Below are positions 1-64,000 of a DNA stretch of 64,000 nucleotides, piece after piece. The stretch comes from an archaeon GW2011_AR18 (lineage in GTDB: Archaea; Nanobdellota; Nanobdellia; SCGC-AAA011-G17; GW2011-AR18), in the NCBI GenBank assembly GCA_000806155.1, contig JWKX01000007.1:1-64000 (forward strand), in the 5' to 3' direction. The position numbers and the translations under genes were made by a program. Each line of letters starts with the position of its first letter. Position 1 is the first letter of the stretch. Under the pieces are notes generated by a model that did not search any database, was not told the DNA's origin, and was given only the letters and a program-made list of their open reading frames with translations.

Positions 1-201
1 TTCCCCTTTTACATACATATCTACCTGATTATTTTCTTGCATTGTTGTACACTTGTATGAACTTCCAGAACTCATTATATCAGCTAATTTTCCTGAGAAC
101 TTATCAGAATTTCCAGTTGTAGATGTCTCTGTATTCTTTGAACATGCCCCTAACATCAATAATCCTAGGACCATTATAATTAAAATAGCATCTTTTTTCA
201 T
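1..201 (-). CDS. Putative lipoprotein, partial (runs off window start)
   Basis: Reverse-strand reading MKKDAILIIMVLGLLMLGACSKNTETSTTGNSDKFSGKL...; signal peptide with lipobox LGAC. Confidence 0.7.
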   Translation of the reverse strand, partial: MKKDAILIIMVLGLLMLGACSKNTETSTTGNSDKFSGKLADIMSSGSSYKCTTMQENNQVDMYVKGE

Positions 202-271
202 TTTTTTTCCTCCATAATGTTTATAAGTTTCATAGTTTTATCTCTATTTAAATTTAATCAAAAATGGAATT

Positions 272-316
272 GTCGCAAATTAGGGACTTTGTTCAAGCTG
301 TCACATTAAGGGGCTT
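272..316. repeat. Left pair of ~17-bp repeats (GTCGCAAATTAGGGACTT, GTCACATTAAGGGGCTT)
   Basis: Two similar copies at 272-289 and 300-316; reverse-complement counterparts at 2414-2430 and 2452-2469. Confidence 0.7.
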
Positions 317-354
317 ATAAGTTGTAAACTGAGTGGATGTGAAGTAGAATGGTA

Positions 355-723
355 TTATAATACCTCTAAAATAAAATCTTTTATCACTTTGTCTTTAGAT
401 TTTAGATAATTTTGTTTCCATTCCTCAGTTTCAACGTATCTTATCATTTTATTTTCTTTACATTTTGGGCATATTGCTGGATTTCCAATACTTTTCTTGC
501 TAGTCCACTTATAACTACATTTAATACATAAATAGTCTTTAGATTCTCTTATTGTTAGATTCATATATTCCATAAATTTATCTTCTGCTTTTTTTATAAT
601 CTCTTTTTTACAAATTTCTGAACAAACATAAATATCTAAATGTGGATTTAGTTCACTTTTTTTAATAAGTATTTTTGAGTTAAAGAAGCTTAGACTTTTA
701 TTACAATTTTTACACTTTACCAT
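355..723 (-). CDS. Zinc-ribbon protein of unknown function
   Basis: CKNC...C...C and CIKC...CPKC motifs. Confidence 0.6.
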   Translation of the reverse strand: MVKCKNCNKSLSFFNSKILIKKSELNPHLDIYVCSEICKKEIIKKAEDKFMEYMNLTIRESKDYLCIKCSYKWTSKKSIGNPAICPKCKENKMIRYVETEEWKQNYLKSKDKVIKDFILEVL

Positions 724-816
724 TAGTCTTCCAGTATTATTTTTTCTCCTTTTAGTCTTATCATATAAGTAACTCAGGTTATAATAATTAATTCTTGAGA
801 TACTTTCTTGATAGAG

Positions 817-1758
817 TTATTCATAAATATCATCTTCTATTGCTTCAATAATGATATTTAATCCATCATCATCCAATTCATCACATATTTCAGGAAAATT
901 TTTCTTAATAAATCTTAATATTTGATTAGAACTAACATCCCCTTTTGGAAAATCTCTATGAAACATAACCTTTTCTTTATACTTTTCTATATCATCATCT
1001 GATAAATCTTCCCATTTATCCTCCTCATTATTTGTAGCTTCTTTATTATTTTCATCTGTATATTCATTCGTAATTTTACTACTTTCTTGTGCTTTTGTTT
1101 TTATTTCATTAAATCTTTCCTCTATTTTTTTATCAATGTCTTCATTAATTTTTATGTCTTTACTTGTAGAGGTTATCTCATCAGACCTAAATTCTTCCCA
1201 TTCAACTTTACCACTTTCTATAACTTTCTTTAATTGTTTTTCTTGAGGGTTTAAACCACTTTTACCAGTTTTTATTTCAAGAAATATAACCTTTTTAATG
1301 TTTTTTTCATTCATTCCATCAAAAATAATATAGTCTATAGGAGAACCCATAAATCTCATATCAGCAGGATGATAAAGAAATTTCGGCAGGTATGGAACCA
1401 TCTGCTCCCACAATTTTCCCATTAACCCACTTCTTGACCTCATTACAGAAAGTTTCATTGCTTCTTTTATTAATTCTTTATATTCTGACTCTAATGAGGC
1501 TATTCTATTTTCATGATTTACTTGGATTTCTTTTAAGGTTTTTTCGTGTGATGTTTGGAATTCACCTTTTATTTTTTCAAATTCTTTTTGGTTTTCAATT
1601 AATTGTTTTTCGGTATTAGAGATTCTTATTTCATATTCTTTTTCTAGTTCTGCTTTTTTTGTTCCCCACTTCTTCTGTTCAGCGATATATTTACCTAGAA
1701 AATAACCTATAATAATAAATATAACTATTACTAAAATCCAAATTACGATATTTGCCAT
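817..1758 (-). CDS. Membrane-anchored coiled-coil protein with Holliday-junction-resolvase-related nuclease domain
   Basis: N-terminal TM helix, coiled coil, then FMGSPIDYIIFDG...KKVIFLEIKTGKSGLNPQEKQLKKVI, resembling Endonuc_Holl/PD-(D/E)XK-type proteins. Confidence 0.65.
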   Translation of the reverse strand: MANIVIWILVIVIFIIIGYFLGKYIAEQKKWGTKKAELEKEYEIRISNTEKQLIENQKEFEKIKGEFQTSHEKTLKEIQVNHENRIASLESEYKELIKEAMKLSVMRSRSGLMGKLWEQMVPYLPKFLYHPADMRFMGSPIDYIIFDGMNEKNIKKVIFLEIKTGKSGLNPQEKQLKKVIESGKVEWEEFRSDEITSTSKDIKINEDIDKKIEERFNEIKTKAQESSKITNEYTDENNKEATNNEEDKWEDLSDDDIEKYKEKVMFHRDFPKGDVSSNQILRFIKKNFPEICDELDDDGLNIIIEAIEDDIYE

Positions 1759-1895
1759 TTATATTTCTATTTAACTCCTATTTGTCTATAGCTTATTTAA
1801 TAATATTCTTATACTTTTTAAGTTAAACTCTTTTATAAATATCACCGAAAATGTACTATTTCGTGAATTATCACCCTATAAATAGAAAAAACAAA

Positions 1896-2156
1896 TTATT
1901 TTTGAGAAAAATAATAAGTTATAGCCGAACCAATAAGTCCAGAGAATACAGTAGATATTGCTAAAATAATATTAACTGCACTATCTACTTCTATTTTTTC
2001 AGAATAAAGCAGAAATATTACACCAATTAAAGTAACGTTCAATAATAAGAACATATAAAGTAATAAATTATCTGCTAATCTTACTCTTGCCCTTTCTCTT
2101 GTTTGTTCAGCAGTAACATTCTTAGACATTATAGTAAGAATATCATTATCTGACAT
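1896..2156 (-). CDS. Small two-TM membrane protein
   Basis: Two hydrophobic segments; start overlaps stop of upstream ORF (ATGA type). Confidence 0.55.
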   Translation of the reverse strand: MSDNDILTIMSKNVTAEQTRERARVRLADNLLLYMFLLLNVTLIGVIFLLYSEKIEVDSAVNIILAISTVFSGLIGSAITYYFSQK

Positions 2157-2377
2157 TAGAATTCACCTTTTTTCTTAGCTGATTCTAATTTTAATTCCCC
2201 ACAATCAACCTTATTACATACATAAACAATTACAGGAACACCAAAACTAGGATTAAAATCTATTTGACTGCCTTTTCTTGATACTTGTGTAAGAGCATAA
2301 AAACCATCGACTCTAACCCATTCATGTTCATGTTTATTTTCTTTAATTTTAGATTTTTCTTGATTTTTCTCTTCCAT
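2156..2377 (-). CDS. Hypothetical protein, first gene of a four-gene minus-strand operon
   Basis: ORF with overlap to next gene; TATA-like CTTTATATCC upstream on the minus strand. Confidence 0.5.
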   Translation of the reverse strand: MEEKNQEKSKIKENKHEHEWVRVDGFYALTQVSRKGSQIDFNPSFGVPVIVYVCNKVDCGELKLESAKKKGEF

Positions 2378-2413
2378 TAAAATAGAGATTATTTTTTGGA
2401 TATAAAGATTTCT

Positions 2414-2469
2414 AAGTCCCTTAATGTGACAAAAAGCATAGCAAAGGTTAAAAGTCCCTAGAATACGAC
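2414..2469. repeat. Right pair of repeats, inverted relative to 272-316
   Basis: AAGTCCCTTAATGTGAC (2414-2430) and AAGTCCCTAGAATACGAC (2452-2469). Confidence 0.7.
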
Positions 2470-2482
2470 AGAGTCATCAAAA

Positions 2483-2608
2483 ATGAAAATATTTATTGAA
2501 AGGACTAACGAGCATAAGGAAGTTAAGGAAGCATCTACTGTTAAGGAATTATTGAAGATTCTTGATATTAATCCTAAATTTATTTATGCTTTAATAAAAT
2601 ATGGCTAA
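2483..2608 (+). pseudogene. Truncated ubiquitin-like sulfur carrier (ThiS/MoaD/SAMP-like)
   Basis: MKIFIERTNEHKEVKEASTVKELLKILDINPKFIYALIKYG*; beta-grasp N-terminal half, stops before the expected C-terminal half and Gly-Gly. Confidence 0.5.
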
Positions 2609-3047
2609 TGAAATACCTGATACACTGTCCTCAGTAGATTATGCAACATTAACCGAACAACTTAGGGATATTATATCTAGGCTTGATACAATATATTCTA
2701 GGCTTGATACAATATATAGATTGGGTGGTGATAATCCTGTAATGGATAGGATTGATGCTGGAGTAGATAGGATTGATGCTGGAGTAGATAGGATTGATGC
2801 AAGACTTTTTAATATTGACTCAAGACTTACTGCTATGAGAAACTCTTTAAGAAATAGTGATCGCATATATAGATTGGGTGGTGATAATCCTGTAATGAGT
2901 AGGATTGATGTCGGAGTGGATAGGATTGATGCAGGAGCATCAGGAATTGCTGCAAGACTTTTTAATATTGACTCAAGACTTACTGCTATGAGAAACTCTT
3001 TAAGAAATAGTGATCGCATAAATGGTTATGGTCATTATTGGGATTAG
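2601..3047 (+). CDS. Repeat/coiled-coil protein with heptad RIDAGVD units
   Basis: RIDAGVDRIDAGVDRIDARLFNIDSRLTAMRNSLRNSDRIYRLGGDNPVM repeated at a 153-bp period. Confidence 0.55.
   Translation: MANEIPDTLSSVDYATLTEQLRDIISRLDTIYSRLDTIYRLGGDNPVMDRIDAGVDRIDAGVDRIDARLFNIDSRLTAMRNSLRNSDRIYRLGGDNPVMSRIDVGVDRIDAGASGIAARLFNIDSRLTAMRNSLRNSDRINGYGHYWD
2714..3019 (+). repeat. 153-bp near-identical tandem duplication (2 copies) with nested 21-bp repeats
   Basis: atatagattgggtggtgataatcctgtaatg at 2714 and 2867; gcaagactttttaatattgactc... at 2799 and 2952; offset 153 in both cases. Confidence 0.85.
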
Positions 3048-3086
3048 GCATATAATTTATAAATTTTTCATTTGTTCTATTTAGTT

Positions 3087-3929
3087 ATGGTCTGCAAGAA
3101 ATGTATTGAATCTCCTGTAATCAAGCTATTAGCCAAGAATGATCATATTGGTGTTGCTGTTTCTGGTGGTAAAGACTCTACAACTCTTCTTTACTTATTG
3201 AATAAATTAGTAAAATCCCGTAAAGACATGAAACTTACTGCTATTGCTATTGATGAAGGTATCAAAGGTTATCGTGATGTTTCTTTGGATTTTCTTAAAA
3301 ATTTCTGCAATAAAAATAGTATAGAATTAAAAATATTTTCTTATGAGGCTAATTTTGGCAAACCTTTAGACAGTATTTTAGATGCTAATAAGAATATTAT
3401 CCCCTGTTCTATCTGTGGTGTTTTCAGAAGATACTTATTGAATAAGAACTCTAAAGAATTAGGTTTTACTAAACTTGCTACTGGTCATAATATGGATGAT
3501 GAATCTCAGACTATATTGATGAATTATTTTAGGAATAATATTAATATTTCAGCTCGTTTAGGTCCTATAACTGGTGTTATTAATAGTAAAAATTTTATCA
3601 AAAGAATCAAACCTTTATATTTCTTGACAGAAAAAGAAGTTACTACTTACTCTTACATTATGGGTTTCATGGATAATTATATGGAATGTCCTCATAATTC
3701 TCAATCCTATAGGGGGCATATTCGTGATATGATTAATGATTTTGAATCTAAATATCCTGGTACTAAACATGGTATTATAACATCTTTCCTAGAAATTCTC
3801 CCTTTATTGAAAGCTAATGTTGATTACAATAAAGATCTTAAGAGCTGTTCTGTTTGTGGAGAGCCTTCTTCTAAAGATGTTTGTCAGGCTTGTAATTATG
3901 CTGAGACTATTGTTAATAAAATGAAATGA
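3087..3929 (+). CDS. tRNA 2-thiolation ATPase, Ncs6/TtuA/CTU1-type
   Basis: PP-loop VAVSGGKDSTTLLYLL, N- and C-terminal zinc motifs (CSVCGEPSS..CQAC). Confidence 0.8.
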   Translation: MVCKKCIESPVIKLLAKNDHIGVAVSGGKDSTTLLYLLNKLVKSRKDMKLTAIAIDEGIKGYRDVSLDFLKNFCNKNSIELKIFSYEANFGKPLDSILDANKNIIPCSICGVFRRYLLNKNSKELGFTKLATGHNMDDESQTILMNYFRNNINISARLGPITGVINSKNFIKRIKPLYFLTEKEVTTYSYIMGFMDNYMECPHNSQSYRGHIRDMINDFESKYPGTKHGIITSFLEILPLLKANVDYNKDLKSCSVCGEPSSKDVCQACNYAETIVNKMK

Positions 3930-3930
3930 A

Positions 3931-3972
3931 TGTAGTCACCCATATGTAGAATTTGCTAAAACTGTAGTCACC
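3931..3972 (+). repeat. Direct repeat TGTAGTCACC x2
   Basis: tgtagtcacc at 3931-3940 and 3963-3972, 32 bp apart. Confidence 0.6.
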
Positions 3973-4067
3973 TCATTATATTCTTCATTATATATGTTAA
4001 AAGTTATACATTTTACAGTGAATTAAATTTATATACTACCTGAATATGATGTTATAGAGGTATTAGT

Positions 4068-4397
4068 ATGGATTACGATCAAGAAGTGAATATTGCATGT
4101 ACTAGCTGTTCTAAAAAAGTTCCTATTTCACAGGCTACTTATGGTACTGGTAAGTCTTTAATTTGTTTTAGTTGTTATAATCTTATAGCTAGAGGTGCTA
4201 AGCCTGACCGTATTGTCCAGTCTGCTGAAGCTCCTGAAAAAGTTAATTATAAATGTAATAACTGTGGTTATAATTTTTCCAGATCTGTCAGTTTCCACTT
4301 TGGTGGTACCTGTTTTAACTGCGGTAAGTATGCTGTTGAAGTTTTGAAAAGTAATGAAGTTATGATGAAGGACAGGAAGTCATTACTTGATTATTGA
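4068..4397 (+). CDS. Zinc-ribbon protein with two CxxC pairs
   Basis: CTSC...CFSC and CNNC...CFNC. Confidence 0.6.
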   Translation: MDYDQEVNIACTSCSKKVPISQATYGTGKSLICFSCYNLIARGAKPDRIVQSAEAPEKVNYKCNNCGYNFSRSVSFHFGGTCFNCGKYAVEVLKSNEVMMKDRKSLLDY

Positions 4398-4412
4398 TTT
4401 TTTACTATAATT

Positions 4413-4886
4413 ATGGATTACGATATCATTTTCAATTCTTACAATTCATTGCATGAGGAAGAACAATTAAAGAAGCTTGATTTGATTTCTGCATTTCTTA
4501 AAGTTAATAAATCAGATAAGTTATTAGATATTGGTTCTGGTACTGGTATTTCTACTGATTTTTTTGATTGTTTCTCTGTTGGTATTGATCCGTCTTTTAA
4601 TATGCTTAGATTATCTAAAGGGTATAGGATTAATGCTTTTGCTGAATCTTTGCCTTTCAAGGATAATTCTTTTGATATTATCTTGGCTTTGACTTCTATT
4701 CATAACTTTAATAATGTTGATCTAGCTATTGAAGAAATTAAAAGAATTTCTAAGACTAATTCTAAAATAGTTATTACTTTATTAAAAAAATCTCCTAAGT
4801 TTAGTTCTATTAAAAAGAAACTATTAAGTAATTTTAAATTTAAGACTTTAGAAGAGGAAAGAGATGTTATTTTTTATAAGATTTAG
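4413..4886 (+). CDS. Class I SAM-dependent methyltransferase
   Basis: LLDIGSGTGISTDFF and SFDIILALTSIHNF motifs. Confidence 0.75.
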   Translation: MDYDIIFNSYNSLHEEEQLKKLDLISAFLKVNKSDKLLDIGSGTGISTDFFDCFSVGIDPSFNMLRLSKGYRINAFAESLPFKDNSFDIILALTSIHNFNNVDLAIEEIKRISKTNSKIVITLLKKSPKFSSIKKKLLSNFKFKTLEEERDVIFYKI

Positions 4887-4898
4887 AGAAAGCATCTT

Positions 4899-5834
4899 TT
4901 GAATCTAGTTCAGCTTTATAATCCTACTACAAACCCTATATACTATAAAAAGAAACTATTTAAACTAAGTCTTTCATCTCTCACTCCTATGACAACAAAA
5001 GAGGGGCAGGTTTCAAATCTTATTGGTATTGCAGCAACTAAATTAGCTAATGAGATCTCTGCTACTAGTATTCTCTCTTTTGAAAGGTCTGCTTCTGATC
5101 TGTATTCTGATTCTTTGTATCATGAGATTAAAGTCTCTCTTTTCAAGAAAGTTGGTTACTCTCAGTACATTAAAACTGAATATAAGACTAAGATTAAAAA
5201 ACCTTCTTTAGGTTCTATGATACCTATTAAGGAATTGATTGCAGAAGCTTATTATAATAAATATCTCTCAAAAGGCGAGACTATTGTATGTATTCAGGAT
5301 GATTCTTTTGATAATGGCTTTAAAGGTTATTTATCAATAATTAATATCGACGCTCTTTTTTCTGATAATAATACTAGTATCTTATATGAAAATGTCCATC
5401 CTGATATAATTGATTCAATTATAGAAATAGCTTTAGAGATATCAAAATATGGGAGAGAAGGAAAGAAAGTCGGCACTGCTTTTATTATTGGTCCTAAAGA
5501 AATTTTGAAATATTCTAAGCAGTTGATAATAAATCCTTTCCAGTATATAGAGCCTGAGAAGAAGAAGATTACTGATCTTGAATTACGTGAGACTATCAAA
5601 GAATTCTCTCAGTTGGATGGTGTTTTCATGATTGATAATGATGGCACTATCTTATCATCCGGGACTTACATTGATATTGATACAGAAGGTTTGAATCTCC
5701 CTCAGGGTCTTGGTACTAAACATCGTAATTGTGCAGCTATCACAGCTAAGACTTCTGCTATAGCTTTTGTTGTCTCATCTTCTGGTGGTAAGATTAAAGT
5801 TTTCAAGAATGGTAAGATTGTAATGACTATTTAA
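4899..5834 (+). CDS. dacZ: Diadenylate cyclase (archaeal DacZ-like, DisA_N domain)
   Basis: C-terminal LDGVFMIDNDGTILSSGTYIDID...GLGTKHRNCAAITAKTSAIAFVVSSSGGKIKVFKNGKI. Confidence 0.75.
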   Translation: MNLVQLYNPTTNPIYYKKKLFKLSLSSLTPMTTKEGQVSNLIGIAATKLANEISATSILSFERSASDLYSDSLYHEIKVSLFKKVGYSQYIKTEYKTKIKKPSLGSMIPIKELIAEAYYNKYLSKGETIVCIQDDSFDNGFKGYLSIINIDALFSDNNTSILYENVHPDIIDSIIEIALEISKYGREGKKVGTAFIIGPKEILKYSKQLIINPFQYIEPEKKKITDLELRETIKEFSQLDGVFMIDNDGTILSSGTYIDIDTEGLNLPQGLGTKHRNCAAITAKTSAIAFVVSSSGGKIKVFKNGKIVMTI

Positions 5835-6199
5835 TTCATTATCCTGTCTTTTAAAGAATCTACTTGTTCTTCTATTGTCTCTACTTCATCCTCAATCTCG
5901 TCAAGGATTCTTACTAATTCTTCATTATCTTTATTTTTTCTTGCATATGGATTATCGTTTAATGTTATTAACAGTTCTAGGAGGATTTCATGCATTTTAT
6001 TTAAGTCTTTGAGGTTGAGATTATTTGCAATTGCTCTGGCTCTAAGGTCTTGGAAACTTCCTATATGAATTAATGCTTCGGCTATAATCTTCTTTGGTAA
6101 GTATTTTCTCAAAGCCTCTATTTTTCTTTCATCTAGACCATTTATTTTTGATATGTTTTTTCTTGGAGGAATATCAATGTTTAATATGGGTATATGCAT
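5831..6199 (-). CDS. Hypothetical helical protein
   Basis: Complete ORF. Confidence 0.45.
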   Translation of the reverse strand: MHIPILNIDIPPRKNISKINGLDERKIEALRKYLPKKIIAEALIHIGSFQDLRARAIANNLNLKDLNKMHEILLELLITLNDNPYARKNKDNEELVRILDEIEDEVETIEEQVDSLKDRIMN

Positions 6200-6261
6200 A
6201 TTATAACAGATTTTTACTATTTTATAAAGATTTTTAAAGCTTTAACTTTCTCTATTTGTAT

Positions 6262-6381
6262 GCCCCTGTAGCGCAGCCTGGATTTTATTAAACTAGATAG
6301 CGCGTCAGGTTCCTAACCTGTAGGTCGTGGGAGGTTAAATCATGCGTGGTTTAATCAACGAATTCAAATCCCATCAGGGGC
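6262..6381 (+). tRNA. tRNA-Arg(CCT) with two introns (D-loop 6284-6298, T-arm 6332-6362)
   Basis: GCCCCTG/CAGGGGC acceptor; GCGC D-stem; anticodon loop TTCCTAA; T-arm GTGGG/TTCAAAT/CCCAT restored only after removing 15 and 31 nt. Confidence 0.85.
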
Positions 6382-6772
6382 GTATTGTTGATGCGAATGT
6401 TGTTATTGTTGCACCTAAGAATAATCCGTACATTACACTATCATTTAATTTTAGTAATAATGCAGCTCCTATTGTTAACAGGCAGAATATTACTATTGAT
6501 AGATATTTCCACCCGTCATATGTTCTCTTCTGTTTTTCATAATCCTGCTGTATTTTATTTTGTTCTTGCTGGCATTTGTTTATCTGTTCCTGTGTTGTAT
6601 TATCATATCCATTTACTGGCATAGGCTTTGACATATAACATTCATTGTACATTGGATAATTTGTATAATCATATTTAGGGAAGAATATGTTAGCTCCCAT
6701 GAATACTAATGGTATATATAGAATAATTATTATTGCTGCGAATAATATTATTTTCCAGGTTGTTCCTTTCAT
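6374..6772 (-). CDS. Membrane protein, hypothetical
   Basis: Several TM segments; stop codon overlaps the tRNA-Arg 3' end by 8 nt. Confidence 0.5.
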   Translation of the reverse strand: MKGTTWKIILFAAIIIILYIPLVFMGANIFFPKYDYTNYPMYNECYMSKPMPVNGYDNTTQEQINKCQQEQNKIQQDYEKQKRTYDGWKYLSIVIFCLLTIGAALLLKLNDSVMYGLFLGATITTFASTIRP

Positions 6773-6816
6773 ATATTGCCTTTATTTTTATTCTTATTTA
6801 AATCTTTTTAATTCAT

Positions 6817-7248
6817 TTAATTTGTCTTTAGGTTTTCTAGAAGTCTCTCTAATAATCCTCTTGTAGTATTTGGCAATCCTATAACCCTTAAAAATTCTTT
6901 TTCATGAGGTAAAATATGTGAAGCTGAGGGATCAGAATATGATTCATGTTTAATTCCATGCGGTGTACCTATCCATCTGTTCTGTGTAACATAAACTTTA
7001 TTTGTATCTGAATCATAATATGTAGCCTGTGAAATAGTATATCCATCTTCTGTGAATATTGCACTAACACGGAGTCCATCTTTTATTTCAGGAATTGCTA
7101 CATTATCTAGGCTTGTAAAAACAATATTCTCGCTTTTTGTCAATGGAGGAAATGAATTCTCCTTAGCAACTGATAAAAAATCCAAACCTGAACTTAACTG
7201 ATAAAGTCTTGCAGTATAATTATAGTCCCAATGCATATAAATTTTCAT
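6817..7248 (-). CDS. Hypothetical protein
   Basis: Complete ORF. Confidence 0.45.
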   Translation of the reverse strand: MKIYMHWDYNYTARLYQLSSGLDFLSVAKENSFPPLTKSENIVFTSLDNVAIPEIKDGLRVSAIFTEDGYTISQATYYDSDTNKVYVTQNRWIGTPHGIKHESYSDPSASHILPHEKEFLRVIGLPNTTRGLLERLLENLKTN

Positions 7249-7260
7249 TAAAATATCTAT

Positions 7261-7476
7261 TTAAGTTTTATTGTTGTTAATTATACTATTATCTTTCAAC
7301 TTAAGTGTTAATGTATAGATTAAAGAACAAATTAATGATAATAAAAAGTAAAGTGTATAAGAAGGATTATCTAGAAGATATGAAGTTGCCTGGATTATAT
7401 TATTAAATATAACAATCCCTAATGCTATAAAACTTAGAATAAATAATATTACAATATTGAATATTCCTTTGCTCAA
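7261..7476 (-). CDS. Small two-TM membrane protein (TTG start)
   Basis: Hydrophobic; start overlaps stop of the upstream 42-aa ORF. Confidence 0.4.
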   Translation of the reverse strand: MSKGIFNIVILFILSFIALGIVIFNNIIQATSYLLDNPSYTLYFLLSLICSLIYTLTLKLKDNSIINNNKT

Positions 7477-7601
7477 TTTATTACACCTGCAGTTATTAAG
7501 ATAATGCCTATTATCCCTATTATAAATCCTATAATACTTAGTATCTGTAAAACATTTAATGCTATCTGAAATTTCTTGGTATGTAATATCTTATTTTCCA
7601 T
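7473..7601 (-). CDS. 42-aa single/double-TM peptide
   Basis: MENKILHTKKFQIALNVLQILSIIGFIIGIIGIILITAGVIN; stop overlaps next start. Confidence 0.35.
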   Translation of the reverse strand: MENKILHTKKFQIALNVLQILSIIGFIIGIIGIILITAGVIN

Positions 7602-7625
7602 ATTATATTTAAGAATTTAAAGTTT

Positions 7626-8762
7626 TTATCTCTTTTGGTGTTTTTCTTGTAAATATGATTTTCTTAGATTTTTCATTAAGTTTTGTATAAAATATAGATT
7701 ATGTATGCTTCCATATCTCTCTTTTATTGGTTCATGTGTTCTGTACAAGTGATGTAAGAATGCTTTGCTGTAATTTTTACATACAGGACATTTACAGTTT
7801 TCATCTAGTGGTTCCTCTTCATCTCTGTACATTGCTTTTTCTATATTGATCTTTCCTTTACTAGTAAATATTCCTCCATGTCTTGCATTCATTGTTGGAA
7901 ATCTTGAATCAAATGCATCTACTCCTAATTCTACAGATGTTACTATATCTTCCGGGCTTCCAACTCCCATTAAATATCTTGGTTTTTCTTTATCTAAATG
8001 TTTTGTACTGAATTTTATTGTATTATACATTATTTCTCTTCCTTCTCCTATTCCTAATCCTCCTAATGCTATCCCATCGAAGTCTAGTTTATTTATGAAT
8101 TTGCAGCTTTTCTCTCTTAATTCTTTAAAAGTTCCACCCTGGCATATTCCAAATAATAATTGTTTCTTATCACTATGTGATTTTACACAACGTTCTGCCC
8201 ATAAATGTGTTATTCTTGTACATTCCGCAATATATTCCTCATTATTTCCGTAATGTGGTACATAATCTAGTGCCATTGCAACATCTGATCCTATGGCTTT
8301 CTCTATTTCCATTATATCTTCAGGAGTAAAGAATTTTATACTTCCATCATATGGGTTTTTGAAATGTACTCCTTTTTCATCTGCTTTATGTAAGAATGCT
8401 TTGCTTAATATCTGGAATCCTCCTGAATCTGTGAATATTGTCTTATCCCATTTCATGAACCTGTGTATCCCATTAAATTTTTGTAGAATATCTAATCCAG
8501 GTTTTAAGTGTAATACAAATGCATTTGCAATTATTGCCTCTGTTCCTATCTCTTCTAGATCTTTAGGGCTTACAGCTTTTGGAGTTCCTTTTGTTGCTAT
8601 TGGCATGAAGAAAGGAGTTTTTACTATTCCATGTCTTGTTTTTAGTGTTCCTGCTCTTGCCTCTTTATCTTGTGAACTTATCTTGAACATATTATTGAGA
8701 AATATTGCTCTAATTATAAAAGTAATCTTTTTATAAGCATTAAACATAATTAAATTATGCAA
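7626..8762 (-). CDS. tgt: tRNA-guanine transglycosylase, bacterial (queuine)-type
   Basis: TPFFMPIATKGTPKAV, TDSGGFQIL, MGVGSPEDI, FPTMNARHGGIFT, and zinc motif CKCPVC...H. Confidence 0.8.
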   Translation of the reverse strand: MHNLIMFNAYKKITFIIRAIFLNNMFKISSQDKEARAGTLKTRHGIVKTPFFMPIATKGTPKAVSPKDLEEIGTEAIIANAFVLHLKPGLDILQKFNGIHRFMKWDKTIFTDSGGFQILSKAFLHKADEKGVHFKNPYDGSIKFFTPEDIMEIEKAIGSDVAMALDYVPHYGNNEEYIAECTRITHLWAERCVKSHSDKKQLLFGICQGGTFKELREKSCKFINKLDFDGIALGGLGIGEGREIMYNTIKFSTKHLDKEKPRYLMGVGSPEDIVTSVELGVDAFDSRFPTMNARHGGIFTSKGKINIEKAMYRDEEEPLDENCKCPVCKNYSKAFLHHLYRTHEPIKERYGSIHNLYFIQNLMKNLRKSYLQEKHQKR

Positions 8763-9521
8763 AAAGCTGTCGAATTCAAGAATAGTGATGGTTTAACTTT
8801 AAGAGGATTTGTTTACGAACCTAAAAAATATGATACAGCAATTGTTTTTCTTCATGGTTTTCCTGCAAATTGTAAATATATTGTAGCTTCTAATATGGGT
8901 AATTATCTGGAAAGATTAGGTTATTTATTTCTTTGTTTTGATTTTAATGGAACAGATACATCTGATGGTAAATTTGAAGATAAACTAATGAGTAAAGAAG
9001 TTAAAGATGTTAAGTATGCTATTGATTTTCTTTCTAAGAATTATAAATTCAATAAATTAATCATTATTGGTCATTCAACAGGTGCTATTGATGCTGCATT
9101 ATATTCTTACAAAGATAAAAGAGTTGATAAATTAATATTGTTAGGTGGTGTTGGAAATTTAAAACAGGCCGTAAGATATGATTTTTCTGATGAAGATGTT
9201 CATGATTTCAAGACTAAAGATTATATAATCTACAAGAATAAAAATCATTGGACTTATAATAAGAAATTAAAAAGATCATTTTATGATGAGTTTTTTACAT
9301 TAGATGTTCTAGGTTCATTGCATAAATTTAAAAAACCTGTTTTAATAATTCATGGAAGTAAGGATGAATCAGTTCCTGTGGAAAAAGATCCTCAAGAGTT
9401 ATACTCTGCAGCCAATGAACCTAAGAAATTAATAATAATTAATGGGGCTGATCATAAATTTTCAAAATTAAGACAAGGATTAAAAGTTTTATATTACATT
9501 AATAAATTTATTAAAAATTAA
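8757..9521 (+). CDS. Alpha/beta hydrolase
   Basis: FLHGFPAN, GHSTGA, HGSKDESVP, DHKF motifs. Confidence 0.8.
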   Translation: MQKAVEFKNSDGLTLRGFVYEPKKYDTAIVFLHGFPANCKYIVASNMGNYLERLGYLFLCFDFNGTDTSDGKFEDKLMSKEVKDVKYAIDFLSKNYKFNKLIIIGHSTGAIDAALYSYKDKRVDKLILLGGVGNLKQAVRYDFSDEDVHDFKTKDYIIYKNKNHWTYNKKLKRSFYDEFFTLDVLGSLHKFKKPVLIIHGSKDESVPVEKDPQELYSAANEPKKLIIINGADHKFSKLRQGLKVLYYINKFIKN

Positions 9522-9581
9522 TTATTAACAATAGTTTATTTTTTACAAACATTTATAACGTAGATTTAATATAAAATATTT

Positions 9582-10115
9582 ATGACTTTAGTAACTAACG
9601 TTTCATGGTTGTTGTCTTTTTTGACTTTAATAGGTAATATCTTAATTTTAATCTTTTTATTAGTCTTAATTTTCTCTAAAAATAAATTCTTAAAATTAAA
9701 GAACTTCATTGGTAAGAATGCTTTGTTCTTTGCTTTTATTGTATCATTTATTGCTACTGCAGGAAGTTTATTTTACTCAGAGATTGCTAAATATGATCCA
9801 TGTAAACTATGTTGGTATCAAAGAATTTTCATGTATCCTCAGGTTTTATTATTAGGTATTGCTATGTTCAAGAAAGATCATAAAATTTCAAATTATATTA
9901 TACCTATGTCTATTATTGGTGGTTTGATTGCTGCTTATCATTATCTTGTACAGATTGAGTTATTTGCTCCTCCTGCATGTTCTGCTGTTGGTTATTCTGT
10001 ATCTTGTGCAACTAAGTTTGTTATGTCTTATGGTTATATCACAATCCCTATGATGTCATTGACTGCTTTTATTCTAATTATATTGTGCATGTTATGTTTA
10101 AGATATAAGAAATGA
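9582..10115 (+). CDS. DsbB-family disulfide oxidoreductase
   Basis: Multi-TM with DPCKLCWYQR and PPACSAVGYSVSCA. Confidence 0.75.
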   Translation: MTLVTNVSWLLSFLTLIGNILILIFLLVLIFSKNKFLKLKNFIGKNALFFAFIVSFIATAGSLFYSEIAKYDPCKLCWYQRIFMYPQVLLLGIAMFKKDHKISNYIIPMSIIGGLIAAYHYLVQIELFAPPACSAVGYSVSCATKFVMSYGYITIPMMSLTAFILIILCMLCLRYKK

Positions 10116-10129
10116 ATTAATATACAGAG

Positions 10130-10420
10130 AATTGAACTATCGACAAAATGTCGATGACTGAAATTATAATCTATTTGAAGTGTCCGGAAATATAGGACAG
10201 TTGAGAAATACTTAGGATTAATATTGAAAAACTAAGGATAGAGAGGGGTAAATTGCCACCAACCTAAGATTATATTATATAATATCAGTATTTTATTACA
10301 ATTAGATATGATAAAGAATTGAAGTAGTTACATTTTGTAACCAGTTGAAATTAATAGTCTAAATTTAATTATTTTAAAACTGAGGATAGGTACAAGTTGT
10401 ACATAACCATTATTTTGTAT
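10130..10420 (+). ncRNA. Candidate structured non-coding region with repeated hairpin units
   Basis: TTGAA-[hairpin]-GTTGA-type units at ~10132, 10175 and 10319 with different stems but similar flanks; second hairpins follow AAAACTRAGGATAG. Confidence 0.3.
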
Positions 10421-10520
10421 AACAATGTCAATCTCTAAAAATGCATTTTATTGATATTTGGCCACTGGACACGACACGGACGCCCGCCAGGTTTATAACT
10501 TATATTATATATTATAAATA

Positions 10521-11291
10521 ATGCTATCAAATGATGAAAGAGAGAATATTATACTGCTATTGAAATTAGGGTATAGTATAAATGAAATAAACAAGATTAC
10601 TCATAAGAGCAAAGGCACAATCTATACTTATTATAAAAAATTATTTGGTAAGAAAATTAAAGATGTATCAATAAATGAAGCAGATGACGAATTTATAGGG
10701 GAATTAGTGGGTTTATTTGTTGGTGATGGTAATGCATATCATAATAAAAAAGAAGGGAAATATATGATAAGATTCTTTTTTAACTGTAATGACTTATCGC
10801 ATAATTCTCAGCTTGTTGAGTTTTTCAGTAAAAATTTTGAAAAAAGTCCTAATATCTACAAAGAAGAGAATGTTTTAATTTTTACTTATATTTCTAAAAA
10901 ACTTTTTAAATTTCTATTAAACTTTGTAGTTTGGGATATTTCTGTTGATATATTGGGAAGAAATAGAAAAAGTAGAACAATATATCTTAAACCTAGAGAT
11001 TATTCTTTAAACTTTAAAATAGGGTTTCTTAGAGGTTTTATGGATAGTGATGGACATATCTCAAATAAAAAGATACAATTCTCATCTGCTTCACAAAGAA
11101 TTATGGACAAAACAATGAGTTTTTTATTGGAATGTGGATTTATAGATATGAATTACTATTTTTATGAAGAAAAGAGAAAAAATAGAGTTGGTATGTACCA
11201 TATTGCACTTAATAAATCAGAAAGAATGAACTTTTTTAGAAGGGTTCAGCCAAGAAATCTTAGAAAATTAAATGCACCAGCCGGGATTTGA
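10521..11291 (+). CDS. LAGLIDADG homing endonuclease, free-standing, N-terminal HTH
   Basis: LVGLFVGDGNAY and GFLRGFMDSDGHIS motifs. Confidence 0.8.
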   Translation: MLSNDERENIILLLKLGYSINEINKITHKSKGTIYTYYKKLFGKKIKDVSINEADDEFIGELVGLFVGDGNAYHNKKEGKYMIRFFFNCNDLSHNSQLVEFFSKNFEKSPNIYKEENVLIFTYISKKLFKFLLNFVVWDISVDILGRNRKSRTIYLKPRDYSLNFKIGFLRGFMDSDGHISNKKIQFSSASQRIMDKTMSFLLECGFIDMNYYFYEEKRKNRVGMYHIALNKSERMNFFRRVQPRNLRKLNAPAGI

Positions 11292-11388
11292 ATATCCGAA
11301 CATTAAGTTTAAACTTAACATCTCCCGGATCAAGAGCTTACCTCTCTATAATGGAAGGCTCTAATGCTAACCATTACACCACTGGTGC
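11274..11388 (-). tRNA. tRNA-Gly(TCC) with two introns (T-arm 11293-11323, anticodon loop 11339-11351)
   Basis: GCACCAG/CTGGTGC acceptor; anticodon stem AGAGC/GCTCT, loop CTTCCA[13 nt]A; CCGGG[31 nt]TTCAAATCCCGG. Confidence 0.85.
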
Positions 11389-11425
11389 TTAATTTTGGTT
11401 ATTAAAGTTTAAATTATAAACCTTT

Positions 11426-11923
11426 CTATTGATATTTAACAATATAACTAACCTCAACAAGTCCGCTGTCATAATGTTTTGTTTGTACTAGTTCTAGTTT
11501 TATCTTGTTTTTTATATCTTTGAAAAGTTCTTTTCCTTTGCCTAGTATTAATGGGTGTATGAATATTCTCATCTCATCTATTAGATTATTATTTAGTAAT
11601 ATACTTACTATCTCGCTTCCTCCAACTAACCATATATCTTTTCCTTTTTGTTTTTTTATTTCTTTAACAAATTGTATTGGTGTTTGTATATATTCAACAT
11701 TTTTCTTTTTGCTGAATACAATTATTTTCTTTTCTTTGAATGGTTCTTTTTCTAATTTTAATGATATATCATATGTTTTTCTTCCCATGATTACTGTATC
11801 TATAGAATTATAGAATGCTTTATATCCGTAATCTTGATCATGGAATAACCAGTCTATTTCATCATTTTGTCCAGATATGAATCCATCAAGGCTTGTTGCT
11901 ATGAATAATATTATTTTTCTCAT
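11426..11923 (-). CDS. Dihydrofolate reductase family (RibD C-terminal domain-like)
   Basis: IATSLDGFISG, VIMGRKTYD, WLVGGSEI motifs. Confidence 0.75.
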   Translation of the reverse strand: MRKIILFIATSLDGFISGQNDEIDWLFHDQDYGYKAFYNSIDTVIMGRKTYDISLKLEKEPFKEKKIIVFSKKKNVEYIQTPIQFVKEIKKQKGKDIWLVGGSEIVSILLNNNLIDEMRIFIHPLILGKGKELFKDIKNKIKLELVQTKHYDSGLVEVSYIVKYQ

Positions 11924-11996
11924 ATTTCTAATAAGTAGTTTATGTTTATATGATTTTTCACAAACCTTAATAAATCATTATATTATAGAATACTTT

Positions 11997-14582
11997 ATGT
12001 TCTATAAGTTATCTGTAAAAGAGGTTCTTAGTGAGTTGCACTCTTCTATTGATGGTCTCTCTGATTCTGAAGCTAAGAATAGACTATTAAAATTTGGAAG
12101 GAATGAAATTATTAATATTAAAAGATTCTCTATACTGAAATTATTTATCTCCCAGTTCCAGAATTTTATTGTATATATTCTTCTTGGTGCTGTTCTTTTA
12201 TCATTGGTTTTTTCTGAATATAATGATGCTGTTGTTATTGGTATTGTTGTAATAATAAACACTTTATTAGGTTTTTTTCAGGAATTTAAGGCTGAGAAAG
12301 CTATCGAATCTTTGAGAAAACTCTCCTCTCCTATGGCTCTTGTCATTCGTAATAATAAACAGATTAAAATTAGTTCTAGTGATATTGTTCCTGGTGATAT
12401 TATCATTATTAGTGAAGGCTCTTTGATCCCTGCTGATGCTAGGATTATTGAATCTGTCTCTATTCTTATGAATGAATCCTCTCTTACTGGTGAGTCTCTT
12501 CCTGTTTCTAAGGATATTCATTCAATCACTAAAGAATGTATCATATCTGACCGTAAGAATATGGTTTTTCTTGGCTCTTCATGTGTTAATGGTCATGGCA
12601 AGGCTATTGTAGTCTCTACTGGTTTTAACACTGAGTTAGGTAAGATTGCTAAAGATATTCAAAAACCTGGCGAGAAATATACTCCTTTGCAGAAGCAGAT
12701 ATCTAAATTAGGAGTTTCTATAACACTTGGTGTATTATTTATTATAATAATTATTTTCTTATTGGATATTCTATCTGGTGATTATTTATTGAATGCTTTT
12801 TTCACATCTCTTGCTTTGGCTGTTGCTGCTATTCCTGAGGGTCTGCCTGCTGTTATTACTATCACTCTAGCTCTCTCTACTCAGGTGATGCTTAAAAAAA
12901 ATGTTCTTATAAGGAAATTATCCTCTGTTGAGACTCTTGGTTCCACTAATGTTATATGTACAGATAAGACTGGCACTTTGACTAAGAATGAGATGACTGT
13001 TTCTAAAGTTTTCACTGATAATAAATTATTGGATGTTTCAGGTTCTGGTTACTCTATTTCTGGTAAGATTTTATTTAATAATAAGGATTATAATGTTAAA
13101 TATCTTGAAAATTTTTTGACTGTATGTTTTAATTGTAATAATTCCTCTCTTGAATTTGATTCTGATCCTACTGAGAAAGCTTTGATTGTATTATCTAAGA
13201 AAGCAGGTTTTGATAAGTCTTATTCTAGGATTAATGAAATTCCTTTTAGTTCAGAATCTAAGTTCATGCTTACTGTTAATGATATAAACAATCATGATAT
13301 CTCTTTGATAAAAGGTGCTCCTGAAGTTGTTTTATCTAAATGTAAGTTCATTGAAGTTGATAATAAAATTAAGAGTCTATCTTCTAATGATCTTAAAAAT
13401 TTAATGAAAGTCTATGATTCCATGGCTTCTGATGCTCTTCGTGTCTTGGCTTTAGCTTATTCTAAGAGCTCTAAAGATTTTATTTTTGTTGGTTTTGCTG
13501 GAATGATTGATCCCCCTCGTGATGAAGTTAAAGATTCTATTCTTGAGTGTAATACTGCTGGTATTCGTGTTGTCATGATTACTGGTGATTATGAACTTAC
13601 TGCTAAGGCTATAGGTTCTATGGTTGGGATTAAAGGTAATATTATTAATGGCAAAACTCTTGAGTCTATGACTATTAATGATTTAGAAAAAGTTGTTGAT
13701 AAAGTCTCTATTTATGCTCGTGTCAATCCTGAACATAAAGTTAAGATTTTGCAGGCTTTAAAGAATAAAGGTTATATTGTTGCAATGACTGGTGATGGTG
13801 TTAATGATGCTCTTGCTCTTAAGAGGGCTGATATTGGCATCTCTGTAGGTTCTGGCACTGATGTTGCTAAGCAGGCTTCTGATATGGTTTTATTGGATGA
13901 TAATTTTACTTCTATTGTTGCAGCTGTCAAGGAAGGTCGTGGTATTTATTCTAATCTTAAAAAGTTTATAAAGTTTTTATTCTCTACAAATCTTGCTGAA
14001 GTATTAATAATATTAGTATCTATTCTCTTAGGTATTCCTTTGCCTTTGATTGCTATTCAGATTCTTGTTGTTAATCTTTTGACAGATTCTCTTCCTGCTC
14101 TTGCTCTTGGTGTTGATCCTGTTAACCACTCAGTTATGAAATCACCTCCTAGGAAATTGGATGAGAAGATTATTTCTAAAAGAGATATTCCTAGTTTGTT
14201 ATTTGAAAGTTTTATTATTGCATTTAGTGTTCTTGCTATGTTCTTTATTTATTATAAATCTAATTCATTAATCTATGCTCAGACTATTGCTTTCTCTGTT
14301 CTAGTATTTGCTGAATTGTTTAATTCATTGAATTATAGGATAGGCGATTCCTCTGTATTTAGTCTTGATACATTTAGGAATAAATCTTTATTATTAGCTA
14401 TTTTTCTCTCTGTGATAATACAATTATCTATAATATATATGTTTAATTCATTATTCAGTACAGTTCCACTATTGTTATCAGATATACTATTGGTTGTTCT
14501 AGTATCTAGTATTGTATTGTTTATTAAAGAGCCTTTAAAGTTATTTTATAGAATTTATTTTAGATCAGATAAAACTTTTTAA
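11997..14582 (+). CDS. Cation-transporting P-type ATPase (P2, Ca2+-type)
   Basis: DKTGTLTKNEM, TGES, MITGDYELTAKAIG, TGDGVNDALALKRADIGI; start likely 11997 rather than 11877. Confidence 0.9.
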   Translation: MFYKLSVKEVLSELHSSIDGLSDSEAKNRLLKFGRNEIINIKRFSILKLFISQFQNFIVYILLGAVLLSLVFSEYNDAVVIGIVVIINTLLGFFQEFKAEKAIESLRKLSSPMALVIRNNKQIKISSSDIVPGDIIIISEGSLIPADARIIESVSILMNESSLTGESLPVSKDIHSITKECIISDRKNMVFLGSSCVNGHGKAIVVSTGFNTELGKIAKDIQKPGEKYTPLQKQISKLGVSITLGVLFIIIIIFLLDILSGDYLLNAFFTSLALAVAAIPEGLPAVITITLALSTQVMLKKNVLIRKLSSVETLGSTNVICTDKTGTLTKNEMTVSKVFTDNKLLDVSGSGYSISGKILFNNKDYNVKYLENFLTVCFNCNNSSLEFDSDPTEKALIVLSKKAGFDKSYSRINEIPFSSESKFMLTVNDINNHDISLIKGAPEVVLSKCKFIEVDNKIKSLSSNDLKNLMKVYDSMASDALRVLALAYSKSSKDFIFVGFAGMIDPPRDEVKDSILECNTAGIRVVMITGDYELTAKAIGSMVGIKGNIINGKTLESMTINDLEKVVDKVSIYARVNPEHKVKILQALKNKGYIVAMTGDGVNDALALKRADIGISVGSGTDVAKQASDMVLLDDNFTSIVAAVKEGRGIYSNLKKFIKFLFSTNLAEVLIILVSILLGIPLPLIAIQILVVNLLTDSLPALALGVDPVNHSVMKSPPRKLDEKIISKRDIPSLLFESFIIAFSVLAMFFIYYKSNSLIYAQTIAFSVLVFAELFNSLNYRIGDSSVFSLDTFRNKSLLLAIFLSVIIQLSIIYMFNSLFSTVPLLLSDILLVVLVSSIVLFIKEPLKLFYRIYFRSDKTF

Positions 14583-14604
14583 ACTAGTATAAAGAAGTAT
14601 TTTT

Positions 14605-15381
14605 ATGGATTTTCAACCTATTGTTCTTCATGGTTTTGATGGCAGGGAAGAAGAGTTAGGCAGGATAAAAAGATATATCCATGAAAAAACTCCTGTAATG
14701 TATTATAGGACAACAGATATTATTCATTCTAGGAGAGTTCTCTGGCATCTTGAAGAAGCTCTTTCAGACATTGTATTAATTTATGAAAAAAAATTTGATG
14801 TTGACTTTGCAAGAACTTTGGCTTTGGTTCATGATGATGTTGAGATTATAACAGGAGATGTTCAACTTCGTGATAAAGAAAAAATGACTAAAAAAGAACT
14901 TGAGTCATTAGCAAAGAGAGAGCGTGAAGCTATTCCTAAAATTGTCGAGATGTATTCTGCAATAGCTAATGGTTATGATTATGAGGTTTTGCTTTATGCA
15001 GCTAAGGATAAGACTAGACTGGAAGCGCAGTTTGTCTCATTTTTCGATAAGTTTGATGGTGCTGGTGAAGCTTGGCACGAATTATGGGCTGGTAATAATT
15101 ATTTTTTAACTCCTGCAGGTGGATCTGATGGAGATAAGGGATATATTAGAAGATTGGGTGAATTTGTAGTGAAATATCCAGATATGGTTAAATTTTTTCA
15201 AACATTTCTAGATTATCTTCCTAAACCTTTTGATTTTAATAATGTAGCTGAACATGGAAAACTTCACACAGCAGAATCATTACAAGAAAATAGTGGATAT
15301 GCTCCTTATGAAAGGTGGAAAAGGACAATAATTAAAAGAGAAGGAATTGATAATCTTATAACACAATTAGAATTTGAATAG
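14605..15381 (+). CDS. HD-domain phosphohydrolase
   Basis: HSRRVLWHL...ALVHDDVEIITGD...KDKTRLEAQ. Confidence 0.65.
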   Translation: MDFQPIVLHGFDGREEELGRIKRYIHEKTPVMYYRTTDIIHSRRVLWHLEEALSDIVLIYEKKFDVDFARTLALVHDDVEIITGDVQLRDKEKMTKKELESLAKREREAIPKIVEMYSAIANGYDYEVLLYAAKDKTRLEAQFVSFFDKFDGAGEAWHELWAGNNYFLTPAGGSDGDKGYIRRLGEFVVKYPDMVKFFQTFLDYLPKPFDFNNVAEHGKLHTAESLQENSGYAPYERWKRTIIKREGIDNLITQLEFE

Positions 15382-15383
15382 TT

Positions 15384-17999
15384 TTATTTCTTAATCTTCG
15401 TCTTTAATTTTTTCTCTTCTATCTTTACCTCTTTTAGTACTGCTTTTATCTGTTCATCTTTCCATTTCTTTATCTTTAATGAATTTAATATCCTATCATC
15501 TTTTATCCCTCTTTTCCTGCTCTCTCTTACAAAGTTTTTTACTGCTAGATAATCTTTTTCATTGTTGAACATTAATATTGCAGGCTTGTTTATTAAATAT
15601 TTATTTAGTAATCCTCCTTTGAAGAATAATCCGAAATATACTATCACTCCTATTAAGATTATTACTAATATTATTACCCAGTATGCTCTTTGTGGTTTGC
15701 AATCTTGTATACAATTATCACTGTTTTCACTGCTTGCATCGCAGATATTATCTCCACATATATTCTCTTTGCTTGTTTTTACATCTTCTAAATTTAAATC
15801 ATCTGGTACGTTTATTGTTTTAGTATTTAATGCATTGAATAATAATCCATCATCTAATGTATACTCTATTGTGTTTCCTGTAAATGTTATTATGTTTGGT
15901 GTTGTGAAATTATATTCTTTAGGGGTTATTACATCTTTTATCTTAGAATTATATGGCATTACTTCGTATTTTTGTCCTGTTCCTGTTATTGTCTTTTTTA
16001 CATATAAGAAATCTTCTATCCTATCATTATATATTAATTTTATTGATCTTGCCTCTCCATTTATTACTAATCCATCTTGTGATCTTAATATCTGTAAAGC
16101 TATATTACCATTTGCTGCTAATTCTGTTGGTATGTCATTAACACTTGTTGCTTTAGGATCAAATGTTGTTACATCTATGCTTATATCAATTGGTATGCTG
16201 TTTTTTATTTCTTGTAAATTAATTATTTTTTGCTGTTCTGTTAGATTTGTATTATTCAATGTTTTTATTGCTGTTGCATCTGTGTATGCTTTGTTTAATA
16301 TCTCATTTAGCCCTATTTGTTCTGCACTGTCTTTTAATTGTGATGATCCTGATTCTATTTTTGCTCTTAATTTATTTATTCTATTTATTATCTCATCTGC
16401 TTGACTGCTTATACTGTAATTTCCTTGGTTTGTAGTGATTGTTATTATCTCTCTTCCGCTTAATCCTTCTTCATCTGTTACTGTTAATAAAACATTATAG
16501 CTGCTTGAATTAGTATATACATGGCTTGCCTTTTCCCCTTCTGCTTTTGATCCGTCTCCGAATTCCCAGGAATATTCTGTTATCTCGGTTCTTATCTTTG
16601 TTGAAGAACTTGCATCGAATAATACTGTATCTCCTGTCTTAGGGTTCATTGGTCCGTATCTTATGAATGCTTTTGGCACATCTACTACTTTGAAATTTAT
16701 TCTTCTGCTCTTTAATATTCCACTTCCTGTATCTATCTCTGCATAGATCTCATTTGTATTGCTCTTTGTGTTTGGTGATATTAAATTTTTTATCTCTGCT
16801 AACTGTTTCTGTATTGTTGATATATTGTTTATTCTCTCTCCAAGATAATTTAATGTTGAAAAACTGTTTAGTTCTCTTGCTATGCCATCATATTCATATT
16901 GTATTGCAGGATTGCTTAGTATTACCCTTCCAGCTGTTTTTGAACTCACGCTTATAGGAACTAAAAGGCAGGTTTCGCATTGGCTGTTTTGTAAGTAATT
17001 ATTTATTACATCCTTATCTATTGTTACTCTTATACTATTATCTAATACATTATTATATCTTGCATAATCTGCATATATGAAATAATCTTCTGATAAATCC
17101 TGTCCGTTTGCATATCCTGAAATAATCTTATCATCTAGATCAGTAGCCAACTTGAAATAATTTTTTGTATATTCCTCTCCTGTTGTATATGCACATATTG
17201 AATAGATGCCATCTTCTGCTATCGCTTTTTCTATCTCACAGCTGGCTTCTTGTTGTGCTCCTGTGAAAGTTTTTATCTCGCAGCATTTTTCTGTACTGCA
17301 GTCTGGCTTATAATTTAATACATCTTTTGTTATTGATAGGTTTAATGTTGCATCATTTACTAATCTTTGCACATTTGCTTTTAACTTATATTTTTTTGAT
17401 GAATTTAATATTACATTCTCGCAGAATACATCTGATCCTCTTATGAATACTGACCCATCTGGTGTGTTATCTGATAGGTAGCTTCTGTTAGTTGGTTCAT
17501 ATCCTAATAATGTATTTCCTTGGTATTTGTAATCTTTTATATTATCATTTCCTATATCTATGCTTACATCACTTGGTTTGTTTCCGTTTAACTGTTCTCC
17601 TTTGATATCAAACTGTATGCTACTTATAGAAACTTTTCCTGCTGTTCTATCTCTTCCTGAGAAATCAAATCCAAGAATTACTTTTTTTTCCTGTTTAGAG
17701 AAATCAACATTGACAGTATTTAGGTTTTCTCCAGTTTTCTTATATTCAGCTTGTAATAGTTCATAATCATCATCTAATAATTCTAGTATTGGTGTTTCAT
17801 AACTTATTGAATTTACATGGAATATTAACTTTGAATCTTTTAATACTGGTTCAGTGAAATTGAATCTTACAATTCCATCAAAAGCCTGATTAAATCCTAC
17901 TTTGTCTTTTGTTAAATTTATATCAAGAAAGCTTGCAGAAGCAATATTTGCTAATAATAGCACTAATACTAATAATACACACCCCTTTACTACTTTCAT
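15384..17999 (-). CDS. Secreted/cell-surface protein with PKD domain and C-terminal TM
   Basis: Signal peptide; YSWEFGDGSKAEGEKASHVYTNSSSYNVLLTVTDEEG; C-terminal TM then Lys-rich tail. Confidence 0.75.
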   Translation of the reverse strand: MKVVKGCVLLVLVLLLANIASASFLDINLTKDKVGFNQAFDGIVRFNFTEPVLKDSKLIFHVNSISYETPILELLDDDYELLQAEYKKTGENLNTVNVDFSKQEKKVILGFDFSGRDRTAGKVSISSIQFDIKGEQLNGNKPSDVSIDIGNDNIKDYKYQGNTLLGYEPTNRSYLSDNTPDGSVFIRGSDVFCENVILNSSKKYKLKANVQRLVNDATLNLSITKDVLNYKPDCSTEKCCEIKTFTGAQQEASCEIEKAIAEDGIYSICAYTTGEEYTKNYFKLATDLDDKIISGYANGQDLSEDYFIYADYARYNNVLDNSIRVTIDKDVINNYLQNSQCETCLLVPISVSSKTAGRVILSNPAIQYEYDGIARELNSFSTLNYLGERINNISTIQKQLAEIKNLISPNTKSNTNEIYAEIDTGSGILKSRRINFKVVDVPKAFIRYGPMNPKTGDTVLFDASSSTKIRTEITEYSWEFGDGSKAEGEKASHVYTNSSSYNVLLTVTDEEGLSGREIITITTNQGNYSISSQADEIINRINKLRAKIESGSSQLKDSAEQIGLNEILNKAYTDATAIKTLNNTNLTEQQKIINLQEIKNSIPIDISIDVTTFDPKATSVNDIPTELAANGNIALQILRSQDGLVINGEARSIKLIYNDRIEDFLYVKKTITGTGQKYEVMPYNSKIKDVITPKEYNFTTPNIITFTGNTIEYTLDDGLLFNALNTKTINVPDDLNLEDVKTSKENICGDNICDASSENSDNCIQDCKPQRAYWVIILVIILIGVIVYFGLFFKGGLLNKYLINKPAILMFNNEKDYLAVKNFVRESRKRGIKDDRILNSLKIKKWKDEQIKAVLKEVKIEEKKLKTKIKK

Positions 18000-18012
18000 T
18001 ATATATAATTGT

Positions 18013-18528
18013 CTAGAACTCCTTTAAAAGTTTTCCCCTTTCCTGCTCTATCACCTTTATCTTCGCATCTTTAAAATCCTCTTTTATCCCATGTATATTA
18101 TATAAGAATATCCCTAATGCACTTACCTCTGATATTGGCTGGCTTGTCACACTTATATTATAATCAGCTAATTGGTAATATTCTGGTTCTACTTTCTCTC
18201 CCCCGACTATTATTAATTGTTTTTTCTCATTTTTTAATTTTTTAATATATTTTTCAAAACTTATTCCATACATTGTAAGATGGCTTATTATATATCCTTG
18301 TTTTTTCTTTTCTTTTATTAAAGATATTTCATTCTTCACATGCTCTATAATGAATGGTCCTCCAAATTTTTCTGTTATCTTATTAATGCTATTCTCCATC
18401 TCAGAGTCTTTATCTCCAGAATAATACATTGCACTAGCTCCTAAACTTCTAGATGTCAATCCTACATGTGTTGTTATTCTCTTATCTCTTGCTATTCTAT
18501 GGTTTAATCTTAATATCTCTATTATCAT
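18013..18528 (-). CDS. tRNA (cytidine(56)-2'-O)-methyltransferase aTrm56
   Basis: RLNHRIARDKRITTHVGLTSRSLGASAMYYSG...GGPF; SPOUT-type Trm56. Confidence 0.85.
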   Translation of the reverse strand: MIIEILRLNHRIARDKRITTHVGLTSRSLGASAMYYSGDKDSEMENSINKITEKFGGPFIIEHVKNEISLIKEKKKQGYIISHLTMYGISFEKYIKKLKNEKKQLIIVGGEKVEPEYYQLADYNISVTSQPISEVSALGIFLYNIHGIKEDFKDAKIKVIEQERGKLLKEF

Positions 18529-18582
18529 TTGATGTTTTAGCCAGTTGATAACTTTATAACTTTTTCTTTATTCATTTTTCTT

Positions 18583-19494
18583 ATGGCAAAGTCTAAAGTA
18601 AAGACAGAAAATTATGGTGTTGATCCTGATAGGGATTATACTTTTGATGAAATTAAGAGGATTAGCGCATTCAATAACTTTAATCTTTTTGCTAATTTTT
18701 TTTCTCAAAATAACGGAGTTTTTCTTTATATGGATGGTAAAGTTAAAGGTAAAGAGATATTGGATTTTTTTCATATTATGGAAAGAAGGGTGATACAGAA
18801 GAATATTGCAGAATCTTTAGGAATGTCCCCAAGCAGTTTTAGTTCTAATTTTGGAGATGTTTTTATGAGATATGTAGATGTTCATAATATTGGAAATTTT
18901 AGGGTTTTTATAATGAAAGATGGTGTAAAATATGATGATATGATTTCTAGTTTATCAGAGATATGCCATCCTTATTTAGCTGCAAAACAAGCTCCTAGAA
19001 AAAATTTATATCAAAGTAGACTTTGTACTCTATTATTAGAGAGTTTTAGAAGAAAAGTATCAAGACAACATATAGAACTAGGTGAGATTTCAGAAATAGT
19101 TGAATCTTTATCAAATTTATTATCAGATGAAGAATTGGTTGAATTAAGAAATAAAGCAGGGAAATCTTCTCATTATGATCCAGAATTAGAAGAAAACTTG
19201 GAAGAAGTTGTTGAAGCTGAAACTTTGTATAATAATGAAAAAAAAGATATAAGTGTTACAATAAAAGTTCATGGTGAGACTATTGAATATGCTCTTGATA
19301 ATACTTTTGTTGAGGCATATAAATCTGGATCTATGCAGGAGTTTATGGATACTGACCTGCCGCTTTTGACAGATCGTCTTTCAAAACATTTAAATTCTAG
19401 GCGTATAGGAGAACATATGAACTTCTATATTGATGGTTTTGGTGATGTAACTATTAATTCTGGGGTTATATCTATTGAAACTGAAGATGAGTGA
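18583..19494 (+). CDS. HTH-containing hypothetical protein
   Basis: RRVIQKNIAESLGMSPSSFSSNFGDVF HTH-like segment. Confidence 0.45.
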   Translation: MAKSKVKTENYGVDPDRDYTFDEIKRISAFNNFNLFANFFSQNNGVFLYMDGKVKGKEILDFFHIMERRVIQKNIAESLGMSPSSFSSNFGDVFMRYVDVHNIGNFRVFIMKDGVKYDDMISSLSEICHPYLAAKQAPRKNLYQSRLCTLLLESFRRKVSRQHIELGEISEIVESLSNLLSDEELVELRNKAGKSSHYDPELEENLEEVVEAETLYNNEKKDISVTIKVHGETIEYALDNTFVEAYKSGSMQEFMDTDLPLLTDRLSKHLNSRRIGEHMNFYIDGFGDVTINSGVISIETEDE

Positions 19495-20002
19495 TATTTT
19501 TTCTTATTTTCTTATTTACGTTTTCTGGTGTACCTTTTGCATCTATTTTTATCATCCTGTCTTTATAATATTTTAATAATGGTCTTGTCTCTTTATCATA
19601 TACTCTGAATCTATGTAATATTATTTTTTCATTATCATCTATTCTTTTTTCTATTGATTCTCTTTTCAATAATCTTTTTTTTAATATTGTTGATGGAGCA
19701 TCCAATACTAATACAATATCTGGTTTGTTTATCTTTTCTAATAATTTTGCCTGGCTTATTTTTCTCGGATATCCATCTATTATGAAATTATCTTTTGGTA
19801 TATGTTTTCTCATTATTGGTTCTATTATTTTCTCAGGAAGTAGATCTCCGCGCTCTATTATTTTTCTTATAGAATTATTCTTTCTTGTCTCTTTTCTTAT
19901 TATCTCACTTGCAACTATGTGCTTTAATCTGAGTTCTTTTGCTAATATCCCTGCCTGTGTTCCCTTTCCAGAACCAGGGGCTCCTATTATTACTATTTTC
20001 AA
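19472..20002 (-). CDS. adk: Adenylate kinase
   Basis: IGAPGSGKGTQAGILA...GYPRKISQ...RFRVYDKETRPLLKYY. Confidence 0.85.
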   Translation of the reverse strand: MKIVIIGAPGSGKGTQAGILAKELRLKHIVASEIIRKETRKNNSIRKIIERGDLLPEKIIEPIMRKHIPKDNFIIDGYPRKISQAKLLEKINKPDIVLVLDAPSTILKKRLLKRESIEKRIDDNEKIILHRFRVYDKETRPLLKYYKDRMIKIDAKGTPENVNKKIRKNITHLQFQ

Positions 20003-20475
20003 CCGAAATATCTCTCCTCTTTTTCTTCTATATTAGTTTTCCAAGATTCTTGCATTGTCTCTGCAACTTCTTTCAGTTCATTTTTGAACTCTTCCCATCT
20101 AAGTAATAAATCTCTGATGTATTCTATGTCTTTTTCCTCTGCTGTCTCTATATCTAATAATAATGACCTTCTCTCGAATATCATCAGTTGTTTATGGACT
20201 TTTACTAATTCTAATTTTCTTTCTTCACTAAATACTGAATTTTCATATGCTATTATCTGGCTATGTGAATTAGGATAGATTACATTCTCTATTATTCTTG
20301 CAAAAAATAATAATTTGTCATTCATCCTTCTTCTTATTGCTCTTGTCAGGAATTCTTTTTTCTCTATGAAATCTATCTCGAAATCGTCATTTATTTTTTC
20401 AAATTCAGGTAATTTGTATTTCTTGCTTATTTTTTCATATTCTGTTTTTATATCAAAATTTTCTTCTTTCGCCAT
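19999..20475 (-). CDS. Hypothetical helical protein
   Basis: ORF overlapping adk start. Confidence 0.5.
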   Translation of the reverse strand: MAKEENFDIKTEYEKISKKYKLPEFEKINDDFEIDFIEKKEFLTRAIRRRMNDKLLFFARIIENVIYPNSHSQIIAYENSVFSEERKLELVKVHKQLMIFERRSLLLDIETAEEKDIEYIRDLLLRWEEFKNELKEVAETMQESWKTNIEEKEERYFG

Positions 20476-20518
20476 TTTAATGATTCATAGATTAAGTTTT
20501 ATAAGCTTTATTATAGTT

Positions 20519-20585
20519 GCTTGAGCCTCAGCCGTTCTATAATCTGCTATTAAGCACAGGTTCTGTTGATATCATTGACCCAAGC
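20519..20585 (-). ncRNA. Candidate C/D-box-like (k-turn) small RNA
   Basis: Minus strand GCTTGGGTC-AATGATA...CGGCTGA-GGCTCAAGC: 9-bp terminal stem, C-like ATGATA and D box CTGA; TATA-like CATAAATATG upstream. Confidence 0.45.
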
Positions 20586-20646
20586 ATTTACGTGTGCATA
20601 TTTATGTAGAAGAAAATGTTTATTAGGCTTTCTTTAATGAAAATTA

Positions 20647-20731
20647 GCCCTCGCCGAGATTTGAACCCGGAACCTTTGCCTCTTTAGTTATATAATACCA
20701 AGGCAATGCACCGCCGTTATGCTACGAGGGC
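20647..20731 (-). tRNA. tRNA-Thr(GGT) with 14-nt anticodon-loop intron (20682-20695)
   Basis: GCCCTCG/CGAGGGC acceptor; TTGCC-TTGGTA[14 nt]A-GGCAA; BHB UUGG/CUAA, outer GCC/GGC. Confidence 0.85.
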
Positions 20732-20781
20732 TTCTAAAATTGGGCTTTCGTTAAGGTTTTTAAGTATTATGTTGTTTTTTA

Positions 20782-21663
20782 CTAATATTTTTCTCTAGGC
20801 TCGATAAAATCATCTTTACAATCGATTAATCTCCATCTTAATAATTCTGTATGTGACATTCCTTGTTTTTTTGCATATAATGAACTATGTCCATTCCATA
20901 TTGCTTCTTCTAATACTATTCTTGATTCTGAAAAATCTTTGTAAAAATCTTCTAAATGTTCTAATCCTTTTCTTGATAATAATTTCCATGCTTTCTGTTT
21001 TATTGCCTCTGCTGTTAGCATTAAGTCAGTATATCCATAAATAAACATTCCTCCATTGGCTGGTATTCTTCTGAATGTTTTCTCATCTAAATAATATAAA
21101 TCCCCTCTTTTTACCCATCTGAAATCTATGCTATTTTTTGCTCCACTAATCGTGAAGCTTCCAGAATCCTGACTAAAATCATACATATAATCTGGTGAAA
21201 ATTGTCGATATTCTTTTACTAATCCATCTAAATCTAAAAAATATCTTACATCTTCATAGTGTTCTTCTGTTAATTGTTTTAATTCACTAAACATCAGAAA
21301 ATCTCTTCCCTCATTTACTACATGTACTTGATTTTCCCATTTTCCATTTTCTTTTCTTGCATAAGTGTGATATCCTGGGTTTCTATTATTTCTTGCATAA
21401 TATTCATCTCCATAAAATAAATATTCTTCTCTATAATTTAATCCAAGTATATGTGCTAATCCATGTAATCCTGTATGAAAGTCTCTATCAACATATAATC
21501 CATCCGGTGTTTGTAAATCCCAAGGATATTTCTCTTCATCCTCTCTTACTTTGCCTTCATGATAGTCTGTCTTATTTAATAATCTTACAAATTCTTCTCT
21601 TGTTATTCCTGGATTTTCTAGTAATATTGCTGAAGGTATTAGTTCATGATACGGGTATCCCAT
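20782..21663 (-). CDS. Hypothetical protein
   Basis: Complete 293-aa ORF, no motif recognised. Confidence 0.55.
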   Translation of the reverse strand: MGYPYHELIPSAILLENPGITREEFVRLLNKTDYHEGKVREDEEKYPWDLQTPDGLYVDRDFHTGLHGLAHILGLNYREEYLFYGDEYYARNNRNPGYHTYARKENGKWENQVHVVNEGRDFLMFSELKQLTEEHYEDVRYFLDLDGLVKEYRQFSPDYMYDFSQDSGSFTISGAKNSIDFRWVKRGDLYYLDEKTFRRIPANGGMFIYGYTDLMLTAEAIKQKAWKLLSRKGLEHLEDFYKDFSESRIVLEEAIWNGHSSLYAKKQGMSHTELLRWRLIDCKDDFIEPREKY

Positions 21664-21761
21664 ATCTTTATAAAAAATAATTAATTTAAAAGGTATATTG
21701 TAATTTAGTATATATTACTCCTTTCAGTTAACTTTTTAATTCTCATTAATATCTATAATCT

Positions 21762-24083
21762 ATGAAAGGTTTTCTTATTTACCCATCATATGAAGTTATT
21801 GATAATAAGTCTTATGTTATCTTATTTGGCAGATTAGAAAATAATCAGAGTTTCTTATCTATTAACGAATGCAAGCCTTTTTTTTATATTAAAAAAGCTG
21901 ATTTGAAGGATGCTCTTTCTTTGCAGGATTTTGATCATGAAAATAATCATTTTAAAAACTTTAGTTCTGAAGAGGTTATTAAGGTTATCTTGGATATTCC
22001 TGCTGAAGTTCCTAAATTAAGAAAAAAGTTTGAAGAGAATGGTATTGAATGTTATGAAGCAGATGTTAGGTTTGAATATAGGTTCTTGATTGATAATAAT
22101 ATTCAGGGTGGTTTGGATATTGATGGTGATTTCACTGCTTCTGAGAAAGTAGATCGTGTCTACAAGAATCCTGATATTAAGGGTGTTTATTATAATCCTT
22201 CGAATCTTAAGGTTTTGAGCATTGATATAGAATCTAGTAAAGAATCTTCTGAAATCTACTGTATTAGTCTTATATGTGATAATGAAAAACATACTCTTGT
22301 CAATTCTAATAAAAAATTGAAGAATGCTATATCATGTAAGGATGAAGAGGAAGTTCTTGAAAAGTTTGTTAATTTGATTAATACTATTGATCCTGATGTT
22401 ATTACTGGCTGGAATGTTATTGATTTTGATATTAATTTGTTATATAAAAGATGTAAAAAGTATAAAGTTGACTTTTCTATTGGCAGGAATAATTCTAAAC
22501 CTAAGTTAAGGATCCAGGATAATTTTTTCATGGAGAGCAAGGCAGATATTCCAGGAAGGCAGGTTCTAGATGCTTTGCATTTGATGAAAGTTTCTTTTAT
22601 TAAAGTCAATGATTACAAATTGGAGACAGTTGCCTCTCAGGTTCTTGGTGAGGGTAAATTCTTGAAATTCGCATCTCTTAAGGATAAATATAAATTATTG
22701 GATGATCTTTTTATCAATGATCCTCAGACTCTTATTGATTATAATCTTAAAGATGCTGAATTGGTTTTGAAGATTTTGGATAAGACTAAAGTTCTCGAAT
22801 TAACTGTTCATCGTTCTCTTCTTACTGGTATGCCCTTGGATCGTGTTAATGCTTCTATTGCCTCTTTGGACTCTATTTATCTTAAGGAGTGTCTTAAAAG
22901 AAAGATTGTTGCTCCTACTGGTAAATTCTCTACTAAAGAATCTCCGATTAAGGGCGGTTATGTTAAAGAGAGTAATCCTGGGATTTATGATTATATCTTG
23001 ATTTTAGATTTTAAATCTCTGTATCCTAGTATTATGAGGTCTTTCAATATTGATCCTTACTCTTATGTTCCTGATTGTTCTGGTAAGAATTTGATTAGAG
23101 CTCCTAATAATGCCTGTTTCAGGAATGAGGATGGTATTCTTCCTGAGATTTTATCTAAACTTTTTGTTGTCAGGGAAAAAGCTCGTAAAGAAAAAGATGA
23201 GCTTACAAGATATGCTATCAAGATTCTGATGAACTCTTTTTTTGGTGTTCTTGGCAATCCTAGCTGCAGGTTTTTTGATATGAAGATGGTTAATGCTATT
23301 ACTTATTTCGGTCAGTTCATTATTAAATTGACAGGTGAGGAAATAGAAAAATTAGGTTACAAAGTTATCTATCAGGATACAGATTCTAATTTTGTTGTCT
23401 CTAATGCTAAGTCTTTGGAAGAGGCTAATGTTATTGGTAAAAAAATTGAGAAGCATATTAATGAGTTTTATAAGAATTTTATTAATAAAGAATATAAGAG
23501 AGAAAGTTTTTTAGAATTGAATTTTGAGAAATGTTTCATTAAATGTGTTATGCCTAAGTTAAGAAAATCTGAAGCTGGAGCTAAAAAAAGATATGCTGGT
23601 TTGGTTGTTAAAGATGGTAAAGAAGAAATTCAATTTGTAGGATTAGAAGCAGTTCGTGGTGACTGGACAGATCTTGCTAAAAAATTCCAGAATGAAATTT
23701 ACAATAAGATTTTCCATAATGAGGAAGTTGTTGATTATGTTAAACAGTTCTTGAAAGATCTGAAGAAAGGTAAATATGATGATTTGCTTGTATATAAAAA
23801 AACAATGAGAAAAGAGATGAAAGACTATGCTATGGATACCCCTGCTAAGAAAGTTGTAAATAAGTTAATTGCACAGGGAGTAGAGATAGAGTCTAATATA
23901 ATAAGTTATATAATGACAGAAGATGGACCAGAGCATGTTGGATATTTAAAACATAAAATAGACTATCAACATTATATTGACAAACAAATAGAACCTATTG
24001 CTGATGCTATTTTAATATTCTTTAATACTGATTTAGATAATTTGTTAAAAGGAAATAAACAGAATTCTTTATCTGATTACTAA
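21762..24083 (+). CDS. polB: Family B DNA polymerase
   Basis: Exo motif SIDIES; DFKSLYPSIMRSFNIDP; YQDTDSNFV; NSFFGVLG. Confidence 0.95.
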   Translation: MKGFLIYPSYEVIDNKSYVILFGRLENNQSFLSINECKPFFYIKKADLKDALSLQDFDHENNHFKNFSSEEVIKVILDIPAEVPKLRKKFEENGIECYEADVRFEYRFLIDNNIQGGLDIDGDFTASEKVDRVYKNPDIKGVYYNPSNLKVLSIDIESSKESSEIYCISLICDNEKHTLVNSNKKLKNAISCKDEEEVLEKFVNLINTIDPDVITGWNVIDFDINLLYKRCKKYKVDFSIGRNNSKPKLRIQDNFFMESKADIPGRQVLDALHLMKVSFIKVNDYKLETVASQVLGEGKFLKFASLKDKYKLLDDLFINDPQTLIDYNLKDAELVLKILDKTKVLELTVHRSLLTGMPLDRVNASIASLDSIYLKECLKRKIVAPTGKFSTKESPIKGGYVKESNPGIYDYILILDFKSLYPSIMRSFNIDPYSYVPDCSGKNLIRAPNNACFRNEDGILPEILSKLFVVREKARKEKDELTRYAIKILMNSFFGVLGNPSCRFFDMKMVNAITYFGQFIIKLTGEEIEKLGYKVIYQDTDSNFVVSNAKSLEEANVIGKKIEKHINEFYKNFINKEYKRESFLELNFEKCFIKCVMPKLRKSEAGAKKRYAGLVVKDGKEEIQFVGLEAVRGDWTDLAKKFQNEIYNKIFHNEEVVDYVKQFLKDLKKGKYDDLLVYKKTMRKEMKDYAMDTPAKKVVNKLIAQGVEIESNIISYIMTEDGPEHVGYLKHKIDYQHYIDKQIEPIADAILIFFNTDLDNLLKGNKQNSLSDY

Positions 24084-24122
24084 AGTAGAAACATATAAAA
24101 AATCATCTATTTTCTATTATAT

Positions 24123-25109
24123 ATGAAAATTTCAGAAAAATCTAAGTTGGAAATAGCTAAGAAGAATATTCTTCGTGATTCTTTTAAGCCTAAGGATTTT
24201 GTTGCTATTAATGGTTATAATTTTAATGATGGTGTTAATTATAATAATCTTTTAGATAGTTTCTTGTCTACTGGTTTTCAGGCTACTAATCTTGGTAAGT
24301 CTTTTAATATTGTTAATAGTATGCGTAAGGACAAATGCACTATTTTTTTAGGTTATACTTCTAATATGGTTACTTCTGGTTTACGTGATGTTTTTAGGTA
24401 TTTAGCAGAACATAAATTGGTTGATGTTATAGTGACTACTGCTGGTGGTATTGAGGAAGATTTGATAAAATGTATGGATCCTTTTATTTTAGGTTCTTTC
24501 GATGCTGATAACTCTCAATTAAGAGAGAAAGGTATTAACAGGACTGGTAATATTTTTGTTCCTAATGACCGTTATGTTAAGTTTGAAAAATTCTTTATTC
24601 CTTTATTAGAAGAATTAAATAGACAAAATAAAGTTTTTTCAGTTTCTGAAATTATTAAAATCATGGGAGAAAAAATTAATCATAAGGATAGTATTTATTA
24701 TTGGTGTGCTAAGAATAATATTCCAGTTTTCTGTCCATCTTTTACTGATGGTTCTATGGGTGATATGGTTTATTTCTTCAAATACAAGCATCCTGAATTC
24801 AAGATTGATATTGCTGATGATATTAAGATACTAAATGATATTGCTATAACTTCTAATAAATCTGGTATTATTGTTTTAGGTTCTGGTCCTATTAAACATC
24901 ATATTTGTAATGCTAACATGTTCAGGAATGGTGCTGATTATGCTATATATATTAACAATGCTCAGGAATTTGACGGTTCTGATTCTGGTGCTAGGCCTGA
25001 AGAAGCTATCTCTTGGGGTAAAATATTGCCAGAAGCTAAGCACGTTAAAGTATTTGGTGATGCTACTATCTTATTCCCTTTGATTGTTGCTAAATGTTTT
25101 TCTAAGTAA
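24123..25109 (+). CDS. dys: Deoxyhypusine synthase
   Basis: TAGGIEEDLIKC, FCPSFTDGSMGDM, GSDSGARPEEAISWGK. Confidence 0.9.
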   Translation: MKISEKSKLEIAKKNILRDSFKPKDFVAINGYNFNDGVNYNNLLDSFLSTGFQATNLGKSFNIVNSMRKDKCTIFLGYTSNMVTSGLRDVFRYLAEHKLVDVIVTTAGGIEEDLIKCMDPFILGSFDADNSQLREKGINRTGNIFVPNDRYVKFEKFFIPLLEELNRQNKVFSVSEIIKIMGEKINHKDSIYYWCAKNNIPVFCPSFTDGSMGDMVYFFKYKHPEFKIDIADDIKILNDIAITSNKSGIIVLGSGPIKHHICNANMFRNGADYAIYINNAQEFDGSDSGARPEEAISWGKILPEAKHVKVFGDATILFPLIVAKCFSK

Positions 25110-25152
25110 TTGTTTAGAAAGGTTTATATATTTTATATTTTGTTTTGAATTT

Positions 25153-25839
25153 ATGAATAAAGTTTATAAGACTATTTCTATTATTATTCCAGCATACAAT
25201 GAAGTCAAGACTATAGAATCTGTTATATCTAAAGTTAAAAATCTAAAATTCAAAAATTTGAAAAAACAAATCATAGTAGTTGATGATGGTTCAAATGATG
25301 GTACAAGGGATTTAATCAGCAAAATGTTTGGTGTTGATGTCATACTGCATGAAAAGAATAAAGGTAAGGGTGGAGCACTTAAGACAGGTATTTCTAGTGC
25401 TTCTGGGGATATTATTACATTTCAGGATGCAGATCTAGAGTATGATCCTGAAGATTTAAAAAAACTTATTGTCCCAATAATCTCAAATAAAGCATTGGTA
25501 ACATATGGTTCTAGATTTTTGTCTAATAAAAAGTATTCTTCAATATTTTTTCTTGGTAATAAGTTCTTGTCTTTTACAACTACATTATTTTATGGGCAAA
25601 AAATAACTGACATGGAGACTTGTTATAAGGTCTTTGATGCTGAGTTATTGAAATCTATTAAATTTGAATCATTGTCATTTGATTTTGAGCCTGAGATAAC
25701 TGCAAAAGTTTTAAAAAGAAAAATAAGAATTATTGAGTTGCCTATTGAATATTATCCGCGAAATGCTAAGGAGGGTAAAAAAATTAAGGTTAGTGATGGT
25801 TTTAAGGCGTTGTATGTTTTATTAAAAAATAGGTTTTGA
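25153..25839 (+). CDS. Family 2 glycosyltransferase (dolichyl-phosphate mannose synthase-like)
   Basis: ISIIIPAYNEVKTIESV, VVDDGSNDGTRDL, QDADLEYDPEDL. Confidence 0.85.
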   Translation: MNKVYKTISIIIPAYNEVKTIESVISKVKNLKFKNLKKQIIVVDDGSNDGTRDLISKMFGVDVILHEKNKGKGGALKTGISSASGDIITFQDADLEYDPEDLKKLIVPIISNKALVTYGSRFLSNKKYSSIFFLGNKFLSFTTTLFYGQKITDMETCYKVFDAELLKSIKFESLSFDFEPEITAKVLKRKIRIIELPIEYYPRNAKEGKKIKVSDGFKALYVLLKNRF

Positions 25840-27404
25840 AGATGAATATAGATAAGAGCTTTTATTGTATAATGTCTGTTGTTTTTGGACTATTCTTTTT
25901 AATTATTTCTGGATTGCTTAGTCTGTTCAATCAGTTATATAGTTTATGTGGTTATTGTTCTATTGTATCATTGAATGAATTAAAAATCCTATTTTTTTGT
26001 TTGGGTATTATAATAATCTTGTTTTCATTATTTATATTGAAGTCAAATAAAGACATATACTCTTTAATGAAGATTGTTATTCCAATAATATTAATATTTT
26101 TGTTTTTTATTGCTTTTAATAAGGTATTTAATCAGGATGAGATAGAGCACCTTCATGTTTCTTGGCTGATAGCAAATGGTGGTAATGTATATCAAGAGTT
26201 TATAGAATTCCATACCCCATTATTGTTATTTATAATATCCTTGTTTTTCAAAGTCTTTGGAAATTCTTTGTCTGCTTTGTATGCTGCTCGTATGTTTTCA
26301 TTTATGATATTCTTGCTTTTGGTATATATGACATTTATTTTGGCTAAAAGGTTATACAATAAAAATATTGCTTATATATCTGTTATTTTGTTAGTATTTA
26401 ATTCAGTATTTTTTTCAGCATCTACTGAAATACTTCTGGATGGTTTTAGTGCTTTATTAAATATTATTGCCATTTATCTTATTATTTTAGATAAAAAGAA
26501 ATTTGCTTTTATATCTGGATTATTGTTTGCTCTTGCATTTTTTACAACCCAGAAATCTGCTGTTATAATAATCTTTGTTGTATTATGGCTTTTTTTCCAA
26601 AAAAAATATGTTGTTATGCGTAATGTAATAACTGGGGGTATTATAACAGGTGTGCTGGGGTTTTTTATGATATTTATTGGTGGGTTATGGAATGATTTTT
26701 TTTATCAAACTTTTTTTGTGATGTTTGCATGGCATACTGATGTTCCTGTTATTGCAATGGTTAAAGGAATTATGGTTGAATATTCTCTTTTTATTTTATT
26801 GCTTTTGATGTCTTTGAATAAATTAAGATTTAAGCATGATATTATAAGTTTTTTATTCCTTGGGCAGGTTTTAATTTTTATTTCTTTAATATTCTCAATT
26901 TCATGGATTGGTAGGCAGGATTTTATTTTTCTTAGTATAATAATTAGTATTATTATAGCTCGTGGAATTTATGATTCTTCAGATAATATTAAACGTTTTT
27001 TTATTATTGTAATGATTATTTATTTAGTGGCAAGCAGTCTTTTTATTGGAAGGTATATCTTTTCTACAAATGATATTCAATTGAGGACAACTGATTTTGT
27101 TTTATCAAACTCTAATAATTCTGATTTAATAATTGATGTTAAGCCTACAGCAGCTATATTTAGGAAAGACACGTCTTTTTTATGGTATAATAGGATTGAG
27201 GCTATTCCAGCGATGCAAAAAATTGGATATAATATTAGTTATAACTTTTCTGATGAATTGTTAAAAAAACCCAAAATATTATTGAGGTACGGTCTTTTGA
27301 AAGATGAAATTGCTATATTGTATTGTTATGATGAGATTGTTAAAGATTCTTATGGCGCACCTATTAAGCCTTTATTTTTATATAATTCTACTCGGTGTAC
27401 TTGA
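25836..27404 (+). CDS. Membrane glycosyltransferase (GT39/ArnT-like)
   Basis: Many TM helices; FNQDEIEHLHVSWLIANGGNVYQEFIEFHTPLL. Confidence 0.7.
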   Translation: MKMNIDKSFYCIMSVVFGLFFLIISGLLSLFNQLYSLCGYCSIVSLNELKILFFCLGIIIILFSLFILKSNKDIYSLMKIVIPIILIFLFFIAFNKVFNQDEIEHLHVSWLIANGGNVYQEFIEFHTPLLLFIISLFFKVFGNSLSALYAARMFSFMIFLLLVYMTFILAKRLYNKNIAYISVILLVFNSVFFSASTEILLDGFSALLNIIAIYLIILDKKKFAFISGLLFALAFFTTQKSAVIIIFVVLWLFFQKKYVVMRNVITGGIITGVLGFFMIFIGGLWNDFFYQTFFVMFAWHTDVPVIAMVKGIMVEYSLFILLLLMSLNKLRFKHDIISFLFLGQVLIFISLIFSISWIGRQDFIFLSIIISIIIARGIYDSSDNIKRFFIIVMIIYLVASSLFIGRYIFSTNDIQLRTTDFVLSNSNNSDLIIDVKPTAAIFRKDTSFLWYNRIEAIPAMQKIGYNISYNFSDELLKKPKILLRYGLLKDEIAILYCYDEIVKDSYGAPIKPLFLYNSTRCT

Positions 27405-27445
27405 TTTACAGATAACTTTATTAAGGTCATTTAGTAATCACTATT

Positions 27446-28882
27446 ATGACTGAAGTTTTATGTATTGTACCTCCATTTAATTACGGTAAACTCGATTCTG
27501 TAGGTCCTAAATGTCCTAATCTGGGAATTGGTATAATAGCCGCTCTTATTGAGACTATGAAGTATGATGTTAAGATACTTGATTGTTTTGGATTGGAACT
27601 TTCTGAGGAAGATACTCTTAAAGAAATAAAAAAGCATAATCCTAAGTTTATTCTTATTGGTGCTGTTACTGCAAATTTTTCAATTTCATTAAATCTTCTT
27701 AAAAAAGCTAAATCATATAACCCTCATGTAATAAATATTGTTGGCGGCCCTCATGTTACAGTTAATCCTGAATCAGCATTTGATAATAAAGGAGTTGTAG
27801 ACTTTGTTGTTATTGGAGAGGCAGAAGAGACTATTGTAGATTTGCTCAATTATCTTGATAAAAAAGATTATATGAAGCTTGATGATATTAAGGGTTTGAT
27901 GTATGTTAATTCATCAGGTAAAATAACAAAAACTGTTGATCGTGGTGTTGTGAAAATTCTTGATAATCTTCCAATGCCTGCTTATCATTTGTTTCCTATG
28001 GAAAAATATCATTCTTATGGTTGGCTTAATCTTGGAAGAAAGTTTACAACTATGATTACATCTCGTGGCTGCCCATTTAAGTGTAATTTCTGTCAAAGTT
28101 CACAGCAGGCTAAATATTGGCGTCAAAGATCTTCTGATAAGGTTTTCGATGAAATAAAATTATTGTATGATCAGTATGCAATAAGGCATATCTATTTTCA
28201 GGATGATGAATTTTGTGTTAATCATCAGAGGATTATTGAGATGTGTAATAAGATTAAAGAATCTAAGATGGATCTTGTCTGGGAATGTTTAACAAGGGTC
28301 AATCATATGGATGATGAACTTCTTGGTGCTATGGCAAGTGCTGGTTGTAAGAGTATACTTTTTGGTATTGAAACAGGTTATGATGAAGGTTTTAAACTGA
28401 TTAATAAGCCTATAAACTGTGATATGGTTATTAATGCTGTTCAGATGGCTCAAAAGCATGGTATTCTTGTAAAAGTTACTTTCATTATGGGTTTCCCTTG
28501 GGAAGGCGAAGAGGAAATGAAAAAGACAATAGCTTTTGCAAAGAAGGTAGATGCGGATCTTACATTTTTTAATATATTGAATCCTTATCCTGGAACTCCT
28601 GTATATAATGAAGTTATTGCCAATAATCTTTTCGAGCAGCCTGAAAATTATGATGGTCATATTATTCATGGTACAGATCCTTTGATAATGACTAAGAAAT
28701 TATCTGCAAAGCAGTTAAGATATTGGAGTGGCAGAGCTGTTTTGGAGTTTTATCTTAGACCTTCATTTATTTTTAAGAGGGTTTTCAAGATTAGGAATTG
28801 GACAGAGTTTAAAAATAATTTCTTTGGAGGTAATGATCTTTTAGGTCTTGCTTTTAAGAAAGTTTGGGCTGGTAGGAATTAA
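27446..28882 (+). CDS. B12-binding domain radical SAM protein
   Basis: N-terminal B12-type domain (GGPHVTVNPE), TSRGCPFKCNFC. Confidence 0.9.
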   Translation: MTEVLCIVPPFNYGKLDSVGPKCPNLGIGIIAALIETMKYDVKILDCFGLELSEEDTLKEIKKHNPKFILIGAVTANFSISLNLLKKAKSYNPHVINIVGGPHVTVNPESAFDNKGVVDFVVIGEAEETIVDLLNYLDKKDYMKLDDIKGLMYVNSSGKITKTVDRGVVKILDNLPMPAYHLFPMEKYHSYGWLNLGRKFTTMITSRGCPFKCNFCQSSQQAKYWRQRSSDKVFDEIKLLYDQYAIRHIYFQDDEFCVNHQRIIEMCNKIKESKMDLVWECLTRVNHMDDELLGAMASAGCKSILFGIETGYDEGFKLINKPINCDMVINAVQMAQKHGILVKVTFIMGFPWEGEEEMKKTIAFAKKVDADLTFFNILNPYPGTPVYNEVIANNLFEQPENYDGHIIHGTDPLIMTKKLSAKQLRYWSGRAVLEFYLRPSFIFKRVFKIRNWTEFKNNFFGGNDLLGLAFKKVWAGRN

Positions 28883-28937
28883 TTCGATTATAAACTATAT
28901 ACTAAATTTATAATAACCTAATAATATATTCTAATAT

Positions 28938-29177
28938 ATGGATGATTTAAACAAGCATACTATTGCAATTCTTCATGCTATTGCTCATCTTGGTAGGACT
29001 TCTATTTTTGAGATGAACTCTATTGAGGAACAGGGTCTTAATGCTGGACAGAGTCATGCTAAATTGGCCATAGATAATTGGACTAAGAAACTTTATGATG
29101 ATCTAGTGGTTATTATGGGAGAAAACCATCCTGTTGTTTCTAAATTTAGGGAAGAATGGAATATAGAAATTTCCTAA
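28938..29177 (+). CDS. Hypothetical small protein
   Basis: Complete ORF. Confidence 0.45.
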   Translation: MDDLNKHTIAILHAIAHLGRTSIFEMNSIEEQGLNAGQSHAKLAIDNWTKKLYDDLVVIMGENHPVVSKFREEWNIEIS

Positions 29178-29229
29178 CCTTGAAATGGGAACAAAAGTAT
29201 TAAATATTCTTTAATTATTATCTTGTATT

Positions 29230-29667
29230 ATGAAAACAATGAAATTAACAGTTTTGATTGTTGCAATTATGATATTTTCAGTATTTAGTGTTATAGCTGC
29301 TGAGAATTCTGATTGTGATGTAGACATAGCTAAATATGCTTCTCAAGCTAAGGATTTTATTAATAATAATCCTGATAATAAAGGTGTTAAATATGGCAGA
29401 AGTTTTATTGGTAAGAATGCAGTAGTAGAAGCTCATATTGACGACCAGGTCTGGCATGCTAAGATGATGAATGGCATGATGACTGATATATCTCAGGGAG
29501 CTGTTGATGGTAAAACTTTCACTGTAACAACATCCATGTGTACTATTAAAGATCTTCAAGATGGTAAGATTACTGCTAAACAAGCATTAAAAGATGGCAA
29601 GATAACTTATCAGGCTCATGGTATGATGAACAGGATGAAAGCAAGGATTGCTCGTATGTTCTTTTAA
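29230..29667 (+). CDS. Exported hypothetical protein
   Basis: Signal peptide. Confidence 0.55.
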   Translation: MKTMKLTVLIVAIMIFSVFSVIAAENSDCDVDIAKYASQAKDFINNNPDNKGVKYGRSFIGKNAVVEAHIDDQVWHAKMMNGMMTDISQGAVDGKTFTVTTSMCTIKDLQDGKITAKQALKDGKITYQAHGMMNRMKARIARMFF

Positions 29668-29729
29668 TTTTTTTAATTATTATTTTCTATTATCTAAATC
29701 TTTTTAAACAACATTTTATTAATTATCAT

Positions 29730-30014
29730 ATGAATGATGATAATGATGAATATGGATTGTTTGCTGTAGATGTTATTAGAAAAACTAGAAACAGATTTTT
29801 AGACAGTCTTGTTCATAATGAAGATGGTTCAATTACTATAATTAGAGTTGGAGTTTATCATAGTGAAGGTTTATTAGTAAATAAAAGTCCTGGAATTCCA
29901 GAAGATACTGATAATCATATATCTAGAGTTGCTGACGAATTAGGTTATAGGACTGGAGAAACAGTAAGATATGAAATTAGAATTCTTCCTCCTGAAAGAA
30001 AGCCTTCTCAATAA
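29730..30014 (+). CDS. Hypothetical protein
   Basis: Complete ORF. Confidence 0.45.
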   Translation: MNDDNDEYGLFAVDVIRKTRNRFLDSLVHNEDGSITIIRVGVYHSEGLLVNKSPGIPEDTDNHISRVADELGYRTGETVRYEIRILPPERKPSQ

Positions 30015-30076
30015 TTATATCGTTTCATTATCTAAATCTTTAAAAATAATAATCTAAATTTCTTGATAGATACAAA

Positions 30077-31519
30077 GTGGCTGATCATTCTAATATCCAG
30101 GAAGCGTTGACATATGATGATGTTCTTATAATCCCTAAATATTCTACTATCTCTTCTAGGAAAATTGTTGATATCTCTACTCAATTGACTCCTAAGATTA
30201 AATTAAACATTCCTATGGTCTCTGGTAATATGGATACTGTCACTGAATCTAGGATGGCTGTTGCCATGGCTCGTATGGGTGGCATTGGTATTGTTCATCG
30301 TTATCTCCCTGTTAAAGATCAAGTTCATGAAATTATTAAAGTTAAGAGAGCTGAAGCTATTGTTATTGACAAGCCTTTTACTCTGACTCCTGAACATACA
30401 TTAAAAGATGCTAAAGTATTGATGGAAGAGAATAATATTAACGGTATTCTAATTACTGATAATGCTTCTAGGTTCGAAGGTATTATTACAAGAAGGGATA
30501 TGATGTTCGAAGATAATCTTTTAAAACCTCTTTCAGATATTATGACTAAACGTTCTGATGCTGTTACTGCTGATTTTGGTATTGATATTGAGAAAGCTAA
30601 ATTGATTATGAAAAATAATAAAGTTGAAAAACTTCCATTGTTGGATAAGTCAGGAATTTTAAAAGGTTTGATTACAGCTAAAGATCTCTCAAGAAAAGAT
30701 AGTTATCCTTTGACTGTTAAAGATAGAAAAGGAAGATTATTAGTTGGTGCTGCTATTGGTGTTAAAGGTGATTATTTAGAAAGAGCTGAAGCTTTGATTA
30801 ATGCTGGTTGTGATGTTTTATGTATTGATATTGCTCATGGCCATTCAGAATTAGCAATTAATGCTTTAAAGAATGTTAAAGATAAATTTTCAGATATTGA
30901 AGTTATTGCTGGTAATATTGTTACTGAGATGGCTGCTTTTGATCTGATTAAAGCTGGTGCTGATTGTATAAAAGTTGGTGTTGGATCAGGATCGATCTGT
31001 ATTACTCGTTTAGTTGCTGGTGCTGGTTATCCTCAGTTTTCTGCTTTACTGAACTGCGTTAAAGTCGGTAATGATTTTAATATTCCTGTCATGGCTGATG
31101 GTGGTATTGGCGGTTTGGCTGGTAATTTTTCTAAAGCTATTGCTGCTGGTGCTTCTACTGTGATGCGTTCTCGTTCTTTAGCTGGCACTGATGAGAGTCC
31201 TGGTTTGTCTATTATGAAGAATGGTAAGAAATTCAAGATCTATCGTGGCAGTGCATCTTTTGGTGCTAACATGGCTCGTAATGAAAAGAATAATGAGAAA
31301 GTTGATGAAGAATATAATCCTGAGGGTGTTGAAGCTCTGATTCCTTATTCTGGAAGTGTTGAAGAAGTTATTAAACCATTTTTATCTGGATTGCGTTCTG
31401 GTATGTCTTATGTTGGCGCTCATGATATCAAAGAATTTTGGGATAAAGTTGAGTTTGTTCGTATGACTCAGTCAGGTATTAAAGAAAGTCACCCTCATGA
31501 TGTGGAGCTTGTTAAATGA
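30077..31519 (+). CDS. guaB: IMP dehydrogenase (GTG start)
   Basis: ALTYDDVLIIPKYS, CBS pair, GVGSGSICITR, MADGGIG. Confidence 0.95.
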   Translation: MADHSNIQEALTYDDVLIIPKYSTISSRKIVDISTQLTPKIKLNIPMVSGNMDTVTESRMAVAMARMGGIGIVHRYLPVKDQVHEIIKVKRAEAIVIDKPFTLTPEHTLKDAKVLMEENNINGILITDNASRFEGIITRRDMMFEDNLLKPLSDIMTKRSDAVTADFGIDIEKAKLIMKNNKVEKLPLLDKSGILKGLITAKDLSRKDSYPLTVKDRKGRLLVGAAIGVKGDYLERAEALINAGCDVLCIDIAHGHSELAINALKNVKDKFSDIEVIAGNIVTEMAAFDLIKAGADCIKVGVGSGSICITRLVAGAGYPQFSALLNCVKVGNDFNIPVMADGGIGGLAGNFSKAIAAGASTVMRSRSLAGTDESPGLSIMKNGKKFKIYRGSASFGANMARNEKNNEKVDEEYNPEGVEALIPYSGSVEEVIKPFLSGLRSGMSYVGAHDIKEFWDKVEFVRMTQSGIKESHPHDVELVK

Positions 31520-32049
31520 ATGAGTTATTTTTTATTACAGGCAATGAAAATAAATTAAGGGAAGCTAGAAGTATTTTTCCAGATATTAAAGGATTAAATA
31601 TTGATTTAATTGAAATTCAGAGTATTGATTCTAGAAAGATTATTGAACATAAACTAAATGAGGCTAAGAAACATCATTCAGGAAGTTTTATTGTTGAGGA
31701 TACTTCTTTAGAATTAATATCAATGAAAGGTCTTCCAGGTCCTTTGATTAAATTTTTTGAAAAATCTATTGGTCTTGATGGTGTTTATAAATTAGGGGAA
31801 GTTTTCGGTAATAAAGCAGTTGCTAAATGTGTTATTGGTTATTTTAATGATAATGATATTAAATTCTTTGAAGGAATGATTGATGGTATAATCGTTAGCC
31901 CAAGAGGTGAGAATGGTTTTGGTTGGGATAAGATTTTTGTTCCTGACGGTTATGATAAAACTTTTGCTGAAATATCAAGTGAAGAAAAAGATAGTATTAG
32001 TATGAGAAAATTAGCTTTTGAAAAATTAAAGGAACATTTAAAAAATTAG
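31516..32049 (+). CDS. XTP/dITP diphosphatase (RdgB/HAM1)
   Basis: FITGNENKLREA, VEDTSLEL, GENGFGWDKIFVPDGYDKTFAEIS. Confidence 0.9.
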   Translation: MNELFFITGNENKLREARSIFPDIKGLNIDLIEIQSIDSRKIIEHKLNEAKKHHSGSFIVEDTSLELISMKGLPGPLIKFFEKSIGLDGVYKLGEVFGNKAVAKCVIGYFNDNDIKFFEGMIDGIIVSPRGENGFGWDKIFVPDGYDKTFAEISSEEKDSISMRKLAFEKLKEHLKN

Positions 32050-32110
32050 GATATTGTCATTCAAAAATTACTTTAGAAGAAAGAAAAGCTATTTTAGAAC
32101 AACAAAAACC

Positions 32111-32120
32111 TTTATAAAAT
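32111..32120 (+). promoter_or_regulatory. TATA box for the tRNA-half transcript
   Basis: tttataaaat ~27 bp upstream of GCGGGG. Confidence 0.5.
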
Positions 32121-32142
32121 ATGATTTAGTTCTTGAATTGAT

Positions 32143-32167
32143 GCGGGGATAGCAAAGCCTGGTCAAA
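32143..32167 (+). tRNA. Lone tRNA 5' half (Leu/Ser-like), no 3' half in window
   Basis: GCGGGGATAGCAAAGCCTGGTCAAA matches acceptor strand plus D-arm of a class II tRNA; no TCCCCGC on either strand. Confidence 0.45.
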
Positions 32168-32257
32168 ATTAATATGAAATCAAATTATCTTTGAATATTT
32201 TTAACTTAGTGATGTTATCATCAGAATATTCTTGGTTTTAATGTAATGGTATTAAAT

Positions 32258-32479
32258 CTATTTAGTTATTTTTATTATTCTTGTCGGACAGTCTCTTTCT
32301 GCCATCTTGTTTGTTTCTATCTCTGATTCATCTATTTCTAATATATCTGTCTCTCCTTTTCTTTCTGAATTTTTCAATATTGCTTTTCCATCAGCTGATA
32401 ATTCCCACTGGTTTGGTGCATATTCAACACAGATAGCACATCCTATGCATTTTTCTCTATAATGTAATATCTTTGTCAT
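32258..32479 (-). CDS. Single-cluster ferredoxin
   Basis: CIGCAICVEYAPNQWEL...CPTRIIKI. Confidence 0.8.
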   Translation of the reverse strand: MTKILHYREKCIGCAICVEYAPNQWELSADGKAILKNSERKGETDILEIDESEIETNKMAERDCPTRIIKITK

Positions 32480-33714
32480 TTTTCTTTTATTAGATATAAT
32501 TTATCATTTTTCCTTATTTTTTCTTTTATCTCTATTGTGATTATATCATCTTTTTTTGCATGTTCTAATTGTTCATTGTTTTTTATTATTTTCTCTGCTT
32601 TTGCATGCACTATCCCTGTTGTTGGCCCTGTTATTATTATTTCATCTCCTTTATTTAATATTCCTGATTTTATCCTGAACTCCCCTACAAAGTTTTTATT
32701 ATAATAATTTATTGCATCTCCTATGTATATTTTTTCTCTTGTTGCTTTTGATCCATATGTTCCTGACCATTCACCTAATTTTTTCCCTAGATAATATCCT
32801 CCATGCCAGAATCCTCTGTTATAGACTTTTTCTAATTCTTTTATCCATGTATCTATTTTTTCTTTTGTATATGTATTGTTCTTTACACTTTCAACTCCTT
32901 CTTTGTATGCTTTTGTTGTTGTGTATACATAATCTGCTGGTTTTCCTCTTCCCTCTATTTTTAGTATACTTATTCCTGAATTGATTATCTTATCTAAGAA
33001 TGTTATTGTGCATAGGTCTTTTGGTGACATTATATATTTGTTGTCTATGACTAGTTCATCTCCTGTCTCTTCATCTATGACTTTGTATGATCTTCTGCAG
33101 TTCTGTAAGCATGATCCTCTGTTTGCTGATGCATTGTATACAGCCAGGCTCATATAACATTTTCCTGATATTGCTACGCATAATGCTCCATGTGCGAATA
33201 TTTCTATCTTGATTAATTCTTTGTTTGGTGATCTTATGTCTTGTTTTTTTATCTCATCACATATCTTCTTTATCTGTCCTAATGTTAATTCTCTTGCTAA
33301 GACTATTACATCTGCATATTGTGCATAGAATTTCACTGTTTCTATGTTTGAGATATTCATCTGTGTTGAGCAGTGAACATTTAGCCCTATTGATCTTGCA
33401 TAGATTATTGCTGACATGTCGCTTGCTATTACTGCATCTATTCCCTGTTTTTTTGCCTCATCACATATTTTTTTCATTAATATCATGTCATGGTCATACA
33501 TTATTGTATTTAATGCTAGGAACGTTTTTACATTATTTTCTTTGCAGAGCTTTACTATTTTTGTCAGGTCTTTTATTGTGAAATTATTTATTGACCTTGC
33601 TCTCATGTTTAACTGTTCTATCCCAAAATATACAGAATCAGCTCCTGCCTTTATTGAGGCATTTAATGATTCAAATGATCCTGCTGGTGATGTTATCTCT
33701 ACTCTATTTTCCAT
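32476..33714 (-). CDS. U32 family peptidase-like protein (TrhP/YegQ-type)
   Basis: SPAGSFESLNASIKAGADSVYFG, EIFAHGALCVAISGKCYMS, NRGSCLQNCRR. Confidence 0.9.
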   Translation of the reverse strand: MENRVEITSPAGSFESLNASIKAGADSVYFGIEQLNMRARSINNFTIKDLTKIVKLCKENNVKTFLALNTIMYDHDMILMKKICDEAKKQGIDAVIASDMSAIIYARSIGLNVHCSTQMNISNIETVKFYAQYADVIVLARELTLGQIKKICDEIKKQDIRSPNKELIKIEIFAHGALCVAISGKCYMSLAVYNASANRGSCLQNCRRSYKVIDEETGDELVIDNKYIMSPKDLCTITFLDKIINSGISILKIEGRGKPADYVYTTTKAYKEGVESVKNNTYTKEKIDTWIKELEKVYNRGFWHGGYYLGKKLGEWSGTYGSKATREKIYIGDAINYYNKNFVGEFRIKSGILNKGDEIIITGPTTGIVHAKAEKIIKNNEQLEHAKKDDIITIEIKEKIRKNDKLYLIKEK

Positions 33715-33757
33715 GTATTTGTTGTATTTAGAAATATTATTAATGTTTGTTATTTTA

Positions 33758-34678
33758 CTATTTCTTAAATTTATTATATGCTTTTGATACTTTTATATTC
33801 CAGAAGCTTGGTAATGGGTTAGATACAAATCCTTTGTAATTATGTGAATATATGTAAGTTAGTCCTTTGTCTTCTTTGTATTTCTCGAATTCTTTTTCTA
33901 CTTCTTCGTATATCTCTTTTATTTTCTTTCTCTCAAAATCTTTCTGTAATAGTGATGATGGTTTTAGTGCTATATAATCTGCCTGTCTTATTGTATTTAT
34001 TTCTATATTGCTGCTATTCTGAGAAATAAAAATAATTGAAAGATCTTTATGCCTTGCTATAAATAATATTTGTGATAATAACTTGTTTGAATTGCTCATT
34101 GATTCTCTTGAACTGAATTGTATTCCTGATTCATCTACTAGTAATATTGAGTTGTTTTCTGCATCATCTATACTATCTACTATGTTTATCCAGTTTGGCA
34201 TGTCTTTTGAGTTAAATCCCATTGCATATACTTCCTTTCCTGTCTCTGCTTTTAAATTCTCTAATAGTTTCATTCCTAATGCTGATTTTCCTGTCCCTCT
34301 TGCTCCTAGTATTATCCCTATTGTTGAACTGCTATCTAATATTTTATTCTCAAATTCTTGATAATCTCCTTTTATTGTTTTTATTTCTTTGAAGTTTTCA
34401 TGCATTGGTTTGGAGCTTATTGATCCATGTTTAACATCTGTTTTTTTAATAGGTTTTGTCTCATCTTTCAGTATTGGTTTCTCATCAACTATTATCTTGT
34501 CTTCTATTATTGTTTTATTTTTATCTCTGTCAAATATTTTTGTGAATATCCATCCTATTCCTGTTACTATTCCTTTTAATAAATAATAAACTGCTTTTAC
34601 AATATATTCTATTAATCTATATAATAATACAAATATCTGTCCTATGTAGTAGAATATTGATTTCTTTCTTTTTCCCAT
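33758..34678 (-). CDS. Membrane-anchored P-loop ATPase (Zot/FtsK-HerA-like)
   Basis: N-terminal TM; GIILGARGTGKSALGMK; ILLVDESGIQF; IIFISQN. Confidence 0.65.
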   Translation of the reverse strand: MGKRKKSIFYYIGQIFVLLYRLIEYIVKAVYYLLKGIVTGIGWIFTKIFDRDKNKTIIEDKIIVDEKPILKDETKPIKKTDVKHGSISSKPMHENFKEIKTIKGDYQEFENKILDSSSTIGIILGARGTGKSALGMKLLENLKAETGKEVYAMGFNSKDMPNWINIVDSIDDAENNSILLVDESGIQFSSRESMSNSNKLLSQILFIARHKDLSIIFISQNSSNIEINTIRQADYIALKPSSLLQKDFERKKIKEIYEEVEKEFEKYKEDKGLTYIYSHNYKGFVSNPLPSFWNIKVSKAYNKFKK

Positions 34679-35282
34679 TCTCTATTGAATCTCTCTCATT
34701 TAATGTTTCTTTCTCAACTTCTATTTTTCCTTTTATCACAAAAATAAATATCCCTTTATTATTATCTGTTTTATAATTGAATTCTTTCTCTTCTGTATAT
34801 TCTCCTATGTATAATTTTGCATCTTGGTTTATCTCTTTATTTACTATTAGATTTAATTCATTTTCTTTTAATTCTATCTTCTTCTGTTCATATTTTGGTT
34901 CTATATCTTCTTCTGATGGTTCTATCCATATCTGTAATAACCTTGTCTCTTTTGTTTTTGATGGATTATATTCTGAATGTGTTATTCCTGTTCCTGCTGA
35001 CATAGTCTGTATTTCATTCTCCTCTATTCTTCCTATATTTTTAATATTGTCTTTGTGTTCTAATGTTCCTTCTAGTATTATTGTTATTATCTCCATATCA
35101 TTGTGATGATGCATTGGAAATCCTTGTAATGGTTGTATTATATCATCATTCAATACTAATAATTTTCCAAATCCTAATCTTTTTGGGTTGTAATAATTTG
35201 AAAAGCTGAAACTATATTTTGTATCTAACCATTCATTCTTAAATTTTCCTCTCTCAGAATTTCTTTGTATTTCTTTTTTCAT
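34617..35282 (-). CDS. Pirin-family cupin, C-terminally truncated
   Basis: FGKLLVLNDDIIQPLQGFPMHHHNDMEIITIILEGTLEHKDN; SAGTGITHSEYN. Confidence 0.8.
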   Translation of the reverse strand: MKKEIQRNSERGKFKNEWLDTKYSFSFSNYYNPKRLGFGKLLVLNDDIIQPLQGFPMHHHNDMEIITIILEGTLEHKDNIKNIGRIEENEIQTMSAGTGITHSEYNPSKTKETRLLQIWIEPSEEDIEPKYEQKKIELKENELNLIVNKEINQDAKLYIGEYTEEKEFNYKTDNNKGIFIFVIKGKIEVEKETLNERDSIENGKKKEINILLHRTDICIII

Positions 35283-35300
35283 AAATAAAAAATAAAGGAT

Positions 35301-35858
35301 TTATTTCCTCATGTTTTTCATTGTTTCTGCAAATGTATTTAGTTGTTTCAGCATTCCTTCTGCTTTTTCATTTAGATGTTTATTTAATATTTCTCCTTTT
35401 TCATCAAATGCCTGCCACACAAATGGTATGTTTACTTCCTCTCTTATTGGTGTCATTTGTAATTCTACTGATACCTGTCTTAGTTGTTCTACTGCTCTTG
35501 ATCCTCCAACATATCCTCCATAGCTTACGAATGCTACTGGTTTATTGTTCCACTCTTTGTATAAATAATCTATTGCATTTTTTAGTACTGCTGGATATCC
35601 GTGGTTGTATTCTGGTGTTACTATTATATATCCATCTGCTTCACTTATTTTCTCTGACCATTTTTTTGAATGTTCATATGAGTATTCTCCCATGAATGGT
35701 GGTTTTGAATCATTGAACATTGGCAAGTTCCACTCTTTTAGATCTATGATTTCATATTCTGTTTCTTTGTTTTTCTTTGCTATATTTGTTATCCACTTAC
35801 AGACTTTTTCCCCGTTTCTTCCCTCTCTTATGCTTCCTAGTATTATTTGTATTTTCAT
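35301..35858 (-). CDS. NADPH-dependent FMN reductase
   Basis: LGSIREGRNGEKV, VTPEYNHGYPAVLKNAIDYL. Confidence 0.9.
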   Translation of the reverse strand: MKIQIILGSIREGRNGEKVCKWITNIAKKNKETEYEIIDLKEWNLPMFNDSKPPFMGEYSYEHSKKWSEKISEADGYIIVTPEYNHGYPAVLKNAIDYLYKEWNNKPVAFVSYGGYVGGSRAVEQLRQVSVELQMTPIREEVNIPFVWQAFDEKGEILNKHLNEKAEGMLKQLNTFAETMKNMRK

Positions 35859-35979
35859 AATATTTACCTCATATTTTGTTATTTAAGTTTATAATGCAAA
35901 TATAATATATAAATGTATCGGTTATACGATATTAACTTTTAATCATAATGATTATAAACTTCATCTTCTCTAGTAATAT

Positions 35980-36297
35980 ATGAAAAATAGTTCTTGTGAT
36001 ATGAGAGGTTATCTTAGTTTCATTGTTTTAAGATTATTACATAAGAAAGAGATGTCAGGTGAAGAGATTAGAAAGGAATTAGAAAAAAGAAAAGGCTGCA
36101 AGCCAAGTCCTGGGACTATCTATCCTGTTCTTAAAGATTTGAATAAGAAAGGTTTGATTGTTGAAGTTGATGATAATGGAAAGACTAAAAAATATAAACT
36201 GACAGATAAAGGAAAGAAAGAGATGGATATTGCGACTAAGAAATTTATCTCATTATTCTATGACCTTAAAGAAGATTTTGAAAGATATTTTAAATAA
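35980..36297 (+). CDS. PadR-family transcriptional regulator
   Basis: SGEEIRKELEKRKGCKPSPGTIYPVLKDLNKKGLI. Confidence 0.85.
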   Translation: MKNSSCDMRGYLSFIVLRLLHKKEMSGEEIRKELEKRKGCKPSPGTIYPVLKDLNKKGLIVEVDDNGKTKKYKLTDKGKKEMDIATKKFISLFYDLKEDFERYFK

Positions 36298-36368
36298 GCC
36301 TTTGAAGGGATTTGAACCCTCAACCCTCACTTTACGAAAGTGATGCTATACCATTAAGCTACAAAGGC
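36298..36368 (-). tRNA. tRNA-Thr(CGT), intronless
   Basis: GCCTTTG/CAAAGGC acceptor; anticodon loop TTCGTAA; GAGGG TTCAAAT CCCTT. Confidence 0.85.
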
Positions 36369-36372
36369 ATTA

Positions 36373-36519
36373 TTATTTATCAGAATTATTTTTTAGTTTC
36401 TTCTGGCAGTTGCTGCATATAGCTTCTAATTTTTTTCCTTTTCTTATGTATGTTCCTCTTATCTTTTCTAGGAATGTGGTCTCTATTTTTTCATTGCATA
36501 CTGTGCATTTTTCTGCCAT
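36373..36519 (-). CDS. 48-aa zinc-finger protein
   Basis: MAEKCTVCNEKIETTFLEKIRGTYIRKGKKLEAICSNCQKKLKNNSDK*. Confidence 0.55.
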   Translation of the reverse strand: MAEKCTVCNEKIETTFLEKIRGTYIRKGKKLEAICSNCQKKLKNNSDK

Positions 36520-36592
36520 ATATTTTAAAATTAGTATTTTTATATAAATTATACCAAAAAGTTTATTAATAGTAAAACACTATGATATTACT

Positions 36593-36793
36593 ATGACAAC
36601 AACATTGACACTAGAATTTAAAGGAGTAACAGAAGAGATACTCGATACTCTAATTAAAGAAGGATACAGCAAAACAAAATCTGAAGCTGTTAGATATGCT
36701 TTATTACATCTAGCTGAAGAATTAAGTTTGATTAAACCAAGACTGCATACTAAAGCTGAGGAATATGCTTATCACGAAATAAGGAAAAAATAA
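36593..36793 (+). CDS. Ribbon-helix-helix antitoxin (VapB-like)
   Basis: TLTLEFKGVTEEILDTLIKEGYSKTKSEAVRYAL. Confidence 0.7.
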   Translation: MTTTLTLEFKGVTEEILDTLIKEGYSKTKSEAVRYALLHLAEELSLIKPRLHTKAEEYAYHEIRKK

Positions 36794-36794
36794 A

Positions 36795-37187
36795 ATGTAT
36801 CTTGACGTAGATATTTTATTAGCTCTAATTAAAGAAAAAGATTTTCATAGAGAATATGCTAAAAAAATAATTTCTTTAAAAGAAGATAAATATACCTCTG
36901 TAATTAGTTTAATAGAACTCGAGATAGTTATTAAGAGAGAAGTTAGTGATATATTGAGTATGGAATTGGATAAGGTATTAATTAAAATATTGCCAGAACT
37001 AAGAATTGTTGATTGTGATAATGAAATATTTAATAAAAGTCTAGACTTAAGAAAAAAATTTAATCTTGGAATATTTGATTCTATTCACGCAGCAACTTCA
37101 TTGAAATTTGATAAGCGTATAGCATCAACAGATCATATGTTTGAAAAAGTTAAAGGCTTGGTTGTTGTTAAAACTATTATAAATTAA
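36795..37187 (+). CDS. PIN-domain toxin (VapC-like)
   Basis: MYLDVDILLALIKE...FDSIHAATSL...IASTDHMFEKV; immediately follows RHH gene. Confidence 0.75.
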   Translation: MYLDVDILLALIKEKDFHREYAKKIISLKEDKYTSVISLIELEIVIKREVSDILSMELDKVLIKILPELRIVDCDNEIFNKSLDLRKKFNLGIFDSIHAATSLKFDKRIASTDHMFEKVKGLVVVKTIIN

Positions 37188-37255
37188 GTTGGTAAACTTT
37201 ACCATAAAATTTTAGATTCAATTAACTTTATAAACATTTTATTAATAGTAATTAT

Positions 37256-39037
37256 ATGAGAAAAGTAGCAGTTATTGTTGAAAGGCAGAAATGTTATCCT
37301 AATAAATGCCAGCACGAATGCATGAAGTATGATCCTGTTAACAAAGCTGGCGGTCAAGGTTTCCATCTTAGTCCTATTCATGGTAAATCTGAAATTGATG
37401 AGGAAGTTGCTTCTGAGATGCATAAGATTTGTGCTAAGAAATGTCCTTTCCAGGCTATTCATATTGTTAATCTTCCTGAAAAACTTAAAGAAGATCCTAT
37501 TAATCGTTTTGGTCAAAACCAATTTGAATTATATTCTTTGCCTATTATAAAACCTAATCTTACTGTTGGTGTTATTGGTAAGAACGGTATTGGTAAATCA
37601 ACTGCTTTAGAAATTTTATCAGGTAATGTTGTCCCTAATCTTGGAGAATTTAATTCTAAACCCGAATACTCAAAAATTATCTCTAAATATTCTACTAGGT
37701 CTTTTGGTGATTATTTCAAAAAATTATCTAATAAGGAATTAAGAATAAGTTACAAGCCTCAGAGAGTTGAGATGTTAGCAACTATATACAAAGGTCATAA
37801 AGTTTTTGATCTATTAAAAAAAGTTGATGAAAAAAATCAATTAGATCTAGTTATGAAAGAATTAGAGTTAGAAGATCTTAAGGATCATATGATTGAAGAA
37901 TTATCTGGTGGTGAATTACAAAGAACTGCTATTGCTGCTTGTCTTTTAAAAAAAGCTGATGTTTATTATTTTGATGAGCCAACTTCATTTTTAGATATCA
38001 CTCACAGGATTAAAGCAGCTAGAATTATTAGACATTTAGCAGAAAATCATTCTGTTGTTGTAGTTGAGCATGATCTAGCAACTCTTGATTATATCTCTGA
38101 TGAGATTCAGATTGTTTATGGTGAACCTGCTTGTTATGGTATTTTTTCACAATCAAAAGCTGTGCGTAGAGGTATTAATGAGTACATGGATGGTTACTTG
38201 CCTGATGAGAATATTAGGTTTAGGAATTATCCTATTAAATTTTTTGAAAGGCCTCAGGATACTGTATTATCTAAAACTATTTTAGCTGAATTCCCTTTTT
38301 TAGAAAAGAAGTTTGAAACTTTTAAATTAAAAGTTAATGAAGTTAAATTACATCGTGGTGAAGTATTGACTATCATGGGTTCTAATGGTCTTGGCAAGTC
38401 TACTTTTTTAAAAATGATTTCTGGTGTTTTAAAACCTGATAATATTGATATTCAGAATTTAAAGATAAGTTACAAGCCACAGTATTTAGAATTTAATATT
38501 GATGGTAATGTTGAATCTTATTTGCGTAGTATTGCAGATTCTGAGTTTGATTCTGGCTGGTACAAAACTAACATTTTAGAAAAACTTAATGTTCAGAATA
38601 TTTTGAATAATGAAATTAAGAAATTATCTGGTGGAGAATTACAAAAGATGCATATTGTTGCTTGTCTGACTAACCCCACTGCTGAATTGATTGCTATGGA
38701 TGAACCCTCTGCTTTTATTGATGTTGAGGATCGTCTGAAAGTTGCTGAAATTATTAGAGATTATGTTATGATGAAGGATATTGCAGCAATTGTTGTTGAT
38801 CATGATATTCAGTTTATTGATTACTTAGCAGATTCTATGATTATATTTGAAGGAATTCCAACTAAGGAAGGTCATGTTTCTAGTACATTATCTAAAAGAG
38901 ATGGTATGAACAGAATATTAACAAATTTGGATATTACTTATAGACGAGATAAAGAAACAGGAAGACCTAGAATAAATAAACCTGGTTCTCAACTAGATCA
39001 GGAGCAGAGACGTAAGGGAGAATATTATTATACTTAA
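37256..39037 (+). CDS. Ribosome recycling ATPase ABCE1/Rli1
   Basis: N-terminal 4Fe-4S domain, two ABC domains with LSGGELQ signatures. Confidence 0.95.
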   Translation: MRKVAVIVERQKCYPNKCQHECMKYDPVNKAGGQGFHLSPIHGKSEIDEEVASEMHKICAKKCPFQAIHIVNLPEKLKEDPINRFGQNQFELYSLPIIKPNLTVGVIGKNGIGKSTALEILSGNVVPNLGEFNSKPEYSKIISKYSTRSFGDYFKKLSNKELRISYKPQRVEMLATIYKGHKVFDLLKKVDEKNQLDLVMKELELEDLKDHMIEELSGGELQRTAIAACLLKKADVYYFDEPTSFLDITHRIKAARIIRHLAENHSVVVVEHDLATLDYISDEIQIVYGEPACYGIFSQSKAVRRGINEYMDGYLPDENIRFRNYPIKFFERPQDTVLSKTILAEFPFLEKKFETFKLKVNEVKLHRGEVLTIMGSNGLGKSTFLKMISGVLKPDNIDIQNLKISYKPQYLEFNIDGNVESYLRSIADSEFDSGWYKTNILEKLNVQNILNNEIKKLSGGELQKMHIVACLTNPTAELIAMDEPSAFIDVEDRLKVAEIIRDYVMMKDIAAIVVDHDIQFIDYLADSMIIFEGIPTKEGHVSSTLSKRDGMNRILTNLDITYRRDKETGRPRINKPGSQLDQEQRRKGEYYYT

Positions 39038-39696
39038 TTTAAAAATTTTTTTGTTAAATTATATACTTCTTCATGTATATCATCAATACTTCTAATGCCT
39101 GAATCTTTTGATGCACAATTTACTAGATTCCAATGTTTATATTTTCCTGCTAAACTTATATATGCTTCAACTACTCTTTGTTGAAAATCCCTATCACTTT
39201 CATGACCATCTTGTTTTTCTCCTCTTCCTTCTAATAATTTTTTTGATTCTTCTAAGGGCATATATAAATAAATAACTAAATCTGATCTTGGAATTCCTAA
39301 TTGTCCATGTTCAGTATAAAGTAACCATTCTAAAAATTCTCCTCTTTCTTTTTCATTTTTTATTTTTGCACTTTGAAATCCCATATTAGATTCTATATAT
39401 CTATTACATAGAACATTTGTCCCAGATTCTAAGGATTGTCTAATGCTTGGTGCTGCTTGTTGTCTGTCTAATGCATATAATAATGAAGCCATTTTTGGAT
39501 TTATATTAACTGGATTTCCAAATTCTCCATTTAAATATTGTTTAACCATTTTACCAAAATGTGTTTCATATTGAGGAAAAGAATATGTCATAAGTGGAAA
39601 ATTTTCAGAAATTAAACGAGCTGTTAATTTATCTGATTGTGTTTTTTTACCTACAGCATCTCCACCATCAAATACGATTAATTTACCTTTTTTCAT
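39034..39696 (-). CDS. tmk: Thymidylate kinase
   Basis: IVFDGGDAVGKKTQSDKL; NRYIESNMGFQ. Confidence 0.85.
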   Translation of the reverse strand: MKKGKLIVFDGGDAVGKKTQSDKLTARLISENFPLMTYSFPQYETHFGKMVKQYLNGEFGNPVNINPKMASLLYALDRQQAAPSIRQSLESGTNVLCNRYIESNMGFQSAKIKNEKERGEFLEWLLYTEHGQLGIPRSDLVIYLYMPLEESKKLLEGRGEKQDGHESDRDFQQRVVEAYISLAGKYKHWNLVNCASKDSGIRSIDDIHEEVYNLTKKFLN

Positions 39697-39815
39697 TTTA
39701 ATTTATTTATCTCTCTTTAATTTATAAATATTTATGTATATTTGAAGCTATTTTTAATTGAAAACTATATTTATATTATCTAAATGTTTTTATAGGAGTT
39801 ATATTAAAAATTTTT

Positions 39816-41483
39816 ATGGTAAAAAAGTTTCTTTCTATTAATGAAGTGCCAGTAGAAATAAAAGAAAAATTATCAAGATATGTTACAAATGTTGGTGGTA
39901 ATACTTTTGTTATTCATGGATTACCTTCAGAACTTACTGGTGGGCTTTTAGCAAGATATTCTAGAGCTCAAACAGGGTTACAACTTACTTTATTAAATGA
40001 GTTCTTAGACGATAACGGTGAACCGTCTGCACAACGTGGTTCTGCTCTTATGGATCGTGTTCTAAATGCATTTGGTGATGATTCTGTTGGTGAATTGGAG
40101 GGAACGCATGTTGGTATTGAAGATATATCTCAGTTAGCAACTAAATGGATTGAAGATAGAAGGATTGGCGGCTCTCCTATTGAACAGTCTACACGTTATG
40201 TAAAATATGATGTAAAAGACGAAAATGGAAGATGGAGATATTTAAGACCTACAGAAATTATGCAATCAGGTCTCGGTGACAAATTTGAAAGTGTTAATAA
40301 TCGTGCTTTTGATGTTTATCAAAAAGGTGTAAAGGGTTTAGTTGATCATTTTAAACAGGAATTTCCAAGAAGTAAACAGACTCTAGAAGTTGATAGGTAT
40401 GAAACAAGGGTAAAAGTTGGAGAAGCTGATTTAATAAATGATGAAGAAAGAAAAGCTTTTGATTTAGCTTATAATTTTACTATTAGATGTGCAGCTTTGG
40501 ATGTTGGAAGATGTGTCTTACCTTCATCAACTTTAACACACATAGGTCTTTTCGGGAATGGCAGATTTTATACAAGTTTGTTAAATTTTTTGAAAAGTAA
40601 TGAATTAGAAGAGGCACAGTCTAGAGCTAGTGATTTAGAATTAGAATTAAATAAAGTTATCCCAACATTTATAAAAAGAAATAAGGCTAATCCGCAATCT
40701 GCACAAATAAATACTGCAATGAAAGAAGTAGCTTCAGAGTTATTTAGGGATATAGTACCTACTGGGGATAAGGTTACACTATTGTCTAGAAGTAATGAAT
40801 ATATAAATGAAGTTCTCGCTTCTGCTTTATTTTCATATACAAATGTCTCTATGCCGCAAATTATGAATAGGTTAGGAGAAATTTCTGAAGAAAGGAAATT
40901 AGAGTTATTAAATTTATATAAAGGTAAAAGAGAATCAAGACGCGATAGAACTGGAAGGGGTATTGAAGCTGGTTATCCTTTGACGTTTGATTTAGTTGGA
41001 GGATTTGCAGAATATCGTGATCTTGAGAGACATAGAATGTTAACTCAACAGAGACAGGATCTAACTACAGAATTAGGTTTTATTCTTCCTCCAGAAATGA
41101 GTGTGATTGGTTTAGAAGGTGAAGTTAATGAAGTTGTAGGTATGATGGATGATCTTAATAGTGATATTAGACATGCTGGATTAATTCAAGCAGGGCAATA
41201 TGCTACGTTATTTAATCATCGTATGAGATTTATGTTAGGTATGAACTTAAGAGCATTCCAACATTTAAGTGAATTAAGAACACAACCAGCAGGACACTTT
41301 AGTTATCGTAGTATGGTTATGGAAATGGCAAATGCTGTTACTGAACTATATCCATGGGCTAAAACTTTTTATAATTTCGTAGATTATTCTGATCCTGGAA
41401 ATAAAATATCTAGAGCAACTGAACAATCAAAAATCTCAGGAAGAAATTTGGCAAGTGGAGTAGACGCAAGTTTAGATATCTAG
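39816..41483 (+). CDS. thyX: ThyX-family flavin-dependent thymidylate synthase, long two-domain form
   Basis: EDRRIGGSPIEQSTRYVKYD and LERHRMLTQQRQDL; 555 aa. Confidence 0.75.
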   Translation: MVKKFLSINEVPVEIKEKLSRYVTNVGGNTFVIHGLPSELTGGLLARYSRAQTGLQLTLLNEFLDDNGEPSAQRGSALMDRVLNAFGDDSVGELEGTHVGIEDISQLATKWIEDRRIGGSPIEQSTRYVKYDVKDENGRWRYLRPTEIMQSGLGDKFESVNNRAFDVYQKGVKGLVDHFKQEFPRSKQTLEVDRYETRVKVGEADLINDEERKAFDLAYNFTIRCAALDVGRCVLPSSTLTHIGLFGNGRFYTSLLNFLKSNELEEAQSRASDLELELNKVIPTFIKRNKANPQSAQINTAMKEVASELFRDIVPTGDKVTLLSRSNEYINEVLASALFSYTNVSMPQIMNRLGEISEERKLELLNLYKGKRESRRDRTGRGIEAGYPLTFDLVGGFAEYRDLERHRMLTQQRQDLTTELGFILPPEMSVIGLEGEVNEVVGMMDDLNSDIRHAGLIQAGQYATLFNHRMRFMLGMNLRAFQHLSELRTQPAGHFSYRSMVMEMANAVTELYPWAKTFYNFVDYSDPGNKISRATEQSKISGRNLASGVDASLDI

Positions 41484-41533
41484 ATCTTTTAAAAAGTATA
41501 TTAAGAATAATAGAAGTTTTTATAAATGTATTA

Positions 41534-42649
41534 TTGAAAGTTTTTATTATGTTATTTTCAGATACTAGCAAAGGAGCACTTCCATACCAGTATATTAAAT
41601 CTTTAATAAGTTCCAGAGCAATAAAGTTTAACACGCCTGTTGATGATGCTAAATTAGAAGATCAATTGCAATCTGCTACTTTAGATAGTAGAATTGGTGA
41701 TACTATATATAGGGTAGATGGTTTTCATCCTCCTTCGAGTAACGAAACTGTTGAGCAAGTTTTAAGAAACTCTACTTTATATAGTTGGGATATAAGTTCG
41801 TCAAATCCTAATCCTGTTGAAAGAACTCCGGTAAAATATGTAGTCAAATTAAATGAACATCCTGATTTGCCATCTGTAATATATGGTGGTGCTGATACTA
41901 AAAGTACTGGTGGAAGAAATTTTTTCAGATGCAAACTTGTTGTTGATAATCATGATAGATATAATGAAATCCCTGCAGGTTATTCTGGTCCGTTATTTAT
42001 GGAGTTCTCTTCTATGGCTTTTTTAGAAGTTTTAAGAAGTGGAGATCCGTTATTGCAGATAAGATTTTATAATGGTGATGCGCGTGTTCCAGATAAGGAA
42101 TTAAGGGAACTACAAACATTAAAACCTTTAGTCTTTGATAAGAGTGATAATCCAATGCCTGCTAATAGGCGCTTAATTAATAATGGTTTAGTATTGACTC
42201 TGGATGTAGAAAGTGATGTTGTTGGATATAATGCTAGGCCTAACCACAAGCCTATTTTATATGGTGTTAAAGGTAATGCTAAAAAATGGGATTATTGGAG
42301 TGAATTAAGGAGTACAAGTGATGGGCTTTTATACACTCAGCTTAGTGATAAATTAATCTTGGCTACTAAGGAAAGTGTTTCAATACCAGATCATCTTGCT
42401 GCAAGAATGAGACAATATGATCAATCAATTACGGGAGATGATAAAACAAATGAAGCAGGGTATTTCGACTCCAATTTTAGTGGTTATGGTGTGTTAGAAT
42501 ATGTTCCTTCTTTTGATGGTAGGGTTTTAAGAGATGGTATGCCTATAGCAGTTTTAGAAGTTGAAAGGCTTATAGAACCCACAAAAAAACCTTATAATGG
42601 TAATTATCAAAAGCAGAAAGGTCCGAAATTGGCAAAACAATTCTATTAG
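41534..42649 (+). CDS. dCTP deaminase (long DCD-type)
   Basis: SATLDSRIGDTIYR, EIPAGYSGPLFMEFSSMAFLEVLRSGDPLLQIRFYNG. Confidence 0.7.
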   Translation: MKVFIMLFSDTSKGALPYQYIKSLISSRAIKFNTPVDDAKLEDQLQSATLDSRIGDTIYRVDGFHPPSSNETVEQVLRNSTLYSWDISSSNPNPVERTPVKYVVKLNEHPDLPSVIYGGADTKSTGGRNFFRCKLVVDNHDRYNEIPAGYSGPLFMEFSSMAFLEVLRSGDPLLQIRFYNGDARVPDKELRELQTLKPLVFDKSDNPMPANRRLINNGLVLTLDVESDVVGYNARPNHKPILYGVKGNAKKWDYWSELRSTSDGLLYTQLSDKLILATKESVSIPDHLAARMRQYDQSITGDDKTNEAGYFDSNFSGYGVLEYVPSFDGRVLRDGMPIAVLEVERLIEPTKKPYNGNYQKQKGPKLAKQFY

Positions 42650-42773
42650 TTCTGTCTAAAATAATCATAACCTTTTTTTCTGATAAATCTTTATAAATAC
42701 TAATCTTAATTTTACTATATCTTGTGTTTGAACCAATATGAAATCACAATATATGGTATTATAAAGGTATAAC

Positions 42774-43223
42774 ATGAAATGTACATTTTGCAATAATTCA
42801 GAGACTAAAGTGCTTGATTCTAGAGAGTCAGATGATCTTACTAGAAGAAGGCGTGAGTGTTTGAAATGCGAAAAACGTTTTACTACATATGAAAGAGTTG
42901 AATCAGTTCCTGTTTATATCATCAAGAAGGATGGTTCAAGAGAACTTTTTGATAGAGAGAAATTAAGGAAGGGTTTAATCAAATCTTGTGAAAAACGTCC
43001 AGTATCAATTGATGAAATAGAAAATGTAATAAACAGGATTGAATCGAAAATGAGATTGTCTGATAGTACAGAGATTTCAAGCAAACAAGTAGGTGAAGAA
43101 GTAATGAATCAATTAAAATCTTTGGATAAAATCGCATATATCCGTTTCGCTTCTGTCTATCGTGATTTTGCTGATATTGAAGATTTTAAGAAAGAAATAA
43201 AAATATTGAATAGGGTGGTGTGA
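42774..43223 (+). CDS. nrdR: Transcriptional repressor NrdR
   Basis: MKCTFCNNSETKVLDSRESDDLTRRRRECLKCEKRFTTYERVE; ATP-cone. Confidence 0.95.
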   Translation: MKCTFCNNSETKVLDSRESDDLTRRRRECLKCEKRFTTYERVESVPVYIIKKDGSRELFDREKLRKGLIKSCEKRPVSIDEIENVINRIESKMRLSDSTEISSKQVGEEVMNQLKSLDKIAYIRFASVYRDFADIEDFKKEIKILNRVV

Positions 43224-43226
43224 ATA

Positions 43227-46200
43227 ATGAGTGAGAAAAAAAATGAGGGAATTATTATAGCTGAACAGCTAAGACCTATTGAGAAGCTTGCAGTCGAAGG
43301 ACCTAAAGTTAAAGTTACTGAAAATCAGCTTAAGGTTATGGCTAATAAATATTTGAGGGGAGATTCTGTTGAACTCTGGTTGAGACGTATTGCAAGGAAT
43401 ATTGCTTTGGCAGAGTTATTATATGATAATGGTATTACTAAAGACGAAATTTTGAAAGGTGTTTCTCATAAAATAATAAATTTAGAAAATGATGAAAAAA
43501 ACAAAATAATTTTACTACAAGATCAATTAATGAATAATGATGAAAGGTGGAAAAATTTTTATATTTTTGAAGAAAATTTATCAAGAATTGCATCTCAGAA
43601 TATTATTGCAACAAAATTATTAAAAGATAAGGAAGAAGAATTCTATTCTATACTATCTAATTTTGATTTCTTGCCTAACTCTCCTTGTCTGATGAATGCT
43701 GGTAGAGAATTGCAGATGCTTCATGCTTGTTTTGTTATTCCAGTTCCAGATTCTATTGAAGGAATTTACAAGGCTGTTATGGCACAAGCTCTTATCCAGA
43801 AATCTGGTGGCGGTACTGGTTTTGCATTTTCTAGAATAAGACCTGAAAATGATGTTGTTAAATCTACTAAAGGTATTGCTTCTGGTCCTATGTCTTTTAT
43901 AAAACTTTTTGATGTCTCTACAGATGTTGTTAAACAGGGTTCAACTCGTCGTGGTGCTAATATGGGTATATTATATTATAAACATCCTGATATTAGAAAA
44001 TTTATTACTTCAAAATCTAAGGATAGAGGTTTTTTGCAGAATTTCAATATTTCTGTTGCTATAGATAAAGAGTTTATGGATGCTGTTGAAAATGATGGTG
44101 AATTTGATCTTATTAATCCTAAAACTAATAAGCCTGTGGCAAGAGAAAAAGCCAGGGAGATTTGGGATTTGATAGGTAAATGTGCTTGGGAGACTGGAGA
44201 TCCTGGTTTTGTTGTTATTGATAAAATTAATGAAACTAATTCAAATCCTACTCCAAATTTAGGACAGATAGAAAGTACTAATCCTTGTGTTACTGGTGAT
44301 ACATTAGTTTCTACTGAATTTGGTTTAATTAGGATGGAAGATTTAGTAAATAATTATCCTGAAGGAGGATTAAATATATTAACTGATAATAGAGTTCCTT
44401 TAGAAATTAAAAATTCTAATGGTTCTGTTATGTATATGAAACAAGTAAAAATAAATGGTATTTCTTTTGATAAAATTTCTAGAGCTTTTACTACAGGTGT
44501 TAAAGAAGTTTTCAGAATAGAGACATATTGTGGATTAGAACTTGAAGCAACTGCTGATCATAAACTATTGACTCCAAAAGGTTGGGTTGCTGTTAAAGAT
44601 TTAAATCCAGAAAAACATGAATTATTTATTCAACAAGATGAAGGAACTTTTAACAGGGATATTAAATTGCCTTTCAATGTCGAAAACGATTTTAAAGGAA
44701 AAAATGGTAGATGGTATAATTTAAATCTTCCTGAACAATGGTCTAAAGAACTAGGACAAATTTTAGGATGGTTAATAGGTGATGGTTGGTTAAGAATTGG
44801 TGATAAAGATTGTCGTGTAGGTTTTACTTTCGGTAAATCAGATGAAGAAGTATTAAATTATTTAAAGCCTTTAATAAATAAATTTTATGGTAAAGAAATT
44901 AAGGAAGTTAAGAGAAAACGTAATACTAAACATCTTTCTTATCACTCTAAATATTTTGTTGATTTCTTTCATAAGTTAGGTGTTAAGCATGTTGATGCAC
45001 AATATAAAACAGTGCCAAAATCTATTTTCACTGCGAATAAGGAAGCAGTAATTGGATTTTTACAAGGATTATTCACATCTGATGGTACTGTTAATTTTAA
45101 TAAAGAAAATTCAACTTCATATATTAGATTAACTTCAAAATCTGAAAGATTATTGAAAGAAGTACAATTATTGCTTTTGAATTTAGGCATAACCTCTAAC
45201 ATATTTGATAGATCAAGAGAATATAGAGAAGGTTTATTTGAATATGTAAATAGACATGGCGAAATTGTTACTTATAGTTCTGATGGTATTCTATTTGAAT
45301 TGAACATGACTAGAGATAGTATAAAATTTATTGAGAATATTGGATTCTTGTGTGAAAAGAACAAAGAGAAATTAGATAAATTTTACACTAAAGATTTTTA
45401 TTCTCCAGAATTTTCAACACTTATAAAGTCAATAACTCCTATAGGTGAAAAGAAAGTTTACGACTTAACTGAGCCTAGAACATTAAGTTTTGTTACAAAT
45501 GGTTTGTTGTCACTAGATTGTGGTGAACAGCCACTCTTACCTTGGGAACCATGTACTCTAGGAAGCATTAATTTATCTAATCATCTTAAAACAGTAGATG
45601 GAAAAACTGTTGTTGATTATGAAAAATTAAAAAGAACAGCAAGAACAGCTACTAATTTTTTAGACAATGTTGTAGATATAAGCAACTATGCATTACCAGA
45701 AATAGAATACATTTCAAAAAGCAACAGGCGTATTGGTCTTGGTGTTATGGGTTGGGCTGAGATGCTTATTAAATTAGGTATTCCTTATGATAGTGTTGAA
45801 GCTATTACTCTAGGTGAGGAGCTTATGGCTTTCATTAATGCAACTTCTTTAGAGATGTCTGAACAGTTGGCTGAGAAGCGTGGAGTGTTCTTCAATTGGA
45901 AAGATAGTATCTATGATGAATCTGGTAAATTTTTCAGAGGTGTTTCAGGTCATCCTAGAAATTGTGCAAGAACAACTATTGCTCCTACTGGAACTATTGC
46001 AATTACAGCTGGATTACAAGGCAGTGGTATTGAACCGTTCTTTGCTATTGTTTACAAGAGATATCAGGCTGAAGCTGTTGATGCTTTGAAGAAGGGTGAA
46101 GAGCCAGATGAGAAATATGTTTATTACGAAACTATTCCTTTATTCGAGGAAGTCGCTAAAGCTAATAATTGGTTTGGTCTTGATAAGATCAGTTTGTTTA

Positions 46201-46982
46201 AAAAAATTGTTGACAACCATGGTTCTCTTAAGGGCTTGAAAGAAATTCCTATGAATTTACAAAAAGTATTTACTTGTGCTCAGGATACTCACTGGAAGAC
46301 TCATATTGACCATCAGGCTGCTTTCCAGAAATCTGTTGATAATGCAGTTTCTAAGACTATTAACATGTCTAACTCTGTTACTGTTCAGGATATTCAGGAA
46401 GCTTACAAGTATGCATATACTGCTGGTTGTAAAGGAGTTACAGTTTACAGAGATGGTTGTAAAGAAGTTCAGGTATTGAATGCTGGTAATTCATCTAAGC
46501 AGAAAGAGACTGACTTCTCTCAGGGTGTCTCTTCTGATTATTATGAAGTACAGACTGGTTATGGAACATTGCATGTAAATATTGTTCATGACAATAAAGG
46601 TCCATCAAGGATTTTTGCATCAATACCTCCAATAGGAACTGAACTTAGTAGTTTGACTTCTGTTTTAGGTATTTTCATGTCTAAAGCTATTCAGTCTGGA
46701 TATGATCCTAAGAAAGCTATAAAACACTTGAATTCAGCTAAGGGTGACAAGCCTATTGGTTTCGGTCCTAACCGTGTTGATTCAATTCCTCATGCATTAG
46801 CTATTGCATTGAAGAGGCATCTAGAAAAAACTGGTAAATTAGCTAAAGGTGATACTAAATTAACTGAAGTCAAGGAAGTCAAGAAAGAACACTGTCCTCA
46901 ATGTTATAGTTCAAATGTTCAGTACATCAGTGGTTGTTCAGAACCTACATGTAATGACTGCGGCTATAGCAAGTGCAGTTAA
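43227..46982 (+). CDS. nrdJ: Class II (adenosylcobalamin) ribonucleotide reductase with intein
   Basis: FDFLPNSPCLMNAGRE, STNP^intein^CGEQPLLPWEPC, C-terminal CPQC...CNDCGYSKCS. Confidence 0.95.
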   Translation: MSEKKNEGIIIAEQLRPIEKLAVEGPKVKVTENQLKVMANKYLRGDSVELWLRRIARNIALAELLYDNGITKDEILKGVSHKIINLENDEKNKIILLQDQLMNNDERWKNFYIFEENLSRIASQNIIATKLLKDKEEEFYSILSNFDFLPNSPCLMNAGRELQMLHACFVIPVPDSIEGIYKAVMAQALIQKSGGGTGFAFSRIRPENDVVKSTKGIASGPMSFIKLFDVSTDVVKQGSTRRGANMGILYYKHPDIRKFITSKSKDRGFLQNFNISVAIDKEFMDAVENDGEFDLINPKTNKPVAREKAREIWDLIGKCAWETGDPGFVVIDKINETNSNPTPNLGQIESTNPCVTGDTLVSTEFGLIRMEDLVNNYPEGGLNILTDNRVPLEIKNSNGSVMYMKQVKINGISFDKISRAFTTGVKEVFRIETYCGLELEATADHKLLTPKGWVAVKDLNPEKHELFIQQDEGTFNRDIKLPFNVENDFKGKNGRWYNLNLPEQWSKELGQILGWLIGDGWLRIGDKDCRVGFTFGKSDEEVLNYLKPLINKFYGKEIKEVKRKRNTKHLSYHSKYFVDFFHKLGVKHVDAQYKTVPKSIFTANKEAVIGFLQGLFTSDGTVNFNKENSTSYIRLTSKSERLLKEVQLLLLNLGITSNIFDRSREYREGLFEYVNRHGEIVTYSSDGILFELNMTRDSIKFIENIGFLCEKNKEKLDKFYTKDFYSPEFSTLIKSITPIGEKKVYDLTEPRTLSFVTNGLLSLDCGEQPLLPWEPCTLGSINLSNHLKTVDGKTVVDYEKLKRTARTATNFLDNVVDISNYALPEIEYISKSNRRIGLGVMGWAEMLIKLGIPYDSVEAITLGEELMAFINATSLEMSEQLAEKRGVFFNWKDSIYDESGKFFRGVSGHPRNCARTTIAPTGTIAITAGLQGSGIEPFFAIVYKRYQAEAVDALKKGEEPDEKYVYYETIPLFEEVAKANNWFGLDKISLFKKIVDNHGSLKGLKEIPMNLQKVFTCAQDTHWKTHIDHQAAFQKSVDNAVSKTINMSNSVTVQDIQEAYKYAYTAGCKGVTVYRDGCKEVQVLNAGNSSKQKETDFSQGVSSDYYEVQTGYGTLHVNIVHDNKGPSRIFASIPPIGTELSSLTSVLGIFMSKAIQSGYDPKKAIKHLNSAKGDKPIGFGPNRVDSIPHALAIALKRHLEKTGKLAKGDTKLTEVKEVKKEHCPQCYSSNVQYISGCSEPTCNDCGYSKCS
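44286..45518 (+). mobile_element. LAGLIDADG intein (411 aa) in NrdJ, C-terminal Asp
   Basis: Block A CVTGDTLVST; block B ATADHKLLTPKGW; LGWLIGDGW and LQGLFTSDGT; ends YDLTEPRTLSFVTNGLLSLD before CGEQ. Confidence 0.92.
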
Positions 46983-47043
46983 TTTTTTTATTATTTAGTT
47001 CTAATTGCAAAATCTTTAAATATAATAAAATAATCTTATTTTT

Positions 47044-47781
47044 ATGCTAGAATTAAATGACGATAATTTTGATAAGGAAGTTTTGAAATCTGATAAACCT
47101 GTTGTTGTAGATTTCTGGGCTGAATGGTGTGTAGATATAGATACTGAAATACTTAGAGCTGACAATTTAATATCTAAAGCAAAGGATATAAAAAACAATG
47201 ATGTATTATTGACATTTGATGGAAAGAATATTGTGCCTGATTATGTTAAAAAATCTTTTACATCTAATATTTTAGGGCATTGTAAAGAGATAACTACAAT
47301 ATCTAATAAAAAAATCAAAGTTACTGATGAGCATGAATTCTTCACCAAAGATGGTTGGAAAGCTGCTTCATATTTAAATGTAAATGATAAAGTTGCTGTA
47401 TTTTCAGATGGTAAAGAATCTTGTAATGAATTGCCTAATGCATTAATATGGGATAATATTTTAGAAGTCAAAGAAATTTATCTAGAATCTGTTCAGAAGA
47501 TTTCTATGCAGAATAATCATAATTTTATTGCTAATGGGTTTTTAGCTCATAATTGTGGCCCTTGTAAAGCTATGGCTCCTGTTTTTGAAGAATTATCTAA
47601 AGAGATGAAAGATGTTAAGTTCGCTAAGATTAATGTTGATGATCATCCTGAATTAGCTTCTACTTATGGTGTTATGGGCATTCCTAACTTTGTTGTTTTT
47701 AAGGATGGTGATGTTTTAGGTAATATTGTTGGTTCTATGCCTAAATCTAGTTTTAAGGATGAAATTAAGAAATTAATTTAA
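47044..47781 (+). CDS. trxA: Thioredoxin interrupted by intein at WCGPC
   Basis: VVVDFWAEW^intein^CGPCKAMAPVFEELSKE...YGVMGIPNFVVFKDG. Confidence 0.95.
   Translation: MLELNDDNFDKEVLKSDKPVVVDFWAEWCVDIDTEILRADNLISKAKDIKNNDVLLTFDGKNIVPDYVKKSFTSNILGHCKEITTISNKKIKVTDEHEFFTKDGWKAASYLNVNDKVAVFSDGKESCNELPNALIWDNILEVKEIYLESVQKISMQNNHNFIANGFLAHNCGPCKAMAPVFEELSKEMKDVKFAKINVDDHPELASTYGVMGIPNFVVFKDGDVLGNIVGSMPKSSFKDEIKKLI
47128..47553 (+). mobile_element. Mini-intein (142 aa, no homing endonuclease) in thioredoxin
   Basis: Starts CVDIDTEIL; block B VTDEHEFFTKDGWKAASYL; ends NNHNFIANGFLAHN before Cys. Confidence 0.93.
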
Positions 47782-47979
47782 CAAGTCATTTAATGTTCCA
47801 ATTCTTGGTTTTTTTGGTAATACTATATTTGTTTTCCTTCTTGTTATTATCTCAGGTACAATATTTATCCAGTATTCTATTCTCTCAATATATTCATCTT
47901 TTTCTATTTCTTCTGATGGGGGATTATATTGCCTTGATGAATCTTCTCTATATATTCTTTTGTTATTGCATTCATACAT
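47773..47979 (-). CDS. Hypothetical small protein
   Basis: ORF. Confidence 0.4.
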   Translation of the reverse strand: MYECNNKRIYREDSSRQYNPPSEEIEKDEYIERIEYWINIVPEIITRRKTNIVLPKKPRIGTLNDLLN

Positions 47980-47980
47980 T

Positions 47981-48181
47981 TTAGTTTGGTATGTCTGGGG
48001 TTCTTTTGATTATCTCTTCTAATTCTTCTTCATCTATTTCAGATGGTATCCATGTAAATTGATCTGTCGGTTCTCTTATTTTTTCTGGGTTTATTTCTTT
48101 CTCCCAATCTCTTACTCTTGGTTTTTTTGCTGGTGTATAAAATGTTTCAGGCATATGATATTGTGTATAACTATTTTCCAT
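47981..48181 (-). CDS. Hypothetical small protein
   Basis: ORF. Confidence 0.4.
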   Translation of the reverse strand: MENSYTQYHMPETFYTPAKKPRVRDWEKEINPEKIREPTDQFTWIPSEIDEEELEEIIKRTPDIPN

Positions 48182-48231
48182 GATTTTGTTAAATACTAAA
48201 ACTTTAAAAAGCTGTTTCTTAGGTTATTTTT

Positions 48232-49248
48232 ATGTCTGGTTTTCCATTTATTGAGGTTTCTGGTGATTATTATGATATTGGCTTTCAGATTGGTTCTAGG
48301 TTTAAAAAACAATTCAAAAAAGCTCTCTCATTTAACTTTAAGGCTCTTAAGAACAGTTCTAAAGACATTGATTATTTCATTGATTTATCATCTAAAGATC
48401 TTGTTTTCACTAAAAAATATTTTCCTCATCTTATTAATGAGATTAAAGGCATGGCTGATGGTTCTGGTGTTGATTCTGATTTATTATGGCTTCTTAATGA
48501 TGAAGATATCCTTCTTGATTCAGTTACAAAATGCACTACTATAGTCTCTAGAAGGAATGATAATATTTTTTTATATCATAATGAAGATTTTTATTCTGAT
48601 TTTATTGATAATATGTATGTCTTTAAAGTTAATTTAAATAATAAAATAAAAATACTAGGTTTGAATTATGCTGGCCTAATTCTTGGTTCTTCTACATCTT
48701 TGAACTCTTTTGGTCTGATTCAGTGTATTAATTCTGTATATCATAATAGTTTCAAAAGAGGGATTCCTAAGAATATTATTTCTCGTGCTGTTATGGAATC
48801 GAAATCATTGAATGAGGCAGTTAGAATTATAAGTAATAAAAATTCCGGTTCTGGTTACAATCATGTTCTTGTTAAGGATAATAAGATTTTTGATGTTGAA
48901 TCTATTGGTAGTGATTCTAAAGTTTTTGATATAAGATCAAGTTCATATCTTCATACTAATCATTATTTATATAGTAAGTTTGATAAGGATGCAGAGAATA
49001 TTCCATCATCTGTTTCACGTTATGATAATGCTTTATCACTGCTGAAATATTCTATGCCATTGGATCATGGTAAGATAATATCTGTTCTTAGTTCTCATGA
49101 TGGTTCAGGTACTATATGCAGGCATAGGTCTCGTAAGCTTCCAGAATCTACTATTGCATCTATTATTGTTGACTCTAATAATCTTAAATTATATCTCTCT
49201 AAAGGTTATAGGTGTAGGAGTAGGATTTATGATGGGTATTCAATGTAG
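48232..49248 (+). CDS. C45-family acyltransferase/amidohydrolase (Ntn-hydrolase-like)
   Basis: KCTTIVSRRNDNIFLYHNEDF; NSFGLIQCINSVY. Confidence 0.7.
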   Translation: MSGFPFIEVSGDYYDIGFQIGSRFKKQFKKALSFNFKALKNSSKDIDYFIDLSSKDLVFTKKYFPHLINEIKGMADGSGVDSDLLWLLNDEDILLDSVTKCTTIVSRRNDNIFLYHNEDFYSDFIDNMYVFKVNLNNKIKILGLNYAGLILGSSTSLNSFGLIQCINSVYHNSFKRGIPKNIISRAVMESKSLNEAVRIISNKNSGSGYNHVLVKDNKIFDVESIGSDSKVFDIRSSSYLHTNHYLYSKFDKDAENIPSSVSRYDNALSLLKYSMPLDHGKIISVLSSHDGSGTICRHRSRKLPESTIASIIVDSNNLKLYLSKGYRCRSRIYDGYSM

Positions 49249-49283
49249 TTAATCTTATTAAACTTCTATTTATTCTTATTTTT

Positions 49284-50042
49284 ATGTACTTGATAACTAT
49301 TGGGGAAATTTTCCTTAAAGGTAAGAATCGTAATGTTTTTCAGAAACGTTTATTGAAGAATATTAAATCTGCTTTGAATATTGATAACTCTAAGATTAAA
49401 GACTTGAGGAATAGGATTATGGTGCTTAGTGATGATTGTTCTAATCTTAAATATGTTTTTGGTATTAATTCTTTTTTCAAAGTTAATGAGTGTTCTTTTG
49501 ATAATATTAACTTGACAGCATTGTCTTTTATTTCTGACGAAAAAACTTTTCGTATATCTGCTAGAAGATTGACTAAAGTTTACAAGCCTTCTCAGGAGAT
49601 TCAGGAGGATGTTGGAGAATTTATTTTAAATAATAAAAATATAAAAGTTGATCTGCATAATCCAGATATTAATATTTTTATAGAGATTATTGGAGACAAG
49701 GCTTATCTATATCATGGATCTGTTAAAGGTCTTGGTGGTCTTCCCGTTGGTATTTCCCCTCATGTTTATATTGATGTTAATGATGAAATAAAGTCTACTG
49801 TTTCAGGTTTTTTGATGATGAAGCGTGGCTGTCCTTTAGTTTTGTCTAAAGATATTTCTTTATTGAAAAAATTTGAGAATGGTTTTTATTTTAAGATTCG
49901 TGATAAGAAAGATGATGATACTATAATCAAGGATGAACTATTAAATGAAATTAAATCTTCTAATGGTTTCACTTTAAGACCTTTGGTAGGTTATTCAGAA
50001 GATGAAGTGATAAAATTATATAATAAGATTAAAGATTTATGA
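49284..50042 (+). CDS. ThiI-like THUMP protein with degenerate PP-loop
   Basis: GEIFLKGKNRNVFQKRL; GLPVGISPHVYIDVNDEIKSTVSGFLMMKRGCPLVL aligns by eye to ThiI GLPVGTSG...SGGIDSPVAGYLMMKRG. Confidence 0.7.
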   Translation: MYLITIGEIFLKGKNRNVFQKRLLKNIKSALNIDNSKIKDLRNRIMVLSDDCSNLKYVFGINSFFKVNECSFDNINLTALSFISDEKTFRISARRLTKVYKPSQEIQEDVGEFILNNKNIKVDLHNPDINIFIEIIGDKAYLYHGSVKGLGGLPVGISPHVYIDVNDEIKSTVSGFLMMKRGCPLVLSKDISLLKKFENGFYFKIRDKKDDDTIIKDELLNEIKSSNGFTLRPLVGYSEDEVIKLYNKIKDL

Positions 50043-50432
50043 TTATTTTACAAATTCTACATTAGGCATATTTTTGAATTCTTTATCACCAGTAAGGAAT
50101 TTGAATCCTTCAATTTCTGCGATTTTATAGCCTAATGCATCAATGTAAGAAATATCATTTTTTGTATTGACAAATCTGAATTCTGCTGCTGCAAATATGT
50201 GCTCATCTTTTATATCTATGATATTTGTAATAAAATTATTATATTGATTAATAGCCTCATTTTCTCCATACATTTTTAATAAAAAATAATATACTTCGAA
50301 TAGATTCCATTTTGTAGATGCTAATATATAGTCAAGGAATATTGCATAGTTTTTATTTCCTTTGATTATCTCTATTATCGCATAACTATCTAAAAAATAA
50401 CTTTTCTTTTCTTCTATCATTTTTTTCATCAT
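50043..50432 (-). CDS. PIN-domain toxin
   Basis: FLDSYAIIEIIKGN...DIKDEHIFAAAEFRF...YIDALGYKIAE. Confidence 0.7.
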   Translation of the reverse strand: MMKKMIEEKKSYFLDSYAIIEIIKGNKNYAIFLDYILASTKWNLFEVYYFLLKMYGENEAINQYNNFITNIIDIKDEHIFAAAEFRFVNTKNDISYIDALGYKIAEIEGFKFLTGDKEFKNMPNVEFVK

Positions 50433-50637
50433 CTTTTCTTAGATCATCCTTAAATTTTTGTGTGTCTATTTTCAAATTTTTTAAGCTGCCAAATGCCTTT
50501 TTGATATTATTTTTCTTCAATACAATTATTTCTATGCTATCTCCTGCTTTTATATTTTCATTTTTTGCTATATCATTTGGTATTATTACACCTAATGAAT
50601 TTCCCCATTCCTTTACTATTGATTCCATTTTTTTCAT
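50386..50637 (-). CDS. AbrB/MazE-type antitoxin
   Basis: VKEWGNSLGVIIPNDIAKNENIKAGDSIEI. Confidence 0.8.
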   Translation of the reverse strand: MKKMESIVKEWGNSLGVIIPNDIAKNENIKAGDSIEIIVLKKNNIKKAFGSLKNLKIDTQKFKDDLRKDDEKNDRRKEKLFFR

Positions 50638-50672
50638 ATAATTATACTAGTATAACTAATATAAATAATCTC

Positions 50673-50888
50673 CTAAAACTCTATAACAACAACAGGATAC
50701 AAACATTCCTCTCTGTATTCATTCCATTCTCTGCATTCAGATTTTAATCCTCCAATTCCATGTTTAACATAGCTTGTTATTGGGCTCTCTACTCTTGTTG
50801 TTGCACAGTTATAGTTCCCTAATGCCAATGTTGCTGCTGTTATTCCTATTGCTAAATTTGTTACTATTTTTTCTAGTTGTTGATTCAT
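50673..50888 (-). CDS. Small exported hypothetical protein
   Basis: ORF with signal-like N terminus. Confidence 0.35.
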   Translation of the reverse strand: MNQQLEKIVTNLAIGITAATLALGNYNCATTRVESPITSYVKHGIGGLKSECREWNEYREECLYPVVVIEF

Positions 50889-50995
50889 AATAAATCACCT
50901 CAGAATATAACTAAGAATTGCTTTTAAAAAGCCTTTAGTAGAATTTTCCGCAAATCTTCCAATAAACTTAAAAATCTTTCATTAATCCTTATTAC

Positions 50996-52783
50996 ATGAT
51001 AGACTTTAATAGAAATAACCTTGATAAATCACACTCTCATTATCTTCAACAGCATAAGGATAATCCTATTCACTGGCAGGAATATTCTGATGAAGTAATA
51101 CAATATGCTAAATCTACTAATAAGCCTATTTTCATATCTGTTGGTTATTCTGCCTGTCATTGGTGTCATGTCATGGCTTCTGAGGCTTTCTCAGATGATA
51201 TTATTGCAGATTTTCTTAACAAGAATTTTATATGTATTAAAGTTGATAAGGAATTAAGACCTGATATTGATAATTATCTTATGTCTTATATCTCTAAAAC
51301 TCAGGGTCATGGTGGTTGGCCTCTGAATGTAATTCTTACTCCGGATATTAATCCATTTATTGCTTTTACTTATCTTCCTATTAATGAAAAAAATGGTCTT
51401 CCCCCTCTGATTGATGTCCTTAACTTCTCTCTTGATATTTTTACTAATAATAAAAGTTCTATAAAAGATTATAATATTGATAATATGGTTTCAGAATCTG
51501 TTGAAGAATCTAAAGTTATTGATATGATTTCATCATCTTTTGATGAGTTTGCTGGAGGTTTTGGAATTGAACCTAAGTTCCCACCTCATAATACTCTTTT
51601 ATTCTTATTGAGTTATTATGAAAAATCTAAGGATGATAAGATTAAGGCTATGATAGAAAAAACTTTGGATATGATAATATTAAGGGGTTTGCACGATCAC
51701 CTTCAGGGTGGTTTTTTCAGGTATTGTGTTGATCCATCATGGTCTATTCCACATTTTGAGAAGATGCTGTATGATCAGGCTATGTTGTTATGGGTTTTCA
51801 GTTCATCTTATAGGTTATTCAACAAAGATGAATACAAGATTGTTGCAGATAATATTGTTAAGTGTCTTGATGGATCATTTTTAGATGATGGAATGTACTA
51901 TTCTGCTATTGATGCTGATACTGATAATCATGAAGGTCTTACTTATTTATGGTCTGTTGATGAATTAAAAAAAGTTTTATCTGTTGATGAATTTATTAAA
52001 TTTTCAGAAGTTTATGAATTAAACAATAATTTTGATGATAAGATTCATTTGATTAAAAAAGAAAACAAGTTTTTGCCTGATATTGAAAATAAATTATTAA
52101 AATATCGTAATTCTAGATCTCAGCCTTTCACAGATAAGAAGTTTATTACATCATGGAACTCTCTTGTTGGTATAGGGTTGTTGATGCATTATAGGTTTAC
52201 AGGCAATAATGATTCTAAGGATAAGGCTTTTAGTTTATTCAATGCTTTGTTAAGTAAACATTATGTTAATGGTAAATTATCTCACAGTTCTTTGAATGAT
52301 GAAGAATTTTTAGAGGATTATTCTGCGTTATTATTATTCTCTACTTTTATCTATGAAGACTCTAATAATTATAAAGAATTGATTTCTGAACTTCTCTCTA
52401 AAGTTAATTCTTTCAATAAAGATAATATATGGTACGAGAATTTAAATTCTGATTTTATTTCTGTTAATGCAAATAATTTTGATCATCCTTATCCATCATC
52501 AGTTTCTTTGGCTGAACTTGCTGTTTTAAGGTCTAAAATAATATTAAATATTGAATATCTTCCTAATGAGTATTCTCTTCCTATTAATCATGACTTCTTG
52601 AACTTATTTGCTTTTATGAGTAATGGTAATTATCATTTAATTCATACAAAAACCTCTATTTCATGGAGTGATCTTCCTCTTAATTCTATGATTATATATT
52701 CAGATAAGTTCAAGGATTGTTTCAATAATTCATGCAGAGAATTTATCAATATTGAAGAGTTAATAAAAAATATAAAAGATTAG
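50996..52783 (+). CDS. Thioredoxin-domain DUF255 protein (YyaL/SSP411-like)
   Basis: NPIHWQEYSDEVIQYAKSTNKPIFISVGYSACHWCHVMASEAF. Confidence 0.9.
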   Translation: MIDFNRNNLDKSHSHYLQQHKDNPIHWQEYSDEVIQYAKSTNKPIFISVGYSACHWCHVMASEAFSDDIIADFLNKNFICIKVDKELRPDIDNYLMSYISKTQGHGGWPLNVILTPDINPFIAFTYLPINEKNGLPPLIDVLNFSLDIFTNNKSSIKDYNIDNMVSESVEESKVIDMISSSFDEFAGGFGIEPKFPPHNTLLFLLSYYEKSKDDKIKAMIEKTLDMIILRGLHDHLQGGFFRYCVDPSWSIPHFEKMLYDQAMLLWVFSSSYRLFNKDEYKIVADNIVKCLDGSFLDDGMYYSAIDADTDNHEGLTYLWSVDELKKVLSVDEFIKFSEVYELNNNFDDKIHLIKKENKFLPDIENKLLKYRNSRSQPFTDKKFITSWNSLVGIGLLMHYRFTGNNDSKDKAFSLFNALLSKHYVNGKLSHSSLNDEEFLEDYSALLLFSTFIYEDSNNYKELISELLSKVNSFNKDNIWYENLNSDFISVNANNFDHPYPSSVSLAELAVLRSKIILNIEYLPNEYSLPINHDFLNLFAFMSNGNYHLIHTKTSISWSDLPLNSMIIYSDKFKDCFNNSCREFINIEELIKNIKD

Positions 52784-53250
52784 TCTCCAGCAATTATTTT
52801 CCAGTTTCCACTCTCTTTTCTGTATACTCCTACAAACCCGTCGCTTACTACTGCTCCAGCTTTATTAGGGTAGTATGCAAATATATCTCCTTGTTTTAAT
52901 TCAAAGCTTCCCTTTCCAAAATCTTTATGCTTTGTATTCATTAGTTCATTATATGTATATATCTCTTTTTTACTTAAGTCAAATAAATCTTCTGCTTTTT
53001 TTCCATTTAATGCTGCTTGGTATACATCTGAATTAAACAGATTTGTGAAATATTCTTCATTCATTGATTTTTTAGCTCCATCACCTATATCTATATAATT
53101 TTCTGAAAATGCTGATGCTGCTTTTTTTGAATCTCCTTCAAGTATTGCTTTTATTGTCTCTGCATGTAATGTTTCTATCTGTTTTTTCTCTGAAACACAT
53201 GCTGTTAATAGTATTGTTAATACTAACATTAGAACTAATATTTTTTTCAT
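52780..53250 (-). CDS. Lipoprotein, hypothetical
   Basis: LTILLTACVSEKK lipobox. Confidence 0.65.
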   Translation of the reverse strand: MKKILVLMLVLTILLTACVSEKKQIETLHAETIKAILEGDSKKAASAFSENYIDIGDGAKKSMNEEYFTNLFNSDVYQAALNGKKAEDLFDLSKKEIYTYNELMNTKHKDFGKGSFELKQGDIFAYYPNKAGAVVSDGFVGVYRKESGNWKIIAGD

Positions 53251-53274
53251 CTCTTTTCACCTCTCTCTTAATTT

Positions 53275-53613
53275 TTAATAACTATTATAATCGCAAATAT
53301 CAATACTTCTACCTTTTGGAGTAACATATTCTATTTCAGGAGCATTTTGTTCTCTAAATTCACGTCTTAATTCAAAGTAAATTTTTGTTTCTGCACTATT
53401 ATGGTCTAGACTCAATGGAAAACCATTTATTCTTTCTGGCGTGACTAATCCATCATAAGGGTGTATTGTATACGTTGCACTATACCCGTGTTGGTCTTCT
53501 AGTATTAAATCACCAAGATCATTTATTCTAGCTTTCCAACCAGAATCTAAATTTCTAGACTCTCCTAATTTTGATCTTCTTATAATCATTGTATTCACTT
53601 TTAAGTTGTCCAT
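53275..53613 (-). CDS. Hypothetical protein
   Basis: ORF. Confidence 0.45.
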   Translation of the reverse strand: MDNLKVNTMIIRRSKLGESRNLDSGWKARINDLGDLILEDQHGYSATYTIHPYDGLVTPERINGFPLSLDHNSAETKIYFELRREFREQNAPEIEYVTPKGRSIDICDYNSY

Positions 53614-53676
53614 GTAAACTTTTTTAAACCTTACTATATTGATTTATACCTTTCTTATATATTTTACTGAGAATTA

Positions 53677-54466
53677 TCACATATTTTCTAGTCTTTTGAT
53701 ACGTTCCTCTATTGGAGGGTGTGTTTGGAATAACCCTTTTAACCATGCTTTCCTGTTCCTTAGAGGGTTTTCTATCCATAACGATGCTGTTGCCTTATTT
53801 GCTGCCTCTACTAATGGTTCTTTGTCATCTCTTATTTTCTTTAAAGCGCTTGCTAATCCTTCTGGATACCTTGTTAATAATGCCCCGTTTGCATCTGCTA
53901 GATACTCTCTTTTTCTTGATATTGCTAATTTCATCAGTTCTCCGATTATTGGTGTTAGTATTGCAAGTGCTAAAGCAACTATAATTAACGCTGGATGCAC
54001 CCTATTTTCTCTGTCCTTATTTCCAAATATAAATGATCTTAGCATGAAATCGCTTAATAATACTAATACTCCTACTAATATTGTTGTCAGCATCATTACT
54101 CTTACATCATAATTTTTTATATGGCTTAATTCATGTCCTATTACACCTTCTAGTTCTTGACGATTTAATTTTTCTAATGCTCCTGTTGTTACTGTTACTG
54201 ATGCATGTTTGTAATCTCTTCCTGTTGCGAATGCATTTATTGCTGTATCATTTATTACATATACTTTTGGCATTGATATCCCTGCTGCTATGCTTAGTCC
54301 TTCTACTGTATGCCATAGATGTGCATGGTCCAGATACTGCTCCTATTGTGAAGATTCCTATTAAATAACCGAAGAATATTATCATTCCTATTACTAAGAA
54401 TATTATAAGATTGGATTTCCATTTGTTCGCTGTTATGTGATCATGGAAACTTATTCTTTCTGCCAT
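53677..54466 (-). pseudogene. htpX: HtpX protease gene with internal deletion and frameshift
   Basis: N-terminal FHDHITANKWKSNLIIFLVIGMIIFFGYLIGIFTIGAVS in one frame; DHAHLWHTVEGLSIAAGISMPKVYVIND...GHELSHIKNYD in another; TM2 region absent. Confidence 0.75.
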
Positions 54467-54556
54467 GTATTTATATTAGTTTTTTGGTTTAAAAAGATTA
54501 TGTATTAGTATTTTTTGTAGAATAAATTTAAATATAAACAAATTACTAATATTAAT

Positions 54557-55066
54557 ATGTCTATAACTATAAGAAAAGCAAAAAAAGGTGATGAAATAGG
54601 AATGTCTAAAGTTTGGAGAGATGGATTTAAAAGAAAAACATTCATTTATACAGGCTCAACTAGGTTTTCAAATAATAGAATGAAGAAATTAGGAAAAACA
54701 TTATCCTCTAAAAATCCCGATAGTATATACTTTGTAGCTGTTGATAAATTAAAACAAAAAATTGTAGCTCATATTGGCTATCATTTTAAAAAATCTGGAA
54801 GAGATAGGCACGTAATTGATTTAGGATGGATAGTTCACCCAGATTATGAGGGTCAAGGAATTGGTTCTAAAATGCTTAAATCTATATTAGAGGATGCTAA
54901 GAAAAGAGGGTTCAAAAGAGCAGAAGCTGAGATGGCAATAAAAAATATTGGTTCATGGAAAATTGCATTAAAGAATGGTTTTAAAATTGAAGGTATTAAG
55001 AAAAAAGCATTATTAACTGATGACGGGGAATATATTGATACTTATATTGTTGGTAAAATCCTTTAG
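54557..55066 (+). CDS. GNAT acetyltransferase
   Basis: DLGWIVHPDYEGQGIGSKMLKSI. Confidence 0.85.
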   Translation: MSITIRKAKKGDEIGMSKVWRDGFKRKTFIYTGSTRFSNNRMKKLGKTLSSKNPDSIYFVAVDKLKQKIVAHIGYHFKKSGRDRHVIDLGWIVHPDYEGQGIGSKMLKSILEDAKKRGFKRAEAEMAIKNIGSWKIALKNGFKIEGIKKKALLTDDGEYIDTYIVGKIL

Positions 55067-55623
55067 AATTTAACTTTTACAGGTGCTCTCTCTGATTCTG
55101 CTGTCTCGAAGAATTCTTTTGCTATGAATCCTAGCATCTTTCCTATTAGGTTTGTTGGGAATGCCTGTAATTTTGTATTGAATGTCTCAACTGTATCATT
55201 GTAGTATTGTCTTGAATATGCTATTTTATTCTCTGTTCCTGTCAGTTCTTCCTGTAACTGCATAAAGTTTGTATTAGCCTCTAGTTTTGGATAACTCTCT
55301 GCTACTGCGAATATTGTTTTTAATGCGTCAGTCAGCATATTGTCTGCTTTTGCTTTTCCTACTGGTCCTTGTGCTTTTAAAAATTCTGTTCTTGCTGCTG
55401 TTACCTCTTTTAATGTATCCTTCTCATGCTTCATATATCCTTTTACTGTCTCTATTAAATTTGGTATTAAATCAAATCTTCTTTTTAATTGTATATCTAT
55501 CTGTGACCATGCATTTTCTGCTCTATTCCTTAAACTTACTAATCTATTGAATGAGAATATTAGCCATAACGCTATGACTGACGGTATAATTATCAATGCC
55601 CATAATCCTGCGCCTAATGCCAT
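55063..55623 (-). CDS. lemA: LemA family protein
   Basis: FNRLVSLRNRAENAWSQIDIQLKRRFDLIPNLIETVKGYMKHE. Confidence 0.9.
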   Translation of the reverse strand: MALGAGLWALIIIPSVIALWLIFSFNRLVSLRNRAENAWSQIDIQLKRRFDLIPNLIETVKGYMKHEKDTLKEVTAARTEFLKAQGPVGKAKADNMLTDALKTIFAVAESYPKLEANTNFMQLQEELTGTENKIAYSRQYYNDTVETFNTKLQAFPTNLIGKMLGFIAKEFFETAESERAPVKVKF

Positions 55624-55795
55624 AATTAATCTGTATTTTGTTTATTTATAAAACTTATGATACTCTAATTTAATGAATGAGCATGAAATAGTAAACTTTA
55701 CATTTATCATTTAGGATATAATTTAAAAACAATACCATTTCTAATATATACTCTTTAGACGTTATTCTTTAATAATTTGAGATTAATTTAATTGT

Positions 55796-56047
55796 ATGGA
55801 AAAAGAAACTAAAATAATTCAAAAAACAGATCATGGGGACTCAAAAGCTTGGCTTCCTTGGTTAATACTTGGTATTATTGTTGTATTGATTATAGGAGTT
55901 GTGCTAGGTATTGCAGCTAGGGATAAGGATAGTGGTCCTGCTGAAGAACTTGGCGAGAAAATCGATGATAAGATAGATGATATATCTAGTAGTAGTCCTG
56001 AAAAAAGTATAGATAGTTTTAGCCAGGCTTATTTTTCTATTTTTTGA
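55796..56047 (+). CDS. Small single-TM protein
   Basis: WLPWLILGIIVVLIIGVVLGIAAR. Confidence 0.5.
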   Translation: MEKETKIIQKTDHGDSKAWLPWLILGIIVVLIIGVVLGIAARDKDSGPAEELGEKIDDKIDDISSSSPEKSIDSFSQAYFSIF

Positions 56048-56456
56048 AAGCTAGATTTACTTCCTCTTCCATTCCTTCTATATAATCATATTCTTTGAAT
56101 TCTTCTGGCGTTACCCATTTGTATTCATCAAACTCTTTTGTTGGTATTGTTACATTCTCATGTTTTGATTTTACCTCAAAGCACATTCCTACAACGTTTT
56201 TTCCGTCTGGTCTTATGAATGTGAAATCTTTCAGGAATACTTTATGGTTTTCTTCTATATCTAATCCTGCTTCCTCTTTGACTTCTCTTTTTAATGTCTC
56301 CATTATATTCTCTCCGCGTTCTAGTTTTCCTCCTGGGAATGACCATTTTCCTGGAAATGCTATCTCGTTAGGACTTCTTTTTATTATTAAGAATTTATTT
56401 CCTTCATTATTTTTTATAAAAGCAGTTATTGCAACAATATGGTGTTTATTGTCCAT
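56037..56456 (-). CDS. NUDIX hydrolase
   Basis: GGKLERGENIMETLKREVKEEAGLDIEE. Confidence 0.9.
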   Translation of the reverse strand: MDNKHHIVAITAFIKNNEGNKFLIIKRSPNEIAFPGKWSFPGGKLERGENIMETLKREVKEEAGLDIEENHKVFLKDFTFIRPDGKNVVGMCFEVKSKHENVTIPTKEFDEYKWVTPEEFKEYDYIEGMEEEVNLAFKK

Positions 56457-56457
56457 C

Positions 56458-56802
56458 TTATTTATTGTATGTTCTGGTATTTTTTGATAATATATCCCTA
56501 GCTTGCAATTTTCTATTTAGGGCGAGAATCCTTACTGCATATGGTCTTTTATCCATGCTTCTTAATTCTTCGACTTCTGATCGTGCAGTATTTAAAGAAG
56601 ATTGACATTTTTTTAAATTTCCATCGTTGTAATGCTTATTGGCTAAAGCTAAGGAAGCTTCAATTCTACGAACTATATCCCTTTCATCATATGAAGTGTT
56701 TTCCTGTCTAGAACTATATTTTTTATTATTTACTTCTGATGTTGAAAGTCTAAAAGATAGAATTAAACCATTAATCCAATTTCTAAATCCACTTTTTGCC
56801 AC
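56458..56802 (-). CDS. Hypothetical protein
   Basis: ORF. Confidence 0.4.
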   Translation of the reverse strand: MAKSGFRNWINGLILSFRLSTSEVNNKKYSSRQENTSYDERDIVRRIEASLALANKHYNDGNLKKCQSSLNTARSEVEELRSMDKRPYAVRILALNRKLQARDILSKNTRTYNK

Positions 56803-56881
56803 TTATTTTTTTAAGAAATATACATATATAAGTTTTTCTATACTAAAAAAGAATATAAACTTCTCATTATCTTAATTCTTT

Positions 56882-58669
56882 ATGAAAAAATTTAATATTT
56901 TAATGTTTTGTTTATTTTTTTCATTATTCGCATTTAGTGTTTCAGCTAAAGATTATTATTGGGAGAATATCTCTACTCACCTATACATTAACGAAGATGG
57001 TTCTGTTAATGTTATTGAATCTCAGTCTTTTGTTTTTAATGATAAATTCACTTTTGCTTACAGATATTTTCACTTTGATAAGATAAGTTCTTTGTCAGAT
57101 ATAAGAGTTTACGAGAATAATAATGAGATTATGAATAAAGAAATATCTGATAAGAATAATATGCGTTATGTTAAATGGTTTTTTAATGCTGATAATGAAA
57201 AAAGAACTTTTGTTCTTAACTATAATGTTAACGGTTTAGTTGAACATGGATTATTAAAAGATAGGATATTCTGGACTGCTGTTTTTAAAGATCATGAGAA
57301 ATCTGTTAATTCAGCTCAGTTATTTGTTCATTTTCCTAAAGATATTGATATTAATGATTTAAGTTATAGGACTTTTCCTAGTTCTGATTTTAAGGTTATA
57401 GGTTCAAGGACTATTCTATTTTCATTAAATAATAATCTTAAACCTTACTCTCCTTATGATGTTGAATTTAAATTTCCTAGAGGAATTGTTCCTTTCTCAA
57501 ATATTGATCTTTTAGTTATTTTCATGCAATGTTTGATAATTATTCTAATTATAATTATGCCTCTTTCTATTTTTTTTAAATACAGGAAAGAACATGAATT
57601 ATATGGTAAAGATCCTGACGTCTCTTCTAAAAATGTAAATTCTTACAGATTAACAAATCTTAAACCTGCTATTGCTGGTGTTGTTATTGATGATTCTGTT
57701 TCTATTCGTGAGATTATTGCAACTATAATCGATCTTGCTCAGAGAGGTTATATTCATATTATTGAAGAAAAGAAAGGTTTTGTTTTCAAATCTAAAGAAT
57801 TCAGGTTATTAAAAACTAGAAATAATTATTCATTATTATTAGATTATGAGAAAAAATTAATGGAATCTATTTTTGAATCTAAAGATAAAATACTTTTATC
57901 AGATCTTAAATATAAATTTTACAAGAAAGTTCCAGAAATTCAGGATATGATATATGATGAAGCTATGAAACAGAAACTTTTTGAAGAAAATCCTAAAGCA
58001 GCTAAAAATAAGACAATGCTTAAAGGTGTTATTTTCTTGATTCTAGGTTTTGTTTTTTTATCAACTACTATAATTAGTAATATATTTTTTGTAATATTTG
58101 GTTTAATTCATTCTGTTATTTATCTATTAATTTTATTTTCTAAGATTAAGCATAAATCTTTTAAATTTAGTTCTGCATTTACTAAAGAGAATTTATTTAT
58201 CTTATTTTTAGTTATTTTGTTAGTTATATCTTCTTTCTTCTCTAATATTAAGACTCTTGCTATACTGAGTTTTATTTCATCTATTATCTCAGGTGTTATT
58301 ATAATAATCTTCAGTCAGTTAATGGCTAAGACTACTCTTGTTGGTTCTTTGAATAAAAAGAAATATTCTGAATTAAGTAATTGGCTTAAGACTTATCAAT
58401 TAAAAGAAGAACGTATTTTTAATGAATTCCTGCCGTATACTGTTGTTTTTGGTATTCAATCTTACTGGATTAAAAAATTCAATTCTTTGAACATTTCTAA
58501 AAATGATGGTTCTTCATCTTGGTATTCTGGTGGAACTTTTAATGCTTCAGCTTTTAACTCTCTTTATACATCAATGAGCACTTCAATGTCATCTCCTTCT
58601 AATTCAGGTTCTGGTGGTGGATTTGGTGGTGGCGGCGGAGGTGGAGGAGGAGGCGGTGGTGCTGGTTAG
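56882..58669 (+). CDS. DUF2207-type membrane protein with Gly-rich tail
   Basis: Signal peptide, TMs, terminal SGSGGGFGGGGGGGGGGGGAG. Confidence 0.75.
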   Translation: MKKFNILMFCLFFSLFAFSVSAKDYYWENISTHLYINEDGSVNVIESQSFVFNDKFTFAYRYFHFDKISSLSDIRVYENNNEIMNKEISDKNNMRYVKWFFNADNEKRTFVLNYNVNGLVEHGLLKDRIFWTAVFKDHEKSVNSAQLFVHFPKDIDINDLSYRTFPSSDFKVIGSRTILFSLNNNLKPYSPYDVEFKFPRGIVPFSNIDLLVIFMQCLIIILIIIMPLSIFFKYRKEHELYGKDPDVSSKNVNSYRLTNLKPAIAGVVIDDSVSIREIIATIIDLAQRGYIHIIEEKKGFVFKSKEFRLLKTRNNYSLLLDYEKKLMESIFESKDKILLSDLKYKFYKKVPEIQDMIYDEAMKQKLFEENPKAAKNKTMLKGVIFLILGFVFLSTTIISNIFFVIFGLIHSVIYLLILFSKIKHKSFKFSSAFTKENLFILFLVILLVISSFFSNIKTLAILSFISSIISGVIIIIFSQLMAKTTLVGSLNKKKYSELSNWLKTYQLKEERIFNEFLPYTVVFGIQSYWIKKFNSLNISKNDGSSSWYSGGTFNASAFNSLYTSMSTSMSSPSNSGSGGGFGGGGGGGGGGGGAG

Positions 58670-59163
58670 TCCTTTCCGTCGTCTATTTTTCCCCAGCTTA
58701 GCATAGAAATTATGTTTTGATTTACTAACTCTCCTGTTTCAGCATCTATTTTTATATTTATTAAATTAAATTTTTGTGTGACATAACTTATGTTCCATTT
58801 TATTCCTTTATCATTCTGTAATATTATTATGACCTGTGTCTCTTTTTCTTCATGCTGTTTTAATATTATCTCGCATTTTCTTAATGCATCTTTTATATCA
58901 ACTTTTAATTTTTCTAATTTTAATTCTTCTATTGTCTTTCCTTCCTCTTTGAATATTTTTGAATTCTCACTTACCTCTATTTTTTCTCCTACTACATAGC
59001 TTGTTATTGTGTCTTTCTTCTCATCATAGAAGTCTATCTGCCAATCCGTATTCTCTAGTTTATCTACCTCGCTCATTAAAAAAAATCCGCATAAGTATCC
59101 TTCTTTGTTGAATTCTCCTGATTTTATAAGTTTTTCATAATCTTCTCTTATTTTTGTATGCAT
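58666..59163 (-). CDS. Hypothetical protein
   Basis: ORF with PepSY-like C-terminal segment (INIKIDAETGELV). Confidence 0.45.
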   Translation of the reverse strand: MHTKIREDYEKLIKSGEFNKEGYLCGFFLMSEVDKLENTDWQIDFYDEKKDTITSYVVGEKIEVSENSKIFKEEGKTIEELKLEKLKVDIKDALRKCEIILKQHEEKETQVIIILQNDKGIKWNISYVTQKFNLINIKIDAETGELVNQNIISMLSWGKIDDGKD

Positions 59164-59241
59164 ATCTTTATTTTTTATTTATAGTATTTAAGTTTTATTG
59201 TAATCAGTTAGTTTTATATCTGAATTATATTTTATTGTTTT

Positions 59242-59997
59242 ATGAAAATATATTTTTTTGAGGAATTCCCTAATGATTCATCTTTATCTAAATTATCTCT
59301 AGTAAAGTTTCCTACTAAGTTGATTATTGCTGATTATTCTATTGAGGGTTTTAATCTTTATGATAAAGAAATAAGATCTAAATATAAGAATGTTAAAGAA
59401 TTGATTTGGTGGCCTTTGTTGAATATGGATGAAGGTTATTGGTTCTCTCCTTTCTCTAGACGTAGGGCTTTATTACGTACTTTTCATCATTTATTGAATA
59501 AAAATATTCCCATTATGTGGGATGCTGAGTTTCCTAAAAAAAGATTTTTGATGTTTTCGCAATTATTCAAGGTTATGAAAAATATTCAATTAATTAGGTC
59601 TTTTTTCAAGAAATATAAAGGTAAGATTTATACTGCTGAATATTTTATTGATGTCTCTGTTATGAAATTTTTATTCAAATTATTTGCTTTGCAGTTTAAT
59701 CCTAAAGAGTTTAATAATAAGATAATTAAGATGATGTATACTTCTACTCTTGATTATCCTGAGTCTTTGTTAAGGTCTGAACTCAAAACTTTGAAATATC
59801 ATTATAAAGATAATGTCATGGTTGGTTTAGGATGTCTTGCTGTTGGTATTAATGGTAATGAGTCATTAATCTCTTCTAAACAGTTAGAACGCGATCTTAA
59901 TCTTTGTAAAGAAATTGGAATTAAAGAAGTGGTTTTATTCAGGCTTGGTGGATTAAATAAGGATTACATTAAGGTCTTGAATAAATTTGTTAAATAA
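59242..59997 (+). CDS. Hypothetical protein
   Basis: Complete ORF. Confidence 0.5.
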   Translation: MKIYFFEEFPNDSSLSKLSLVKFPTKLIIADYSIEGFNLYDKEIRSKYKNVKELIWWPLLNMDEGYWFSPFSRRRALLRTFHHLLNKNIPIMWDAEFPKKRFLMFSQLFKVMKNIQLIRSFFKKYKGKIYTAEYFIDVSVMKFLFKLFALQFNPKEFNNKIIKMMYTSTLDYPESLLRSELKTLKYHYKDNVMVGLGCLAVGINGNESLISSKQLERDLNLCKEIGIKEVVLFRLGGLNKDYIKVLNKFVK

Positions 59998-60637
59998 ATA
60001 ATCTTACGAAGTCCATTACTTTTTTATTTTTATATAACTCAGATATGCTATCTACTGCATGTTGTTTTAATGTTTCATCTATTGTTAGTTGATATGTTGT
60101 GTTAATGAATTTGATTATATCTCTTGCTTTTGCTTCGTTTATATTCTCTTCGTCAAATACTCCATCAAAGTCTATCCATAAAGCTTTATTTTTATCTTTT
60201 GTTAATATTACATTTTTTATTGTTGCATCTCCTAATATTATATCTCTTGAATGTATCTCTCTTATTCCTAGGGCTGCAAGTTCTATTGCTGATTTTTTGT
60301 CATTATATCTTTTTAATTTTCTAAAATCTTCTCCATCAATGTACTCTCTGCATTCTACTGCTGTATTTGGATCATAATCTATTAGTTTTGGTGCGTATTT
60401 TCCGTTTAATATTTTAAGTTTTCTTGCTTCTTCATTCATTCCCTCTTTGCTGCTTGATAATATTCTGTTTCCGTTATCATCTCTTAAATAATAATATAAG
60501 TAGGTTAAGTCTCCGCTTATTCTTGGCCTTTTTATAATAAACCTCTCTCCTTTGTACATTACTGGAAATACAATATTAGAAGCTCTGTAGTTTGGCCCTA
60601 TTCTGTAATTTTCAGGGTTTCTTAATACTTCATTCAT
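59990..60637 (-). CDS. Small RIO/Bud32-like protein kinase fold
   Basis: FIIKRPR; EIHSRDIILGDATIKNVILTKDKNKALWIDFDG. Confidence 0.65.
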   Translation of the reverse strand: MNEVLRNPENYRIGPNYRASNIVFPVMYKGERFIIKRPRISGDLTYLYYYLRDDNGNRILSSSKEGMNEEARKLKILNGKYAPKLIDYDPNTAVECREYIDGEDFRKLKRYNDKKSAIELAALGIREIHSRDIILGDATIKNVILTKDKNKALWIDFDGVFDEENINEAKARDIIKFINTTYQLTIDETLKQHAVDSISELYKNKKVMDFVRLFI

Positions 60638-60668
60638 ATAACATTCATAGAAATAACTTCTTTATAAA

Positions 60669-61778
60669 TCATAGTCTCTCTTTTGCAAATTCTTTTATTC
60701 TTTCTAATAAGCTTTTTTTCTCTTCTGTTTTTTTTAATTCTTCAAATAATTTTTTATGTTCTTTGCTTAGTTTTTTTGGTATTATTACATCTGCTATCAC
60801 AAATATATCCCCTCTTCCATATCCATCTAAGTATGGCACCCCTTTTCCTTTTAACCTGAAATTAGTTCCTGATTGTGTTCCTTCTGGTATTTTGATACTT
60901 ACTTCTTTGTCTAATGTAGGAATTTTTATCTCATCTCCTAATACTGCTTGGCTTATTGTTATTGGAACTTCTAATATTAGATCATATTCTTTTCTTTTGA
61001 ATATCTCGCTTGGTTTTACTCTCATTACTACATACAGATCTCCAGGTGTACTTGAACGAACTCCTGCCTCTCCCTCTCTGCTTACCCTTAATTGTGATCC
61101 ATTATCTACCCCTGCTGGTATATTGATCTTTATTGTTCTCTGTTGTTTTGTTCTTCCTGTTCCTTTGCATTGCTTGCATGGATCACTCACTGTTTTTCCC
61201 TCTCCATGACATGTTGTGCATGCTGTTACTTGTGCAAATGTTCCAAATGGTGTTCTTTTTGCTATTCTTACCTGTCCTGCTCCTTTGCAAGTATCACAAG
61301 TTTCATAATCTCCGCTTTCACTTCCTGTTCCTTCGCAGTTTTCACACTCTGTTAATTTTTCTACATGTATCTCTTTCTGTGTTCCTAATACTGCCTCTTC
61401 AAAATTTAGATACATATCATAGCGTAAATCATTTCCTTTTTTTTGTCTTCTTCCACTTCTTCCTCCGAAGAACATCTCAAATGGATCTCCTCCAAATACA
61501 TCTCCAAATATATCATTTACATCAAATCCTCTGAATATATCATCTTGTGAATATCTCTGTTGGAATCCTCCCTCTCCGTATTGGTCATATTGTGTTTTCT
61601 TTGTATCATCTGATAATACTGCGTATGCTTCAGAAATCTTCTTGAATTTTTCAGATGCTCCCTCTTCCTTGCTTACATCTGGGTGATACTTTTTAGCTAA
61701 TGTTTTGTAAGCTTTTTTTATTTCCTCTTTTGAAGAACTCTTGCTTACTCCTAGTAAACTATAGTAATCTTCTGCCAT
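60669..61778 (-). CDS. dnaJ: Chaperone DnaJ
   Basis: J domain with HPD; four CxxCxGxG-type motifs. Confidence 0.95.
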
Positions 61779-61812
61779 GATTATTAAAAAAATAAAAATT
61801 TATAATGAGGTT

Positions 61813-63642
61813 TTACTTTTCCTCATCATTTATTACTTCTGCATCTACAACTTTGTCTTTTTTCTTTCCGCTTACTTCGTGGTCTTTTGCTTTCTCTTCT
61901 TGCTTCATTGCTTCTTGATAAAGTTTTGCAGACATTTCATGTAATTTCTTATTTACATCTTCCATCTTTCTTTTCAACATTCCTGTCTCATTATTTTTTA
62001 TCAAGTCTTTCAGTTCATTCTTGTCTCTTTCAATATCAGCAAGTTGTGTCTTATCGACTTTTGATCCAGCATCTTTTACTGCTTTCTCTATTGTGTAGAC
62101 TAGTGCTTCTGCTTCGTTTTTGGTCTCTGCTGCCTCTTTTTTCTTTTTATCTTCTTCAGCATAGTTCTCAGCATCTTTCTGCATCTTCTCTATTTCTCCT
62201 TTGTCTAATTTCTGGTTTGCAGTTATCTTGATGCTTTGTTCTTTTCCTGTTCCCATATCTTTTGCATGTACACTTACTATTCCGTTTGCATCTATATCAA
62301 ATGTTACCTCAATCTGTGGTACTCCTCTCTGTGATGGTGGTATTCCTACTAAATCAAATTTACCTAGTGCTTTGTTATCAGCAGCCATCTCTCTCTCTCC
62401 TTGTAGTACATTTATTGTTACAGCTGATTGGTTATCCTCTGCTGTACTGAAGGATTGAGATTTCTTTGTTGGTATTGTTGTGTTTCTTGGTATTAATGGA
62501 GTTCTTATCCCGCCTAGTGTTTCTATTCCTAGTGTTAATGGTGTTACATCTAATAATAAGATGTCTTTTACCTCTCCTCCTAATACTCCTGCCTGTACTG
62601 CTGCTCCTAGAGCTACACATTCCATTGGGTCTATTCCCCTTTCTGCTTTTCTGTTTAATGTGTCTTCTACAAACTTTCTTACCATTGGCATTCTTGTTGG
62701 TCCACCGACTAAGATTATTTTATCAATAGCATTTATCTCAACTTTTGCATCTTTTATTGCTTGCATTAATGGTTTCTTGCATCTTGATACTATCGGCTCC
62801 ATTAGTTCTTCTAATTTTGCTCTTGTCATTTTCATCTGCAAGTTATTTGAACCGTTGATGAATGGTAAATTTATTTCAGTTTCCATCATTGTGCTTAGTT
62901 CTATCTTTGATCTCTCAGCTGCCTCTCTTACTCTCTGTACAGCTGTCTTGTCTTCATTTAGATCTATTCCGCTCTCTTTCTGGAATTCTTTTAATATGAA
63001 ATTCATTAATACTAAATCCATATCAGTTCCACCTAATTGTGTGTCTCCTGATGTTGATTTTACTTCGAAGATTCCATCTCCTAATTCCATTATTGTTACA
63101 TCTAGTGTTCCTCCACCTAGATCAAATACTAAAATTTTAGATTCTTTGTCTTGCTTGTCTATTCCGTAAGCTAGTGATGCTGCTGTTGGTTCATTTACAA
63201 TTCTTATTACTTCCAATCCAGCTATCTGTCCTGCATCTTTTGTTGCTTGTCTTTGATTGTCATCGAAGTATGCTGGTACTGTGATTACTGCTTTCTCTAC
63301 TTTTTCTCCTAAGAATTCTTCTGCATCTTTCTTTATCTTTTGTAATATGAAAGCTGAGATCTGTTGTGGTGTGAATCTTTTTCCTCTAATATCATAAGTG
63401 TATCCAGTTCCCATCTTTCTTTTTGCAGCCATTATTGTCCCTTCTGGGTTTGATACTGCTTGACGTCTTGCTGGCTCTCCAACTAACATCTGTCCGTCTT
63501 TTGTTAATCCTACTACACTTGGGAATGCTTTTCCGTATAATGATGTTCCCTCTGCACTTGGTACTATTACTGGTCTTCCAGCCTGCATTACTGCTGCTGC
63601 TGAATTGCTGGTCCCCAAATCTATCCCTATTATTTTACTCAT
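61813..63642 (-). CDS. dnaK: Chaperone DnaK
   Basis: [37 protein letters not shown]. Confidence 0.97.
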
Positions 63643-63643
63643 T

Positions 63644-63796
63644 TTAAATACCCCCGTATCCTATTGTTGATTTAACATAACTTACTTTATTTGCTGATCT
63701 TAATGAATCATATCCACCTTTCATCTTTGCATACATTTCACCTGTATTTGCTGAGTATGCTGAATGGTTGCTGTTACATTGGTCTGCACTGCACAT
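63644..63796 (-). CDS. 50-aa ORF between grpE and dnaK
   Basis: [57 protein letters not shown] junctions on both sides. Confidence 0.55.
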
Positions 63797-63797
63797 T

Positions 63798-64000
63798 TTA
63801 CTTTTCCTCCTTCTTGCTGACTATTACTTTACTTGTTCTTAGTACCTTGTCATGCATTGTGTATCCTTTTTGTAATTCTTCTATTACCATGTCATCTTTT
63901 TCTCCATTTCTTAAGTCTATAATCTCATGTTTGAATGGATCGAATTTGTTTCCTTTTGCGTTTATTTGTTTTATTCCTTCCTCTTCTAATATTTTGAATA
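63798..64000 (-). CDS. grpE: GrpE, C-terminal part (runs off window end)
   Basis: IQNILEEEGIKQINAKGNKFDPFKHEIIDLRNGEKDDMVIEELQKGYTMHDKVLRTSKVIVSKKEEK*. Confidence 0.85.
   Translation of the reverse strand, partial: FKILEEEGIKQINAKGNKFDPFKHEIIDLRNGEKDDMVIEELQKGYTMHDKVLRTSKVIVSKKEEK

Follow-up and report, generated by a model that had tools for sequence, protein, structure and literature searches.

Positions 53/54 and 20/21 are catalogued sites of non-canonical introns in archaeal tRNA genes, and the presence of several introns in one gene is documented (PMC4090602). Specifically, in the Crenarchaeota, tRNA genes of Thermoproteales such as that for Pyrobaculum islandicum tRNA-Pro(UGG) contain several short introns outside position 37/38 that are flanked by bulge-helix-bulge (BHB) or relaxed BHB motifs (PMC4090602). 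Non-canonical tRNA introns have also been documented in the DPANN archaea ARMAN-1, ARMAN-2 and Nanoarchaeum equitans (PMC4033280). The two ARMAN organisms (Micrarchaeota), which have an epsilon-2 EndA, carry multiple and relaxed-BHB tRNA introns (PMC4033280), and N. equitans combines disrupted tRNA genes with an alpha-beta EndA.

Here we describe a tRNA-Arg(CCU) gene in the window, which is the whole 64,000-nt stretch of DNA that was analysed. The host genome comprises 822 kb in 17 contigs and is 90% complete. The tgt gene of the window shares 79% identity with the one in Candidatus Woesearchaeota archaeon RIFCSPLOWO2_01_FULL_28_39 (L045), which identifies the host as a Woesearchaeota-type DPANN archaeon. 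The gene shares its several short introns with those of Thermoproteales and its relaxed BHB with those of ARMAN. In contrast to the Thermoproteales, it belongs to a DPANN lineage; relatives were found to have a single EndA gene, whose product lacks a loop of CSL length, and no beta subunit was seen in them. Their EndA is a single alpha-type protein rather than the three-unit epsilon fusion of ARMAN. Among solved structures, its nearest relative is 3iey_A, the catalytic subunit from N. equitans; unlike the split genes of N. equitans, the genes described here are contiguous and appear from their sequence to be cis-spliced, and a beta subunit was not detected. Because both sites are catalogued, the two-intron gene is of an already documented intron type. 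The lineage-level pattern of BHB tRNA introns in Woesearchaeota may be new: our literature search returned no report of them, though one may exist, and the only paper it returned on tRNA introns of Woesearchaeota concerns a group I intron.

Organization of the tRNA-Arg(CCU) gene

With its two inserts in parentheses, the gene reads GCCCCTG TA GCGC AGCCTGGAT (TTTATTAAACTAGAT) A GCGC G TCAGG TTCCTAA CCTGT AGGTC GTGGG (AGGTTAAATCATGCGTGGTTTAATCAACGAA) TTCAAAT CCCAT CAGGGGC G. Its parts and the gene used as a syntenic anchor are as follows:

6262-6382 (+): tRNA-Arg(CCU) gene, 121 nt
6262-6283 (+): exon 1, with the acceptor 5′ strand, D-stem 5′ strand and D-loop up to U20a (from sequence and acceptor pairing)
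6284-6298 (+): D-loop intron, 15 nt, with central helix CUGG/CUAG; the sole 4/4 rotation that yields the mature sequence
6299-6331 (+): exon 2, with the D-stem 3′ strand, anticodon arm, variable loop and T-stem 5′ strand GTGGG (from sequence)
6312-6314 (+): anticodon CCT, within exon 2
6332-6362 (+): T-arm intron at 53/54, 31 nt, a 10-bp hairpin plus a 6-nt tail; BHB CGUG-GG^A/AACG-AA^U; the ortholog intron is identical at 25/31 positions with pairing kept
6363-6382 (+): exon 3, with T-loop TTCAAAT, T-stem 3′ strand CCCAT, acceptor 3′ strand CAGGGGC and discriminator G73 (from sequence)
7626-8762 (-): tgt, syntenic anchor for orthologs; L045 and L046 likewise have the tRNA gene downstream of tgt and on the other strand

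Excision of both inserts leaves a complete 75-nt cloverleaf with the conserved tRNA bases. The acceptor stem GCCCCTG/CAGGGGC forms 7/7 pairs, the D-stem is GCGC/GCGC, the anticodon loop is TTCCTAA and the T-stem is GTGGG/CCCAT; the anticodon stem carries a T27-T43 mismatch. The T-arm insert falls between G53 and T54. The first-pass annotation had described insertions of 15 nt in the D-loop and 31 nt in the T-arm, with none in the anticodon loop, and all of this can be read from the sequence. It had also predicted a normal mature tRNA of 74 nt. The product is indeed normal but measures 75 nt, since the end given, 6381, left out G73 at 6382.

Several neighbouring features were recorded. A predicted membrane protein of 132 aa (6374-6772, -) has its stop codon in the acceptor 3′ strand of the tRNA, giving a convergent 9-nt overlap. 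The tgt product is a tRNA-guanine transglycosylase of the queuosine type found in bacteria (TIGR00430 at 426.9 bits, against a cut-off of 306.75) and not archaeosine TgtA, although the host is archaeal. Finally, a small ORF at 2601-3047 (+) is made of internal repeats (DRIDAGVDRIDAG..., and RLFNIDSRLTAMRNSLRNSDRI twice).

Predicted splice junctions and in silico recovery of the mature tRNA

A strict BHB has two 3-nt bulges separated by a 4-bp helix and placed at the junctions. For the D-loop intron, CUGG-AU^U/CUAG-AU^A provides 4/4 pairs, one of them G-U, and a weak inner helix; among the rotations giving that mature tRNA, only 6284-6298 scores 3 or more. For the T-arm intron, CGUG-GG^A/AACG-AA^U provides 3/4 pairs and a G.A mismatch, and the intron itself forms a strong 10-bp hairpin. 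These results agree with the earlier description of a BHB-like fit in the D-loop and a relaxed BHB in the T-arm.

The unspliced gene had no match with ARAGORN, and no Rfam match was found within 6200-6450. To search for splice solutions blindly, all BHB-like excisions (at least 3/4 central pairs) in 140 nt around the gene were made and each product was given to ARAGORN. The resulting calls were tRNA-Arg(CCU) in 269 of 288 cases, which bears out the identity first proposed. The pair 6284-6298 and 6332-6362 was among the solutions and, by inspection, is the one that restores canonical D- and T-loops. When 200 dinucleotide shuffles were subjected to the same procedure (~25,000 spliced variants each), none yielded a tRNA no longer than 78 nt, compared with 26 such spliced variants from the real sequence. 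A group I or other self-splicing intron was rejected on the basis of size, as introns of 15 and 31 nt compare with a catalytic core of hundreds of nucleotides, and of the same lack of Rfam matches.

The minimum-energy fold of the pre-tRNA keeps the T-stem paired (-42.3). When structures were drawn by hand, the BHB conformer (-33.8) was 2.7 kcal/mol less stable than the T-stem conformer (-36.5), which suggests that cutting in the T-arm would require local opening of the T-stem. The lower T-stem would open and place G52 and G53 in the 5′ bulge. In general, each splice junction of the pre-tRNA is predicted to fold as a BHB, within whose bulges EndA would cut. RtcB would then ligate the exons into a 75-nt tRNA that reads AGG; transcription, cutting, ligation and charging are all predicted steps.

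Orthologs, recurrence of the 53/54 site and alternative explanations

In the archaeon RIFCSPLOWO2_01_FULL_28_39 (L045), the tRNA gene likewise lies on the other strand downstream of tgt. Its introns measure 45 nt in the D-loop and 31 nt at 53/54, and the gene is identical in sequence to that of a family relative (G002). Five of the six differences between this T-arm intron and that of the window fall in the hairpin helix, where all keep pairing, and one of these is a compensatory double change from C-G to U-A. Furthermore, the T-arm BHB of G002 is imperfect in the same way (3 bp plus G.A). The D-loop introns, of 15 nt in the window and 45 nt in L045, are unrelated in sequence and length. In another family of the order, the gene of G051 has a 20-nt D-loop intron and a 22-nt 53/54 intron with a perfect CGAG/CTCG helix. 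A pattern scan of 103 genomes of the order identified three CCU genes with 53/54 introns (window, G002 and G051). Three orthologs (G003, G032 and G039) have the D-loop intron only, and an archaeal isolate (L046; tgt 72% identical) has a syntenic intronless tRNA gene close to tgt. The occupation of these sites in some orthologs and not in others indicates that introns are gained or lost there, in keeping with the behaviour of BHB introns.

Recurrence of the 53/54 site was examined with candidates in which a T-loop is preceded by AA or TA. The own genome has 15 such places, and from nine family relatives 50 candidate places, those ending in CC, were fetched. The stem-match set consisted of the relatives' 50 places, four own-genome cases and two Arg orthologs. 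In 18 of 19 stem-matched placements, some of which are alternative placements in one gene, three or all four BHB pairs form at precisely 53/54, and the inner helix is mostly 4 bp long; ~15% would be expected at random sites (estimated from pair frequencies, with G-U counted). One case lies in the window:

11273-11388 (-): tRNA-Gly(UCC) gene with an anticodon-loop intron and a T-arm intron; 53/54 site with perfect UCCG/CGGA
11293-11323 (-): T-arm intron of tRNA-Gly(UCC), 31 nt at 53/54, with the same 1+10+4+10+6 architecture as in tRNA-Arg(CCU)

In addition, the own tRNA-Pro(UGG) gene (L065, G000:C15 near 4950, -) has three introns to remove, in the acceptor stem, in the anticodon loop and at 53/54, and further clear 53/54 cases with full acceptor stems occur in G001, G002, G003 and G009. 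Nine of the 17 own-genome tRNA-family matches inspected are longer than 80 nt. Non-canonical tRNA introns turn out to be common in this Woesearchaeota lineage. Separately, tRNA-Ala(UGC) (L009, G000:C12:66564, +) carries its insertion within the T-loop, at about 57/58, another non-canonical site. A structured RNA of ~330 nt (L052, G000:C4 near 27451, +) combines a long terminal helix with a T-arm-like element whose CGTT/GACG BHB is perfect; it had no Rfam match, and blind splicing of it gave no convincing tRNA. It is possibly a multi-intron initiator tRNA-Met, and a locus of G002 (L085) has the acceptor AGCGGGG with the same BHB.

These observations, coupled with the architecture of the gene, very strongly favour a functional, single-copy tRNA-Arg(CCU) gene whose D-loop intron (after U20a) and 53/54 intron, both non-canonical and of the BHB type, would be cut out by EndA and the exons joined by RtcB. 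The first-pass annotation had named a second intact CCU gene, together with absence of mature transcripts from this locus, as the observation that would count against it; no second gene was found in the own 822-kb genome by family, pattern and protein searches. AGG codons are common (126 AGG and 324 AGA in 14,739 codons). A decaying pseudogene with chance insertions would leave AGG to be read through wobble by tRNA-Arg(UCU), which is present elsewhere in the own genome (L010), and the mismatch in the anticodon stem also speaks for this reading. This is nevertheless very unlikely, because the acceptor, D and T stems are intact, the insertions are at exact BHB positions, the length and pairing of the T-arm intron are kept in a diverged syntenic ortholog, and the CCU gene is the only one found.

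It is less likely still that the inserts are expansion segments, never removed, of an oversized tRNA or tRNA-like RNA. The T-arm hairpin, which is kept in the minimum-energy fold, can stack on the T-stem, but a 25-nt D-loop and a 38-nt T-loop would abolish the elbow contacts, BHB pairs lie at the exact junctions, and orthologs without introns exist. The T-arms of tRNAs are common integration targets, so scars of a mobile element that integrated into the tRNA 3′ half might also be considered. This is the least likely explanation of all and is contradicted by the BHB pattern: no element or duplicated 3′ end occurs in the sequence read around the gene, and the same 53/54 site with a BHB is used in several different tRNAs by inserts that are short and hairpin-forming.

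The splicing machinery and implications for the lineage

Removal of the two introns from tRNA-Arg(CCU) would call on EndA and RtcB. RtcB is present in the own genome (E 4e-167). EndA (PF01974) was detected, as one copy each, in 19 of the 21 genomes that were searched, all 19 being among the 20 relatives, and was not found in the own assembly, which is 90% complete. In relatives, endA adjoins a conserved gene and RNase Z. Neither of these neighbours was found in the own assembly by protein searches run without a positive control. Their common absence points to a missing stretch of assembly rather than to loss of EndA alone, and the absence of endA is probably an assembly gap; for the same reason, and with the same searches, true loss of EndA was judged unlikely. 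The endA-neighbour gene (L034, L037, L040 and L041) has open frames of ~295-376 aa; the L040 copy has no Pfam match, and RNase Z is adjacent in L037 and L040.

The EndA of relatives is encoded by open frames of 177-247 aa, and its closest solved structure, 3iey_A (E 1e-33 and 2e-36), is followed by the M. jannaschii enzyme. Broad-specificity EndA is recognized by a long lysine-bearing loop (11 residues for ASL; 15-18 residues for CSL) together with a beta unit. When set beside the A. pernix enzyme, the loop in relatives is short (e.g. YGEPQDSKKFHYSL), often with a lysine, and has no CSL-length insertion. Furthermore, no beta subunit or second EndA was detected, each genome giving a single PF01974 match even when E values up to 10 were admitted. 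These enzymes thus appear to lack the features of broad-specificity (alpha-beta)2 or epsilon-2 EndA with a CSL or ASL loop; the lineage may be an exception, or a beta subunit may have escaped detection.

We consider it possible, though rather doubtful, that in this clade many non-canonical introns, relaxed-BHB ones among them, are removed by a single alpha-only EndA that has no CSL/ASL-type loop, and that the recurrent 53/54 introns represent a lineage-specific spread like that in Thermoproteales. If this were true, the proposed rule that non-canonical and relaxed introns are supported solely by (alpha-beta)2 or epsilon-2 enzymes bearing loops of this type would need revision. As the tRNA-Arg(CCU) gene is invisible to the standard annotators ARAGORN and Rfam, genomes of this kind will appear to have incomplete sets of tRNAs. 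Since related genomes hold this gene with both introns, with one or with none, the gain and loss of introns can be followed at fixed tRNA sites. Recurrent 53/54 introns alongside a single alpha-type EndA likewise allow the proposed co-evolution between EndA type and the diversity of introns to be tested in DPANN archaea.
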